This document shows, piece by piece, positions 1 to 64,000 of a stretch of DNA of 64,000 bases (positions within the stretch are counted from its first letter, which is position 1; each line of letters starts with the position of its first letter). The stretch lies in assembly GCA_033819885.1 (NCBI GenBank), contig JAQYUZ010000005.1, positions 186,001 to 250,000 on the forward strand, in the 5' to 3' direction. Origin of the DNA: Microbotryomycetes sp. JL201 (taxonomy: Eukaryota > Basidiomycota > Microbotryomycetes). Under the pieces are notes generated by a model, which saw only the letters and a list, made by a program, of their open reading frames with translations, had not been told where the DNA came from and did not search any database. A program made the translations under genes and the position numbers.

Positions 1-707
1 ACGTTGACGGTGTCGAGCTGTGCACCGAACTTGAGCCGGGAGATGCAACTGACGAGTATGCGGTGGGGCTGACGCCGGCCGACACATGATGTAGAGGAGG
101 CATTGCCGGCCTTGGGTACGCAGACGCAGACGCAGACGGCGGCGGCGCCAAACTCGGTCGCCAATTTGCGAGTTGGGCTTCGAGCTCTGTGATCCTGCTT
201 TCGAGTGTTTGGATTTGCTTGCGACTTACGCGCCTGACTTTTTCGCCTGGTTCGCGGTCTTCGTACACGCAGTCGAGTCCGGCCGGATCGTCGCTAGGTG
301 AGTGTGTGCATGCGATCGCGTCAGCCTCGCTCGGCGTCGCCCTGGGGCAGTGAGCGTACGCGGTCACGTTTACAGTGTCATGTCGCCTTCGTTTGACGCA
401 AGCGCTGCATGCCGGTCGCACGCCGTCGCACTTTAATTTGCGCGTCCTGCACGGCAAGCACGCTTTGCCGCGCTCGATCGACTCGCTCCATAGAGGGTGC
501 CCTGCAGCACAAGCCAAGCGCAAGCCATGTCAGCGTGCGCGCACTTGGCGGCGCTGCGAGTACGGCGCCGTGCCAACTCGGCGCAGACCGAATCGCGGGC
601 CCGGCGCACACGAGCCCGCTGCGGGTGCTGCAGCTGCACGACAACGAGCAGGCACGGCAGTTTGTTAGCGTACCTCGCTTCCTGGGCGGACTGTCGGCGT
701 CGGCCAT
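1..707 (-). CDS. Zn2Cys6 (fungal zinc-cluster) transcription factor, N-terminal part; 3' end runs off the window
   Basis: Sequence-specific DNA-binding regulator of the Gal4 type, acting in the nucleus. Start ATG at 707 (MADADSPPRKR), an intron, then an exon starting near 501 that encodes the zinc cluster: Cys-x2-Cys-x6-Cys-x6-Cys-x2-Cys (ACLPCRTRKLKCDG, then RPACSACVKR). A second intron follows; the last cluster Cys lies in the next exon (GLDCVYEDREPG). After it come a basic linker (RRVSRK) and a short coiled coil (QIQTLESRITELEAQL), the usual dimerisation element, then a Pro/Ser/Ala-rich stretch that continues past position 1. The second intron keeps frame best with a GC donor (AAG|GCGACA); this is less certain than other GC-AG introns here. 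No fungal-specific middle domain is visible, so target and pathway are unknown. Confidence 0.82.
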
Positions 708-1136
708 GACGGCGTCGCTTAGGGCACCGCGGGCGGCCTGTGCCGCTCGATGTATGCGGGGGAGTCGACAAGAGCCCGCGATAAACCCGCGAACATGTTT
801 GATAGGTCAAGTTGCACCATCCGCACCCGACACTCTCGAAACCCATCGAGCACCTTCCCGTGACACGTATACAGTTGCACAACAAGAGATACTGTATCCT
901 CACTCCCGGCACCCTCGCTCGCCACAGGCCTGCATGGCTCTTGATTTCATTTTCGCTTCAAGTGAATCCCGCAGCAAGACTGTCTGTCTGATTTAGTTTC
1001 CAATTTCGCCAACTGCCGGCTCTATGCCAATGCGCATCACTTGAGATGTTTTGTCACTGGAATACAGATCAGTTCAAAACAAGAGCCGGGCTGTAAGCAG
1101 GCCCGTAACAAACACCTAGGCCAAACCAAGGTCCTG
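708..1136. other. Intergenic region, upstream of the zinc-cluster gene
   Basis: This 430-bp gap lies between the zinc-cluster start and the aminopeptidase stop. Both genes point the same way, so it should hold the zinc-cluster promoter and the aminopeptidase 3' region. I see no open frame with protein-like composition and no repeat. Confidence 0.5.
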
Positions 1137-3767
1137 TCACCGTACAACTGTCAGTAACCTAAAGCTCCTCTCGGCAACACCTGCAACTGATCTCACTTTT
1201 TCGACCATCTGTCGTGCGATCGGATGCAAGAACGAACGTCCGTACGTTTCAAACGTCTGAACAGCCAACTCGTGATCGACCTTGTTCAGAGCCGAATACA
1301 CGGGTCGACAGTACTTCATGCCTGCAGGATATACTCGCATACGTAAGCTGTATGTTCGGGACAGAGCTGCGAACGAAAGACTTGCGTCCAGCATTCCTGA
1401 CCCAGACTGCAGCATCCTTGGCGTAAAATCCAGACTTGAGCGCAAATAGATACCACCGGAACTGCAAACGACACCGGTCAGATCATCGGAAAGCCATCGC
1501 AGGCGAGTATTGACTCGCCCTGATTTCTGGGTTCTTGGTTGCATTCACTGCGTATGCACGCTCGAGATGCTCCACCGCGTCCTTTGGGAATTTGTGGTAG
1601 GTTGTCAAGGTATCCAGCAGCATTCCAACCTGGTTCGAAGTCCAGCCATCGACATCCTTTGCGCTGAACGTTTCCCACGAATCACCATCGCGCGCGTCGT
1701 TCCACCTTTTCGCCAGCGCGTACGCCTTGTCTGCCAAACTCGTATCATACGTCATCTTGACTGGCAACTCGAGTCCTTCGCCATACAGCCAAGCATCAAA
1801 GTCTACTTTTTGCTTGATCGCGCTCGCCTGTTCAGGAAACTGGTTCCAGTATTGCCAGAAATGCGCCAGCCAATCTTCGCTTGTGATCGACAAGCCACTG
1901 AACCGTTCGATATAAGCTTTGACGTATTCTGCGATTCAAACATTGGATCAATACGCGCGGTACACTCGGCATCCTGGCGTGAGCACGTACTCAGCATTTC
2001 GTCAAGGCCGCCAACAACTTGTTCAATCAGCTTGAGCAGATTTGCACCCTTGTCGTATTGAACGGTGCTGTACCCATCGTCAGGGTCCTCACCAATTCCA
2101 TACTCGATGACGAGCCTTTGATACTTTGGTTTCCATGCCTGTTTAGCCAGAGCTTGATCGAGGCTGAGTTTGCCGACGAGGAAGGAAAAGCCGCGCTCGG
2201 CTGGTCCATGAAGCTTCTCAATGATGGCACGCTCGATATATGTCGTAAAGCTCTCGTTGAGCCAAAAGGAGGTCCAATTCGCGCAACCTGATTCCAGACT
2301 CGATTAGTTGAGAATAAACACATGCCCGCTTTCCTTTGATCGACGAACCAACCAAGTTACCCTGCGAGCCACAAAGCTTGAGTCTTGGCTCGTGACGTCA
2401 CATTACTCTGCACTTACAGTCCACGAGTGTGCCAGCTCGTGAGCGATGACATCCACTCTGCATAGATACCGGTCAAGCGCGATATCGCGGCGTTCGCTCA
2501 AAAGACTGACTCTGATCGGTCACCGACCACTAGAGCGGGCGTCAAGAAGGTAGCGTTAGGATTTTCCATGCCTCCGTAGCTGTATCGGCTAGCGTCAGCA
2601 CAGGGCCGGAACTTTACAGGCGTCAAACTTGCGGGAAACTGTTTGGCAGCACGAGCGAGTCAAACCGTCCCCAGCAGTATGGGGTAGCGATTGCCTCTGC
2701 GACCTTGACGAACCTGTTTATCGGACGGCGTGAATCAGAGGATCTGGACGCAGTATCACTCTGACTCACTCTTCCGTGTCGCGTTCAAACTCCCATTGCG
2801 CGTCCTTGAGCACGGCGGGCTCGGCCCACACGCCGGTCCGCGGTCCAAGAGGCTTGAACCATGATCAGAGTACGACTAGGAGAAATTGCATACAACTCAC
2901 TGCAAAGGCAATCTCTCCACCTGCGATAGCCAAAAGGTAACTCGGAATCGCAATGTTTTGCTCATATTCATAAGTGATTGACTTGCTCGGGTCGATCGAA
3001 TCTGACGTGACCATGGTCGAAATCTCTTCGCGCGACGGCTTTGTTCCAATGCCCGACATGAGCACGGGCAAAGGCGAGCTCACGCTAGCCGAGTAAGTGG
3101 ATTTGATGGCTGGCGTATCTTGGCAAGGCACAAGAGACCTTGCGTGTATCGCTTGACATTGCGAATACAAGAACGGGTACTTTTTACTGGCAGTTTGTTC
3201 AGCGCTGAGCCAGCCGAGTGCCGTGCAATCTTTTGTGGTGGCGTATTCGAGCACAACCTCGACTGTCTCGTCTCGCCTGTAAACGCGATCGAGCTTGACT
3301 TTGAGAGCTGATCCCATCACCTGCAAGGATACTCTCAGAACTGAGGGACGGCTGCGTCATGCGCATGTGCGATGGCGAAACGAACCTTGTGCCTTGGCGG
3401 GAGATCAAAGTCGAGATTGACGCCACCGGCCAGACGTGCATGCTGAATATCCAAGTACGAGGAGTCAAAGACAACGCTGTCTGTGTCCGAGAGCACAACG
3501 AGCGAGTGCTTGACAGAGCCAGCAATGATTTTTGACTTCCAGTCGATGGTCCAGTCGAGATGACTATCACAAGAGGTGAATGTCAATGCGATAGAAGCCT
3601 TGCCTGCTCGCTGCCTCTGACTGACAAGTGGGTCGTCTTGATCTCGTTGTAGTTGGATTGCGTCGACGGCTGCAGCAGAGCGAGTGTGTCAATTCGACGG
3701 GGCTGGCAGCCAGCGTACCTTGCCTTACATCGCTCGACGGCTGTATTATCTCGCGGGTTGCTGCCAT
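1137..3767 (-). CDS. Leukotriene A4 hydrolase-type M1 zinc aminopeptidase
   Basis: Zinc metallopeptidase of the M1 family, LTA4H/yeast Lap2 branch: cytosolic aminopeptidase with a possible epoxide hydrolase activity. Start 3767 ([13 protein letters not shown]); splicing then gives [19 protein letters not shown], the typical N-terminal beta-domain opening. Visible motifs in order: YGGMENP exopeptidase motif (plus strand about 2558-2576), zinc site HELAHSW (2421-2441), then after an intron [17 protein letters not shown] with the third zinc ligand Glu. The C-terminal helical domain includes [12 protein letters not shown] and ends near [16 protein letters not shown]. At least seven introns. The join just before MKYCRPVY could not be phased cleanly with simple GT-AG sites, so the last exon boundary is uncertain. 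Length of about 620 residues matches the family. The start lies 285 bp from the divergent peroxidase gene. Confidence 0.93.
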
Positions 3768-3935
3768 ATTTGGTGTCAGACACCAGAGCTGAGCACGCGG
3801 AGGGATTCAAGCCAGCCAGGCTGAGCCGACGGATGTGTACCACAGCTTGACAGCATGCAGCAGCGTAGACAGTACACTCGGCTCACTTGATGCTCGTGGA
3901 ACTCTGGGCAGATGTACGTATGACGGTACTTTTAG

Positions 3936-3943
3936 GTCACGTG
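3936..3943. promoter_or_regulatory. GTCACGTG E-box in a divergent promoter
   Basis: GTCACGTG lies between the divergent start codons of the aminopeptidase (3767) and cytochrome c peroxidase (4053). In yeasts this core is bound by Cbf1 and related bHLH factors; binding here is inference. The same octamer recurs in other divergent promoters of the window. Confidence 0.4.
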
Positions 3944-4052
3944 CCAGCACCTCCTTTACACGTGGGCGAATTTGTCATGCGCCAATCAGCTCGGTTGGAT
4001 TCCGGAGTATTCTGGCGCGTGCCCCTCGCCCGATTTCTTTCGCATCTCTCCA

Positions 4053-5530
4053 ATGGCCTTCTCAGCATCTCGTACAGCATTGAGGCTGACGTCGGCGCGT
4101 GTCGCTGCACGTCAGTCGTTTGCGCCGTGTGTGCGCCAGCACGCCGCCCGCCGCGGCTACTCGACTGGCGCAGGCGCATCCACATCGGGCGGCGGCGGCA
4201 ATGGCTTGCTGTACGGCTTGCTCGCGGCCGCTGCCGTCGGTGGTGGAGCGTACTACATGACGCAGGGCGGCCAAACGTCGATGGACCCCACAAAGGTCAA
4301 GGACGCGGCGCCCACATCAAAGGTAGACTACCAGAAGGTGTACAACGCTATCGCAGAGAAGCTCGAAGACGAGAACTATGACGACGGCTCATATGGGCCC
4401 GTCCTCGTGCGCCTCGCTTGGCACGCATCGGGTCAGTCCCACGCTCTTCCGGCGGCCGCTCCGCCCGCTTATCCGCTAATCCCCACTCACCGCCGCCGCC
4501 GCCGTCGCCATCCGAACACTGTCCTGTATTGCTGACACTCTTGGTTACGCTCATCTACAGGAACCTATGACAAGAACACTGGCAACGGAGGTTCAAATGG
4601 CGCCACCATGCGCTTCGCACCAGAGGCCAACCAGTGAGTCGCCACCGTCGCTCACACAGCCACGGGAAGCACTATACTGACTCTCGACATTGGTACAGCG
4701 GCGCCAACGCCGGTCTGGAACACGCTCGCAACTTCCTCGAGCCCATCAAGCAAAAATTCCCCGAGATCACCTACTCGGACTTGTGGACTCTTGCTGGCGT
4801 CTGCGCCATCCAAGAGATGGGCGGGTGAGTGTGGCATCACCGCATGGTTGCAATCACTCTCACTGATATCACATTCCACATACATTAGCCCTTATGTCCC
4901 GTGGCGCCCCGGCCGCAAGGACGGCATGGCCGAGAACTGCACCCCTGACGGACGCCTGCCTGACGGAGGTGAGAACGAGAACGCCCCAAGCTCTTTGCTA
5001 GTACGCTGACACCTTTCACTTAGACAAGGGTTCCGACCACTTGAGGCAAATCTTCTACAAGATGGGCTTTGACGACAAGGAAATCGGTACGTCCCGTCAG
5101 CATTGTGATCTGATAACATGTCTGGTCTGACATAGCTACACAATCAGTTACCTTGTCCGGCGCCCACGCGCTTGGACGCTGCCACACTGACCGATCGGGC
5201 TTTGACGGTCCTTGGTCATTCTCTCCGACCACCTTCTCAAACGCGTACTACCAGCTTTTGCTTGACGAAAAGTGGCAGATGCGCAAGTGGAAGGGTCCGC
5301 CTCAGTACGAGGACGTCAAGACAAAGTCCTTGATGATGCTCAAGACGGACTATGCCTTGATTCAGGACAAAAAGATGCGACCCTATGTTGAAGAATACGC
5401 AAAGGACGAAAACAAATTCTTTGATGATTTCTCTGCCGCTTTCAAAAAGCTGCTCGAGTTGGGTGTGCCGACTGCTCAGTTTTCAGAGACGCTCAAGCTT
5501 CAGAAGACGGAGGACCAGGCCACCAACTAA
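4053..5530 (+). CDS. CCP1: Cytochrome c peroxidase, mitochondrial
   Basis: Class I haem peroxidase of the mitochondrial intermembrane space, reducing H2O2 with electrons from cytochrome c. Start 4053 gives a basic presequence ([20 protein letters not shown]), then a Gly-rich hydrophobic segment ([18 protein letters not shown]) fitting the bipartite sorting signal known for Ccp1. Catalytic parts: distal side [12 protein letters not shown] with Arg, Trp and His; [25 protein letters not shown]; proximal haem His in [17 protein letters not shown] with the Trp that forms the radical in Ccp1; and C-terminal [13 protein letters not shown]. Introns of about 55-130 nt all restore frame (for example ASG|TYD, GG|PYVPW, KEI|VTLSG). 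Length of about 370 residues matches yeast Ccp1 (361). Convergent with the PHD gene, 168 bp away. Confidence 0.96.
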
Positions 5531-5698
5531 ACTTTTTTCAGTAGTGAACAACGTTGTCATTTTGCAATTAGGGGAAAATGATCTTTCTCGGCTCAGTCGC
5601 GCACGAAGCTGGGTACCGTCGCACACAGCACTGATAGTTGTAGTACAACACAACGTGAACGACATGGTATGCAAAAAAAGCAAGGATACAAAGAGACT

Positions 5699-8091
5699 TT
5701 ATTCCGCTGCAGCTGTCACAACATTCGCAGCCTGACCAAAATACTTTTCTTGAAAAGCCTGCACATCTCTGACGAGCGCGTCCATCATGGCAAACGTTTC
5801 CGCCTTTTCTTTGTCCTGAATTTGTTGTACGGCCACAGCTTGCGATTCCGCCTGAGCAACAACGGACGCCAATTGTCCGGCACCTTTTCGTGTAGTCCTG
5901 CCCGCGCTCAAGCCGATTTCGACATCAGTCTCCTCGGCCGCGTCACCTGCCTCAACTCCATCCATCCTTTCGTGCCCTGCAACTCGAGCCGCTTCCTTGG
6001 CCGCAGCCGTCGCCGCCTCCCTCTCAGCCTCTTGCTTCTGCGCGGCCAAAACCGCTTGCGCACTCTGGTTCAGCACCTCGTTCCTCTCGTCTCTCTCACT
6101 CATCTCTACCCGTACCCTGCTCAAATGATCTAGAACATGTCGAACACGCTTTTTCATCTCTGGCAGCGTCATCCGTTTGTGAGGAAATTTGACCCTGGTC
6201 GGTGTAGAGTACGCCATCACGTCTTGACCGTTCGAAGACATACTCGACTGCGCAGGTCCGGGAATGACGAGCGGTCGAGGTTGAGGCGTCGGTAAAAGAT
6301 GTGCTAGGTACTTGAGGTGGTCCGGCATGCCCCAGCCACCTTCCGACGCCCCATCTCGTCGCCCAGAGCCCCCACCACCAACAGCTCTTCCGCCGTTACC
6401 GCCGCCACCAGATTCTCCGTTTCCAGCATCTTTCGATCGTTTGACAGGTGATGCACGAGCTTTGGCGCCGGGTCCTGCTGTTTTTGGCCGGTACGTGTAT
6501 TGGTTTGGATGCTTTCCGCGAACAGGTCCCGTTGGTACTGGTGGAGCCGAGGCCTCTGCGTCTGCCAAGGTTCGGTCAGAGACAAGCACGTATTGAAGCA
6601 GTGACTACAAGTCTTACTTTCGTGACCTTCAACAATGGCCTCGTCTTCACGGCGATCACTCTCGCCGGCTTCAGTGTCAGCCTCTTGGCCGACGCCGTCT
6701 TCTTTCACGGGCTGTTCATGCGTGAACTTTCGTCTCTTGGGGTGACGTGCTTCCGGCAGTCCATTTTCATCTCGATCTTCGCCGTCTGAATCTGCAAGGT
6801 CGTCGCCCATCTTTTGCTTGCTTTTTGCACCCGTAGTAGCGACTGCTTTATTTGCCTCCATCAAGCTCAAGGCAATTGCCCTGTCATAAGCTGCATCCCT
6901 CGAATTCATCGTGTTGCGCTTTTTGACTGGCTCTTTCGCCTTTGCTCGAGCAGGAACGGGCGAAGGTGATCTAGATCCGGATTGTGGATGAGCCTGGTCG
7001 CCAGTGTCGAGCCGTGACTCGAGGTAAGCTTGAATCATTGCTGAGTCGGCAGACTCGCGTGGTTTGTTGTTTCGTGGCACTGGTGGAGCTGAAGCTTCTC
7101 GGGCCGCGCTGCTCTTGCGGAACGTTTTCCTCAGAACGCTGCCAGAGTCACCGTCAGTACAAAACCTGAGAGACACTGTCAGGTCAGACTGACCCTCCTA
7201 CGCCGTGCCAGCTCGGCTTGCATTGCTCGCAGAAATATCGGTCCGGGCATTCCTACATTCGGTACAGGGTCAAACTGCGCAGGGTTCTCCAAGCAATGGA
7301 CGCCACAGCTCACGCTCTCCAGGAACAATCCGACACAGGGACCGTGCTGCCAACATTTGCACGTGTCGCACTCGATCATGAGACCGGAAGACAATTCCTC
7401 ATCTGTCCAGCTGGAAATCAGTCTGAGTCGGTCGCAACCAGCACAACGCAAACTCACTATCGTCCCCGCATACGCATCTCGTGATGCCATCGTCTTCGAT
7501 TTCTTCAGCTGGCAATTCTTGCAGTTCTTCGTCTTCGTATTCGTCCGGCCCATCTGCGAGGTTCTTGCCGTTGGCCCCTCGGGCACGGGCCGGACGTTTC
7601 TCCGGTGCAGCGGATGAGGCTTCTTGGTCTTGCTCTAAGTCTGCGTCCATGCTCGCTGTTTCCCGCGGCGGTCGTTCGTCGGCAAGTGGCGGAACCTTTT
7701 CATCGTCAGCGGAGGGTTCTGGTACAAGCTCCGGCTCGTCCATCATCGTCACGTCGTGAACTGCATCTGTGGCAGTAGACGCCTTTGCCACTCCATCCTC
7801 GACTTTCGGCACGATGGCCCCGGTGCTCGGGTCTGCCGACTCCTCAAGCGGTAGGACCTGTGCTTGGTCGCTCGATGCCGGCTTCATTTGTCCAAAATTG
7901 ATAGGTGGTGCCGCGAGCAAGGCAGCAGATTGAGGTAGCGTGGCCGAAGCGAACGATGGTGAGGCGCTCGCGCTCGCGCTGCTGCGAGGCGTCCGTCCTT
8001 TCTTTTTGCCGGCTGGACAAAAGCGTTCGAGTGTCAGCATCTGATCTTTCTGGGCGATGGCCTCTTGTGTTGTGGAAGCGGTCGTGCACAA
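5699..8091 (-). CDS. PHD-finger protein, Cti6-like (Rpd3L/HDAC complex type)
   Basis: Nuclear chromatin reader. After an acidic N-terminal region, spliced exons make one PHD finger: ITRCVCGDDNEELSSGLM, then IECDTCKCWQHGPCVGLF, then ECPDRYFCEQCKPSWHG, giving the Cys4-His-Cys3 zinc pattern. Downstream is a conserved block typical of Cti6 orthologues (KKRNTMNSRDAAYDRAI), a Lys/Arg NLS-like region, Gly-rich linkers and a C-terminal helical segment (MKKRVRHVLDHLSRVRVEM). Cti6 belongs to the yeast Rpd3L histone deacetylase complex; placing this protein there is inference from PHD type and the NSRDAAY block. At least four introns. The start is uncertain: I use the first Met of the open exon (8091), but MLTLERF some 17 codons later is as good. 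Ends at 5699. Confidence 0.85.
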
Positions 8092-9495
8092 TCTACCGCT
8101 TGCCTGAGCTCGTCGAGACGCGCCGGGCCGAGCACGGCTCGATAGCCGCTCAAGCCGTCGTCAGCGACGTGAAATATGCGCCCGAGCTCGATCAAGCTGC
8201 TGTGCCCGAAGTCTGGGAGCTCAGCGGAGCTTGATAGCGCGCACAAGCTCGTCTAAGGTTCGTGAGCTTGTTCGGCGACCGCGTGCCCGTTGCCGCAGCC
8301 ACGACGACTGTGGCACATGCTACGGCCAGAATCAAGCAGCTCCAAGTAGCCGCATCGAGGCACTCACTCATCGTGCCGGGCCAGATGCAGGCACGCACTC
8401 GCTCTGCAACGGCTCGAGTGCCGGCTGTTCTCTAGTCGAACGCAGATGGCGAGCCTGGCTGAAACGTAACCTGGCCGAGCGCGTGCAGGTGAGTGTGTGA
8501 GCCTGATGCGGAAACGTCAGACGCCCGAGTTTGTGGTCAACCTTCAACTGGGGTGGGAGCAAGTTTCGGCTGTCTGCTTTCAGCCTTTCGGTGCAAGTCG
8601 TCGGGTTGAACTGGCTTGCAGCACCACTCCACTATTGTGTCATTGCTGAAAACCATGTCGAGCTCAGTTTCGGACCAGTCAACGCGTCGGTTGGCTCGGC
8701 AGCTCCCGTTCACTTCACCGTCTCAGTACCGTATCGCGCTCGCGTGCCATGCTGCTACAACAAACTCCGATCCAATCTGATCCTGAAGGTTCTGTTATCG
8801 CTCAATGCGCTCATGAAGGTCGAAGCTGTAACCACGGCTCGAGCGAGCGGAGCGCCACTTGCACCTCGAAGCAATCTTTCCAGACGCTGCTCTTTGCCAT
8901 ACAGGTCTCTCACTGGTCTCGTGTTTTGCGCAGACGAATATCCGAGGTAGATTCACCCCGGCGGGCCAGGCTGTGGAGCTGCATTGCAATTGAGTTCCAA
9001 GGGCAGGCGCGAGCTATGCTCGTGTACTGAATGGCGCAGAGCTAAAATCCACGCAACTTTGTCCATCCATGAGTCATACACTTTCAGCAACAGGCATTGC
9101 GAACGCTTGCGATACCTCCACATCCTCGCTTTGACTGACCTTTACGCCTCACTGACGATGGCTCACATCTCAGGATGAGCGGTGATACAAAGAAGTGCAA
9201 GAGTACCGCTCATCCGGGCTATGTATCGTCTGGCAGCGGCAGGACGACTCTCAATTCTGAGCTTGGGCCACTCGAATAGGCGCGTCAAGAGATGTCAAGA
9301 AACATTCAAGAGGGGCATTTCGCATGACCGAAGGAATCCTCACAGTCCAAGCTGCGGTTGTGATCTGGACCGAAATAGGTCATCCCGGCAGCCGAGGCGG
9401 CGTTGACATCGACGTCATCGAAAGTCGAACACCGGAACGAAAAACGGCTCGCCCAGCTTACTCTCTCTATCTACCTCGACTCCATCGAAGGAACA
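8092..9495. other. Unassigned 1.4-kb region with coding-like fragments
   Basis: No gene could be built here with confidence. Protein-like pieces exist. On the minus strand, 8246-8034 reads SSAELPDFGHSSLIELGRIF and on to YRAVLGPARLDELRQAV. A hydrophobic stretch (SCLILAVACATVVVAAATG) lies about 8300-8370 minus. On the plus strand a short frame starts at 8655 (MSSSVSDQSTRRLARQ). None shows a known motif, and I found no intron set joining them. It may hold a rapidly evolving gene or the 5' end of the PHD gene, plus the promoter of the small gene at 9496. Confidence 0.35.
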
Positions 9496-10254
9496 ATGTC
9501 AGTGTTTGTATTGCTCGCCGTTTCTGCTTGACGCATAGGCATCAAACGCTGAACGCGTTGTTTATTCGGCCCCACCTTTTTCCTCTTTGAAACGAAACGT
9601 GACACAGGTCTACTACCACTGCATCAACGACCGCACCGACCAGTGAAGTTCCAGCTTCATCGGCTGCCGCAGAAACCAACACATCGAGTCATACCCAAGG
9701 TCATGTTGACGCTCCCGGTGAAGGAGCCGCCGTCGGCATTCCTCCGTCAATGAAGGAGATCAAACTGAGCGATAATGTCACGACTGGCGCTGGTTCTGAC
9801 AGCCAAGGAATGAGTGGAGACGTTGGATCGGACGGTTACCCCGAGCAAGCCCATGCTGGTCAAGTCAGTCGAGCTTGACTGGCACTCGCTTCTACGATTC
9901 GAGCTCAGCACTGACTTGTTTCTGCCGCAGCTCGGCCTCGGACCCAACTACCGAAAGCATCCAACAACTGGAGACAAAGTCAGCGGCACAATGGAAGAAA
10001 TCAAAGGCAAGATCTTGCGAAACCCAGAGAAAGCTCAGCACGGACACGACATGAAGACGGGAGAGCTCTTTGAAAAGGAAAAGGCAAAGGACGACGCCGA
10101 AGACGTGAGCATCACGATTCGTTCTACTCAAAGTCGGTCTGACCCGATTGCTCTTCAGCCGTTCGCCAAGCCCGAAGGAGGAGACAAGGCTCAACCAATC
10201 TCGGAAGATACCAAGCACAACGCCGCTACCAATAGCACCAAGCAAGACGCATAA
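9496..10254 (+). CDS. Small hydrophilic conserved fungal protein, function unknown
   Basis: A protein of about 170 residues, no signal peptide or membrane segment. A 5' exon of 8 nt (ATG TCA GT) joins across an intron to a Ser/Thr/Ala-rich N-terminus (STTTASTTAPTSEVPAS). Next are a middle segment (MKEIKLSDNVTTGAGSDSQG) and a conserved-looking core, GTMEEIKGKILRNPEKAQHG then HDMKTGELFEKEKAKDDAED. The last exon starts at PFAKPEGGD and the stop is at 10254. The core resembles a short block I recall from many fungal hypothetical proteins (NPE-A-HG-D-KTGEL pattern), but I know no function. The tiny first exon rests on phase agreement only. Highly charged and probably disordered; stress roles would be speculation. 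Confidence 0.68.
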
Positions 10255-10323
10255 AGACACCGAAATAGTGGTCTTGATTTATCAGTTTCTGTAATTTGAA
10301 TTTTCAAAGCAGTCTACGCCAGA

Positions 10324-11894
10324 TCAAGTCTGACCATCCTCCAACGCGGGGTCAACCATGCATTGCACCGCCTTACGGTACGCTTGCATTGCGCTGCTGT
10401 CCTTCTCCACCAAATTGATCAAGTCCAGTTTCGGTCGCTTGGCTATCCGCTCCTCATCCGTCTCGAAGAGTGAAGCAACGTCCTTGTCATCATCGCCAAA
10501 CAAGTCAATCAGAGCCGTTCTGACTGCAGTTTTCGTCAAATCGTGTGCTCGGTTGAGCACGTAATCGCCGACCTTGTTCGATTCATCCCCCTGGCTTGCT
10601 CCGAGCTGACCCATGTCCGTTTCGATAAGCTGTCCAATCAACTTGTCTCGTTCGAGAATATATTGTTCCATACGATCCTCTATACTCGCTCTCCATCCCT
10701 TGTCATCGTCCCACGTGGCCGAGGTCTCGTTCCGTTGTGTATCCGTCTTTAATGTCGTCGTGACTTTGTCTGAATGCACGGCGGGTACCGATTCTGCAAT
10801 CTTGGAAATGACGGATCCAGCAGGTTCTCTCAACAAGTCGATCATCTTTCTGTCACGAAGATTGTTCCATTCTTCTAGGCGCAAACGACCTCGTTCGAGC
10901 TCTGCCACTTCAGCTTCAATAGCGAGCAAAGTTTGGGCGGCTAACGGAATGTCGGCAATAGTCGTCGTACGAACGAAAGCGTTGGGCCATTTGCGAGGTT
11001 GAAACATGGTTTGTCTCGGCAAGACAAAGAATGCTGAAGCGTCAAAGAGGCTAGTGACGACGTACGCGACGTCCAAGTGAAAGTCATCGACAGCTTTCCG
11101 TTTACTTAAAGCTTTGGTCGATAGTCCTGTTGATGATTTCGCGACATCTGACACAATTGAAGGCAGCTCAACAATATGTTCAAGCAGGCCTGGAGCGGGA
11201 ATCCGAAAGTATGAGCCTATGAAGTTTGGGAACAGAGATGTAGGAGCTCACCTGGATCCACAGGAATGTGAATTCTGTTCATCGTTTTCGTTTGCGAGAA
11301 CCACAGGGCGTACAAAGCAAAGAGGCAGACGACCTGCTCCTCGAACGGCTTGTCCTTCGAAAGGTGTTCTGCAAATAAAAGGATCTGATGAGTCAAAACA
11401 CGGAAGTTGGGCATGCCTGCGCGACAGCACTCACCCGTGAATGCGCGCAAGACTGACTGACACCAGTGCTGGCGCATAGGCCCCTCGACAAAGCCAAGCA
11501 CGAGCAGCTTGGACCAGCCGAGCGCGATCCAGGCTCGCTTGAACGACTCAAAGTTGTACATTACGCTGGACTCGCTCCACTGGGTCGTGACGGCTTTGAT
11601 GAGGTCTTGTACGTCGTGCCTGAGCGCGCTGACCCACTCGTCGCTATTAAACCACAGCTTGTAGTGAAGCGAGGGACCAGACTTGGCTGTAGGTCTCAAT
11701 TTGATCGTCTCAGGTACCTCAGGCAGCGTGTACAGGTTTGTCAAAGCCGTCGTTTGTTGCCGCTGAACGTCGCCCGCCGACGCAGAGACCGCTTGCGCCC
11801 CACCAGTCTCCTCTGCATCGCTCAACGCGTATTCAGCTTCGTCTTCTTCGCGATCGCTCACCGACGCCTCGCTTTGGGCATCGCTGTCCGGCAT
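10324..11894 (-). CDS. snRNA-activating protein complex subunit 1 (SNAP43)-like
   Basis: Probable nuclear factor for snRNA gene transcription by Pol II/III. Start 11894 (MPDSDAQSEASVSDREEDE, acidic). The SNAPc SNAP43-type domain follows: WVSALRHDVQDLIKAVTTQW, YNFESFKRAWIALGWSKLL, and EEQVVCLFALYALWFSQTK with IHIPVDPGELLHL, resembling the helical N-terminal repeat of SNAPC1. After two introns the C-terminal half is charged and helical (IEAEVAELERGRLRLEEWNN, LDLINLVEKDSSAMQAYRKA) and ends at 10324. About 500 residues. The family call rests on the FESFKRAW and FALYALW patterns and overall layout; a different helical nuclear protein remains possible. Tail-to-tail with the small gene ending at 10254 (69 bp apart). 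Confidence 0.65.
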
Positions 11895-12060
11895 GGGGTC
11901 GCGAACGATAGAAAGGCATTTCCGATTGTTTTGCAAAGAAAGCAATGACAGATGCTCCGAGTTGTTGTACCAAGTGAAAGCCCTGTCTATAACATCGAAA
12001 CAATTACATGTCTCAACACACAAACAGCGGAGCACGGCACGCTTTCCCGAAAGCAATCGT

Positions 12061-13301
12061 TTACCAGCCAGAGGCGGCGGCAGGGGCCTGCTCGCCAGAG
12101 GCGGCAGCGGGCTCAGCAGCCCAGTCGGTCGTCTCTGCGGCCCAGTCAATGCCTGGAGCGAGATGCAAAGTCAGCGTCTCGTGGTACAATACGATTCTCG
12201 GCGGACTCACCCTCGGCAGTGGGCAGGGCGGCGGCAGCGGCGACGGCGCCAGATTGTGCGCCAGAAACCTCCCAATCGGCGGCAGCAGGTGCCTGTTGCT
12301 CCTCGGGCTGCTCCTCGGCGGCAGCCTTGGCGAGGGCGGCGGCCTCCTGGTCGCGCTCAACCTCTTCAGGATCGCGGTACTGGCCGTTTCGAGTCAGTCT
12401 TGAGGCATCTTGGCGGGCATTACAACACCTTCGACTCACGAAGAACATGTCGACCATGACAGGCCATGCATCGGCAGTGCGGGCGACCGAGCCACGGAGG
12501 CGCAAGACCTCACGGCACAACAGCCACCAGATGAGACCGATCGAGTGCTTCGACTTGTTGTTAGTGGGGATGGCAACGTCGACGTAGTTCAAAGGCGAGT
12601 CGGTGTCGCACAAGGCAATGACGGGCACGTTGACGTACGAAGCCTCACGGATGGCTTGGTGGTCCGTTCGCGGGTCGGTGACGACGATCAAGCGGGGCTC
12701 TTTGAAGGCCTTGGTGATCTGATTAGTGAATGCACCGGGGGTGAAGCGGCCAGCAATCTAAAAGAAAACTGCATCAGTTAACCACGGTCTCCCCTATGGG
12801 TGTTCAAACCAAACGCACGGCGGTGGCGCCAGTGTTAGCGGCGAACTTCAAGACGGCGCGGTGACCGTAGGGGCGGGCAGAGATGACGCAAACATCGGCC
12901 GGGTTTTCAATGGCAGCTGAAAGACCTCGGAGTGAGCGGGGTCCAGAATCGGTCACGTGGAATCAACGAACCGATGATGCGAGCGGCGAAGACGATCTTC
13001 TCCCAGGTCTTGGCGACGTTGAGAACGTTGACACCCTGAAATGTGATGTTGCGTCAGAGCCCGGGCGCAAGTGAGCAGCAAAGAACTAACGCACATCGGC
13101 GCGGCGCTTCCAAACGTAAGGTGCCATCTTCTTCTCCACGTTTTTGGAGCTGTATAGCAGTGAGAACTTGATGAGTGACCTGAAAGTATGCAGCATAGGC
13201 TATATGGTCCAGACTCACCCGATGTGGGCCTGAGCGGCGAGCAAGAGCGAGATGTCATCCTCAGTGGCCGCAAGGGCGGCAGGCAATCGTGATGTAGACA
13301 T
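12061..13301 (-). CDS. 40S ribosomal protein uS2 (RPSA/Rps0)
   Basis: Component of the small ribosomal subunit, needed for 40S maturation. Start 13301 ([20 protein letters not shown]), followed by LLAAQAHIG and, across introns, the conserved AHIG...[17 protein letters not shown] block, then [21 protein letters not shown] long exon encodes [20 protein letters not shown] and [20 protein letters not shown], near-invariant in eukaryotic uS2. The acidic C-terminus ends in the repeated W-containing tail ([15 protein letters not shown], then AASGW) known to be eukaryote-specific. At least five short introns, typical of highly expressed ribosomal protein genes in basidiomycetes; one holds a GTCACGTG (12952-12959). 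About 290 residues, normal for the family. Confidence 0.97.
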
Positions 13302-13777
13302 TCTATCGAGCAGAATGTGGGATTCATCGTCAGCTTCCCTGTTGCTGGGACGTCTCAAACGAGAGTGTGTCCAGTCGTTTTGGCGGCTTCGACATCCAAG
13401 ACTCCCGCGGAAAGTCCTAGATCGTATCCGTCGAAAGCACACAATGTCGATGTCGGCCAGCCATACGTTCGCATTGCTGTTGTCGCCCTCTCAGCCTTTT
13501 TTTTTCTTGAAACCTCGAGTGTCGTAAATTCACGCCATAGCACACGCTCTAGGCATGCCCTCTGCTGCATTTCCATCCAACCTAGTCGGACTTTGCGGTA
13601 TCGACGCTCACCTTGCTGTTGACGCAGGCGTGCAAGATTCGTATCCGCAGCTGCGCCGGGTCGAGGCGATTGCGGCGAGGCGCGCGGAAATTAAAGAATT
13701 CATGCAGCGAAAGCAGCAAGTTCGTTTGTTTTACAACAATGCGCGTCTATGTCTCTTTCGTAATCGAATGATTGATG
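13302..13777. other. Intergenic region between uS2 start and TyrRS stop
   Basis: This 476-bp gap should contain the uS2 promoter, because uS2 is transcribed leftward from 13301. A T-rich run occurs at 13497-13507. No further gene is supported; the open frames here lack protein-like composition or homology. Confidence 0.5.
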
Positions 13778-15704
13778 TTATTCTAGCACGACAGCCTTGT
13801 GTAATGTTTTGCCTTGTTTGAGAACAATGAGCCCGCCAGGCAAGATGTCCTTGTCTGTGATTGTTCGCTGGTGATGTTTGGCAGGCACTCGCTCGCCGTT
13901 CACAACAATTGTACCAGCCTCGATGGCTTTGCGAGCTTGAGCTGGCCGTGCATTGCGATGCGATTAGTTACGACACCGGAGATAGCGAAGAGCGCGGCCT
14001 GCTCACTCTTTGAGGAGAACAGACCACTTGAAACCAGCAACTTATCGAAAGTTTGATTCACAAAATCGTCTCTTGCCAGCCGAACGAGCAAGGAAGGCAC
14101 ACGAGAGCTAGTTTCACTCGATAGGTCCGGCCTAGCGTCGAGCGCGGCGACAAGGGATGCAGTATTAAGCGATGTCACGTCATTGCTGTAGAAAAGCTCC
14201 GTGGCCGCCAAAGCTTGTCGCAAGCCAGCACCTGGCAATCCGCTGGGTCAGGCAGCGGTCTGGCACGCCATCAACATTGGCTCACCGCCATGTACGAGCT
14301 CGGTAGTCTCCGCGGCAAGCAACTTTTGGGCAAGTCGTTGATCAGGATGCTCCTAGGGTCTCCACTAGCTCAGAAAAGCGTATCGCCTCGCTTTCGGGAT
14401 TGAACTCGCCTTGTGCTCTTGCAGAATGCTCTCGAGCTCTATTGGGCGAATGAACGTGAAAACTTTGAGATAACGCTCAACTTCTGCGTCAGTAGAACGG
14501 AGAAAGAACTGCAATGGCGCGTAACGCGACTTCAATCAACTTTCGTGAACCCCGCAAAGCAGATGCGACGCACCTGGTAGAAGTCAAACGGTGAAGTCAT
14601 CTTAGCATCGAGCCAGATGGCATTGCCCGCGCTCTTGCCGAATTTCTCTCCTGATGCTGTCGTCAGCAACGGCATTGTCATGCCATAGGCCGGAGCTTCT
14701 TGGTCGCCGCCCACGCCGAGCTCGATGTCCTTGGAAATAGGGACAATGTTCGCGTGGTTCTTGAGGATCATTTCTATGCCACTGACAATGTTGCCTAATT
14801 GATCTGATCCTCCGAGCTGGATTGTGCAGTTATGGCGTTGGTGGAGGGTCAGGAAGTCAAACGCCTGCAACAGCTGGTACGTGAACTCGGTGAAGGAAAT
14901 TCCGGAGGCAGAATTGAGTCGGGACTTGACGCTGGTGACAGGTCGTCGGCAGTCAACATCTGCACTGTAGCAGCCCTTGTCCCGCCTCACCTTTCGCGCG
15001 ACAACATCGTTGAAACACGCGCACTCTTGCCGACCGTCGACAAGAAGTCGATGAGACTGACGCTTCCCAGCCAGTTAAGATTGTTCTCAATCTTGATATC
15101 ACCAGTCTTTGGCTCGTTCACCCAAAATGTGTTTCTGCGTTGTTGCCTTGCTTGGGCGAAGGATACGCCGTGATTTAAGATTTCTGTGAGCTGTAAAGTA
15201 ATACTTTTGATGTTGCGATTCAAATGGGCTTGTGACAGAGCATTGCGTTCTGTAGAGCGACCTGACGGGTCCCCTACAGCGCCGGTCGCGCCGCCAATCT
15301 GCGCATGGTTCTTGCTCAGTCGTGCACATGTCGGGAATACGGGCGTCTACTGACCAGTGCAATCGCGTTATGTCCATGTAGTCGGAAGTGAATCAGGCCG
15401 CACAGCGCGGCAAGGTTTCCAACGTGCAGCGATGCGGCTGAAGGGTCAACGCCGAGATATACGGTCACCGGTTGCTCGACGTGCTTGCGCAGTGCTCGAC
15501 TGTGCGTGTGATGTCAGATTGCACGATGTAACTCAGAGCCGCAGACTGAGCTCGCCTCGTCATGTCGGCGACCATCCCACGGTCTTCAAGCTCTTTGACA
15601 ACGTTGCGTCGTGCTGACGACATTGACAAACATCTCAGGTGGCCTGAGTGTGATTGTAAGAGTGGTCTGACGACTCCGAGCATGAGCTCGCGCGGTAGCG
15701 GCAT
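13778..15704 (-). CDS. Tyrosyl-tRNA synthetase, mitochondrial
   Basis: Class I aminoacyl-tRNA synthetase charging mitochondrial tRNA-Tyr. Start 15704 ([20 protein letters not shown]) gives a basic presequence. The catalytic domain follows: [33 protein letters not shown] (HVGN is the HIGH-type motif), [52 protein letters not shown], and [19 protein letters not shown], where KFGKS is the KMSKS-type signature. The C-terminus carries an S4-like RNA-binding domain ([18 protein letters not shown]) and ends VLE at 13778. This is the bacterial/mitochondrial TyrRS form. About 500 residues. Multiple short introns. Confidence 0.95.
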
Positions 15705-16351
15705 GCTGGACGAAAGCGAAGCACGTCCATGATACCGGTTCCTCTTGTGCTGCTGAGCACCTGTATATTGGCGTTTCGATCCTGGCACAACGTACAAGAC
15801 CGAAACGAATGATTTTGAAGTAATAAAGCGATGACTTGAATCACTATTCAGGTCACGTGAGCCGTTTTTCGGGAGGGGGAAGGGGGACATGAAGCCGATA
15901 GTACAGCTGAGTACTACCGTTCTTATGTTGCATGTATGCTCTGACTGCATTCGGGCTGCTGAACTCTTCAAATTTCCATGGAATGTCGCGGTTCAGGGAA
16001 TGCTAGGTGGACTGTGCTGCAGCGAATTAGCTATGAACAATATCGCAGCATGTATTCCTGCTTAATCCTCCTTGGTCGATCTCAAATAATCTGTCCTGCT
16101 TGACAGTACTCCGTGCAATCGCAATTCGATATTGGGAGTGGTTTGATCGACAAGGCGACTTGACGCTAAATCCGGGTTCGACTTCGAACCAAAGACGCCA
16201 CACGCGCGCCCATCCAAGCTTGTCATTATTGGTGCAGCCCTCTTGGTGGACGAGTTCTCGTTTGTGCCGGCGTGCGCGCGAATACCGCCTCGTTCGGTGC
16301 CGTTGTCGATAAAACCAGAATCGGTGGCACGAGCCATAGCTCGCCTTCAGG
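15705..16351. promoter_or_regulatory. Divergent promoter region, TyrRS / alpha-arrestin
   Basis: This 647-bp space separates two divergent start codons. It contains GTCACGTGA at 15852-15860, a perfect palindromic E-box core of the type bound by bHLH factors such as Cbf1 in yeasts (binding inferred). A pyrimidine-rich plus-strand stretch and several A/T runs are visible. No gene is supported here. Confidence 0.45.
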
Positions 16352-19227
16352 ATGGCGCCGCACCTCGGCGATTCGCACTCGAGTCACTTGGACATAGACC
16401 TCGAGTCGGCCGACCTCGTGCTGCGCGGCTTGACGGGCGAGGAGCTCGACCCTGCCGTCCTGCGCGGCCAAGTCGTGCTCAGCTTGACCGAGAACACAAC
16501 CTTGAAAGAGGTACAGCTTGCATTCAGTGGCTCGTAAGTCCTTGGAAGTGCTTTCACACATCGCACGAACAGTCTCCGGTCGTGTTGTAGCGTTGGGTCT
16601 CGCGTGCAGCTCGCGGGCGTCATCTCCCGTCGCAACCGATACCGAGTCCGCATTTGAGCGCATCGAGAACTGACATAGCCATTAATGCAACAGGGCAAAA
16701 GTCACGTGGCGGGACTCTTCGTCTCATCATTTCGACCACCCTCTGTTCTTCCACGACTTTGCTTTTCTCAACCCAAACTCGGCGGGTCAGCACGCTTCAA
16801 CATCGTCTTCAAGGAGCAATGCACATTCGCACACCCTCAAGGCAGGCAGGCACTTGTTCCCGTTCTCATTGCACGTGCCTGGCACCTTGCCCGCGAGCTT
16901 GCGGACGTACTCTGGCACGTGCACAATCGAGTACAAGCTTAAAGCTCTGGCTTCACGGCCAGGTCTGTCCTCAGACTGGCGGGCTAAAAAGGTCGTCCGG
17001 ATCATGAGAGGATTCGGAGTCGACGCCGTCGAGTACAACCAAACGCTTGAGATTGGTGAGTCGGTTATCTTCATTCTCTGGAGTCCAGCTCACATTTCGC
17101 CATGGCAGAAAACACATGGCCAGGAAAGGTCAGCCACTCTCTCGTCAGTGACGCATGTTGGCTCTTGTTAACATATTTTTGGCAGGTCATGTACGCTTTT
17201 ACAATTCCACACAAGGCCTACGCCGCCGGAGACACCATCCCAGTGTCCGTCAAGTTCTCTCCGCTCGCAAAAGGTATCAAGGTCACGTCATTGATCACGA
17301 CCATTCGCGAGCATACGTGAGTATCCGTGTGCAAAGCCAGATCAGAACTTTGACCAACTCGTTTGGCCTTAGCACGATCCACTCCAAGAACTCGCAGCAC
17401 TCGGAAGCTCGTGATGCTACGGTCGTCAAGTACAACTTCGTTTCAGACGCCGGCCACGTTTCAGCGACGCCCTCAGGGGCTAATTCTGGCGCTGGCACGC
17501 CAGTCCGGATAGAATCGAGCGCATCCTTAGCGTCCATGAACCGGCCCATCACCCCCGGAACCCCGGGTTTCCCTATGCATGGGAGCGGCGCGCCGCTCAA
17601 TCTCAATAACAACACCGAATTTCCGGGCTTTGCTTCGAGACTCCGTCAGCGAAACAGCGCAGAGCTCGCCGGAGAGGGCGAGGCGGAGATCGAGGAAGAC
17701 GATGGCCAAGACACGGAAATTGACGTAAATATTGACGTGCCATTGCCCGTCTGGACTGCTCCGTCGCACTCTGTCTTTCCTTGCTTCATCACGCACAAGA
17801 TCAAATGGAGTGCATTCATCAAGTGGGCCGAGCGTCAATTGCGGATCGATCAACCCTTGCTGACTCGGAAAATTCGCAGGAATCCAGACGGTCACGTTTC
17901 TGAGCTGCGATGTGCACTCCCCATTCACATTCTGGCTGCTCCGCTGGCTGAGGAAGCACGCTTGGCATCCGAAGGCGCTCGCAACTTGTTGTTTGGCGAG
18001 TCGGGCGTGCTGGCGCGTTCCGACGTACCGCAAGCGGATTTGCCCTCATACCAGGACCACGTGCTTGACCGTGTCGCCAATGCCGACACAGCGTCATACT
18101 TCTCCGTTTCTGCTGGGTTTACGCCGACGCCATGGAGTCACCGAGGAACTCCGACAGGAACCCCTGGCATCGGCAGTCCGATGTCTTCGCCTCCACAATC
18201 ACGACCGCCATCGAGACCAGCGTCTCCGGAGCGGGCTCAAAGTACGGGACATGGCAGCCATTTCTCGTCGTCATTCGGCATGTCTGCCTTCAATCGCCCG
18301 CAAACGAATCGGCACCACAGTTCAGGAACACTTACGCCAGTCATGACGCCGCCCGGCCCCGACTTCGACGAAGAACATCCAGAAGACCACCGAAACTGGG
18401 TTGACTCTGAGTTGATCAACTCGCTATCGCTCGATCCGGTATCGCCCCCGGGCTCGCATCCCAACTCGAGACCAGGCAGCCGACCTAGCTCAAGACCGGG
18501 TTCGCGTCCGCCATCGCGGCCCGGTTCGCCTGATCACTTGACGTTTGGAAGCTCAAGCGACCGTGTCAATCCTGCGACCGTGCCTTTGCCGCAGACGCCC
18601 GGCAGCGAGACTCCGCCAACTCTTAGTCGATCGCACACAAGCGGATTTTTTCACAATCTCCACGTACCCAAACCATTGCGACCATTGACGTCAAAGTCTC
18701 GTAATAGCTCGAGCGGCAATCTGAGCTCGATGGGCTCGCTCAGTCCCGTCGAAAGCAACAACCATCCGTCGGCGTCGGCTCTTTCGAATGCGCTGGCGGC
18801 CCATGCCGCCAAAACGCGAGCAAATCAAAATCAAAGGGCGGCGTCTGCAGCGCTCGAGACACACACACACCCTGCGATGAGCAACACCGGCTTCCATTCC
18901 AATTCTTCCGCTTCGCCTGTGGCCACATCGCCGGCGCAGAGTCATTTTCCGGTCGGATCGCCTTTGAACCACTTGCACGCATCTGGTTCGTCACCCTCGC
19001 CTTCGCACACCCCTGCCTTCCCCGGAGCGGATGCGAATGCGCCAGTCGCAGACCAAGAGCATCATCCGCCGCACGGTTGGACAGAGCAAGACTTGCTCAA
19101 CGCCGTCCCGAGCTACGAGATCGCCGCTCGTGGTTTCCTCGGTGGAGGCGTTGTGCCGCTTTCGAGCGTCAGTGGCCTGCCAGCGTACGAAGATGACGCC
19201 AACAACGGTGGCCACGAGCAGAGGTGA
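16352..19227 (+). CDS. Alpha-arrestin (arrestin-related trafficking adaptor)
   Basis: Adaptor that recruits a Rsp5/Nedd4-type ubiquitin ligase to plasma-membrane transporters for endocytosis. Start 16352. Arrestin-N beta-sandwich: LESADLVLRGLTGEELDPAV, LRGQVVLSLTENTTLKEVQL, then after an intron VTWRDSSS and HLFPFSLHVPGTLPASLRTY, YKLKALASRP. Arrestin-C region: WPGKVMYAFTIPHKAYAAGD, PVSVKFSPLAKGIKVTSLIT. About 350 residues of Ser/Pro-rich tail follow with [LV]P-x-Y sites that can bind WW domains: DLPSYQDHV (near 18045), AVPSYEIAA (near 19107) and GLPAYEDD (near 19180). About 850 residues, similar to fungal Rod1/Rog3-type adaptors. The cargo cannot be told from sequence. Confidence 0.88.
18460..18535 (+). 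repeat. In-frame Ser-Arg-Pro-Gly tandem repeat in the arrestin tail
   Basis: Short degenerate repeats encode NSRPGSRPSSRPGSRPPSRP, units of the form S-R-P-[GSP]. A related block (PPQSRPPSRPASPERA) lies near 18193-18240. Low-complexity and probably disordered; Arg/Ser-rich repeats may be phosphorylated. Confidence 0.7.
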
Positions 19228-19403
19228 ATGAGCTAGAACCTGTTTTTTTTATTTAGACGAGCCTTGCCCGATAGTGTTGTACGATCGGTGTTACCCATAA
19301 TGTCCACTTTCCTTCTCTTCTTTATCATATTTGAGAATGCATCGCATCATCACTCCTCCTCACGTTCCTCCGCCTTCTCCACTCGTTGCGCTCTTCTTTC
19401 AGC

Positions 19404-22279
19404 ATGGCATCGCCGTTCCCTCGTCCGGCTCAGCCGAGCTCGACGCGCAAGATCCGTCCCGGTGTCCAACTGAAGGACTACAGGCAAGAGTCTGCCGATG
19501 GCAAAATGTTAGTGATGACCTACACGGTCGACGCGTTTCGTCGACATTCGAGCGAGCGCAGCGTACTGACGCACAATGCTCTGCGGCGTCGCAGCTTGCC
19601 GAAAGATGGTGAATCGAACATATTGATTACGTCAGCGCTGCCATATGTCAACAACCAGCCTCATTTGGGTGCGTTTTTCCCCCCCTTGTCTGTCGCCGAA
19701 GCCGCTCGCGCGTGCAATCGACCCGAGCTGGACGATGTCCCCAACTGGACTCAATTGTAGCACTCAACTGAAGCACAAGCGATCCCGGCCGGCTATACGC
19801 GCATATGACGGGCGCCTAGATGAGAGCGGGCATGGCCAACTTATCAGCCACATCTTTCCACACAGGCAATATCATCGGATCGACGCTGAGTGCGGACGTC
19901 TTTGCCCGCTATCAACGGCAGCGCAACTTGCGTGTCCTATATGTCAGTTTCTCCTCGGTCCCCTCCACGATAGCTAAGCGACTTGCGACTGACTTTCCTC
20001 TCTGAATGACGATTTACGTAGATCTGCGGCACGGACGAATATGGAACAACCACAGAAGTTATGGCTGCCAAGGAAGGCCTCAGTCCGCAAGCCTTGTGCG
20101 ACAAGTGTGCGTTGCCCCGTTCTCTACGAGTCAAACGAACTTCAATTGACCTGTTGTCTGGATCCGCTCAGATCACAAGCTACATGCAGAGGCATACGAA
20201 TGGTTCCAGATCGGCTTTGATCATTTTGGCCGCACATCAACTCCGAAGCAGACCGAGTCAGCTTCCAACTCAATGTTCACTGTGCGAACACTGAGGGCTG
20301 ACAGCGCGCAAGAAACACAGGATTTGTCAAGACATCTTTCTAAAGCTTTACAAAAATGGTTGGATGGAAGAGCACGAAAATCAACAGCTGTACTGCGAAA
20401 AGGACAAGAGGTTCTTGGCTGATCGATACGTCGAGGGCACCTGCCCAAAATGCAACTATGAGGTTGGCGATTTCCTATGAAACAGTGCAGAACAGAGAGC
20501 TGACAAAGTGTGCGGCAGGGTGCTCGCGGCGACCAATGTGAACATTGCTCTGTTACGTACGAATCGCCCCTCGAACTCGTCAACCCGAGGTGTTCGGCTT
20601 GCGGCTCGACGCCCACAGCTCGTTTGACTGCTCATCTGCATATCAAGCTCGCCGAACTGCAACCTCAAATCGAAACGTTTGTGCGCAAAGCGAGCTCCGA
20701 GGGCGACTGGTCTGCAAATGGCATGGCGTTCACGAACGGCTGGTTGAAGGGAGGGCTGCAGAGCCGTGGCATGACGCGTGACCTTGAATGGGGTGTCGCA
20801 TTGCCTCCTGAACTTGGTGAAAAGTGGGCCAAGAAGGTCATGTATGTTTGGGTACGTATGCGCGCGGCGGACTTGTTGGGGGCCCAACTCTTGTACTGAA
20901 TGTTGGCGCTGCCTAGTTCGACGCCCCAATCGGATATCCATCAATCACTGCAAACTATACAGAGGAGTGGAAGCAGTGGTGGCGCAACCCCGAGAACGTC
21001 AAGCTGTACCAGTTTATGGGCAAGGTGAGATCCGAGATTCTAAACTCAAAAGATTTTTTCGCTCACAACTGCTTCGTTCGTGCTCGTGCAGGACAATGGC
21101 GAGTTCACTGTGTCATTCGTACACAGTCGAGCGTGCATCACTGACCGTTTCGCTGCAGTGCCATTCCACACTGTCTTGTTCCCAGCTTACCTTATCGGCA
21201 CGAACGACCCGTGGACCATGCTTCACTCGATCAGCACAACAGAATATCTGCAGTACGAAGGCACAAAATTTTCGAAGTCAAAGAATGTCGGCGTATTTGG
21301 CTCCAACGCGCGAGACACGGGTGTGCCTGCTTCCGTGTGGCGCTATTACCTGCTACAGAATCGCCCGGAAGTCAGCGACTCGGAATTCACATGGGACGAC
21401 TTTGTCGCTCGCAACAATGGCGAGCTGTTGAACAATATTGGCAACTTTGTCAACCGCATGATCAAATTTGTCAACGCCAAGTTTGACTCAGTTTTGCCCG
21501 ATCCGAAATCTGGCTCGTTCGACTACACGTCGGAAGCCTACCCGTTCGCGAAGGAGGACGAGTCGTTTGTGGCCGACATTGATGCCTTGGTGAAGTCTTA
21601 CAATGACGCCATGTCGCACCAAAAATTGCGCCTAGGTCTTTTGACAGCCATGCAAGTGTCGGCCCGAGGCAACTTGTTCATCTCGGAGAACCACCTCGAC
21701 AACACGTTGTTAGCCACTCAGCCAGAACGATGTGCCGAAGTTGTCTTACTCAGCATCAACTTGATCTACCTAGTGTCGAGTTTGATTCATCCGTTCATGC
21801 CAAGCACCTCAGACTCGATCATCGAGCAACTTGACGCCGAACCGAGGTCAATCCCAGACTCGTTCTCGATCGATCTGTTCCCCGGACATGTTCTTGGTAC
21901 GGCCAAGCATTTGTTTACGAGGATTGATCCGGCCAATGTGGCAACATGGCGCGCTCAGTTCGGAGGAGTCGCTTCAAAGGCCGCTGACGGAGCCGAAGAA
22001 ACGAAATTGAGCAAGAGGCAACTCGCAAAGCTGGCAAAGCAAGCTCGAAAAGAAGCAGAGTCTGCCAAAGCGACCGAAGAGAGTGCTCCTGTCGTTCCCA
22101 AGACGGACGAGCAGGTTGCGCTCGAGGCGCAAATCAAGGAGCAGGGTGACGTCGTCAGACAGATCAAGACTCAAGGCGCTAAGGAAGGACAGAGCCTGGA
22201 CAGCGAGCTGACAAGATTGAAGGGTTTGAAGGCGCAGTTGCAAGAAGTGACGGACAAGCTCAAAGCCGCTGCCATTTAA
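19404..22279 (+). CDS. Methionyl-tRNA synthetase, cytosolic, with C-terminal WHEP domain
   Basis: Class I synthetase charging initiator and elongator tRNA-Met. Start 19404 ([16 protein letters not shown]). The catalytic core opens with [18 protein letters not shown] (HIGH-type motif), then [17 protein letters not shown] and [19 protein letters not shown]. The zinc-binding connective peptide has two Cys pairs ([19 protein letters not shown], then PRCSACGS). KFSKSKNVG (near 21268) is the KMSKS signature. The anticodon-binding helical domain follows, then a linker and a C-terminal WHEP segment ([20 protein letters not shown]), an RNA-binding helical hairpin also found in animal MetRS. Unlike yeast Mes1, no GST-like N-terminal domain is visible: only about 65 residues precede the catalytic core. 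At least eight introns. Confidence 0.95.
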
Positions 22280-22371
22280 AGCGTGATTGCTGCGCGAAGC
22301 TTTCGGCCGTTGTTTTGTGGGGCACATGCAGTTTGCAATTCACCGTCATTATGAGCATTGTGCGCAAACGT

Positions 22372-23260
22372 TTACATGCGCGACTTGTTGCCGCTAGGCG
22401 GCGACCCCGTTCGAATCTGCTCGGACTTGACACCACCCGGTCCGGGTACGAGCCCTGTCTCCTCGCTTTCGATTTCCTGCCGTATTCGCCTTGAAATTTC
22501 CTCGCCGTCGTCATCATCGAGCTCGTCTCTGGCAAACACGCTTGACCAACCCGTCTTTGCTTGCGAATAGGTTTGTGCGTGCAGCTTTGGGGCTGGAACG
22601 ATATGGTAATGAACGTGGTAGACGACTTGTGCGTATCCTTGCTGTCGAACGAGCACGAACATGTGGCGTCAGCAGACATCCCTGCCTCGCTAAGATGGGC
22701 TCGTTGCGTACATTGGATACGACGTTGTAATCTGGGTGATCCTCGGCTGTTTGACATGGTTTGTGGTAGAATCGAGCTCGATGCGAAACAAGAGTTGGGC
22801 AGGCAGGAAGGCTTACCCCGACAGATCGCTCGACTAATCTTGGGCAGCACGGCGCCTATCGCCGCCGAGACGTCGTCTGGCATGTGTGATCTGGGGGGGG
22901 GAAAGGGTCGTTGCGCTCGGGTGAGAATGACGAAAGAAACTGGCGCATGCTGTTGTCGCTCACATCCTGGCGTAATGGCGTTTTGGAATGACGAGGGTGT
23001 GACCCTGCCGAATAGGCAAGATGTCCAAAAACGCGAGTGTGTTTTCGTCTTCGTACACCTGCACCTGTCGCGCTCAGCTTTGGGCTCGACTTTGTGCAGG
23101 AACGACAACTCGCCTTGAAAGCCGGCAGCTCGCCTGCAACGATCCTGCAGAACGTGCAGTCTGTACACCGTTCGCCTTGGTTGTCCTGTGGTCCGAGGAA
23201 CTCTTCTGCGCGCGTCGTCGGATAGCCTGCAGCGGAGCGGACGGGATCGCAATGAGGTCA
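22372..23260 (-). CDS. HIT-family nucleotide hydrolase/transferase
   Basis: Histidine-triad protein, probably acting on nucleoside phosphoramidates or dinucleotides. Ordered pieces: CTFCRIVAGELPAFK (zinc-type Cys pair of the Hint branch), VYEDENTLAFLDILPIRQGH, TLVIPKRHYAR, an exon with MPDDVSAAIGAVLPKISRAI, then DYNVVSNVRNE and finally YHVHYHIVPAPK, where HVHYH carries the catalytic His triad. A charged tail (ARDELDDDDGEEISRRIRQ) ends at 22372. The first listed intron (23059-23113) needs a GC donor, AAG|GCGAGT, to join LPAFK to VYEDE. The true start exon was not found; 23260 is approximate. About 190-200 residues, longer than human HINT1 because of the acidic tail. Confidence 0.82.
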
Positions 23261-23272
23261 TCTCGGCGGCTG

Positions 23273-23280
23273 CACGTGAC
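23273..23280. promoter_or_regulatory. CACGTGAC E-box upstream of the nucleotide-sugar transporter
   Basis: CACGTGAC (reverse of GTCACGTG) lies about 100 bp before the transporter start and near the 5' end of the divergent HIT gene. Another instance of the recurrent motif of this window; function inferred only. Confidence 0.35.
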
Positions 23281-23371
23281 CTAACCAGACCCCAGGCGCG
23301 CGCACCATTCGACTCGCGCGGTGGGTTTGAGATTGATGGACCTGCCTGTGCATCGGCCCTGCGCGCAAAGT

Positions 23372-24963
23372 ATGAGATCAGATGGCTCGTCATCGCCCGG
23401 GGCAAAGAAGGCAAAGCGATCAACTTTGTCCGTTCGCACTCTGCGCCCGACCCAAATGACAGCTCGACCGGTCACGCGCAGCCAGCTCAGGCAAAGACAC
23501 GAGCTGGCAGCAATCGACACGAATGGACATGCTGCGCTCGGCAAACGCGACGCGTCTAAACTCGACCGACCGAGCGCCGACGGCGTCCTCTCGATCAGAA
23601 CGCTCGCATTGGCGGCGCTGACGATCCAGAACGCGTCCGTGTCCTTGTTGACGCGCATGTCACGCCTGCCGCGGCATCCTGGCGCATCAGTGTACAACCC
23701 TGCGGTGGCCGTGTTTACAGCCGAGCTCGTCAAGCTGTCTGTGAGCATGACTATGCTCATCCGAGAACACAAACGGATAGAACGCAAAGAGCATGGCAAA
23801 CGCAAGCCGCGGGGAACGCTCAAGATTGTCAGACACGCCGTCTGGGACCTCGCAGTTCGTCAAAAGCACGATGTGATTAAATTGGCTGTGCCGGCAGCGC
23901 TGTACGCTACGCAAAACACACTCCTGGTCAGCCTACTGTCTCACAAGTAGCTCTGCATCCTGCTCGTCATCTGATTCGTACATGCGTAGTACTTGGCCCT
24001 GTCGAACCTCGACGCGGCAACATACCAAACGACGTACCAGGCGAGTGCCAGTTCTCTCGAAAAGCGGCATGAAAACTGACTCAAAAACGCTGGACCTTTA
24101 GCTCAAGCTTCTTACCACAGCATTGTTCTCGCTGCTCTTTTTCAAGCGAAGATTATCCTGGCTCAAGTGGTTTTCCCTGTTTCTGTTGACGATTGGTGTT
24201 GCGATCGTCCAATTAGACGGCACGCCCTCCAGCAACCAAAGCTCAAATTCATCCAAAGCGCACCAGGACAGGCGACTGGGATTCGCCGCGATCCTGGCTG
24301 CTTGCATCTCGAGCGGACTGGCAGGCGGATGGTTCGAGTGGGTGCTCAAGTCACCTGCGCCACCGCCAGCGTCTACAGCTCAGACTCCGACAATGTCTCA
24401 GACAATGTCAGCCCACGGCACGGTTTCTCCAACTGGGTCTGGGTCCCCCTCGACGCCTGCGTCGGCCGCACCGGTACTTCGAGAAGGGTCGCCATCACTC
24501 TGGGCCAGGAATATTCAGTTGTCAATACCTTCGCTCGTCTTTTCGCTTTCTGGTGTTCTGCTGTCCCCTCAGCTTGGAAGCTATCATCCAAGCGACATCT
24601 GGCTCGGGTTTACGCCACTTGTTTGGAGTGTCGTGTTGAATCAGGCTCTCGGCGGACTGCTCGTTGCAATGGTTAGTGCGAGACCTTTCTTTGCATCACT
24701 TTTATCTGTCGCTGACGGCATTCTTCAGGTCGTGCGTTATGCGGATTCTGTTGCAAAAGGATTTGCCACTTCTCTCGCCATAGTTCGTAAGTCGATCAGC
24801 GTGGCATTGCAGAACTGCGCTGTCGCTTACGATTTGTGTATGACATGTAGTGTCCACTTTGTCCAGCGTCGTCTTGTTTGGACTTGTGCCGGGCACATCA
24901 TTTCTGCTCGGAGCAAGCCTCGTCATTCTCTCGACAATCATCTACGCTGTCGACAAGTCGTGA
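23372..24963 (+). CDS. Nucleotide-sugar transporter (SLC35A / UDP-galactose transporter type)
   Basis: Golgi or ER multi-pass antiporter bringing nucleotide sugar into the lumen for glycosylation. Start 23372 (MRSDGSSSPGAKKAKRS); an upstream in-frame Met also exists. After a basic cytosolic N-terminus of about 75 residues come the family helices: SIRTLALAALTIQNASVSLL, NPAVAVFTAELVKLSVSMTM, then AVPAALYATQNTLLYLALSN, LDAATYQTTYQLKLLTTALF, WLKWFSLFLLTIGVAIVQLD. A Ser/Thr/Pro-rich loop of about 60 residues (TPTMSQTMSAHGTVSPTGSG) sits mid-protein, long for the family. C-terminal helices VLNQALGGLLVAMVVRYADS and SVVLFGLVPGTSFLLGASLV end at VDKS (stop 24961-24963). At least four introns. The exact sugar cannot be inferred. 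Confidence 0.9.
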
Positions 24964-25074
24964 GACCTTCATTGCAAGTGTACAACAAGTCATTCTGCAT
25001 CTCGTCGCATATAAAAGACATAGACTGAAGGAATGTTACTTTAGAGGTTGTTGTACGAAGCTACTTTTTCTTCT

Positions 25075-27146
25075 TTACGCCAAGGTTTGCGGCAGCGGTG
25101 GCAAATCGTTCAAGACACCACTGGTTGAAGCACGTCGTTTGCGCTTGACGGTCGAGAATGGTAGAATGTGGTCAATCGTGGGCTTGACAGCGATACCATT
25201 GTCACGCAGGTATTCGTCGTTCCAGAACCTCGAGTGATGTCGTGATCCCGAGTCGCTGCAAGCGAAACCTTCTTTTGTTAACTACATGTACGCTTGAACA
25301 TCGACACGACTTGCCATAGAATGGTGACGATCGTGCGACCTTGACCAGCCGATCCCCACTTTTGAGCGAGTCGCACGCAAGCAACGAGGTTGACGGCCGA
25401 TGAAGATCCAAGAAACAGGCCGTCTTCACGAGCGAGGTGTCTTGCCATGGCCACTGCTTCTTCGTCCGTAACTCTTTATACGAGTGTCAGACGCATGATG
25501 CGGATCTCCACTTGCTGTGCGAGTACTGACCTGAACGCGTCATCGATGATTGGCAGAGCTTGCGAAAAATTGCGCGTGAGCCGATTCAAACCGATACCCT
25601 CGACAACCTGCGCGCGCGTGTCAGTTTTTGGAAATGATCGAGACGCCCTTCGCTTACAGTGTCAACTTGATGTCGCCTTCGTTTGCCTTCGGACTCGGTT
25701 TCCGAGTACATGACTCCATCGTGAATCTTGACGCGATACATGAGCGCACGACTCTGGGCTGAACGATTACAAAGTCGAGCCCACCTTGTGAAACAGCCCG
25801 CTTCCCTGGGGATCCGACAAGACAATTTCGACTTGAGGTTTCTGCGCTTTCAGGTATTTGCCGACACCGGCGATCGTGCCCCCCGTTCCGGCTCCACTGA
25901 CGAAAGCATCAACTTCGCCTTTCGTCTGAACCCAGATTTCGGGTGCCGTGCCTTGCTCATGTGCGAGCATGTTGGACAGGTTCTCAAACTGATCTGAAAA
26001 CAGACCGTGTGCCGGGTCAATATACGTTTCCGATTCTGGCTCTTGCTGAGATGTGACGAGCATCGTGGCATCAGATGGTGTCGCTGTCCCGCTTCTCGTG
26101 CCGACTGATGGCGTGGCGTCGCCCCCGTCGCGTTTTGACAAAACTGTCTGCTGGCCAAACTGTTGTGCTCGTACGCGCGCCAGGTTGACGTAGTGTCGTT
26201 TGTCGACGATCGACACAGGTCTCACTGTCGAGTCAACCCAGGTCAGACAGGTCTTGTCGGGCTAGTCTGCGGATCACGCTGACCTCTTTCGACTTCGGCT
26301 CCAAGGGCCTCGAGAAGCTGCACCTTCTCCTTTGCCACGTCATCGGAGAGAACGATGTCTGACGGGCGATGCATATCTGGTGAGCGGATTTCGATCTTTC
26401 TCGCTCGCGTGCGGACTCACGAGCCTTGTAGCCCTTGGCTCTAGCGATGCCGGCAATCGAGATGCCGGTGCTGCCCGATGTCCCTTCAAATATGCACGAC
26501 CCGGTGTCTGGATGGATCAAACCAGCGTCCTCTGCTTGCTGAATGACTAAAGACGCCACAAGCAGAGTCAGTCAGTGGGCAAGCTCGATTTGTCGAGGAT
26601 CTGTGGTCTTACTCTTCAATGCTACTCTGTCTTTGACCGATCCAAAAGGGTTCAAGAATTCGCATTTGCCCTGGAGATAGCGATGGTAGCAGTCAGGTAC
26701 GTTGGCCTGGGTCAGTCTAGATCGCGCTCACAAGAATTTCGACGCCGAGAGTATCGCTGAGCGAGTTGATGCGAACGATGGGAGTGTTGCCTGACCGATT
26801 TTGGCATGGTCAGTGTGCTGAGTTGATCAGTGAGCAACCGACAGATGACCTCACCGATCAACCCCTCGACTCCGCCGGCAACCTCTTCGCTCTTGATTTC
26901 AATCACACGCTGGTCTCCTTGTTTCTTTTGTATCCGTCTGCGCCATTGCTCTGCCAGGAACAAGGCCAAGCCAGTCGCCGACAGCGTAAAGCTGATGCCG
27001 AGCGTCAGGCCGAGCAGCACGCTGTTGCGTTGCCCAATGCGCGTCGGCCGAAGCCACGACGGCCAACTCAACCAGTTTGACGCGGCCAGCTTGGTCGGCA
27101 GTACAGATTTCTGTTCGATGGGTGACGGCCGGTGCTCGAAAGTCAA
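25075..27146 (-). CDS. Membrane-anchored cysteine synthase-like PLP enzyme (Mcy1/YGR012W type)
   Basis: Pyridoxal-phosphate enzyme of the O-acetylserine sulfhydrylase/CBS fold. Start 27146 (MTFEHRPSPIEQKS) followed by a transmembrane helix (NSVLLGLTLGISFTLSATGL) and a basic patch, as in yeast Mcy1 of the mitochondrial outer membrane. The core follows: GLIGNTPIVRINSLSDTLG, NPFGSVKDRVA with the PLP-binding Lys, FEGTSGSTGISIAGIARAKG (substrate loop), EVDAFVSGAGTGGTIAGVGK (PLP phosphate loop), VVEGIGLNRLTRNFSQALP, EDGLFLGSSSAVN. Ends LPPLPQTLA at 25075. The last intron (25256-25314) uses a GC donor, ATG|GCAAGT, restoring TILCDSGSRHHSRFWNDEYL. An insertion of about 50 residues (QQTVLSKRDGGDATPSVG and on) lies mid-domain. 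About 490 residues. Confidence 0.9.
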
Positions 27147-27172
27147 TCTGAACGCTCAGGCCTCGCTTTCCC
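27147..27172. promoter_or_regulatory. Extremely short divergent intergenic region
   Basis: Only 26 bp separate the start codons of the minus-strand cysteine synthase-like gene and the plus-strand methyltransferase gene. Unless either true start is further inside, the 5' UTR and promoter of each must lie inside the other gene's first exon. Confidence 0.45.
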
Positions 27173-28329
27173 TTGAGCCACAAACCACGGCAGCAGTTCA
27201 CAATTGTGGCTTCACTGCTGAGGCGCAGCGCTGGATTTTTATGGCGCCATCACCGTCGTCATGACTTGAGACTGGTTCGGTGCCTGTCGTCCGCAGGCAC
27301 TCACCCGCGGTCTAGGCTGCTGGACAAGCTGCGCAAACATTACATCCGGCAAGGCGAGGACAAAGTGTCTGGCCTTGAGATTGCTACACAGCACCTGCGT
27401 TGGCTAGAGCAGCACTCGGAGACCTCTGAGCCTGTCGATTCTGCACTCGCTCTCGAGGTCATGGTAAACGAGAATGTCGAGCAAAACAAACCGCTTGCTT
27501 ACATTCTAGGTGAGAATGACTATCTTGCAATTCGTGTTCAAACTCAGCTGATGTAGTTTCGGCAGGCAATCAGCCGTTCCATCCGCTGCCGTTGCCACTC
27601 ATCGTCCGCCCTCCAACCCTGATTCCCAGACCAGAGACAGAGTACTGGGTGGCCGAGCTTGCAAGACGGCTGATTACAGACTGGCACAAGGATCAAACGA
27701 CAGAAAGTCGCACGAGACCGCTCCGGGTGCTCGACATTGGCACCGGCTCGGGCTGTATTCCGTTGGCGCTGGCGTTCGCTCTCAAGCAAGAAGGAATCAG
27801 CATCGAAACGGTCGGTGTGGACATTTCCGACTCGGCAGTAGCACTTGCTTGCGAAAATATCGATTTGTTTAAACAATGGCTCGGCGACAGCGTCAAAATC
27901 CGGAAAGCAGATGTGTTTGCGCCCGACTTTGTTGATTCGATCTCGAGTCAGGTGGACCGTATGGACGATTTGTCTGCTCCGTTCGATGTGGTCGTGTCGA
28001 ATCCGCCTTACATTCCGCGAGCCGAGTACGAAGAGTTGGACAGGAGCGTCATTGACTGGGAGGATCGAGGGGCGTTGCTGGGAGACCGCACTCGAGCACG
28101 TGCGGACGGATTGGAGTACTATGAGCAGATCGTCAAGCTGCTCGACCGTCTCGTCTCACAGACCGGCAAGCAGAGTCTCGGTTCAGTTGCGGTGGCGTTC
28201 GAGGTCGGCAGAGGCCAACACTGCGCCGTGGCTGACATGCTAGCGGGTGTCGGGCTTGATTCAGAGGTCGTCAAGGATCAATGGGCCGTGGACAGACTGG
28301 TGCTTGGGTTGCGTAGCACGTCGATTTGA
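27173..28329 (+). CDS. Mitochondrial release-factor glutamine methyltransferase (PrmC/HemK, Mtq1)
   Basis: SAM-dependent enzyme methylating the Gln of the GGQ motif in the mitochondrial peptide release factor. Start 27173 gives a basic, Arg-rich N-terminus (ASLLRRSAGFLWRHHRRHDL) fitting a mitochondrial presequence. The N-terminal helical substrate domain (LRKHYIRQGEDKVSGLEIAT) is followed by an intron and the methyltransferase: GNQPFHPLPLPLIVRPPTLI, PRPETEYWVAEL, SAM motif I LRVLDIGTGSGCIPLALAFA, ETVGVDISDSAVALACENI, and the catalytic NPPY loop (FDVVVSNPPYIPRAEYEELD). The C-terminus ends with DRLVLGLRSTSI at 28329. About 360 residues, normal for the family. Only one intron of about 60 nt, at AYIL|GNQPF. 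Confidence 0.94.
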
Positions 28330-28570
28330 GACTTGCTCATCACCGAAGGGCGAATGTGCCAGATTTATTGCACGCAATACGGACTCTGTTGCTCGCGCTT
28401 TACTGTTCGTGTAGTAAATGAATATGCGGGACCTTGTCGGCTCTCGGAATGTTGGGCTTTCGGGGCGCCACGCAGCAGACTGGCCTCTGCCCTCCCCCGA
28501 CAGCTCAGTACTCTCCGCTCAGAGACGAGATAGCTCGTTGTGCTCGTGCACGCGCGTGCGGAGTGGCCCA

Positions 28571-31060
28571 ATGACGCGCGTGTCGTGGCCGGTGGCTGCG
28601 ATCGCCGCAGCGGCCGTCGCCTTTGTGCCCACGCACGGCTTCTGTAAGTATGCAAATGCATCTTCGCGAGCAAGTTTTACCCTGACTTTGTTCGTGGTCC
28701 CACAGACCTACCTGGCGCCGCGCCAAACGACTACAACCCGGGCGATCAGGTTCCGCTGCTCGTCAACAGGCTCACACCCGCGGCTAACGATAATCAAGCA
28801 GGCTTGACAGGACTTGTTTCGTAAGTTAGTCGGCAAAACCTGGCTTCAATCAGTGTCAAGGATGAGCCAGCTGCAGCCAAAGCTTGGTCAAAGCTTGGCT
28901 TCCGCGGACATACATCTTTACACTTGTAGAAGGTGCAAATGCCAACGCAGCAACTTCACATGGAGCAACCGCCGTCTCTGCTCTTGCCCTTGCCTTGATC
29001 CAGCAGAATTGACCTGGCCCCGCCACGCAGCTACAACTATTACGACTCTGGTTTTGCGTTCTGCAAGCCAAACCATGCTCCCAAGCAGCAATCTGCGTCG
29101 CTAGGAAGTGCCCTCATGGGCGATCGCCTATACGACTCGGCGTTTGACATACACATGCTCGAAAACGCCACTTGCCGACACCTGTGCACAGCTTCGGTTG
29201 CGCCAGAGTCTGCCTCCTTTCTCACCGCGCGGATAACGGATCACTATCACCAGAACTGGCTTATTGACGGTCTCCCTGTCGCCGAAATGAAGCAAGACGA
29301 CGCGACGAAAGAGCTGTTTTACTCTGCCGGATTTGCGCTTGGAAGCGTAGCCAGTCCAGGGGAAGGTGGGAAGCCGCGAGCGCAAATCAACAACCACTTC
29401 GACATCTTCATCGAATATCACACAGCGCACAACGGCTTCAAGCGGGTCGTGGGCGCCGTCGTGTGGCCAAAAAGTCTAAACTCCATGTCTACCGGGGATG
29501 CGCAGCCACAATGCACTGGATCGCAACCATTCATCATACAAGAGGCGAGACAAAACGAAATTCCCTACACGTACTCTATCACCTGGCGCGAGTCGCCGAC
29601 GACGTTCGCCACGCGCTGGGACCACTATCTGCGAGTATTCGATCCCAAGATTCATTTCTTATCGCTCATGAATTCGATTGTCGTCGCACTTTTCTTGTGT
29701 TTGTTGGTCGGTATGATTTTGTTGCGCACGTTGCACAAGGATATCGTCCGGTACAACTCGACCGACCTCGATGAAGACGTTCAGGAAGATTTTGGTTGGA
29801 AACTGTTGCACGGTGAAGTGTTTCGGCCGCCACGGAAACGCATGTTCCTCAGTGTCGCTGTAGGATCAGGCGCGCAGATGGGAGCCATGTCCGTTGTCAC
29901 GCTCTTGTTTGCGCTGCTAGGGTTCTTGTCGCCGTCAAATCGCGGAGCTCTGTCGACGCTCATGCTCGTGACTTACACGTTATTCGGTTTCATCTCTGGC
30001 TACGTATCGTCGCGCTTGTTTGCGTCGCTCAAAGGCGAGGAGTGGCGGAAGAACATCATTTTGACGACAGTGCTCTTTCCTGGGTACGTTGCCAGGCTTC
30101 GAGCTACTTCAGGAGACTAACTCTTGTACAGATGTCTCGTCGCTTTTCTTCTTTTGCTCAACTTCTTCCTGCTCGGGTCTGGCTCGTCGGGCGCCGTGCC
30201 GTTCGGAACGTTCTGCGCCATTGTCGCCATGTGTATGTCTATTGACATAGACATACCACTTTGGCTCTGCTAACTTTGATATGATGTAGGGCTACTGATC
30301 GATGTACCTCTGACGATTGTCGGCGCCTGGCTTGGCGTCCAGAAAGGCGTGAGCTCGTCCCTCGTAGGACATGGCCGAAGCTCACATTACGTCTTCCAGC
30401 CCATTGACGCACCTGTGCGTGTCAATCAAATACCAAGGCAAATACCTCCAACAGAATGGTGGCTCAAGCCTTGGCCTGCGACATTGATAGCAGGCGTGCT
30501 GCCATTCGGTGGGTCGCGAGCGAACCGTTCGAGTTGAGCTTCACTCTGACACGTCCCTCTCAGGCGCCGCATTCATCGAGATATCATACCTCATGCAGAG
30601 CCTTTTTGGAGCCAAAGTATACTATGCCTTTGGTTTCTTGGCACTCACTTCAGCCGTCGTGGCACTCACCACGGCAACAACGACAGTTTTGCTTTGCTAT
30701 TTCCATCTGTGTGCAGAGGACTATCGGTACGTACGGTGCCAAGTGCCGTTCGCGCTCAGCTGACTCCGGGTGCAGATGGCACTGGCGAGCGTTCCTCACA
30801 GGTGGAGGAAGCGCGTTCTGGGTCCTTGCCTATGGACTCCTCTATTGGGCCACGAAATTGTCACTACCAGGCTTTGCGAACAAGATCCTGTTCCTGTCGT
30901 ACTTGATACTCATTTCGGCATTTGACTTTTTCGTCATGGGCGCCGTCGGATACGTGTCGTGTTGGATCTTTTTGAGGGTCATCTAGTAAGTCGACAGATA
31001 CGAGAATGAAAACTTCGGCTGATGAGTTGTTCTTGCAGCTCGAGGATACGAGTCGACTAG
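28571..31060 (+). CDS. Transmembrane 9 superfamily protein (TM9SF/Emp70)
   Basis: Nine-helix endosome/Golgi membrane protein; family members act in protein sorting and metal homeostasis. Start 28571 with a signal peptide (MTRVSWPVAAIAAAAVAFVP). Luminal domain: LPGAAPNDYNPGDQVPLLVN, then after an intron of about 210 nt (longest seen here) SYNYYDSGFAFCKPNHAPKQ, MLENATCRHLC, HYHQNWLIDGLPVAEM. The first helix begins HFLSLMNSIVVALFLCLLVG and is followed by MILLRTLHKDIVRYN and DVQEDFGWKLLHGEVFRPPR, a family hallmark. Later helices include LVTYTLFGFISGYVSSRLFA, YVFQPIDAPVRVNQIPRQIP and IEISYLMQSLFGAKVYYAFG. Ends YSRIRVD at 31060. About 650 residues. Yeast Emp70/Tmn2/Tmn3 are the likely homologues; which one is unclear. 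Confidence 0.93.
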
Positions 31061-31338
31061 TTTGTGTTGGAATAATGTTTGCTCGCATTATTGTTCTTGT
31101 GCCGTGACTACCACTGGACGTCGCAACTTTGCGTTTTTGGCTTGGACGACGAGAGTTCATGAAGTATGAACCCTGCAATGGGCCGCTCGAACGTACTATC
31201 AATATGACATGGTGCCGTAGGCAGAACAAGGTACACTGCGAGCCTGTCCAGTCACTTCGGCCTCGAAGCGTGCGTTTCGAGCCGCGTCGTCTTGGCTCGT
31301 ACGCGGCCAGAAAAAGATACATGAGACCGCAACCGACT

Positions 31339-31600
31339 CAGTCGAAGCTGAAGTCCTGTTGGCATACTCTCCCACGTACAGAGGCTCGTTCGGGCAAAGG
31401 TAGAGCGGTCTCTGATACTGAACGCCAAGGCTCTTGCTGTTTTCAGCGCATTCGGTTTCGATCAGTTCGGCGGGCTTTGAATCATGCTCTGTCCAACCGA
31501 TGAGGGGCTGGGCCTTTGCGTACCTGGCGACGTACACAACAGCTGGTTGAGATATTCCGTTTGCGGCAAGGATTCAAGTCTATCCGTGGCCCATTGGCCA
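31339..31600 (-). pseudogene. Relic of a tannase/feruloyl esterase C-terminus
   Basis: A short minus-strand frame reads PLIGWTEHDSKPAELIETEC, then SKSLGVQYQRPLYLCPNEPL and VGEYANRTSAST. It aligns by eye with the last about 60 residues of the neighbouring esterases (SLIDWTERGKKPIEFIGTKY, VQFQRPVCPYPKQPKYLGG). The final conserved Cys and stop region are lost, the conserved HC motif upstream is not recognisable, and no other exon of the gene survives next to it. It is a fragment of a further array member at the downstream end of the cluster. Confidence 0.6.
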
Positions 31601-31767
31601 GGAAGAGTCGTTTTCGACAGTGTTTCACGCCACAAGCCTTTCTGTCGCAATCGACCTCGCAGCATGAGCTTGGTATGCGACCACAAATTTCCGAATCAGC
31701 ATTTCACTCCGCATTCCGCTCAGACAAGACTAAGCAAATCTTCCAAGGAGTGAGTAGGAGAAGGCCG

Positions 31768-33978
31768 TCAAAGGCACTTGAAACTCGAAGCCTTGGCCGT
31801 GTCGCCGCCAATATAGTAAGCATGCAGACGATAAGGGCACAGTGGCCGCTCAAATTGGATGCCCTGACGAGCGTCGTCATTCACGTACTTTGTGCCCACA
31901 AAAAAATTTTGGTTTGCGTCCACGTTCCACCCATTCGATCAAGCTTGCCAACATGTCGTGTCGATGGTCGAATGCTGATCCTACGCCTTGTCCGCCAACC
32001 GACATAGGCCGTTGACCGGGACCTCCGAACGAGGCCGCACTGTTTCCGCCTCGGCAATGACACATCTGTGGGACTGTTGCTCGGCAGTCAAAGACAGTGA
32101 GGCCATGGGGAGTACGGCGATTCCAAGGTATGAGCGACGAGCAGGAAGCGGTCAACGAAAGATATGGGGGTCGATGGAAGACGGAAACGCGGAAACCATA
32201 TCAGAGACAGCAGGTACCTAAGAAAGCTATCCGCACTCACCCAGGTATGCTTGGAAGGATTGATCGGCTGCTTTTGCGCCGACAGCTTTCCGGACTTGCT
32301 CCCAGTACCACAGCGTTCCTCCCGACGGGATTGTGGCATCGTGTTCTCCATGGTACGTCAAGAGCTTGCCGCCCCTTTTGAAGAACGGAGAAACGTCGGC
32401 ATTGCTAGCATTGATTGACCCAGGATTAGTGCGATCCGCAGTTTTGACCAATTGCTCCAGCTCTTGAATCGAAGACACTTGAAGCGTCTGCTTCTCGATC
32501 TTGTTCAACACGGCGTATGTGAAATAATCTGCAACTCGACCCTCGGGTCGGCCGTCTGCTCTCATATCGGGAGAGGACTCGGAGCCTGGTTCCAGGCCAA
32601 AAAAAGACGAACTCGCCATCTGTTGATGTCCAATTTGCCCATATCTTGGACATTGTTGAGGCTTGAGCTGGTGAAATACATGCTGACTGGCTATTACCAG
32701 TAGAATTACAGGTTATGGGGGCCAGGTCAGGTTTGCAGATACGAGAATTGGTAATGATCTTGTCTTTTACGCCGTCGAGTTCGTCGCACTGGTCCATGAC
32801 CTGCTTGGCAATCAAAGCATAGTCAGTCGTGGTGAGGTAGCCTTCGGAGCCGATTGAGTTGATGAAGGAATTGATTCGAACCAGATGGGCAGCCAGATGG
32901 CTCCACCTGCAGATTTCCGCATTAGAAGGCCTCCCTTCAAAACTCGGGCATCTCACTAACCATCGTGCAGCAGCGCCAGAGATAACACCGTCAAATGTCT
33001 CAGGGAATTGCTGGAGCTCTCTGAGACCTAAGGTATACCTGATCAGTATTGCTCAATCGAAAATTGTTGATGGGACCCGACTGACCTTGCTTGCCGCCGC
33101 TGCTGCAACCGAGCCAGAAGCTGGACTTGATAGGCTTCTTGTAAAAATCTCGAATGATCTGCTTGCTGTATACGGCACTGAGATGCACAGCTCGTCGTCC
33201 ATAATCGATCAGAGTTTCATCGCCGTTCAGGATGAACGAGCCGTCAGGTGAGGTTCCCTCGTGGCCCTTGTTCGTGCTGACGGTAGCCATTCCGTCTGAA
33301 ATTATCGTTAGAGCAATAAGAAGCTTTGAAAGGGACTGAGGATGCTTACAACGGGCGACGGGACCCCACATCTGAGAACAAGAGAAGGTTTGTCAGCACT
33401 CGCGAGTGAGTGAGACCAGATCGACGGACATCAGGGCGGTTCACTCCACCCGACCATCCTCCGTTGCCAACAAAGGCCATGCGGCCCGACCATTCAAGAG
33501 GAAGCCAGACTTCAAAATTGACCTGCTCGGAAGGTCAGCATAAAAGCATTCCGCTCGCTGCAAGCTCTGTTACATATTGTGACGATGGGGACGTTGTCAT
33601 GTTGGCATTGAAACGACAGAAAGCCTGCAAGTGGAATACACCTTTCAGGAGGGGCTAGCTCGGACTGAAATGCGGAATGACCGACCGGCAAGTCGGTCAC
33701 GGTCAAGTTGTACGATGGATATAAAGTGGGTACATAGAGCGAGCTGTTGTCTGGGGTCGGAGCTTCAGATTCACGTGAAACGATAGCAAAGGTTGCAGTT
33801 ACTCACCCGCGTAAACTCGCGTGGTCAATACTTGGACATCCTTGAATCTCGCACTTGCCAGCTTGAATAGCTATGAGCACCTCTGCTCGGCTTTTCGTAA
33901 ATCCAGCTTGTGGGCAACTGGATTGGCGAAAGCGCCGGCGATGAGTGAACTAAGCAAGAGCTGCTGTGGGAGAAGCAT
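31768..33978 (-). pseudogene. Tannase/feruloyl esterase copy A, damaged
   Basis: Member of the fungal tannase family (secreted alpha/beta hydrolases cleaving gallate or ferulate esters). Start 33978 with a signal peptide (MLLPQQLLLSSLIAGAFANP). Recognisable parts: FEVWLPLEWSGRMAFVGNGG, nucleophile motif GCSSGGKQG, DQCDELDGVKDKIITNSRIC, DVSPFFKRGGKLLTYHGEHD with the catalytic Asp, and CHCRGGNSAASFGGPGQRPM with the His-Cys of the family CS-D-HC motif. Three lesions: an in-frame TAG in the first exon, where paralogues have Gln (AEQRCSQL); one extra T in a T7 run near 32600 (paralogue-like frame resumes at FGLEPGSE); and one extra T in a T7 run near 31903, before VGTKYVND. The frame-aligned end is SSFKCL at 31768. 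Both run-length changes could be sequence errors; the TAG is harder to dismiss. Confidence 0.75.
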
Positions 33979-35125
33979 TGGTACGAGCTAGAGCGACGAG
34001 TACAGAAGAGGATGAGAAGCTCCAGTCTGTTTCGCCAATTATGGAGATGATGGAGCACCGGCATAAGTTTGAGGCGGTTAAGCATAAAAGTGCTGCAGGC
34101 CCGTGCTGCAGCAAACGCAGTATCGGCGACCCGTCACCAGCATACATCAAGTGCTGCTCGGCACAGTTGCATTCAGTATACCACACCAGTCATCTCACTG
34201 TCCAGACTACTCCGTAGAAGGCAAGGTGATTTTTGCAAAGCTGAATGACCTCAATGCTACGCCTGGGTCTTCTCTATCGATCTGCCACGATATGACACAC
34301 CACGCATTGGTCCTCATCAATGCAATCTGAGTTCAGCTAAGCTTGGACCGTACGGGACACTGGAGATGAAGCGGCACAAGATGCGCGGCTCGAGCTCAGA
34401 AATCCGCCGAGCCCGGACACCGGGCCGATTAAAGTTTTCAGCTACACGCTAGACGATCTCTTCATTGCACATTCGTCGCCATCAAATACGTTGCGATCAA
34501 TTTCAAAAACTTGTTTTTCGGTGGGCGAGCGATGCTAGCTTTTTGAGTAATCTTGTTGCATCCGTTGTTCGACAGGACCAGGCTTCCAAAGGTCCAGCGC
34601 TGTCATATCGGAGTCTAGGGTTCTCTGCGAATTGCGATGCCGGACGCCGCTGACGCAGGCGGCACGACGCCTACAAGGCTGATGACGATCCACCTAGCTT
34701 CGGATTCTTGATGGCACTCATGAGTGCATGCTTTGGAGAGGGGCAGATATTTTGCAGAGTAATGCGTGAAACAGCAATAAGCATGTCACTCACCGATTGA
34801 TTGTCGAGATAAGGATGCAGCAAATTCAATCGAAGGCAGCGTCTCAGGCGTTGTTCGACCTGTTTCGCGGCACTTTTAGTGGATTTGGTCTTAATGACTT
34901 GCGCGGGCCCAGCTGGAAGGGTTACCAACGCTATTCGCAAACATGGTTCGCATCCGGGTGCCGCGAGGGGGACTTAGCCAAACAGAGACTGATTTTAGAT
35001 TTCATTATGTCTGTTACTCGTCAACGCTGGACAGGTCCGAACGACTTTCAATTAAATGAGACACCAATGCTGTTATGAAACAAATAACAGAATTTTGCCC
35101 GCAAGACGGAGGAGCAATCCGTCGC
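33979..35125. other. Intergenic region in the esterase array (about 1.15 kb)
   Basis: Lies between the start of copy A and the stop of copy B, so it holds the copy A promoter. I looked for another esterase relic and saw none. A minus-strand 89-codon frame (34671-34940) has no recognisable features. Confidence 0.45.
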
Positions 35126-37405
35126 TCAAGCGCATTTGAAGCTGGATGCTTTGTTAGGGTCGCCTCCGAGATACTTTGGCTGCTTTGGATAAGGGCAGAC
35201 CGGTCGCTGGAATTGAACGCCATGATTTTTGTTGTCGTTGACGTACTTGGTTCCGATGAACTCGATGGGCTTTTTGCCCCGCTCGGTCCAGTCAATGAGC
35301 GATTGGATCATGTCGTACTTCGCATCGTTCGAAACAGCCGGCAGGAATGTACCATTCTGCGACAGCGGGCGCTGTCCTCCTTGACCAATAGCACCAGCTG
35401 CGTTTCCGCCTCGGCAGTGACCCAGCTGAGGAACTGTCGATGGGCAGCAAGTACGCGTTTCATGGTGCGCAACGAGCGAGGTGGCAAATGCGAGCGATTA
35501 GTATGGATGCAAGCAGGAAGACGCAATATTGCATGGAAAAAGACACAACAAGTCAGCTCAATACAAGCTGCGTTCATGAATCTGGCTTACTGAGGTACAT
35601 CTGGAACGAATTGTCAACAAGCTGGCGAGGCACCGCCTTGCTGACTTGCTCGTGATACCACGGCGTCATGCCCGATGGAATCAACGTGTCTGCGAGCCCG
35701 ACATAGGTGATGAGTTTTCCGCGACGCAAGAATGGTGAGATATCAGCCTTGATCGCGTTGGTCTGGCCGGGGTCGGTGGCGTCGGCGATTTTGAGAAGGC
35801 GCTCAATCTCGGTCTCGTTGGCATAGAACGGTCCAACTTTGGTGTTGTTGAGCACTTGATAGTTGAAGAAATCAGGGCCAGGGCCTGAATGTGGCCAAAA
35901 GTCAGCGAACTGTACACCGGCATTCGTCTGAATACTCCCCATAAGGTACGCCGTTGACAGAGAAATTCGGCGCTCCCTCTGATCCCGGGTTGAAGCCAAA
36001 GAAGAGAAACTCCGAGCCGTCTTGTGACCTCCATTCTGACCAAATTTTTTTCATTGTCGAAGCTTGAGCCGGCGTGATGCAGGCAGATTGATTGGCGCCC
36101 GGCGTTGTGCACGTTACCGAGGTGAGATCAGGCTTGCACTTGCTAGGATCCGTGATGATACGGTCCTTCAGGCCATCGAGCTCGTCGCACTGCTCCATCA
36201 CCGCCGCACCAATGACAGCGTAGTCCTTCGGAGCCAGGAAGCCAGTCGAGTTGAGCGTGTTTACCAGCGCATTGATACGATAGGTCTGTGCATTCAAGTG
36301 CGTCCACCATTGAGCAGACGCGCCAGCAATGACGCCGTCAAACGTGTCAGGGAATTGCTGAAGCTCCCTCAATCCTGTTTGCACGGGTTGAGCGCGTCAT
36401 CGGCCGAGAGAAGAATTGGCACTGACCTTGCTTTCCGCCGCTGGAGCAACCGACCCAATAACTGTGGTGCGCGGCTGACTTGTAGAAGTCTTTGACGATT
36501 TGCTTCGAGTAAGTGGCTGTGAGATGAACTGCGCGCCATCCGAAATCGATTTGCGTGGCAGGACCTTTTATCAAGAAAGTGCCATCTCCGGAATCGCCGG
36601 TGTGACCAGTGTCTGTGCTAGCAACGGCCATACCATCTAGTATGCGATGACAATGCAAGCGAATGCACCGGGCGTATACAAACAGCGATAGGCGTTAGCG
36701 TCCTTGCCTGATGCAGACCACGTCTGAGGGATTCACGCACACCGAGCGATCGGGCCCCACATCTGTACAAGTCCGTCGAAGCACGGTTAAATCCGGCAGA
36801 CAGGACTGATCGTCGCGACTTACATCAGGATAGTTGACACCACCCGCCATACCTCCGTTTCCAACAAGCGTGAGTCGACCGGTCCATTTCAGTGGCATCC
36901 AAAGTTCGAATTTGACCTGTTCGCGATTACGTTCAGCTCCTCGTCTGCTTCGCACTTGCCCTTAAAGAATTTTCATTGACAGTTTTCGGCTTCTTACTCA
37001 CTTTGGAGTTGGGCGATGTTGTGATATTTGCGGCGAACCGACACATGGCCGGCAGCTCGACTACAGGCGCGCCGTATTGCGCAATGGCTATGCAAGGACG
37101 AAGTTAATATAAAACGGCCGATGACTAGAAGCAGATCATAGTAGACTCACCAGTGGGCTCATCGATCGTCGAGTTGTCTGAGATTGCGTAGAGAATAAGC
37201 TAGCGAACAAATGCAAGAATGGTACCAACGAACCTGGATAGACCTTTGTCATAAGCACGGTGACATCTTTGAATTTTGCCGTGGCGAGCTTGGCCAATTG
37301 TGAGCATCGCTGCTCAGCCTTGCGAAGGTCTTTGTCGGACGTCGGACCTGCCAAGACTGTGCTGGCCGCGAGGACTGCGAAGAATGCTGACTTCATCAGC
37401 ACCAT
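35126..37405 (-). CDS. Secreted tannase/feruloyl esterase B
   Basis: Extracellular alpha/beta hydrolase of the tannase family, predicted to cleave aromatic esters such as gallates or feruloylated polysaccharides. Start 37405 with signal peptide MVLMKSAFFAVLAASTVLAG. Exons give CSQLAKLATAKFKDVTVL, IAQYGAPVVELPAMCRFAAN, FELWMPLKWTGRLTLVGNGG, the catalytic Ser in YWVGCSSGGKQG, TGLRELQQFPDTFDGVIAGA, the family Ca-binding-loop-like region around EQCDELDGLKDRIITDPSKC, ADISPFLRRGKLITYVGLAD (Asp), and LGHCRGGNAAGAIGQGGQRP (His). It ends SSFKCA at 35126. The Ser and His are each preceded or followed by Cys, the CS-D-HC arrangement known for this family. At least eight short introns; no lesion seen. 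Middle copy of the array. Confidence 0.9.
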
Positions 37406-37925
37406 GGCGTCTCGAGTGTCTCGAGAGCTGTGAAAGAGAAGAAAGACAATGTCCCGGCCCTTCAAATATTGTCCACCGGCGCCTAGCTAACCCCCGCTCG
37501 GGCCTCCGGCTTAAAAAACGTGGGGTTTTCGCGTTGAAGCCGGCGGCTATTCTATTAGCGCGCAAGGTTGCGGGGCAGCATGTTGGACTGTGGAGAGTTA
37601 TGATCCCTTGGCAAACTGCAGGCCATGACTTGTCAGAGACTGAGCACAAACATCGGGAAAACCAAAAGTGAAACCGGCCGGATCCAGGTGCCCTTGCCCC
37701 AAAAGCAGTTTGTGTCCAGGAATTCGGTGCTTGAAAAGCATCACTCAATTCCAATTCTAGACTGTAAAATCATTCACGGGCATCTCCGAGACAAAAGACT
37801 GTGGCAGGGGTCTACCCAAGGGGAGCGATCTGCTCGTTTTTTCCATTTCACACAGACATGCCCAAACACCGTACACAAGCCTTCTTTTAGAACCTTTCAA
37901 ACCTCATATTGACTTATGAGCCAAA
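37406..37925. other. Intergenic region between esterases B and C
   Basis: A 520-bp spacer holding the copy B promoter and the copy C 3' region. No gene or relic visible. Confidence 0.45.
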
Positions 37926-39997
37926 TCACACGCATTTGAAGCTGGACGCTTTGTTGGCATCGCCTCCGATGTATTTAGGCTCTTGCGGGTACGCGCACAA
38001 AGGCCGCTGGAATTGAACGCCTTGACGTTTGTCGTCATTGACGTATTTCGATCCAATGAGAAAATCGGGCTTGGTTCCTTTCTCCACCCACTTGAACATC
38101 GCCAGCGCCATGTCGTGTTTGTCGTCAAAGACAGCCGGTCGGGATGATCCTGATTGACTGTCAGGTCGTTGACCTGGTCCGCCGAAATTCCACGCGGCGT
38201 AACCACCAGCGCAATGACTCATGCCTGCATGCATCATTCATCGTACCTCGAAATCAGCTGTGATTCGTTGATTGGCAGAGGCAGACTTGCTGCGCGAGCA
38301 CGTACCTGGAACTGCGTACATCTTGTAAGACTGGTCAAATAACGTCTGAGGAACTACCTTCCGAACGGCCTCGTAGTATCCGAGCGTTTGCCCGGATGGG
38401 ATGAGCGCGTCGCCTAAACACGAACGTGTAAGCTAGAGTCAACCTCGTCCTCGTGACTGTAAGTCACTTACCCAAGCCAACATATGTAATCAGTTTGCCA
38501 CCTTTTTTGAAGAACGGCGAAATGTCTGCCTTGTAGGCGTTTGTCTGACCGGGATCCGTGGCATCCGCAATCTTCAGGAGGCGCTGGATTTCCGTCTCGT
38601 TCGCGTTCAACGTCGAGGGCTGAGTCTTGTTGAGGACCTGGTAGAGGAAGTACGCTGGTGCAGGAGCTGAAATGAAAGAGAAATGAGCAAGCTTGCTTGA
38701 GGACGCGACGTTTTTACATCTACGCACGGAAGGGGTTGCCCGTCACAGAGAAGAAGGGATTGCCCTCTGCACCCTTCTCAAAGCCCCAGTACAAGAAGTC
38801 TCCATTGGAAGCCGTCCAGTTAGCCCAAACGTTTTGCATCGTTTGGACCTGAGCTGGCGTGATGCAAGCGGACTGGTTGACTCCCGGCGTTGTGCATGTG
38901 ATGGTTTTCAGGTTGGGCTTGCACTTGCGTGGGTTTGTAATGATGCCATCCTTCAGGCCGTCGAGCTCATCGCATTGCTTGCGAACCTCAGGGCCGATGA
39001 CGGCATAGTCCTTTGCGCCGAGGTTGCCAGGCGAGCCCGGAGCATCGACGACCGCATTCACACGGTAGGTCCAAGCATTCAAGTGGGACCACCACTGAGC
39101 GGCAGCACCAGAGATGACACCGTCAAATGTATCGGGGTATTGCTGAAGCTCCCGAAGACCTGTTTCGCCCAAAGTCAGCTTTTCTCTGATCAGAAGAGGT
39201 CTGGAAACGCGACTGACCTTGCTTGCCGCCGCTGGAGCAGCCCATCCAGTAGCTATGCTTAGCGGAAGATTTGTAAAAATCTTTGATCAGTTGCTTTGAG
39301 TATTCCGTCGTCATGTGGACGGCGCGGTAGCCAAAGTCGACCTGAGTGCCCGGCGAAGAGTTGATGAGCCACGAGCCATCGATACTGCTGCCGTCATGTC
39401 CAGTATTGGTGGAGGCGACAGCTGCATGGTACTTGGTAATGGGTGCCCACATCTAACATTACGCCACATCAGTCAGCGTCACAGCCTATCACCACTTGCG
39501 ATGATGTCTCCTCACATCAGGGTAGGCTACGCCACCATTCATACCGCCATTGCCGACCATGATGAAACGTCCGCCCCATGAGACCGGAAGAAAGAGCTCA
39601 AATTTGAACTTTGACGCGGACGACGTTGTCACGTTGGCAGCGAAACGGCAGAATGCTGGCAGGTCGGGGACAGGTGCCGAGTACTCGGGAATGGCTGGGT
39701 GATAACACTTCAACGCCGACTCGTGATCTACCAACAGAGCAACGCACCTGTAGGCTCGGTCAAAGTCGTGCCGTCTACAAACCCAAACAGGTTACACTTG
39801 GATTTCGACAGAATAAATATAGGCAGAAGGTACTGACCAGGGTACAACTGATTTGTGATGATACTTATGTTGTTCTTCCATCTGGCCTTGGCCAATTTCG
39901 CCAGCTGCGAGCATCGCTGCTCTGCAGAGCTGGACGAAGGGGCTGCGATTGCACTTGAAGCGACGAGGGCGAGCGCAACAGCTGAATATCCCAGCAT
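37926..39997 (-). CDS. Secreted tannase/feruloyl esterase C
   Basis: Paralogue of esterase B. Start 39997 with signal peptide (MLGYSAVALALVASSAIAAP). Visible in order: CSQLAKLAKARWKNNISIIT, PEYSAPVPDLPAFCRFAANV, FELFLPVSWGGRFIMVGNGG, nucleophile motif YWMGCSSGGKQG, TGLRELQQYPDTFDGVISGA, RKQCDELDGLKDGIITNPRK, GDFLYWGFEKGAEGNPFFSV, ADISPFFKKGGKLITYVGLG (Asp region), and MSHCAGGYAAWNFGGPGQRP with the catalytic His-Cys. Ends SSFKCV at 37926. The intron plan matches copy B at most sites, with an extra intron after TYVGLG. The frame is intact across all exons I could join. It has Ala where copies A and B have Arg in the HC motif (HCAGG versus HCRGG), and GYAAWNF differs, so substrate preference may differ. 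Confidence 0.9.
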
Positions 39998-40686
39998 CCT
40001 CGTCACAGGGAAGTGAGGACAAGAAGAAAGAGCAACGATGGTAAATTCACGCTCGTGGGCCACTAAAACAGGGCGGATTTTCGATCACTGCCCTGCCCCA
40101 CATGCTTCTCCGGCGCGAGTGATTTTCCGGGTCTAAAAATTCCTGCACTGTAAGGGTGCGCGCTGAGCCGAGACTTCCATCAGGCTGCACATATATAGCC
40201 GAAAAGCTTCATCGCATGAGAAAGGACGGACTCGGATAAAATGATCTTATTGCGAGCGAATCCTCGAATGCTCGGGTCAGCGTGCTCAGCGTCTACGAGC
40301 CACTCGGTATTGCAGGATGTATCGCGTATTGATATGCCACATTGCCATCAGACAGTCTTATATTGCCCCACATGACGATGTGACCAGCTTAGTGAATGCA
40401 CGTCGGACGCTCGCGGGCGACTGTCGACCTTAAGCGTTTCGGGCCCCGACCGTGCGTTGGAAATAGCCGAGCTTTGTTGGTATAACCGGCAGAACTGGCA
40501 GACAATCTCATTCCTCCGGTTGCAGAAGTCGATCTCGAAGGCATTCTGGAGAGGTCACGTGCTTATTCCGCACAGCAAACAATGTATGGCTGCTGAACCG
40601 AGTCGAGGGACAATGCAAACAAGGAATATGTTGGCAGATTTGTGGTGTACGCCATCCCATTTCAACCTCTCTCCTTCGCTCAGGCC
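39998..40686. promoter_or_regulatory. Divergent promoter region, esterase C / GCN5
   Basis: This 689-bp space separates two divergent start codons. GTCACGTG occurs at 40554-40561. The only other features noted are an AT-rich segment near 40130-40260. No gene supported. Confidence 0.4.
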
Positions 40687-42945
<2,259 letters not shown>

Positions 42946-43021
42946 CGGTTATACCCCGAAACAGTGTGGTTGTCATCCGTATGTTGTTATAACAATAAGG
43001 TCAACGATAAGATCCGCCCGA

Positions 43022-44480
43022 CTACTCTTTGCGAGTTTTCCCTCTGCGTAGGCCGACACGTCTTTGGTCAGGATCGTACGGACCAAGACGCCGCTCTTCG
43101 ATCTGCGATGGAGTGTTTGCTGTTGTGGATGAGCTGTGTCTCTGCCGTTGCTTGGTCATTCCCCTGTGTGTTCGCCTCCAAAGATGCCCTGGCTTGTGTC
43201 GAGCGTCAGGATCTTCCGGTCCCACCACTTTCCGGCTTGATTGCAGGGCACGAGATGTTTGCGCATTGGCTTGCGACACCTCATCATCGCTCAATCCGGT
43301 CGGGGCGGTTCGTGATCGTAAAGCTTGCAACGACTGAATCAAGACTTTTTGAAGCGAATCAGCTTCTTTGATGACCAGCCTGTGGGAGCTGCTGGTCAGT
43401 ACCGGCAATGATCGAGGGAGCCTTCGTTTCAGACTCTTTCTACTTGCAATCTGTCAATAACGACCCTCAACTTTTCGAAATTTGACATTGAAGTTGTCCA
43501 CTCTTCCTGACCATGCCTTTTGAAAAACTTCACATGCTGTGCATTATCACTCGTTTCAAAGACTTACTTGCCATCGATCGCAAAGCATCTGCAGAATTTT
43601 TGGTCGTCGTAACATTGCTGACAAGAGTTTCCATGCAATGAAAGCCTGTGCTGAGCAACCGTTCTCGCCAGGATGCATCGAACGCTGGGAACTCAAGTCA
43701 TGTCATACTCGTGTTGTTCCACAAGCTGATCACCTAAGCTAACCCTTTTGATCTACAATGAGCGCACGGACCTGAGAAGGATGGCGATAATATACCATCC
43801 GCATCGCCCAAAACCTGGGACAATCCCAGTTGCAAAATGTGTTGCGCCGTCTCGAGCTCACGAATTTGGGGCCTGTCGGTATGGAAATTTTGGAATGAGC
43901 TCACGGACGCTGTATCTTTGGCAAGGAGTCAAGTCGAACAGTCTAAAAGCAATTGCCTCCATCTTCTGAAGCGATTCCATCGAATCTGTCCATTCAACCT
44001 GACTGTGTCTGTCACAATGTGCAATATGTCAAAAGGTGAGTTGTGATTTTTGGCCAAGTCAACTCACTCCCCGTCAATGCAGAAATGTCTGCAAAACATT
44101 CCATCGTACGAGCAACGATCGCACGAATTGCCATGCAAAGACAAGCTTTCACGCTCGGCAGCTCGAACCATGAAGCACTTGTTGCTGCGATCGACGCCAT
44201 TTCAGGCCGCAAGTGTCAGTCAGTTACTCAACCCATTGTGGTCTGCTAGATTTGCATCAAACACGCACTTTTCAAGTTTCACGCAACGATTGCATGGCGT
44301 CATTGTGGCAGACGGATGCTTGGGAAGAAAAGAGAAGTGCGTCACAAAAGGTCCGCGGGCAAGTGGACTGAGGAGCTCTGGAGCGCGACCACACACAAAT
44401 GGCGAACACAATTGCGTTTCGTATGAGCGTGTCTGAGGGCGAGAGACTGCATGGAATTGCTCAAATGATAACAAAGGCAC
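43022..44480 (-). CDS. Cys-rich protein with a duplicated Cys module; no known family
   Basis: Splicing by eye joins minus-strand exons into two related modules. Module 1 (44303 to about 43930): MTPCNRCVKLEKCVF, then NGNKCFMVRAAERESLSLHG, NSCDRCSYDGMFCRHFCIDG, DQVEWTDSMESLQKMEAIAF. Module 2 (about 43850-43440): SFSGPCAHCRSKGVRCILAR, TVAQHRLSLHGNSCQQCYDD, QKFCRCFAIDGK, HGQEEWTTSMSNFEKLRVVI. Both share PC-x2-C, LSLHGNSC-x2-C, FCR, IDG and EWT-SM, and both are split by an intron after IDG. A basic tail (SSHRLVIKEADSLQKVLIQS to KTRKE, ending 43022) may belong to the same gene. The Cys spacing recalls short fungal zinc-cluster-like motifs but is not classical Zn2Cys6. Start could be 44303 or 44480. 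It could also be two tandem genes; the linker exon QIRELETAQHILQLGLSQVL argues for one. Confidence 0.55.
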
Positions 44481-44503
44481 ATCTAGAATTCTGTAGAGAA
44501 CGC

Positions 44504-46495
44504 TCAGAACGTTTTGGGGCCCGTGCCGGCCCTTCTCAGCCTTGCGTGGACTTCTTCGAGGGTCATAGATCCGGCAACGATCTCACGGGCAGACTTGCCT
44601 TCCCACGCGGGCTCGGTCGCAAACGGTCTGCAAAGATTTGACATCAGTACTTCCGACTCTGAGCTCTCGGGCGCCCAATGCATGCTCACAGGTTGTCTTC
44701 CACAATCATGAAATTGTCAGGATCAGTCTCATCAACCGTGTGGGCTGTCAGCTCGCGCATTTCGCGAGCAATGATTTTCGTGAACGACTCGAGGTCCAGG
44801 TCGCTCCTGACGAGTGGCTTTTGTCAGCTACCCACTCGTGTCTGAAACATAGCAGCATACTCGTCGTAGCCAAGAGGCTGGAACGATCCATCTCAGCAAC
44901 AAGCTCGACTGTTACAGAATTGCACTCACATTCTCGATTTCGTTCGCCAGCTGGCAGAAACCGAGGAAGCAAAACGTCGTAATTGACAGCGCGGGAATTG
45001 TCTAAATGTCCAGCAAGTGAGCAACGTCGATCTGAGTATAAGAAAACAATGCCTCACCAGCCAGCCAAAATTTGCGTGCAATTGTGCGGGCAAGAGCAAC
45101 AACCAAAGCCAGATCACGTCTGCAGAATCCGATTCAGCTCCCCAGTACCGAAAATATTTCATTTTTCACTCACGACGCAAATGCAACGAATAGGCCAGCG
45201 GGATAGGGCTGAGCAGAACACGTTCCAGACCTGTCAGACTGTCCGCCAAGCTTTGAAGAGGATTCAATAACCCATTGATGGTGGCCACGTCGCACGTCTT
45301 GCGCCTCTGTAGCGCCGCAACCCAGCCGGAAAGCAGCAAGATCAACTCGAGTGGGACGTTGTCACCTTCCGACTGGTTTTGGAGGGGCATGCGCTTTTTT
45401 TTGATCGCGGAGCCTTGATGGGTGAAGTCGTCTCTGAGTTTGCGCGCACGACCGCGAACCAAAGCAAACAGGTCACAGAACAAGGCCCAAAATGGAATGA
45501 CGTCGTCCCAGGACCTGTAAAAGCTACGTTAAGATCGTACCGCTCAGATTCCGTTACGTTCTCACTTGCATCGGAGGTGGATTGCGACTGGGCATGAGCG
45601 GTCGCGGCGCGCAAAGCTTGTTGACCTGCTCTCCGGTCGTCGGTTCTTTGACCGTCTCGATAGAGGACCACGTGCTTGACTTTCCTTTGACGTCGCTCAA
45701 CACTGTCGCTTCGGAGCCTTGGCGAGACATGAACGGAGCGCGTATCGTCGCCGTGGATCCGGCCGCGGAGAACGAGGCGAGGGCCGAGGCGGAAAGCGTC
45801 TCAAGCGCCGTCGCGTCTGTGTTCGGAGTGAAATCGAGGTCTGGACGGGCGATGAACGTCGAGCTGGGCAAGCGGAAGCGGGGCAGGTAGGCTACGAGAG
45901 GGTATAAATCTTCGTACCACACGCCGGCTTCGCCACGGCAGTAATGCTGTGTCGCGATACTGAATGCCGTCACAAGATTGATGACTGACTTCTTCTCGAC
46001 GAGCGCGCGTCGCTGTTCGTCCTCGGATGGCGGCTTGTTTGGGTCGTCTGCCGGTGGCGGCGCCATTGCGTTCGGAACGTGGATCCACGCGAAACGAGCA
46101 AATGTCCGAGAAGCGAGAATGATGGAAGGCCAGTAGCGCCTACCTTCGCTGTAAGAGGACCAGGCTGACGATGTGCGGAACGAAACAAGGAAGCCGTTTA
46201 CGGCGCCAAACACCGTGACTGCACGCACATTTGTTAGCAAACACGCGACAATGTCGGCCTGTAGCGCTCACTCATGGTCGGTGAAATGTGAAGGGGGTAT
46301 ACAAACGAGCTGATAAGGCACACGAATGTGGCGACCCTGCGGGAGGTTTGCGTCAAGCGAAAGCGCAACGCGTGAATTGGTCAAGTCACGTGACCAAACG
46401 TCTCGAGCCTACAGACTGAAAAAGATGACTTCGGGCAAGACCGCCCAGAGGACTGTGTACTTGATGTGGGCGAGGCCTCCGTTTTTGTATGGCAT
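44504..46495 (-). CDS. Bestrophin-like (UPF0187/RFP-TM) anion channel
   Basis: Predicted multi-pass chloride channel. The N-terminal exon from 46495 (MPYKNGGLAHIKYTVLWAVL, PEVIFFSL) splices to VATFVCLISSFVYPLHISPT and then to MITVFGAVNGFLVSFRTSSA, WSSYSEGRRYWPSIILASRT, the bestrophin selectivity-region pattern. A cytosolic Pro/Ser-rich insertion follows (HVPNAMAPPPADDPNKPPSE; TLSASALASFSAAGSTATIR), then VPLELILLLSGWVAALQRRK, TINGLLNPLQSLADSLTGLE, RVLLSPIPLAYSLHLR, IPALSITTFCFLGFCQLANE, IENPFG and DLDLESFTKIIAREM, with the acidic stretch that binds Ca in animal bestrophins. Ends RRAGTGPKTF at 44504. GTCACGTGAC lies in its first intron (46385-46394). The start may lie further upstream in an undetected exon. 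Confidence 0.88.
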
Positions 46496-46879
46496 GGTTG
46501 ACACCGCCGCAGTCGGATTCGTCGCTGTGAAGGGTGAGCCCGTTCTCGCGAGTGTGAGCACTGCCTACAAAGCTCCGAGCGACAGTGATTACCACACTGT
46601 GATCGCACTGGATCCCGGTGACACGAGCAGCACCCTGCCAGCACGACACGCGCGGAGCCTCGTTGACTGCGGCCGTGAACGAGCTGACACGACCGAGGCA
46701 GTCAGCAGGGCACGACCGCGAGCTATGAAGCATGACGGTGCAGCTGATTACCTCTTGAGCGGGCCGAAAGCCGTGAACGTAGTCGCCGTCAGGAGTCGAG
46801 ACGGAACAAGTTTTGCTGCGCCGCGCGACGCACAACTCGCGCTCGGGCCACATCACTTTGTCCCGCCTTGACCGACACG
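46496..46879. other. Divergent intergenic region, bestrophin-like / GPN2
   Basis: 384 bp separate the two assigned start codons. Long open frames on both strands cross it but share no motif with either gene and look like chance frames in GC-rich DNA. It should hold both promoters. Confidence 0.4.
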
Positions 46880-48254
46880 ATGCCGTTCGGTCAGCTCGTG
46901 ATCGGGCCACCGGGCAGTGGCAAGTCTACATACGCGTATGGTCTGTACCAGGTCAGCCCTGGTCTGAGCTCGGCCGGCCCGCCAGGTTATCGCCGAGCTT
47001 GCATATGACGGCGCCCGCACTGACACGCCCGTCTTGCAAGTTCATGACAGCGCTGGAGAGACCAATTGCGATCGTCAACCTTGACCCTGCCGCGCCCAAG
47101 CCGCCGTACCCTTCGAGCGTGAGCATCACCGACTTGATCTCGCTCGAGGACGCCATGGACGCACACAAGCTCGGACCAAACGGCGCCATGCTGTACTGTC
47201 TCGAGTACCTCGAGGCCAACATGGACTGGCTCGAGGATGAGCTCGAGCGCGTCATGCACGACAAGGGCTGGACGGGCGACAAGCGCGAGCAAGCCTTTGT
47301 CGTCTTTGACACGCCAGGCCAGGTCGAGCTGAGCACAGACCACGGCAGCTTGAAAAGAATTGTAGAGAGGTTGCAGAAAAAGGGCCGATGGCGGGTGAGC
47401 TTGCTCGATCAGCGCTCGAACAATTCTCACGCGGACGGCTCACCTACGGCCGTTGGACAGCTCGCAGCCGTGCACTTGCTGGACGCACATCATATTCTTG
47501 ATGCCGGCAAGTACGTCGCACTGCTTCTGCTGTCTTTGAGGACGATGCTGCAAATGGAGTTGCCACACGTCAACGTTCTCAGCAAAATTGACCTGCTGTC
47601 AACGGCAGGCGAACTACGTAAGATTTGCTGTCACGCTCACGCCTCAACGTATGCTAAGCCCGCGCTTCTCAGCCTTTAATCTAGATTTCTATACCGAAGT
47701 CAGTGACCTCGAGTACCTGGCGCCATTGCTCGAGCGGGATCCGCGCATGAAGCGCTTCTCTGCGCTCAACAAGGTCATTTGCGAGATCATTCAAGAATTT
47801 GGACTTGTCAGCTTCGAGACGCTCTGTGTCGAAGTTCGTTTGGCACTCGCTCGTCCCCTTGTCCAGCCAATAACTGACCAACCACCCTTTTCAGGATAAG
47901 GATTCGATGTTGAGGCTCGTGCGCGTGGTCGACCAGGCCTTGGGCTACGTGCAACCTGCTGCGGCACAGCTCGGTGACCCGGACCACCAACATGGTCATT
48001 CGCACGCACACGGCCTGACGGAGAGCTTCCCTTCATCCATCTCGTCACTTTACCACGCATCGGAAGTACAAGAGAAATGGGTCGACCACGCAGACGCATA
48101 CAGAGAGTTTGAAAAGAGCCTGTGGCAAAAGGAAGGAGAGTGGGCGGTCGAAAAGGCCAACGAAGAAAGTCAACGACAAGCTGGAGTTGCCCCAGAAGTC
48201 ATTGTCAAAGAGCGCGAGATGCGTCATCGCGATCATCAGAGTGAGAATGCTTGA
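46880..48254 (+). CDS. GPN-loop GTPase 2
   Basis: Small GTPase of the GPN family, which assists nuclear import and assembly of RNA polymerase II and III. Start 46880: MPFGQLVIGPPGSGKSTYAY contains the Walker A P-loop. After an intron come FMTALERPIAIVNLDPAAPK and YPSSVSITDLISLEDAMDAH, then LGPNGAMLYCLEYLEANMDW with the Gly-Pro-Asn loop that names the family, and FVVFDTPGQVELSTDHGSLK with the switch II Gly. MELPHVNVLSKIDLLSTAGE supplies the guanine-specifying xKxD (SKID). Then come FNLDFYTEVSDLEYLAPLLE, FSALNKVICEIIQEFGLVSF and an acidic/His-rich C-terminus ending RHRDHQSENA at 48254. EYLEANMDWLEDEL and the ending favour GPN2 over GPN1 or GPN3. About 400 residues, longer than human GPN2 (310), partly through the C-terminal extension. 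Confidence 0.92.
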
Positions 48255-48639
48255 TAGAGCTTTGTCGTAGAGCTGGAATTAACGTTGTTGTATTCGTACG
48301 AGCACCGCAAAGATTGTTGGCCGGATACATCAACACAAGGTGGTACGTGATGCAATCTGATTCTGTTTCCTGACAGCCTTGTAGTGGATTCTACAAGGGT
48401 CTCGAATTGATTGAATGCCACTGTCTACACTGGTCATACCCCCTTTCTTTTGTTTTCCGCAGCTTTTTTTCTTCTCCCTGTTTTTTTTTTTCTGGCGCAC
48501 AGCAGACATGTCCCGGTACTCGTTTGGAGCCCCATAGAGCACTTGAACATCATTAAGGGTATGCGGAGTAATCTGAAGGCACCAAGATTTAAGGTTGAGG
48601 TTTGTATACAACCAAAAATTTTCAAGAGACTCATACACT
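48255..48639. other. Intergenic region before the tRNA
   Basis: 385 bp with long T-rich runs (48461-48493) and no supported gene. The T-rich part may serve as the 3' end region of GPN2. Confidence 0.45.
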
Positions 48640-48725
48640 GCCCGATTGATCTAGTCGGTTATGATGCAGACCTAATACGCTCGCTGTTTAGTCTGATGTC
48701 GGCGGTTCGATCCCGCCATTGGGCA
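48640..48725 (+). tRNA. tRNA-Ile(AAT) with a 12-nt intron
   Basis: Folds as a tRNA by eye. The acceptor stem is GCCCGAT pairing with ATTGGGC, discriminator A. The D arm is ATCTAGTCGGTTATGAT. The anticodon stem CAGAC pairs with GTCTG. The loop begins C-T-A-A-T-A, giving T33 and anticodon AAT, then a 12-nt intron (CGCTCGCTGTTT) at the canonical 37/38 position, then A38. The variable loop is ATGTC. The T arm is GGCGG-TTCGATC-CCGCC with the B-box-type TTCGATC. Mature length 74 before CCA. Lies between the convergent GPN2 and CASP genes. Confidence 0.9.
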
Positions 48726-48994
48726 TACGTGTGCCGTGTAGCGGCAACGAAAGCATCTGCTTTCATTTTTCTCGCTTTTTCCTTTTTGGGAGCCCCAGCT
48801 CAACGCACACACCCGCCGGAATGACCCGCGCAACTTTTTGCATCCAACACAGTTTTGGCACTGTATTTACGAGCGTCTCCGGCGAAGATTGCAGGCTCCG
48901 GCTGTTGCGTACTGCTTTCGCCGACATCCCGCAGCCAAACGCAATGTGACACGCAAATGATTACAACAAGTGAGCGATTTGCTCTGCAACGTCT

Positions 48995-51791
48995 CTAAAT
49001 CGGCGGAGGCGGACTCGAGACCGACTTCATCGACTCTGCCGTTGTCATATTCGAGTACAGCGAGCTGAGAACAATGAAATGGAGTACGCAAGCGTACACG
49101 ACAAACACGTTGCGCATGAGGCGGTTGCCAAGCACGATATTGGACAGATGCAACAAGAGACGCTCGACGGGGTTGAGCATGTGTATCGCGCGACCGCGCT
49201 CCTGGAATCAGCCCGAGACATCAGACCCGTTTATCATTTATGAGACATGGTCCGAGCTCACCCTGCCTCTGAACGCCTCGAAAGGATTCATACTCTCTTC
49301 GTACTTGTTCTGATACTTTCCGAGCTCTTCGTCTATCCGGACCGTCGAATGGAAACCGACGTTGGCCTTGGTGGCGCCAGTCGTGTCGTCTCGGTAGCTC
49401 TGCAAGTACCTGACCTTTTCGTACAGCTTCAGGTTGTCGTTCTGCAGCGACTTGATCTCGTTGCGCAGCTCCGAGATCGTTTCGAATTGCCGTCGCAGTT
49501 CCTGCACAAATGCCAGCCGCATGAGTTGACTGCCAATGGACCCGAGGAAACATCACGAACCTCTTCAAGCTCTGCGTTCCTCTGCCTGAATCGGTCTCTC
49601 TGACTTGTAATGATAGGCAGAATCGACGTTTCGGCAGAATTGGGCACCGCGGGCGCAGCCCCGTTCGCAACCGGCTCCTACGCGCACGTTTTTAGCATGA
49701 TGGCCTTCCCTGAATACACACAGCGCTCACTTTGCGGCCGAGGTTGAGGCCCGCCAGCGGATCTTCCTTCGTGGCAACGCCAATGGACGAGGGCCCGGAT
49801 TTGTTGATCCGCAGCAAATCATTTTCAAGTCGTTCATTGAGCGCCCTCTGCTCGTCGAAACGCGACTGAAGTGCCTCGATGTCGGCCGTCAATGTCCGAT
49901 GCTCTGCCGATAATTCCTCGTACGCCACCTTCGAGCGATCGTCAGTCGGAATCGACGAGCCCTAAGCAATGGGACTCACCCGCATGCTCGTGACCTGGTC
50001 TTGTAATTTGCGGTTTTTGGACATGAGCAGACCCTCAAGCGACTCGGCCCGTTGCAAATTCGCCTTGTCGGCATTTGGGTCCGGCAAATGCACGTCCGCA
50101 TCATCTTCGGCAGGCCCGTCGAGGTCCATGCCTGCAAACTCGACGTACTAAAGTTGCAAGCCAGCTCAATTCGCTGTTTCGTTCCAGATCTGTCAAAAGT
50201 GCTCACCTTCATGATCTCCAATTCGCGCTTCAGCTCGTCGTAATCCGCATACTGCTTCAATCTCTGCTTCAATTCTTCTATCTCGTGCACTCGAGCGGTC
50301 TTTTCACTGGTCAACTCGTCAATTTTGCGCAGAGACTCATGTCGTTCGGCTTCGGCAACGGCCTTTTGCTCGTCGAGCGCGTTGATGAGGCGCGTCGCTT
50401 CATTTTGTAGGTCAGACACCTGAGTCTCGAGAACAAGAACCCTGTCGAGAGGGGTTCAGCGACTTGGACGTCTGAAATCGTAGAGTGAAATCTCACCGTC
50501 CCGCGCTCTCGCTACCGCTCCTCACAGCTTCAATCTCGGCACGAAGCTTCTCGTTCCTCCTTTCGACCTCGGCGACCCGACTGTTGGCCCGCTCCAAGTC
50601 TTGCGCGACCAAATCAGCCTCCGCGAGTCGTGCGACCGTCTCCTGGTCTGCAATGCGCGTCAACATCAATTTGTACGAGCTCTTTGGGCACGCTTACCTT
50701 GACGCAAGCTTTGGTCTAGTAGCCTCGCTTCGCTCGTGTCTGCCGTTGTCCTTAATTCGCGTAATTGTGAGCGTGCAACTGTGACTTGTCGCTGCAGGTC
50801 CTTTTCCCTGTCGCGACCGGACGTCAGGACTACTGTCCGCTCAGTTCCATTGCAACTTACCTCTCTTCAAAGTTCCTTAGCCTCTCATCATAGGTGGCAT
50901 GCATTTCGGCCTCTTTGGCGGCGACATTGTCTCGGATGAGGTCTGCCATCTGAACGAGATTGGGTCAATCGCCTTCCCAGATTTTGACCCTTTTTAAGGG
51001 GGCCCACCTTGGCCTCCAGCTTGTCCACTTTCTCGGACAGTTTTCGCTTCTCCTTTTCGAGCGTTTGCGTCTCTGCGAGCTGCCGTTGAAGCGAAGCGAC
51101 CTGTTCTTTCTGCCTCGCGACCTCGAGTTCGAGCACACGCGCTTCTGACGCGCGAGCCGTTTGATCCTGTTGTGTACGAGTGTGAAATCGAGACAATTGA
51201 GTGTGTCGCCCGATTCTGTAACCTGCCCGCCACGTACGACGGCCGCATCAAGCAACGGAAACGGGTCTGGCGCCTCTGCCAAGAGCTTGTACAAATTGAG
51301 AAACGAGCTCTCGGCCACCTTTGACCTCCTTGTCAGATTATCGATCTCTCCTTGATATGCTGTGGATGTGCACGCCAGTGTCAATGCGCGAGTTCACAAT
51401 CCGTGCACTCGCCTGACCTTTCAACAATGTCTTGAATGCCGATGCCTTCTCCTCGTCGGGCACCTTTTTGAACTCTGTATACCTTCGACTTCAGCCGTGT
51501 ATCTCGCTAAGTGCTGGCGGCCGTAAGGCGTGCGCGCTCACCTCGCGTCTGTTCGGCGAGTTTCTTGCGGCCGACCATGTTTTCCTTCTGATTCTCGACA
51601 ATCTCCAAGCCCTGCTTGTCCAGAGTCTTTTGTAGTTCGTGCAAATTGATGTCTGGTGTCGACGTGACGCGGCAATATCAGCGCCAGTCCAGCCTCGGCG
51701 GTTGATCGACGCTGTTGTGCACGTGCGGGCTCGACAGCTCACCTCCCCATACTTTCAGCGCAGCCGAGAAGTTGGTCGTGGCTTCAGCCAT
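48995..51791 (-). CDS. CASP/Coy1-type Golgi coiled-coil membrane protein
   Basis: Golgi tail-anchored tether (CUX1-derived CASP in animals, Coy1 in yeast) acting in retrograde intra-Golgi traffic. Start 51791: [16 protein letters not shown], then [36 protein letters not shown], the conserved CASP N-terminus. Most of the protein is coiled coil (for example [80 protein letters not shown]). It then has NPFEAFRGR, followed by [40 protein letters not shown] and LYSNM, the single C-terminal membrane helix. The conserved Tyr in that helix is a family Golgi-retention feature. Ends PPPPI at 48995. At least ten introns; about 700 residues, as expected. Confidence 0.92.
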
Positions 51792-52029
51792 GGTCGACGC
51801 ACGCCAACGACAGACCGGCGAAAGAGTGAGCACGACAGCCGGGCGATCTTCAAGATGCTTTCATGGTGATTCATCGACTGCTCGGAGTAAACCATAACAT
51901 CATATATCAGATTCTGCGTCAGACTCCTTTCATTCTATTTCGTACTGACTTCGCCAAATCTTCCAATCGCAACTCCTAAGTGAAACGTTCGCGGAGAACC
52001 GGCATCCGTGGCTGGCTTGATCCTTCTGC

Positions 52030-53546
52030 ATGCAAAAGCGATCAATGCGACGACTGGTGGTTTTGGCTGATGGGACATGGGAGGTGAGATGCAACAGGCA
52101 AATATCGTCACGTGCAAAATCTGACCTCGGCACACGCAGGACGCCGACTTTCAATCGAATCCAGACTTGCTGACCAATGTTGGACGGCTAGCACGCGCAA
52201 TACACACTACAGACACAAGATCTGGTCAACCGGTCCCTCAAATCATTCGTTACGCGGAAGGTTTGGGAACCGGATCGACGGCTTTAGTTGGAGCTTACCA
52301 AGGCGCGAGAGGCATCGGATTGTTGGCCAAAACAAGACACCTTTACGACTGGCTGTGCCTCAACTACGAAAAAGATGCAGAAATCACACTCGTTGGTTTC
52401 TCGAGAGGCGCATATTGCGTCAGGCTGCTCGCGAGCCTGATTGGCCAAATCGGACTGCTGATGCCGAGCAAGATGCATTTGTTCCCTGAAATATTTGACG
52501 CGCTATGTGCCAAGTGGGAGCTCGAAGAGTCAGAAGAGCGTCTGAGGCTTCTGCTTGAAGCGAACGAAGAGGACAGGCTTGCGCAACTGCGACAGTGTCC
52601 AAATGGCTTCCTCATCAAAGCGTTGCTCGTGTTCGACACCGTGAGCTTCATGGTCGAAAACAGCAACACGAGCTTACTCCTTCATCCAGGTACCTGTTTC
52701 GCCCTACAACGAACGAAGCGGTCTCTCTTCAGGCGACGCGCCAATTCTTTGGAACGCTTTCGGCATGCAAGCAGATAGGCTCGAGCCCCATATCGAAACG
52801 GCCTTGCAAGCTCTGGCGATCAACGAGTCCAGACCGGCGTACAAACCCTTGCTGTTTCAAGTCGATCCCCGCAATCCCAAACAAGGGCAGACCTTGCTGC
52901 AGACTTGGTTCGTAGGAGCCCACACTGATATCGGTGGAGGTTACCAGGACCATGATCTCGCCGACATTTCTCTCATCTGGTCGGTCGAGCGCCTAATGCG
53001 ATTCGCCGGCCTTTCTTTCGATCTCGACTACCTCGATGAGATTACAAGCCATCCCACGAGCATGTGGGGTCAGATGCAGCCACATAAGTGAGTAGTGATA
53101 CCCTTACATGATGAATGCTTTATTCTTGCCAGTTGCGGAGTGTACACGTGTTGACTTTCGAGGGCAGGGGAGTTTCTTGGGCCATTGCACCACAGCTGCG
53201 GATGTTTCCTGGTCGACATAATCCCGCGACGAACGAGCGCTTCCATGCCAGTGTGTTGCGCCAGTGTCCTGCTCATCTGCCTACACACATTCTGCCGTTT
53301 CTGACACGGCAGAGCTTGTTCGAAGAGCTCGGACCTCTTGAGCGACAATTGCAGCAACGTCACGACAAGGCCGTTAAGCGATTACCAACCTCAATCGCGC
53401 CGAGATTGAAACCGTCTGCTGTACCGACTGCTCTACAACCAAAGCAACGCACGCAGAGATTAAGTCGGCTTCGTGTCTTCATTGACCATGAGAAGCAAAA
53501 GCTGGAAGGAGCAGGCAACGCGAATAGCCAGGCCGCCGCCAGGTGA
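52030..53546 (+). CDS. DUF2235 alpha/beta-hydrolase-like protein
   Basis: Putative serine hydrolase of the DUF2235 family, common in fungi and related in fold to bacterial Tle1 phospholipases. Start 52030; MQKRSMRRLVVLADGTWE carries the opening D-G-T-W motif. Next come QSNPDLLTNVGRLARAIHTT, IIRYAEGLGTGSTALVGAYQ, the nucleophile elbow EITLVGFSRGAYCVRLLASL (G-F-S-R-G), LIKALLVFDTV, then in later exons LEPHIETALQALAINESRPA and LLQTWFVGAHTDIGGGYQDH, with the catalytic Asp and a His. The C-terminus includes FPGRHNPATNERFHASVLRQ and ends QAAAR at 53546. No signal peptide, so probably intracellular. Substrate unknown. Lies head-to-head with CASP (238 bp). About 440 residues. Confidence 0.88.
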
Positions 53547-53614
53547 TCGGTTTCTTCGTCTCAAATGCTTGTCTTGCACAAAGAGGCAAATTTGATTAGT
53601 GGCTTGAGCGCGTT

Positions 53615-53624
53615 GAGGACGGGG
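53615..53624. repeat. Left target-site duplication, GAGGACGGGG
   Basis: GAGGACGGGG immediately precedes the left terminal repeat and is repeated exactly at 55099-55108 after the right one. A 10-bp duplication fits Mutator-like insertion (9-11 bp). Confidence 0.72.
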
Positions 53625-53629
53625 GTGGG

Positions 53630-53924
53630 CGGGTTTTTCTGTGCGTGCCAACACCTTGATGCTATAGGCTTTGTCCACTGATAATTTTGCACCAAACTTC
53701 AGCAGCATGTTTTTCACATGTACAGAAGTCATTCTTGCAACTTTGGCGAGATACATGCCATGTCATCGCCTGGAATCACGTGCGGAAGAATTCTGTGCGT
53801 CTGTCAGTGCCTCTTTCTCGCATCTGCGCTTTGCTCTGCGTGTCTGCAGCAAAATCTGCGTTCTGCATTCTCTGCGTTCCCTGCGCTCTCTGTGCGCAAT
53901 CTCTGCAGAGCAAACGCACAGGCC
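53630..53924 (+). repeat. Left terminal inverted repeat
   Basis: Begins CGGGTTTTTCTGTGCGTGCC and matches the reverse complement of 54800-55094 for about 295 bp. Open frames inside are artefacts of the repeated TCTGCG units. Confidence 0.88.
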
Positions 53925-54175
53925 TCTGCAAGATCTGCGCACTGTACGCTCTCTGCGCGCTCGCTGCAGGATAAACGCACAGACCCCGCACAACCGCACA
54001 GGCTCCGCACAGCACACGCACTAAACGCAGTGAACGCGCACTTTTTGTGCACATTCTGCACAGCCACTGCACCGACGTCTGTACTATGATTGCACGTCTG
54101 ACATGATGCGCATACACAACTGCATACATGTCGAAGCAGTACAAATGCAGCTCGACCATTTCAAACTCAAGTAAA

Positions 54176-54629
54176 TCAAGATGCGATGATCTCTACTGAA
54201 TCGTCATACAGCTCCGTCCATAGTGCGTCGCCGTCCAAGAGGAAGACGCCCTGGGTTTGACGATAGCATTGATCGCAAACCTGGAACGGTCCTGCAACCG
54301 TTTGCAATCCATCGGTCATTCCTTGGTCTGTCGGGAGAGGCACTGCCGGATTGCACTTCTTGTGGAAGACTTCCGTGCGTAACACACAAATGGACCCAGC
54401 AGCATTCTTCCGATTACCTGGGACTGGTTGCTTACAGCGACCGCAAGGTGCCTGTGGAACAGCCACAGTAGGAGTATTCGTCGTACAGGCTCACGGAACC
54501 AAGACCGAAGTGTACCTTGTGGTGGTTCCTGAGCTTGAGATCAGGATTTAGTACGGTGCTGAGCAAGGTCGTGCCCTCCATAAGCTGTGGATTGATGAAG
54601 GTCGAACATGAGTTCGCGGAGTTTGCCAC
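54176..54629 (-). CDS. Small Cys-rich (LIM-like) protein inside the element, uncharacterised
   Basis: The main exon (54466-54176) encodes PQAPCGRCKQPVPGNRK, then TEVFHKKCNPAVPLP and FQVCDQCYRQTQGVFLLDGD, ending VEIIAS. The C-x2-C, H-x2-C and C-x2-C spacing is LIM-like, about one zinc site and a half. Upstream on the same strand, 54629-54440 has NPQLMEGTTLLSTVLNPDLK and HFGLGSVSLYDEYSYCGCS, which may be an earlier exon, spliced just before APCGRC at a CCACAG acceptor. It lies wholly between the terminal repeats, so it is cargo of the mobile element or a captured host gene. No transposase motif. Expression and start are unknown. Confidence 0.5.
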
Positions 54630-54799
54630 TGTGAGCTCTCACGTACTTGGCATGCGGTCACAGGGTCATGAAGCTTCGCGATCGACCAGGTGGACCCAAA
54701 ATCTTGGAGGAGGTCGTTTCACGGCAGGCCCCAAAGCCCTGAGTATGGAATCTGCGCGTTCTTAGCTCGTTCCCTGCGTTTGGTTCGCAGGCCCTGCGG

Positions 54800-55094
54800 G
54801 GCCTCTGCGTTTGCTCTGCAGAGATCGCGCACAGAGAGCGCAGGGAACGCAGAGAATGCAGAACGGAGATTTTGCTGCAGGTACGCAGAGCAAAGCGCAG
54901 ATGCGAGAAAGACGCACTGACAGACGCACAAAATTCTTCCGCAAGTGATTCCAGGCGATGACATGGCATGTATCTCGCCAAAGTTGCAAGAATGACTTCT
55001 GTACATGTGAAAGACATGCCGCTGAAGTTTGGTGCAAGATCATCAGTGGACAAAGCCTACAGCATCAAGGTGTCGGCACGCACAGAAAAACCCG
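54800..55094 (-). repeat. Right terminal inverted repeat
   Basis: Reverse complement partner of 53630-53924. Differences are scattered single-base changes, most of them transitions; no insertions or deletions seen by eye. Confidence 0.88.
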
Positions 55095-55098
55095 CTCC

Positions 55099-55108
55099 GA
55101 GGACGGGG
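55099..55108. repeat. Right target-site duplication, GAGGACGGGG
   Basis: Exact copy of 53615-53624. Its last bases touch the outer edge of the left arm of the neighbouring near-palindrome. Confidence 0.72.
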
Positions 55109-55727
55109 TCGCGTAGGATTGCAAAAAGACGAGAGACAGAATGGAGATGTGCGATCCAACTTAGTCAAACAATTTTCCAGATGAGTTTGGCGTGATCATT
55201 CCGGCATATGTTGTCCACTGTGTCCGTATGGACCCGCAGTATCGCGCACTTGTAAAGACGAATCTTCATAAAGACGTCGACAAGAATGATGATTTACGGT
55301 AGGGTTTCGGCGTTTCAGGCAGCGGCGAGGCGTCGCGGAGCGACCGCGATTACGCGCGGGCATACATCTTCTTCTTCTGGGTCGCATCACGGATCGCCGG
55401 CTAACGCCAGGAGCTCACACCGACCAAGTCCGCTTCGACCGGCACATCAGAGTTTCGTACCATTCAGGGTTTTCCTCATGACTTCACCTAGTCCCTTTTT
55501 CAATTTTGAAGTGCTGACGGGACACGGCCACCCCGGGCCCGTCATCATATCGAGGCTACACGAAATACGGGCCAGCGAGTCCACGCAAGATACACTGATT
55601 TTGCGAACAACAGCAGCCGTAGAACGGCGGTTCGAGGTCATCAATGTCGGAGCAGCTCTTGGCATTGACAGAGACCGTCCCGCGGTAATCCGATATCTCA
55701 TCGAGCAAATGATTAATCACAACAGGC
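55106..55727 (+). repeat. Left arm of a large diverged near-palindrome
   Basis: Starts GTCGCGTAGGATTGC and runs to CACAACAGGC. The reverse complement of 55794-56450 matches along its length, strongest over 55299-55727 (roughly 75-80% by eye), weaker with indels over 55160-55298. The conserved protein-level frame QNGDVRSNLVK appears in both arms, as does VLTGHGHPGPVIISRL versus ADGTRPPVPVTISRL. Confidence 0.75.
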
Positions 55728-55825
55728 TCTCGGACTATGCTGTAGTAAGGTCTCTTCCAAGCGAAGCGCCAAGATTCTACGCACATTCAAAAAGGCCTGT
55801 TGTGATTGACCACATGCTCGATTAG
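55478..55825 (+). pseudogene. Left copy of an inverted gene pair, unknown family
   Basis: Open frame MTSPSPFFNFEVLTGHGHPG, PVIISRLHEIRASESTQDTL, ILRTTAAVERRFEVINVGAA, YLIEQMINHNRLSDYAVV, ending IDHMLD. The inverted partner encodes a clearly related stretch, showing this was once a coding sequence. Upstream related sequence lacks one continuous frame, so the full gene is broken or strongly rearranged; a short expressed protein is still possible. No recognised domain. Confidence 0.4.
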
Positions 55826-55981
55826 ATAAAGAGGTCCGGCGAGGCGATACCTGTCGACAGCTTCTCCGACATTGATGCACTCGAACTGCCGTTCTACGGC
55901 TGCCGTTGGTCGCAAAAACAGTGCGTCTGGCGTGAGCTGGCTGGCACGTAGTTCGCGTAGCCTAGATATGGTGACGGGCAC
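55787..55981 (-). pseudogene. Right copy of the inverted gene pair
   Basis: Minus-strand frame MPVTISRLRELRASQLTPDA, LFLRPTAAVERQFECINVGE, LYLIEHVVNHNRPF. It parallels the left copy residue by residue (ISRL-E-RAS, TAAVER-FE-INVG, YLIE--NHNR) and stops where the arms end. Further upstream on this strand MFKAASGRRSATANVRRAYY then FSFWIASQIADKRQELTLN probably belongs to the same ancestral protein. Confidence 0.4.
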
Positions 55982-56450
55982 AGGTGGCCGTGTCCCGTCA
56001 GCACCTGAAAGCTGAAAAAGGGATTTTAGGTGAGAATACGAGTAAACCTAAATGGGGGGAAACTCTGGTGTGCGGGCCGAAGCGGACTTGTTCAATGTGA
56101 GCTCCTGTCGTTTGTCGGCGATCTGTGATGCGATCCAGAAGGAGAAATAGTAAGCGCGCCGCACATTTGCGGTCGCGCTTCGACGCCCCGAGGCTGCCTT
56201 GAACATCGAAATCCTACCGCACATTTTCCTCCCAACGTGTTTCCGGGGATTCGTGTTACGTATCTGAGCGCCACTTTGAAGCTGTTTCTACAGGCGTGGA
56301 GGTCCCCACGCAGTGGGTCAAGATCGACAATTAAATCGTACCCCATTAGCTGGAGTGATTTCGCCAAACTACTCTAGGACATGGCTTGACTAAGTTGGAC
56401 CGCACATCTCCATTCTGTCTGTTTATGTGGTGCAATTCTACGCGACTCAG
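55794..56450 (-). repeat. Right arm of the near-palindrome
   Basis: Reverse complement of the left arm, separated from it by only 66 bp (55728-55793). The outer end near 56450 is the CGCGTAGAATTGC equivalent of the left CGCGTAGGATTGC. Confidence 0.75.
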
Positions 56451-56540
56451 ATGTCTCACTTTGTCGCAGAGTCTTGAATCCCGCTTGGCATCAGACCTCC
56501 TTTCGAGAAGGGCAATCAAATACAACGCCCACGTCAAGAC

Positions 56541-57813
56541 ATGTTACGTCAGACAGTGCTGCTGAGTGTATTGCTAAATGCAATCCTCGTGCACACCGCG
56601 CCGCTCGAGGTAGTCGAGAGATCGACCAGAGTCACAAGCGACTTGGACACGAGGCAGATGAACAACAGTGAGAGACTGCCACAGCTTGTCGTTCATTCTG
56701 TGAATCGCGAAGGAGACCTTCTGGTGTCCGCTCCAGGTCCACAGTGGTGAGCTTGTCCTGCGGCTTCAGAAGATTTCGAGGGTCCTGAGCGCGTCGCTTT
56801 CCAGCAAGTCGCCACAGCACGTGTACAACGGTGGCTGCGTGTACCCGTGTCCGAGTCCAGGGTACTTTGTCAAATCGAGTGAGCCAGATCAACACATGAG
56901 CGGAGCCGACATTGATTGCCGCTTGCTACAGCCAACACTTGCGTCGCTTGTAACTCCGGGGTCAAGTCATGCAACTCTACTGGAGCCATCCGCTGGTGTG
57001 TTTGAGGCTAGAGAGATGCCGGCAAAAGCACGCTCATGACATTTTGCGGCCAGTTATTCGCCGACTCAGTTCACCTATGGCATGAGCTGCGTCAATGCAT
57101 GTCCCCTGGGCACGTTCGCCTGGCAAACGGGAAAAAGATGCGTGTCATGCCCGGGGGGTCAGTACTTGGATCAGGCGACTGGAAGGTGCACAGATGAGGG
57201 ACTACAACGATTTGCGCGACTGGCGCTTCACCGACGGACAGCCCTGATGGACACTGCCAAGCAAGCTGGAGACTTGGATTGGAGCCCTGACGTGGATTAC
57301 GACGTCACATGTGCGGCGAGATGTATCAATGCGGCCACTGATTGTGAGTCGGTAAAAAAGGCTAACCGCCACAGCGTGAAGATTGACCCGACTTCACGCC
57401 AGCGTACCGGTTCAACTGGATTGAGCACAATGCGTACTACGACAAATGCATATGTAGGAACCGTTTCGGCCTGTCGCAGGCCAACTACACGGAGACTGGC
57501 GGAGCAACGTACTTGACGCGGTACACTGGTGGAGCGCAGACCGACTACTTGTACAATTACGACTGCAAGTACAATGCATACCTTCTTAAGCAGTACTGTG
57601 AGGCACTGGCGGGTTTTTCCCTTGGAAATCACTGAACAGTTCGTGGCGACAGACCCTGATGGCACGGCGCAGTGCAACGACACGATTTTCGTCGGCAGCC
57701 AGTGCTATGGTGAGTTCCTCTTAAGCGGACCACAAAGACTGGAACGCTCTGACATGACCTTGTCAGTCGAGAGCACGAAGCAGCGCTGCGAGGAAGTTTT
57801 TCGCAAAATATAA
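56541..57813 (+). CDS. Secreted Cys-rich protein with growth-factor-receptor-like repeats
   Basis: Start 56541 with a signal peptide (MLRQTVLLSVLLNAILVHTA). Splicing by eye yields a Cys-rich module: GPQCKSPQHVYNGGCVYPCP, SPGYFVKSTNTCVACNSGVK, SCNSTGAIRCYSPTQFTYGM, SCVNACPLGTFAWQTGKRCV, SCPGGQYLDQATGRCT. The spacing (C-x2-C-x-G-x-C, PG-Y/F) is that of furin/TNFR-type Cys-rich repeats. A second part reads VTCAARCINAATDSYRFNWI, EHNAYYDKCICRNRFGLSQA, TYLTRYTGGAQTDYLYNYDC, later DPDGTAQCNDTIFVGSQCY and VESTKQRCEEVFRKI (stop 57813). No membrane anchor seen. At least six introns. A cell-wall or effector-type secreted role is possible but not shown. Confidence 0.72.
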
Positions 57814-57976
57814 TAGGTGATGAAATAACTTCGTCAGGACTTTCATAGTGATTTCGATGTATTTGTGCGGCTGGTGTCCGGCGTTGGTAGTCTCAATGCA
57901 TTGGATTTCGTTCTGCGTCATCGCAAGGGCCGGCGCACAGACACTGACGTTTGCTTCTCCGCAGGCGACGGCGACG

Positions 57977-60900
57977 ATGCCCTCGACGCCGTTCAGTTTT
58001 CCCTCGCGGTCGTCGACGCCCTCGAATGCCAATGCGCCACAGGCCAACGCCAATGCGGCGCCGGCAGCGGCGTCATCGGTCGCGCAGCACGCGCTCGAAC
58101 GACGCCCCTCGCATCAGCACGTGCGCAGGCCGTCGCAGCAGGTCGTGCCCCACGGTGCAGCGCGGGACAATGCTTCGAGCATGACGCAGCTGGCTGCCAA
58201 GGGTGGGTGGTGGCGGCTGCCGCATAGCCGCCGACCGGTGGCACAAGGCGCTGTGACATGCGACTGATACGCACCTCGTGCTTGTACAGCCGGACCTGAA
58301 GAAAGCTTAAGACAGTATAAACTGCTCGAAGCCCTCAGATCAGGTGCGCGTCTCTCCGGTCGAACGCACGCGAACAACACCGAACGCCTCGACTTCCGCA
58401 GGTACACCAGAGACCATCACACCGCTGTTGCAGTCCGCGAGCGAATCCATCAGCAAGAGGAGACAAGAGCCAGGTTCAGAAGCAGTGCCCGTATCCACTC
58501 CGCTGCACACGGCAGTCAGAATTGCGAAGCGTCAGTTTGATGACATCTCTTCGAACTCTGGGAAGAAGCCCTGACACACCTCGCTGCACCCATGTTCAGA
58601 CAACGTCGTCGATCTTGTGCTGAAACATGACCCATCATGGCTCAATGCCCAGGACGTCCGCGGACAAACGCCGCTCCACCTCGCAGCGGGACTTAACAGA
58701 ACGGACGTTGTTGCTATGTTCCTCCTGCAGGACAGCGTTGACGATTCAATAAGAGACGTGTTCGGCAAGACGGCTATCGAGAGCGCAGGCGGCCCAGACG
58801 TATCGACGCTCATGACAGGTGCGCCATGCACTCTCTCCGACAAGGACCGTCCCATCCTGACATTGATTCGCAGTGTCACGCGCACATCACAACGAAAAAT
58901 ACCTTAGTCTTCTGGCTGCTTACGTGCATTCGTCAACGTCTGCCTCGGAAACGCAAGTTGTGCCACCATCGCCCAAAATAGAAGCTGGCTCCGCCACTCA
59001 GGCCGTGAGCGCCGCATCTGGCCACGTCTCCAACATCGAGGCCGAACGATTGTACCACTTCTTGGCCAAACCAAAATCAAGCTGCGTCCACTTTGCGGCA
59101 AAAGAACCAAAGACTGGTACGACACTGCTACACGAGGCAGTACGGCGCAAAGACCTTGGCTTGATCAAGCTGGCGATCGCACGAGGTGCAGATGTTGTCG
59201 CCAGGGACAAAAAAGGCAAACTTCCCATTGACTTGGCAAAGGATGATCGCATCAAGACGGTGCTGCGTCAAGGTCAGTCAGTGTGAAGAGCTTCTCAACA
59301 GTTTGCTAACATGAGGATTCGACGCGCAGCCGCAGCTGATGAAGGCAGAGCCCTGAAACAATCCTCTGCAGAGAGTGGCGCACCGATTCTCGGGCAGCCG
59401 CCGGCAATGAAAGGTTATTTGTCCAAGTGGACCAATGTTGCCCGGGGATATCGGTCGCGGTGGTTCGTGCTCGACAATGGTAGGTCTCGCCGATGACTTC
59501 TAGTCGTCACACGCTGAATCGATTTCGCAGGCGTTCTTTCATATTACCGCACGCAGGAAGACGAAGGCAAAGCGTCGCGCGGTTCGATCAACATGGGTGT
59601 CGCGCACGTAACGCAGGGCAGTGACAAGCTCAAATTCAGCATCGAGAACAAACTCGGTAAAAGCTTCCCTTCATTCTACCTCAAAGGCAATCGTAAGGCC
59701 GAATTGCTGGCGATGTTTTCGCACTAGCTGACTCCTGCTCCATAAGACCCGGTCGAGGTCATGCGCTGGGTCGACATTCTGCGACAGAACGTCGACTTTG
59801 CTCGGGAAGGCGCATACATCACCCGCACTCGATCGGGCGCCTCATCATACGCGCCATCCGTCGCGTCTCTCTCCATCACCGACAAAGATCGCAGAGGATC
59901 CGAATTTACTTTCAGAGGCGTGGAACCGTCCACAAGGTCGTCTCCAGCGGACTCAATCGCAGAGCGCGACCCATCGTTCATTGCCGATGACGAGACGTTC
60001 AACGAGGATGGCGACCAAGTACCTCGCGCCGAAGACTTCGACTTGCTCGCACAAGGAGCGAAAACCCAGCTCGAACACACACAACAGCTGCTCAATTCCC
60101 TGATAGTGACAGATTCTGCTGCTGGAAACTCACGACAGACTGCGGTCAAGGACGCGCTCAAAGGCGCGCTCCACTCGCTGGGCACCATGCTCGACGAGTA
60201 CGTAGACGTTGTGCACGAAAGAGAACGCTTCTTTGTGCGCAAGTACGAGCGAGAAATCGACGCCAAACGCATGTGGGAAGAGAACATGAAGGAAGTCGCA
60301 GCCCAGCAGCAGGCTATGGAGGCAGAGTTGCAGAAGGCAGCGAGAGACAGCACAAGGCGTAAGCGCGCGCTGCAGGAAGTTCGGATGAATTTGGCCGCCA
60401 GTCCACAGATACTTAGTCCCGACACGGCTGCGTTCGTTGACGAAGAGCTGCGAGACGCTCACGAAGCTGTTGAAAATGGCAAGACGGACTCGCGAAGCTC
60501 GAGTCAGACTCAGGTCCCCACATTGTCTGTCGACACAACGAAGGGCACACGGTCAAGAGCAAGCACTGTCGCGACGGCCATGTCACCTTCGCGAGTTGGG
60601 CGGTTGAGGTCCGGCACCACGCACACTCTCACCTCGCAAGAGCTTGCTGGCGTCGTCGAGTCTGCTCTCGCTGGTTCTGACGATGAGGTGTCGTCGGACA
60701 CTGATGACGAGTTCTTTGAGGCAATCGAGACGGGTCAACTTCCGATCACCGAGGAGGACGACTCGACTGATAAGCAGATTGTGAAAGAGCAGACGGACAG
60801 ATTCCTCGAAAAGTACGACATGTCGCCTTACAAGGGCTACGATAATTTGCGACACGAGTTGCCGATCAAGAGCGACGATAGACCGCCCGTGTCCCTTTGG

Positions 60901-62329
60901 GCAATCTTGAAGGGCTCTATCGGCAAGGACCTGACAAAGATTTCGTTCCCGGTCTACTTCAACGAACCTTGCTCTATGCTTCAGCGTATGGCAGAGGACA
61001 TCGAGTTTTCGGAATGCTGTGCGTGCAAAAGCTCGAACGCTGGATACACGTGGCTGACAGCTCGATTGCAGTGGATGCCGCGGCATCAGACCCAGACTCG
61101 ACCAAGAGGGTGGCATACGTCGCGGCCTTTGCCATGTCCAACTATTCTTCCACCATTGGTGCGTTCGCCTCGACTGGTTAAACAGCGCGATTCTGACAAT
61201 GTCCCACGCAGGCCGTATTGCAAAACCGTTCAACCCGATGCTTGGCGAGACGTTTGAATACGTGTCCCCCGAGAAAAAGTACCGATACATTTCGGAGCAA
61301 GTCAGCCACCATCCCGTGAGCAGGAGCGCAGATGCTTTACGCAAACTGAAAGCTGAGCGTTGATCCTCTCTGCAGCCGATCAGCGCGTGCATCGCGCAGA
61401 GCCCAACGTGGGAGTATTTCGGTGAGGTCGACGCCAAATCCAAGTTTCTCGGCAAGAGCTTTGAAATCAGGCCGACAGGAGTGGCGCATGTCAACTTGCG
61501 CATCCCAAAAGAGTGGGCGCCAAACTTGCCACCTGCCGGTGACAGATTCCCGGACATGGTCGTCGAGCACTACAGCTGGACGAAAGTGACGACCGTCATT
61601 TCAAACTTCCTGTTTGGCAATCCCATCATTGACCACTACGGTGACATGGTGGTGACGAATCATCAGACGAAAGACACTTGCACGTTGACGTTCAAGCCCC
61701 GAGGATGGAGGGGCAGTGGAGCGATGGAGATTAAAGGCAAAGTTGTCGACTCGAGAGGCAAAGACTGCTGGGACATTGCTGGCAAATGGTCGAGCCAACT
61801 AGTTGCTCGAAGAGTCGGAGCAGGCAGCGGTGATTTAGCGCCAGACGCAACGGTCCCAACCAATGGCAAAGGCGAAGTTTCGGCAGAGTACATACGCTTG
61901 TGGAAGAATTCAGAGAAGCCTCCTGGAGCGCCTTTCAACTTGACGCCGTTTGCCATCACGTTGAATGACGATAACCAAGAGTTGCGCAAATGGTTGCCAC
62001 CGACCGATTGCCGGTTACGACCTGATCAGCATGCGTTCGAAAAGGGTAATTTTGAGCATGCCAATACCCTCAAGTCTGAGCTCGAAGAACACCAGAGGGC
62101 GACGCGCAGGTTGCGCGAAGCTGGCAAGCTGCCGCCTCACAAGCCGCGATGGTTCAAGAGATCCAAGGACGAAGACACTGGCGAAGGATTTTGGGAACCA
62201 AGCAAGACGCAGGATGGCTTGGTCGAATACTGGGAGGAGCGATTGAGGGTTGGCCAGAAACGGTTGCAGGAGGGCAAGACGGATGAGAGTTGGAAAGACG
62301 TCGACCCCATTTTTGGCGATTTCCAGTGA
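57977..62329 (+). CDS. Oxysterol-binding protein, ankyrin-PH-FFAT-ORD type (Osh1/Osh2-like)
   Basis: Lipid transfer protein at ER contact sites. Start 57977 ([20 protein letters not shown]). Ankyrin repeats: [73 protein letters not shown] domain: [41 protein letters not shown] coiled segment ([20 protein letters not shown]) follows. FFAT-like motif: DEFFEAIE at about 60706-60729, which would bind VAP proteins. The ORD has the OSBP fingerprint EQVSHHPP split by an intron (61295-61315 and next exon), [50 protein letters not shown] and [20 protein letters not shown]. Stop 62329. About 1,300 residues, close to yeast Osh2 (1283). Confidence 0.93.
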
Positions 62330-62470
62330 TTTGTAGGCCCGATATTCTGTGCATAGGGGCACGACGTTCTGCGCATGTATGGGCGACTGTTGTGTATATT
62401 TCACCCCGACTGATGTCAATGTACGACTATTTAACTAAGTGACCAGCACTGGGTACAGAGGAAGAAGGGT

Positions 62471-64000
62471 CTATACGGCTTTGGCGGCTTTTTTGGCCTT
62501 GTACTGGGCCAACTCTTGCTGGACCTGCCTCTCAGTCTCTTCGTCTTCGCGGTCCAGCCTCGATTTCTCCGCATCGAGGTCCGCCTTGGTGCTTTCCAGC
62601 TTGCCCTCTTGTTTCGCCTTGTCAACCGGATTCTCCAACGTTGAAACAACGCCAGTCCGGTTCATCCTGTCAAACAAGACATAGAGCTTTTCTGCTTCAC
62701 GTTCTTTTTCTTCATCCGTCATGTGAGCAAGTTCGTCCCTGGACGAAGGGTTATCGTACGCTCCCGTGATGGGATTGATGGGTTTCGGAGGGCTCGAAAG
62801 GTCCGCAGCCGATGTCTGTCTAGATCTCGAATCACTTTGTGTCGGCGTCGTAGTCGATGAACTTGCACGCTCGTCTGGCGGCGGTGGCGGAATGAGTTCG
62901 CCTCGGTTCTGCAACAGACCTGCCGCGTTGCCGTAACCGATTTGCTGAGACAATCTCTCCGGGTCGCGTTCGCACAAGTTGTAGATAACTTCGGCTGCAC
63001 CGTATGCAGAGTTGGATAACATGATGGACGACGTCAAGCGTATCAAATGGCCAATCAAATCTGGCCGCCGGTCAAGCGGTATCGAGCGGTCACTGCATAG
63101 CCCACCCACGTTAGTTGAACTGCGCCAAGTTTGTCTGTATCCTGACAACTCACATGTCAATCGGAAGCAGAGCCTCTTTGAGCAAAAAAGCTGGCTCTGC
63201 CAGCAGAGTCACCTTGCGCAAGAGCAACAAGACGGGCGACAAGATCTCTTCGACCTTGCTTGTCTCGTCTCGCGGGATCAGATCATCAGGGGCATAAGGT
63301 GGCTCGCCAACTTCGTCCTTAGACAGCTGACTCGATTCAGGTCTCGCGTATGCCGGAAACCATGCTTCGCATATGACGTGCAAGATCTGGATGAGCCTGG
63401 CAAGTAGTGGCGGCGCTTGAGGTAGACCGGACCGACGCGGAACAACAGTAAAGTCAATCGCATCCTCGCTGCCGGGTACTGGTTGCATCCAGCTGTGATC
63501 AAATCCGTCCAACTCTTCGACCTCGACGGGGAAATTCAGGAGCGAGTTGATGGCTGATCTCAGAAGTGGCGAAAGATCTTTCGGATCGTCACCAATATTG
63601 AGCAAGCAGCACAAGTGCAGATACGGCTTGAACAATGGTAACAGAGGTCGGACTTGCGACAATGACAGTGCGCCGGCCTCACGTGCGACCGACTCGTCCT
63701 TGTCTTCTGCTGTTGAAACCCCACATGCCATTGTTCGAGGCGCCGGCGAAGCAGGTCGGCCGGTTGAGCCTTTCACGGCGTCGACGAGCTTTTTGGCCGT
63801 GGAGATGAATGGTTTGTTGCCGTCCGACTTGTCCTCGTTGCCGCTACGCGCATCTGGCGGCGGTCCATCGAAGGATTCTCTTGTCGGCGACGTGACCTTG
63901 TGGGACGCTTCACCGCTGGGTCCATTTCCACTCTTTGCAGAGAGCCCGCTCAGTATCCGCTTGAGTCTAGGACGAGAATTCTTCGAAGATGGCGTCGAGT
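62471..64000 (-). CDS. Synembryn Ric8, partial (5' end beyond the window)
   Basis: Cytosolic chaperone and guanine-nucleotide exchange factor for G-protein alpha subunits. The visible part starts inside a Ser-rich region (SSKNSRPRLKRILSGL), then LSLSQVRPLLPLFKPYLHLC, CLLNIGDDPKDLSPLLRSAI, NSLLNFPVEVEELDGFDHSW. Next are EILSPVLLLLRKVTLLAEPA, FLLKEALLPIDM and, after an intron, RSIPLDRRPDLIGHLIRLTS, AYGAAEVIYNLCERDPERLS, QQIGYGNAAGLLQNRGELIP, which are armadillo-type repeats and the G-Y-G-N-A-A-G-L/F-L motif conserved in Ric8. A C-terminal NPITGAYDNPSSRDELAHMT and an acidic/basic helix end at KKAAKAV (62471). Ric8 is present in filamentous fungi and basidiomycetes and absent from Saccharomyces. 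Convergent with the oxysterol-binding gene, 141 bp away. Confidence 0.93.

What the first reader, a model, noticed from the sequence alone, without database searches (positions are those of the whole stretch)
53615..55108. A 1.47-kb Mutator-like element with about 295-bp inverted ends, exact 10-bp target duplication and a cargo gene
Seen: GAGGACGGGG on both sides of a unit whose ends are inverted copies with about 14 differences in 295 bp, and no transposase. Known: MULEs have long terminal inverted repeats, 9-11-bp duplications and often carry captured genes. Inference: this is a non-autonomous MULE in a fungus, recent enough to keep an exact duplication. The dense CTCTGCG-type repeats inside the arms may be transposase-binding sites.
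Basis: partly seen in the sequence, partly recalled or inferred. Interest (0 to 1): 0.72.

Follow-up and report, generated by a model that had tools for sequence, protein, structure and literature searches.

The report
Low-copy long-armed DNA transposon, transposase-less
This is a small jumping-gene relic with long mirror-image ends and a duplicated landing site, one of three copies found in a small eukaryotic (probably fungal) genome; no mover enzyme was found for it, and it is ordinary apart from a small zinc-finger-like reading frame inside it.

Summary
A 1,473-bp unit (53626-55098) has ~296-bp inverted arms, 95% complementary, inside an exact GAGGACGGGG duplication. It is mobile: the same 17.15-Mb genome holds a second complete copy (94.3% identical) and a half copy cut off at an LTR-like end. 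(1) No MULE partner was found: PF10551, PF00872 and PF03108 gave 0 matches, and no longer copy appeared. The second complete copy has no target duplication, so the 10-bp duplication rests on one insertion; the Mutator-like assignment is by structure only. (2) The exact duplication does not show recency: with all arm divergence placed after insertion it would survive with probability 0.59. The cargo is a 104-codon frame open in both complete copies. The second copy's frame resembles C1/FYVE/PHD zinc fingers (C1_1 E=1.7e-5, just under cut-off); the window copy has Arg at one candidate ligand. No parent gene was found, so capture is unproven. New detail: arms are more alike within an element than between elements (2000 of 2000 bootstraps), implying arm homogenisation. 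Verdict: probable non-autonomous MULE/Foldback-type element, a new member of a known kind.

The parts
53615..53624 (.). left copy of the 10-bp target-site duplication GAGGACGGGG (a further G at 53625 cannot be assigned)
   Evidence: 2 of 200,000 random placements match
53626..55098 (.). element, 1,473 bp; second complete copy C19:31909-33379 (1,471 bp), half copy at C28 ending at 5646
53626..53924 (+). left terminal inverted repeat, starts TGGGCGGGTTTTTCTGTGCGTGCC
54800..55098 (-). right terminal inverted repeat; outermost bases differ: GGAGCGGGTTTTTCTGTGCGTGCC read inwards
53800..54060 (+). inner arm and adjoining interior dense in TCTGCG-type motifs, partly 9-bp and 11-bp degenerate tandem units
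   Evidence: 9 motifs against at most 3 in 387 windows
54740..54960 (-). the same motif-rich stretch on the right side
   Evidence: 10 motifs against at most 3 in 387 windows
54176..54490 (-). 104-codon frame (stop to stop, first ATG only at codon 58), zinc-finger-like; C1_1 E=0.015 here and 1.7e-5 in the C19 copy
   Evidence: selection signal weak
54516..54581 (-). possible first exon (22 codons from ATG), hypothetical
   Evidence: read by hand from the sequence printed; no transcript evidence
54452..54515 (-). possible 64-nt intron GT...CACAG joining in frame to the zinc-finger frame; GC donor and a 1-bp deletion in the C19 copy
   Evidence: read by hand
55099..55108 (.). right copy of the target-site duplication GAGGACGGGG

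Best explanation
A non-autonomous cut-and-paste DNA transposon of Mutator/Foldback type. Shown: ~300-bp terminal inverted repeats, a 10-bp duplication at this insertion, other copies in unrelated flanks of the same genome, no transposase found inside. Inferred: a DDE transposase supplied in trans bound the arms (perhaps the dense TCTGCG-type motifs of their inner halves), cut out the element and joined it to a 10-bp staggered cut here, about 70 bp downstream of the last frame of what is probably a phospholipase-like gene. The family is small (two complete copies and one half copy found) and its helper was not found in this assembly, so it is probably inactive. The arms of each copy became alike after the copies separated, most simply by gene conversion between the arms or by repair copying. 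The small zinc-finger-like frame is a passenger: a captured gene piece or a remnant of the helper's coding region.
For: Arms and duplication. Second complete copy at C19, 94.3% identical over 1,474 aligned bases, in flanks that do not resemble those of the other copies. Half copy at C28 that stops at an LTR-like end TGTGACA, with copia reverse-transcriptase sequence (PF07727) on the same contig at C28:16-420. The terminal 23 bases with up to 3 mismatches match 4 ends at these three places and nothing else, against 0 for the control pattern (the scan missed the C19 left end, so it can miss diverged ends). Published ranges: MULE duplications 8-11 bp and TIRs commonly hundreds of bp (PMC6446971, passages); Tm1 Mutator/Foldback elements have composite TIRs on average 93.15% identical and 8-10-bp duplications in 45 of 53 complete elements (PMC3169594, passages). 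Arm homogenisation: four-point sums 18 within element against 33 and 33, within-element grouping in 2000 of 2000 bootstraps; a FastTree on the same columns agrees for the C19 pair (support 0.910) and separates C45 from the rest (0.906).
Against: No MULE transposase domain found in the genome (PF10551, PF00872, PF03108: 0 matches each; PF20700 uninformative). The C19 copy has no target duplication: no shared stretch of 6-11 bp with at most one mismatch within 30 bp of the two ends, where the same scan recovers the window duplication. So the 10-bp duplication rests on one insertion. The outermost bases of the two ends differ (TGGGCGGG against GGAGCGGG).
Confidence: 0.68

Rival explanations
1. 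A transposable element of another superfamily, for example mobilised by a KDZ (Kyakuja-Dileera-Zisupton) transposase, with the 10-bp duplication being unusual for it.
For: PF18758 (KDZ) is the only one of the five DNA-transposase-related families I tried that matches this genome: one locus with a stop inside at C15:153079-153744, E=3.7e-12 (the others).
Against: The KDZ locus (18.5 kb read) carries no copy of the arms: best matches to the element have E 0.22 or worse. One of these, E=1.6, aligns the terminal 29 bp at 79% inside the KDZ region; I take it as chance. KDZ duplications are about 8 bp (recalled, from no call).
Confidence: 0.12
2. A Foldback-type or inverted-duplication product (rearrangement or hairpin-mediated duplication) rather than a transposed element.
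For: Long arms with internal repeats; the C19 copy lacks a duplication; in the window the right flank starts with another, older inverted repeat.
Against: Same ends at three loci with unrelated flanks and an exact flush 10-bp duplication are what transposition gives and what rearrangement does not.
Confidence: 0.07
3. The internal frame is not a passenger but an accessory protein needed by the element, in the manner of a second ORF of autonomous MULEs.
For: Open at the same length in both complete copies; 9 synonymous and 9 nonsynonymous differences, pS 0.12 and pN 0.038, Fisher P about 0.018; zinc-finger resemblance in the C19 copy.
Against: 3.7% of the 2,322 windows of 312 bp of the element, any frame, give as low a ratio, and stop-free windows in another frame go lower (0.25 against 0.31); a longest frame of at least 104 codons occurs in 69% of 1,000 randomised interiors. 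The window copy has Arg where the C19 copy has the fourth candidate zinc ligand. The frame has no early ATG without a hypothetical intron.
Confidence: 0.1

Closest known systems
Non-autonomous Mutator-like elements (MULEs), including Pack-MULE type
   Same: TIRs of hundreds of bp, 10-bp duplication within the 8-11-bp range, no transposase found, non-transposase frame inside (ranges from PMC6446971 passages; that table also lists MULEs in Basidiomycota)
   Different: no MULE transposase found in the genome; only three copies found; parent of the internal frame not found
Tm1 Mutator/Foldback family of root-knot nematodes
   Same: composite TIRs with internal short repeats, asymmetric outermost motifs at the two ends, arms about 93-95% alike, 8-10-bp duplications, and a relative lacking a duplication (Cg-1) (PMC3169594 passages)
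   Different: no sequence comparison was made; internal repeats here are degenerate 9-11-bp units, not 13-15-bp tandem arrays; no transposase-bearing member found here
Rehavkus
   Same: long TIRs (26-400 bp), 9-bp duplications, minisatellite near the 3' TIR, PHD finger in the transposase protein (PMC6446971 passages); the frame here is PHD/FYVE/C1-like
   Different: described from arthropods and annelids; no DDE domain found here; PHD similarity of the frame is weak (E=0.024)
Fungal MULEs such as VdMULE1-3 of Verticillium
   Same: TIR DNA elements of the same proposed superfamily in fungi
   Different: VdMULE1-3 TIRs are 73-86 bp and the elements carry a MULE (PF10551) transposase (PMC3441728 passages)

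Membership tests
Mutator-like elements (MULE) | terminal inverted repeats, often hundreds of bp | tested here: met
   296 nt, 95% complementary; 293 nt, 98% in the C19 copy
Mutator-like elements (MULE) | 8-11-bp target-site duplication at insertions | tested here: inconclusive
   exact 10 bp at the window copy; none at the C19 copy; the C28 copy has lost one end
Mutator-like elements (MULE) | MULE transposase (PF10551/PF00872) in the element or in a longer relative that shares its ends | tested here: inconclusive
   0 matches in the genome for PF10551, PF00872, PF03108; RVT_2 as positive control gave 7 matches. Not finding a helper in one assembly does not exclude a lost or diverged one
Mutator-like elements (MULE) | dispersed copies in the genome | tested here: met
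   three places
Pack-MULE (captured host gene) | internal sequence matches a parental host gene | tested here: not met
   in this genome the interior DNA and the 104-aa frame match only the element's own copies
KDZ transposons | KDZ transposase locus that shares the element's ends | tested here: not met
   the one KDZ locus found shares no arm
Rehavkus | DDE transposase with PHD finger between long TIRs, 9-bp duplication | tested here: not met
   no transposase found inside; 10-bp duplication; PHD similarity only E=0.024

The most novel reading that the evidence does not exclude
A small long-TIR family whose arms are repeatedly homogenised within each copy and which carries its own cross-brace zinc-finger protein (C4HC3 spacing in the C19 copy) as a transposition factor, moved by a transposase outside the known MULE domain families, since no MULE domain was found in the genome.
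Probability: 0.07. Interest if true: 0.55.

Novelty: new member of a known kind. Interest (0 to 1): 0.28.

Why it matters
It confirms that a structure read by eye in one window is a dispersed mobile element, and corrects two inferences often made from such structures: an exact duplication does not date an insertion as recent, and an internal frame is not a captured gene until a parent is found. The arm homogenisation within each copy is a usable small case of how long inverted repeats stay alike. If the zinc-finger frame is a conserved element protein, it would point to the missing helper family.

Tried and rejected
Recent insertion on the strength of the exact duplication: rejected as an argument. 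Coding selection on the internal frame: nominal P about 0.018, but 3.7% of all windows of the element reach the same ratio, another stop-free frame goes lower, and a frame this long is expected; kept only as weak support. Captured host gene: no parent by DNA or protein up to E=10. KDZ helper: no shared arm, and no similarity of the internal frame to the KDZ region better than E=1.7. PDB sequence search with the C19 frame: three hits of E 0.3 or worse, no help. Viral contigs: 43 pattern matches, none confirmed. Naming the organism from assembly size in papers: 0 papers. Paper searches for Mutator-like or Pack-MULE elements in basidiomycetes, smuts and fungi (listings read, of which three papers were opened by passages) showed me no description of this family, which says little, since no library of fungal repeats was on hand. 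A search on arm homogenisation in foldback elements was read as a listing only. An early tree over all 326 alignment columns paired the two left arms of C45 and C19; restricted to the arm columns 10-300 the pairing is within C19, with C45 apart, so the early result came from columns beyond the arms or at their tips. In one search a C19 self-alignment runs 21-22 bases past both ends of the copy; looked at alone the flanks share 18 bases at 78%, E=0.64, which I take as chance. The sequence model R1 built was not used for any result.

Full report
What is there. The window holds a unit of 1,473 bp (53626-55098) whose ends are inverted copies: arms 53629-53924 and 54800-55095, 296 nt, 95% complementary, 875 nt apart. 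GAGGACGGGG stands at 53615-53624 and 55099-55108, with one extra G at 53625 on the left. Of 200,000 random placements of a unit of this size in the window, 2 had identical 10-bp flush flanks. The outermost bases differ between the ends (TGGGCGGG left, GGAGCGGG right, read inwards).

Copies. The window lies in a genome of 17,152,241 bases in 92 contigs. A search with the whole unit found three places: the window (C45), C19:31908-33379 (94.3% over 1,474 aligned bases in the pairwise comparison) and C28:5175-5643 (89%), with the arms also matching each other. A search with the C28 arm at E up to 10 found the same five arms and no more. The terminal 23 bases with up to 3 mismatches matched 4 ends at these three places, with 0 for the reversed control; the C19 left end was missed, so diverged ends can escape this scan. 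The tool warns that counts of repeats are lower bounds. The C28 copy keeps only the right part; its homology stops at a TGTGACA end that looks like the 3' end of an LTR, and copia-type reverse transcriptase (PF07727) lies on the same contig at 16-420. The C19 copy is complete (1,471 bp) but its flanks...ATTGAAGCCC and GTTTTTCAAACG..., show no duplication: no 6-11-bp stretch with at most one mismatch is shared within 30 bp of the ends, while the same scan recovers the window's duplication. Flanks of the three copies do not resemble each other at E 1e-3.

Helper. No match in the genome for PF10551, PF00872 or PF03108. PF20700 gave none either, but also none in any control, so that search says nothing. 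The control genomes named in these answers (7 names of the 14) are prokaryotes, so they are poor controls for a eukaryotic MULE; PF03108 rang in 2 of them, below cut-off. RVT_2 (PF07727) as a positive control in this genome gave 7 matches. A KDZ transposase gene with a stop inside lies at C15:153079-153744. I read 18.5 kb around it: no copy of the arms (best E 0.22; one 29-bp match of the element's terminus at E 1.6, taken as chance) and no similarity to the internal frame better than E 1.7. So the superfamily is inferred from TIR length and duplication length alone.

The internal frame. On the minus strand 54176-54490 is open for 104 codons and is open at the same length in the C19 copy, 91% identical. 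Differences: 9 synonymous, 9 nonsynonymous, pS 0.12, pN 0.038, Fisher P about 0.018. Controls weaken this: 3.7% of 2,322 windows of 312 bp, either strand, have as low a ratio; among 77 windows free of stops in both copies, some in another frame go lower (0.25 against 0.31); and 69% of 1,000 randomised interiors (first-order Markov) have a frame of at least 104 codons. Better evidence for coding is the C19 protein's similarity to zinc fingers: C1_1 E=1.7e-5 (25.0 bits, cut-off 26.5), FYVE E=0.0046, PHD E=0.024, all below their cut-offs. Read from the alignment, its ligand pattern is C-x2-C-x15-C-x2-C-x4-H-x2-C-x25-C-x2-C, which fits the PHD type as I recall it. The window copy has Arg in place of the fourth Cys and falls to C1_1 E=0.015. 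The first ATG in the frame is at codon 58. Reading by hand, an upstream exon of 22 codons (54581-54516) could join in frame through a 64-nt GT...AG intron (54515-54452); in C19 the donor reads GC and a 1-bp deletion falls in the proposed intron. This is a hypothesis. No parent gene was found in this genome by DNA or by protein at E up to 10, so 'captured' is unproven; loss of the parent, capture elsewhere, or descent from a helper's coding region are all open.

Motifs. TCTGCG, TCTGTGCG and CCTGCG together occur 9 times in 53800-54060 and 10 times in 54740-54960, both strands counted, against at most 3 in each of 387 same-size windows from the first 53 kb. Some form degenerate 9-bp and 11-bp tandem units. 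They lie in the inner half of the arms, and the outer 174 bp of the left arm has 2. Exact CTCTGCG occurs 29 times in the whole window against 16.2 expected, 6 of them in the element. Whether a transposase binds these motifs was not testable.

Arms within and between copies. Differences over the first 300 alignment columns: C45 left/right 16, C19 left/right 9, between C45 and C19 arms 17-22, to C28 23-27. If arms had evolved apart since the family arose, left arms would group with left arms. Instead the four-point sums over columns 10-300 are 18 (within element), 33 (left-left and right-right) and 33 (crossed), and within-element grouping was best in 2,000 of 2,000 bootstraps. In those columns 7 sites pair the two arms of one element (4 where the C45 arms differ from C19 and C28, 3 where the C19 arms differ from C45 and C28) and none pairs left with left and right with right. 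The two sites that do keep left and right apart (pattern ababa) drop out when the first nine columns are left out, so they lie at the very tips. Even there C28's right end has the left-type tip TGGG. Arms were thus homogenised within elements after the copies separated; gene conversion or repair copying are the usual causes (inference).

Age. Arms of the window copy differ at 16 of 300 columns. Even if all of that arose after insertion, 20 duplication bases would stay unchanged with probability 0.59. The exact duplication therefore does not show a recent insertion.

Surroundings. Upstream, the frame 52645-53091 matches PF09994 (T6SS Tle1-like phospholipase catalytic domain; E=2.3e-18); a following frame ends at 53546 and may be its last exon (inference; no Pfam match), which would put the insertion about 70 bp past the stop. 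Downstream, exactly at 55109, an older inverted repeat begins. The organism was not identified; a MetRS-like frame closest to a cytoplasmic enzyme, an oxysterol-binding-protein frame, copia retrotransposons and a 17-Mb genome make a fungus likely but not proved.

Verdict. A non-autonomous long-TIR DNA transposon, most likely of Mutator/Foldback type, in a very small and probably inactive family.

Noticed in passing
window 55109-56446: An old inverted repeat of about 1.3 kb (71% identity over 684 aligned columns; the two arms hold frames that look alike by eye, without a Pfam match) starts exactly at the base after the right target duplication. A part-copy on C3:28416-28565 starts at nearly the same point (3 bases earlier), so the transposon sits precisely at the edge of another repeat family; why is unexplained.
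   Followed up: partly
L034/L035, contig C15 about 153079-153744: A KDZ-type transposase gene with a stop inside, in a genome where no MULE domain was found.
   Followed up: partly
L010, contig C28 1-5230: Retrotransposon remains: copia reverse transcriptase with a stop at 16-420, repeats of 101 and 137 bp consistent with several LTR pieces, and an LTR-like end that truncates the C28 copy of the element.
   Followed up: partly
L009, contig C19, both sides of the second copy: A 203-column direct repeat (69% identity) flanks the C19 copy, 136 bp from one end and 308 bp from the other; it could relate to the missing target duplication there.
   Followed up: no
C45, C19 and C28 arm tips (window 53626-53634, 55090-55098): The outermost bases are of two types (TGGG and GGAG) and are the only arm sites that still tell left from right in C45 and C19, while the rest of the arms is homogenised; the C28 right end carries the left type.
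   Followed up: partly
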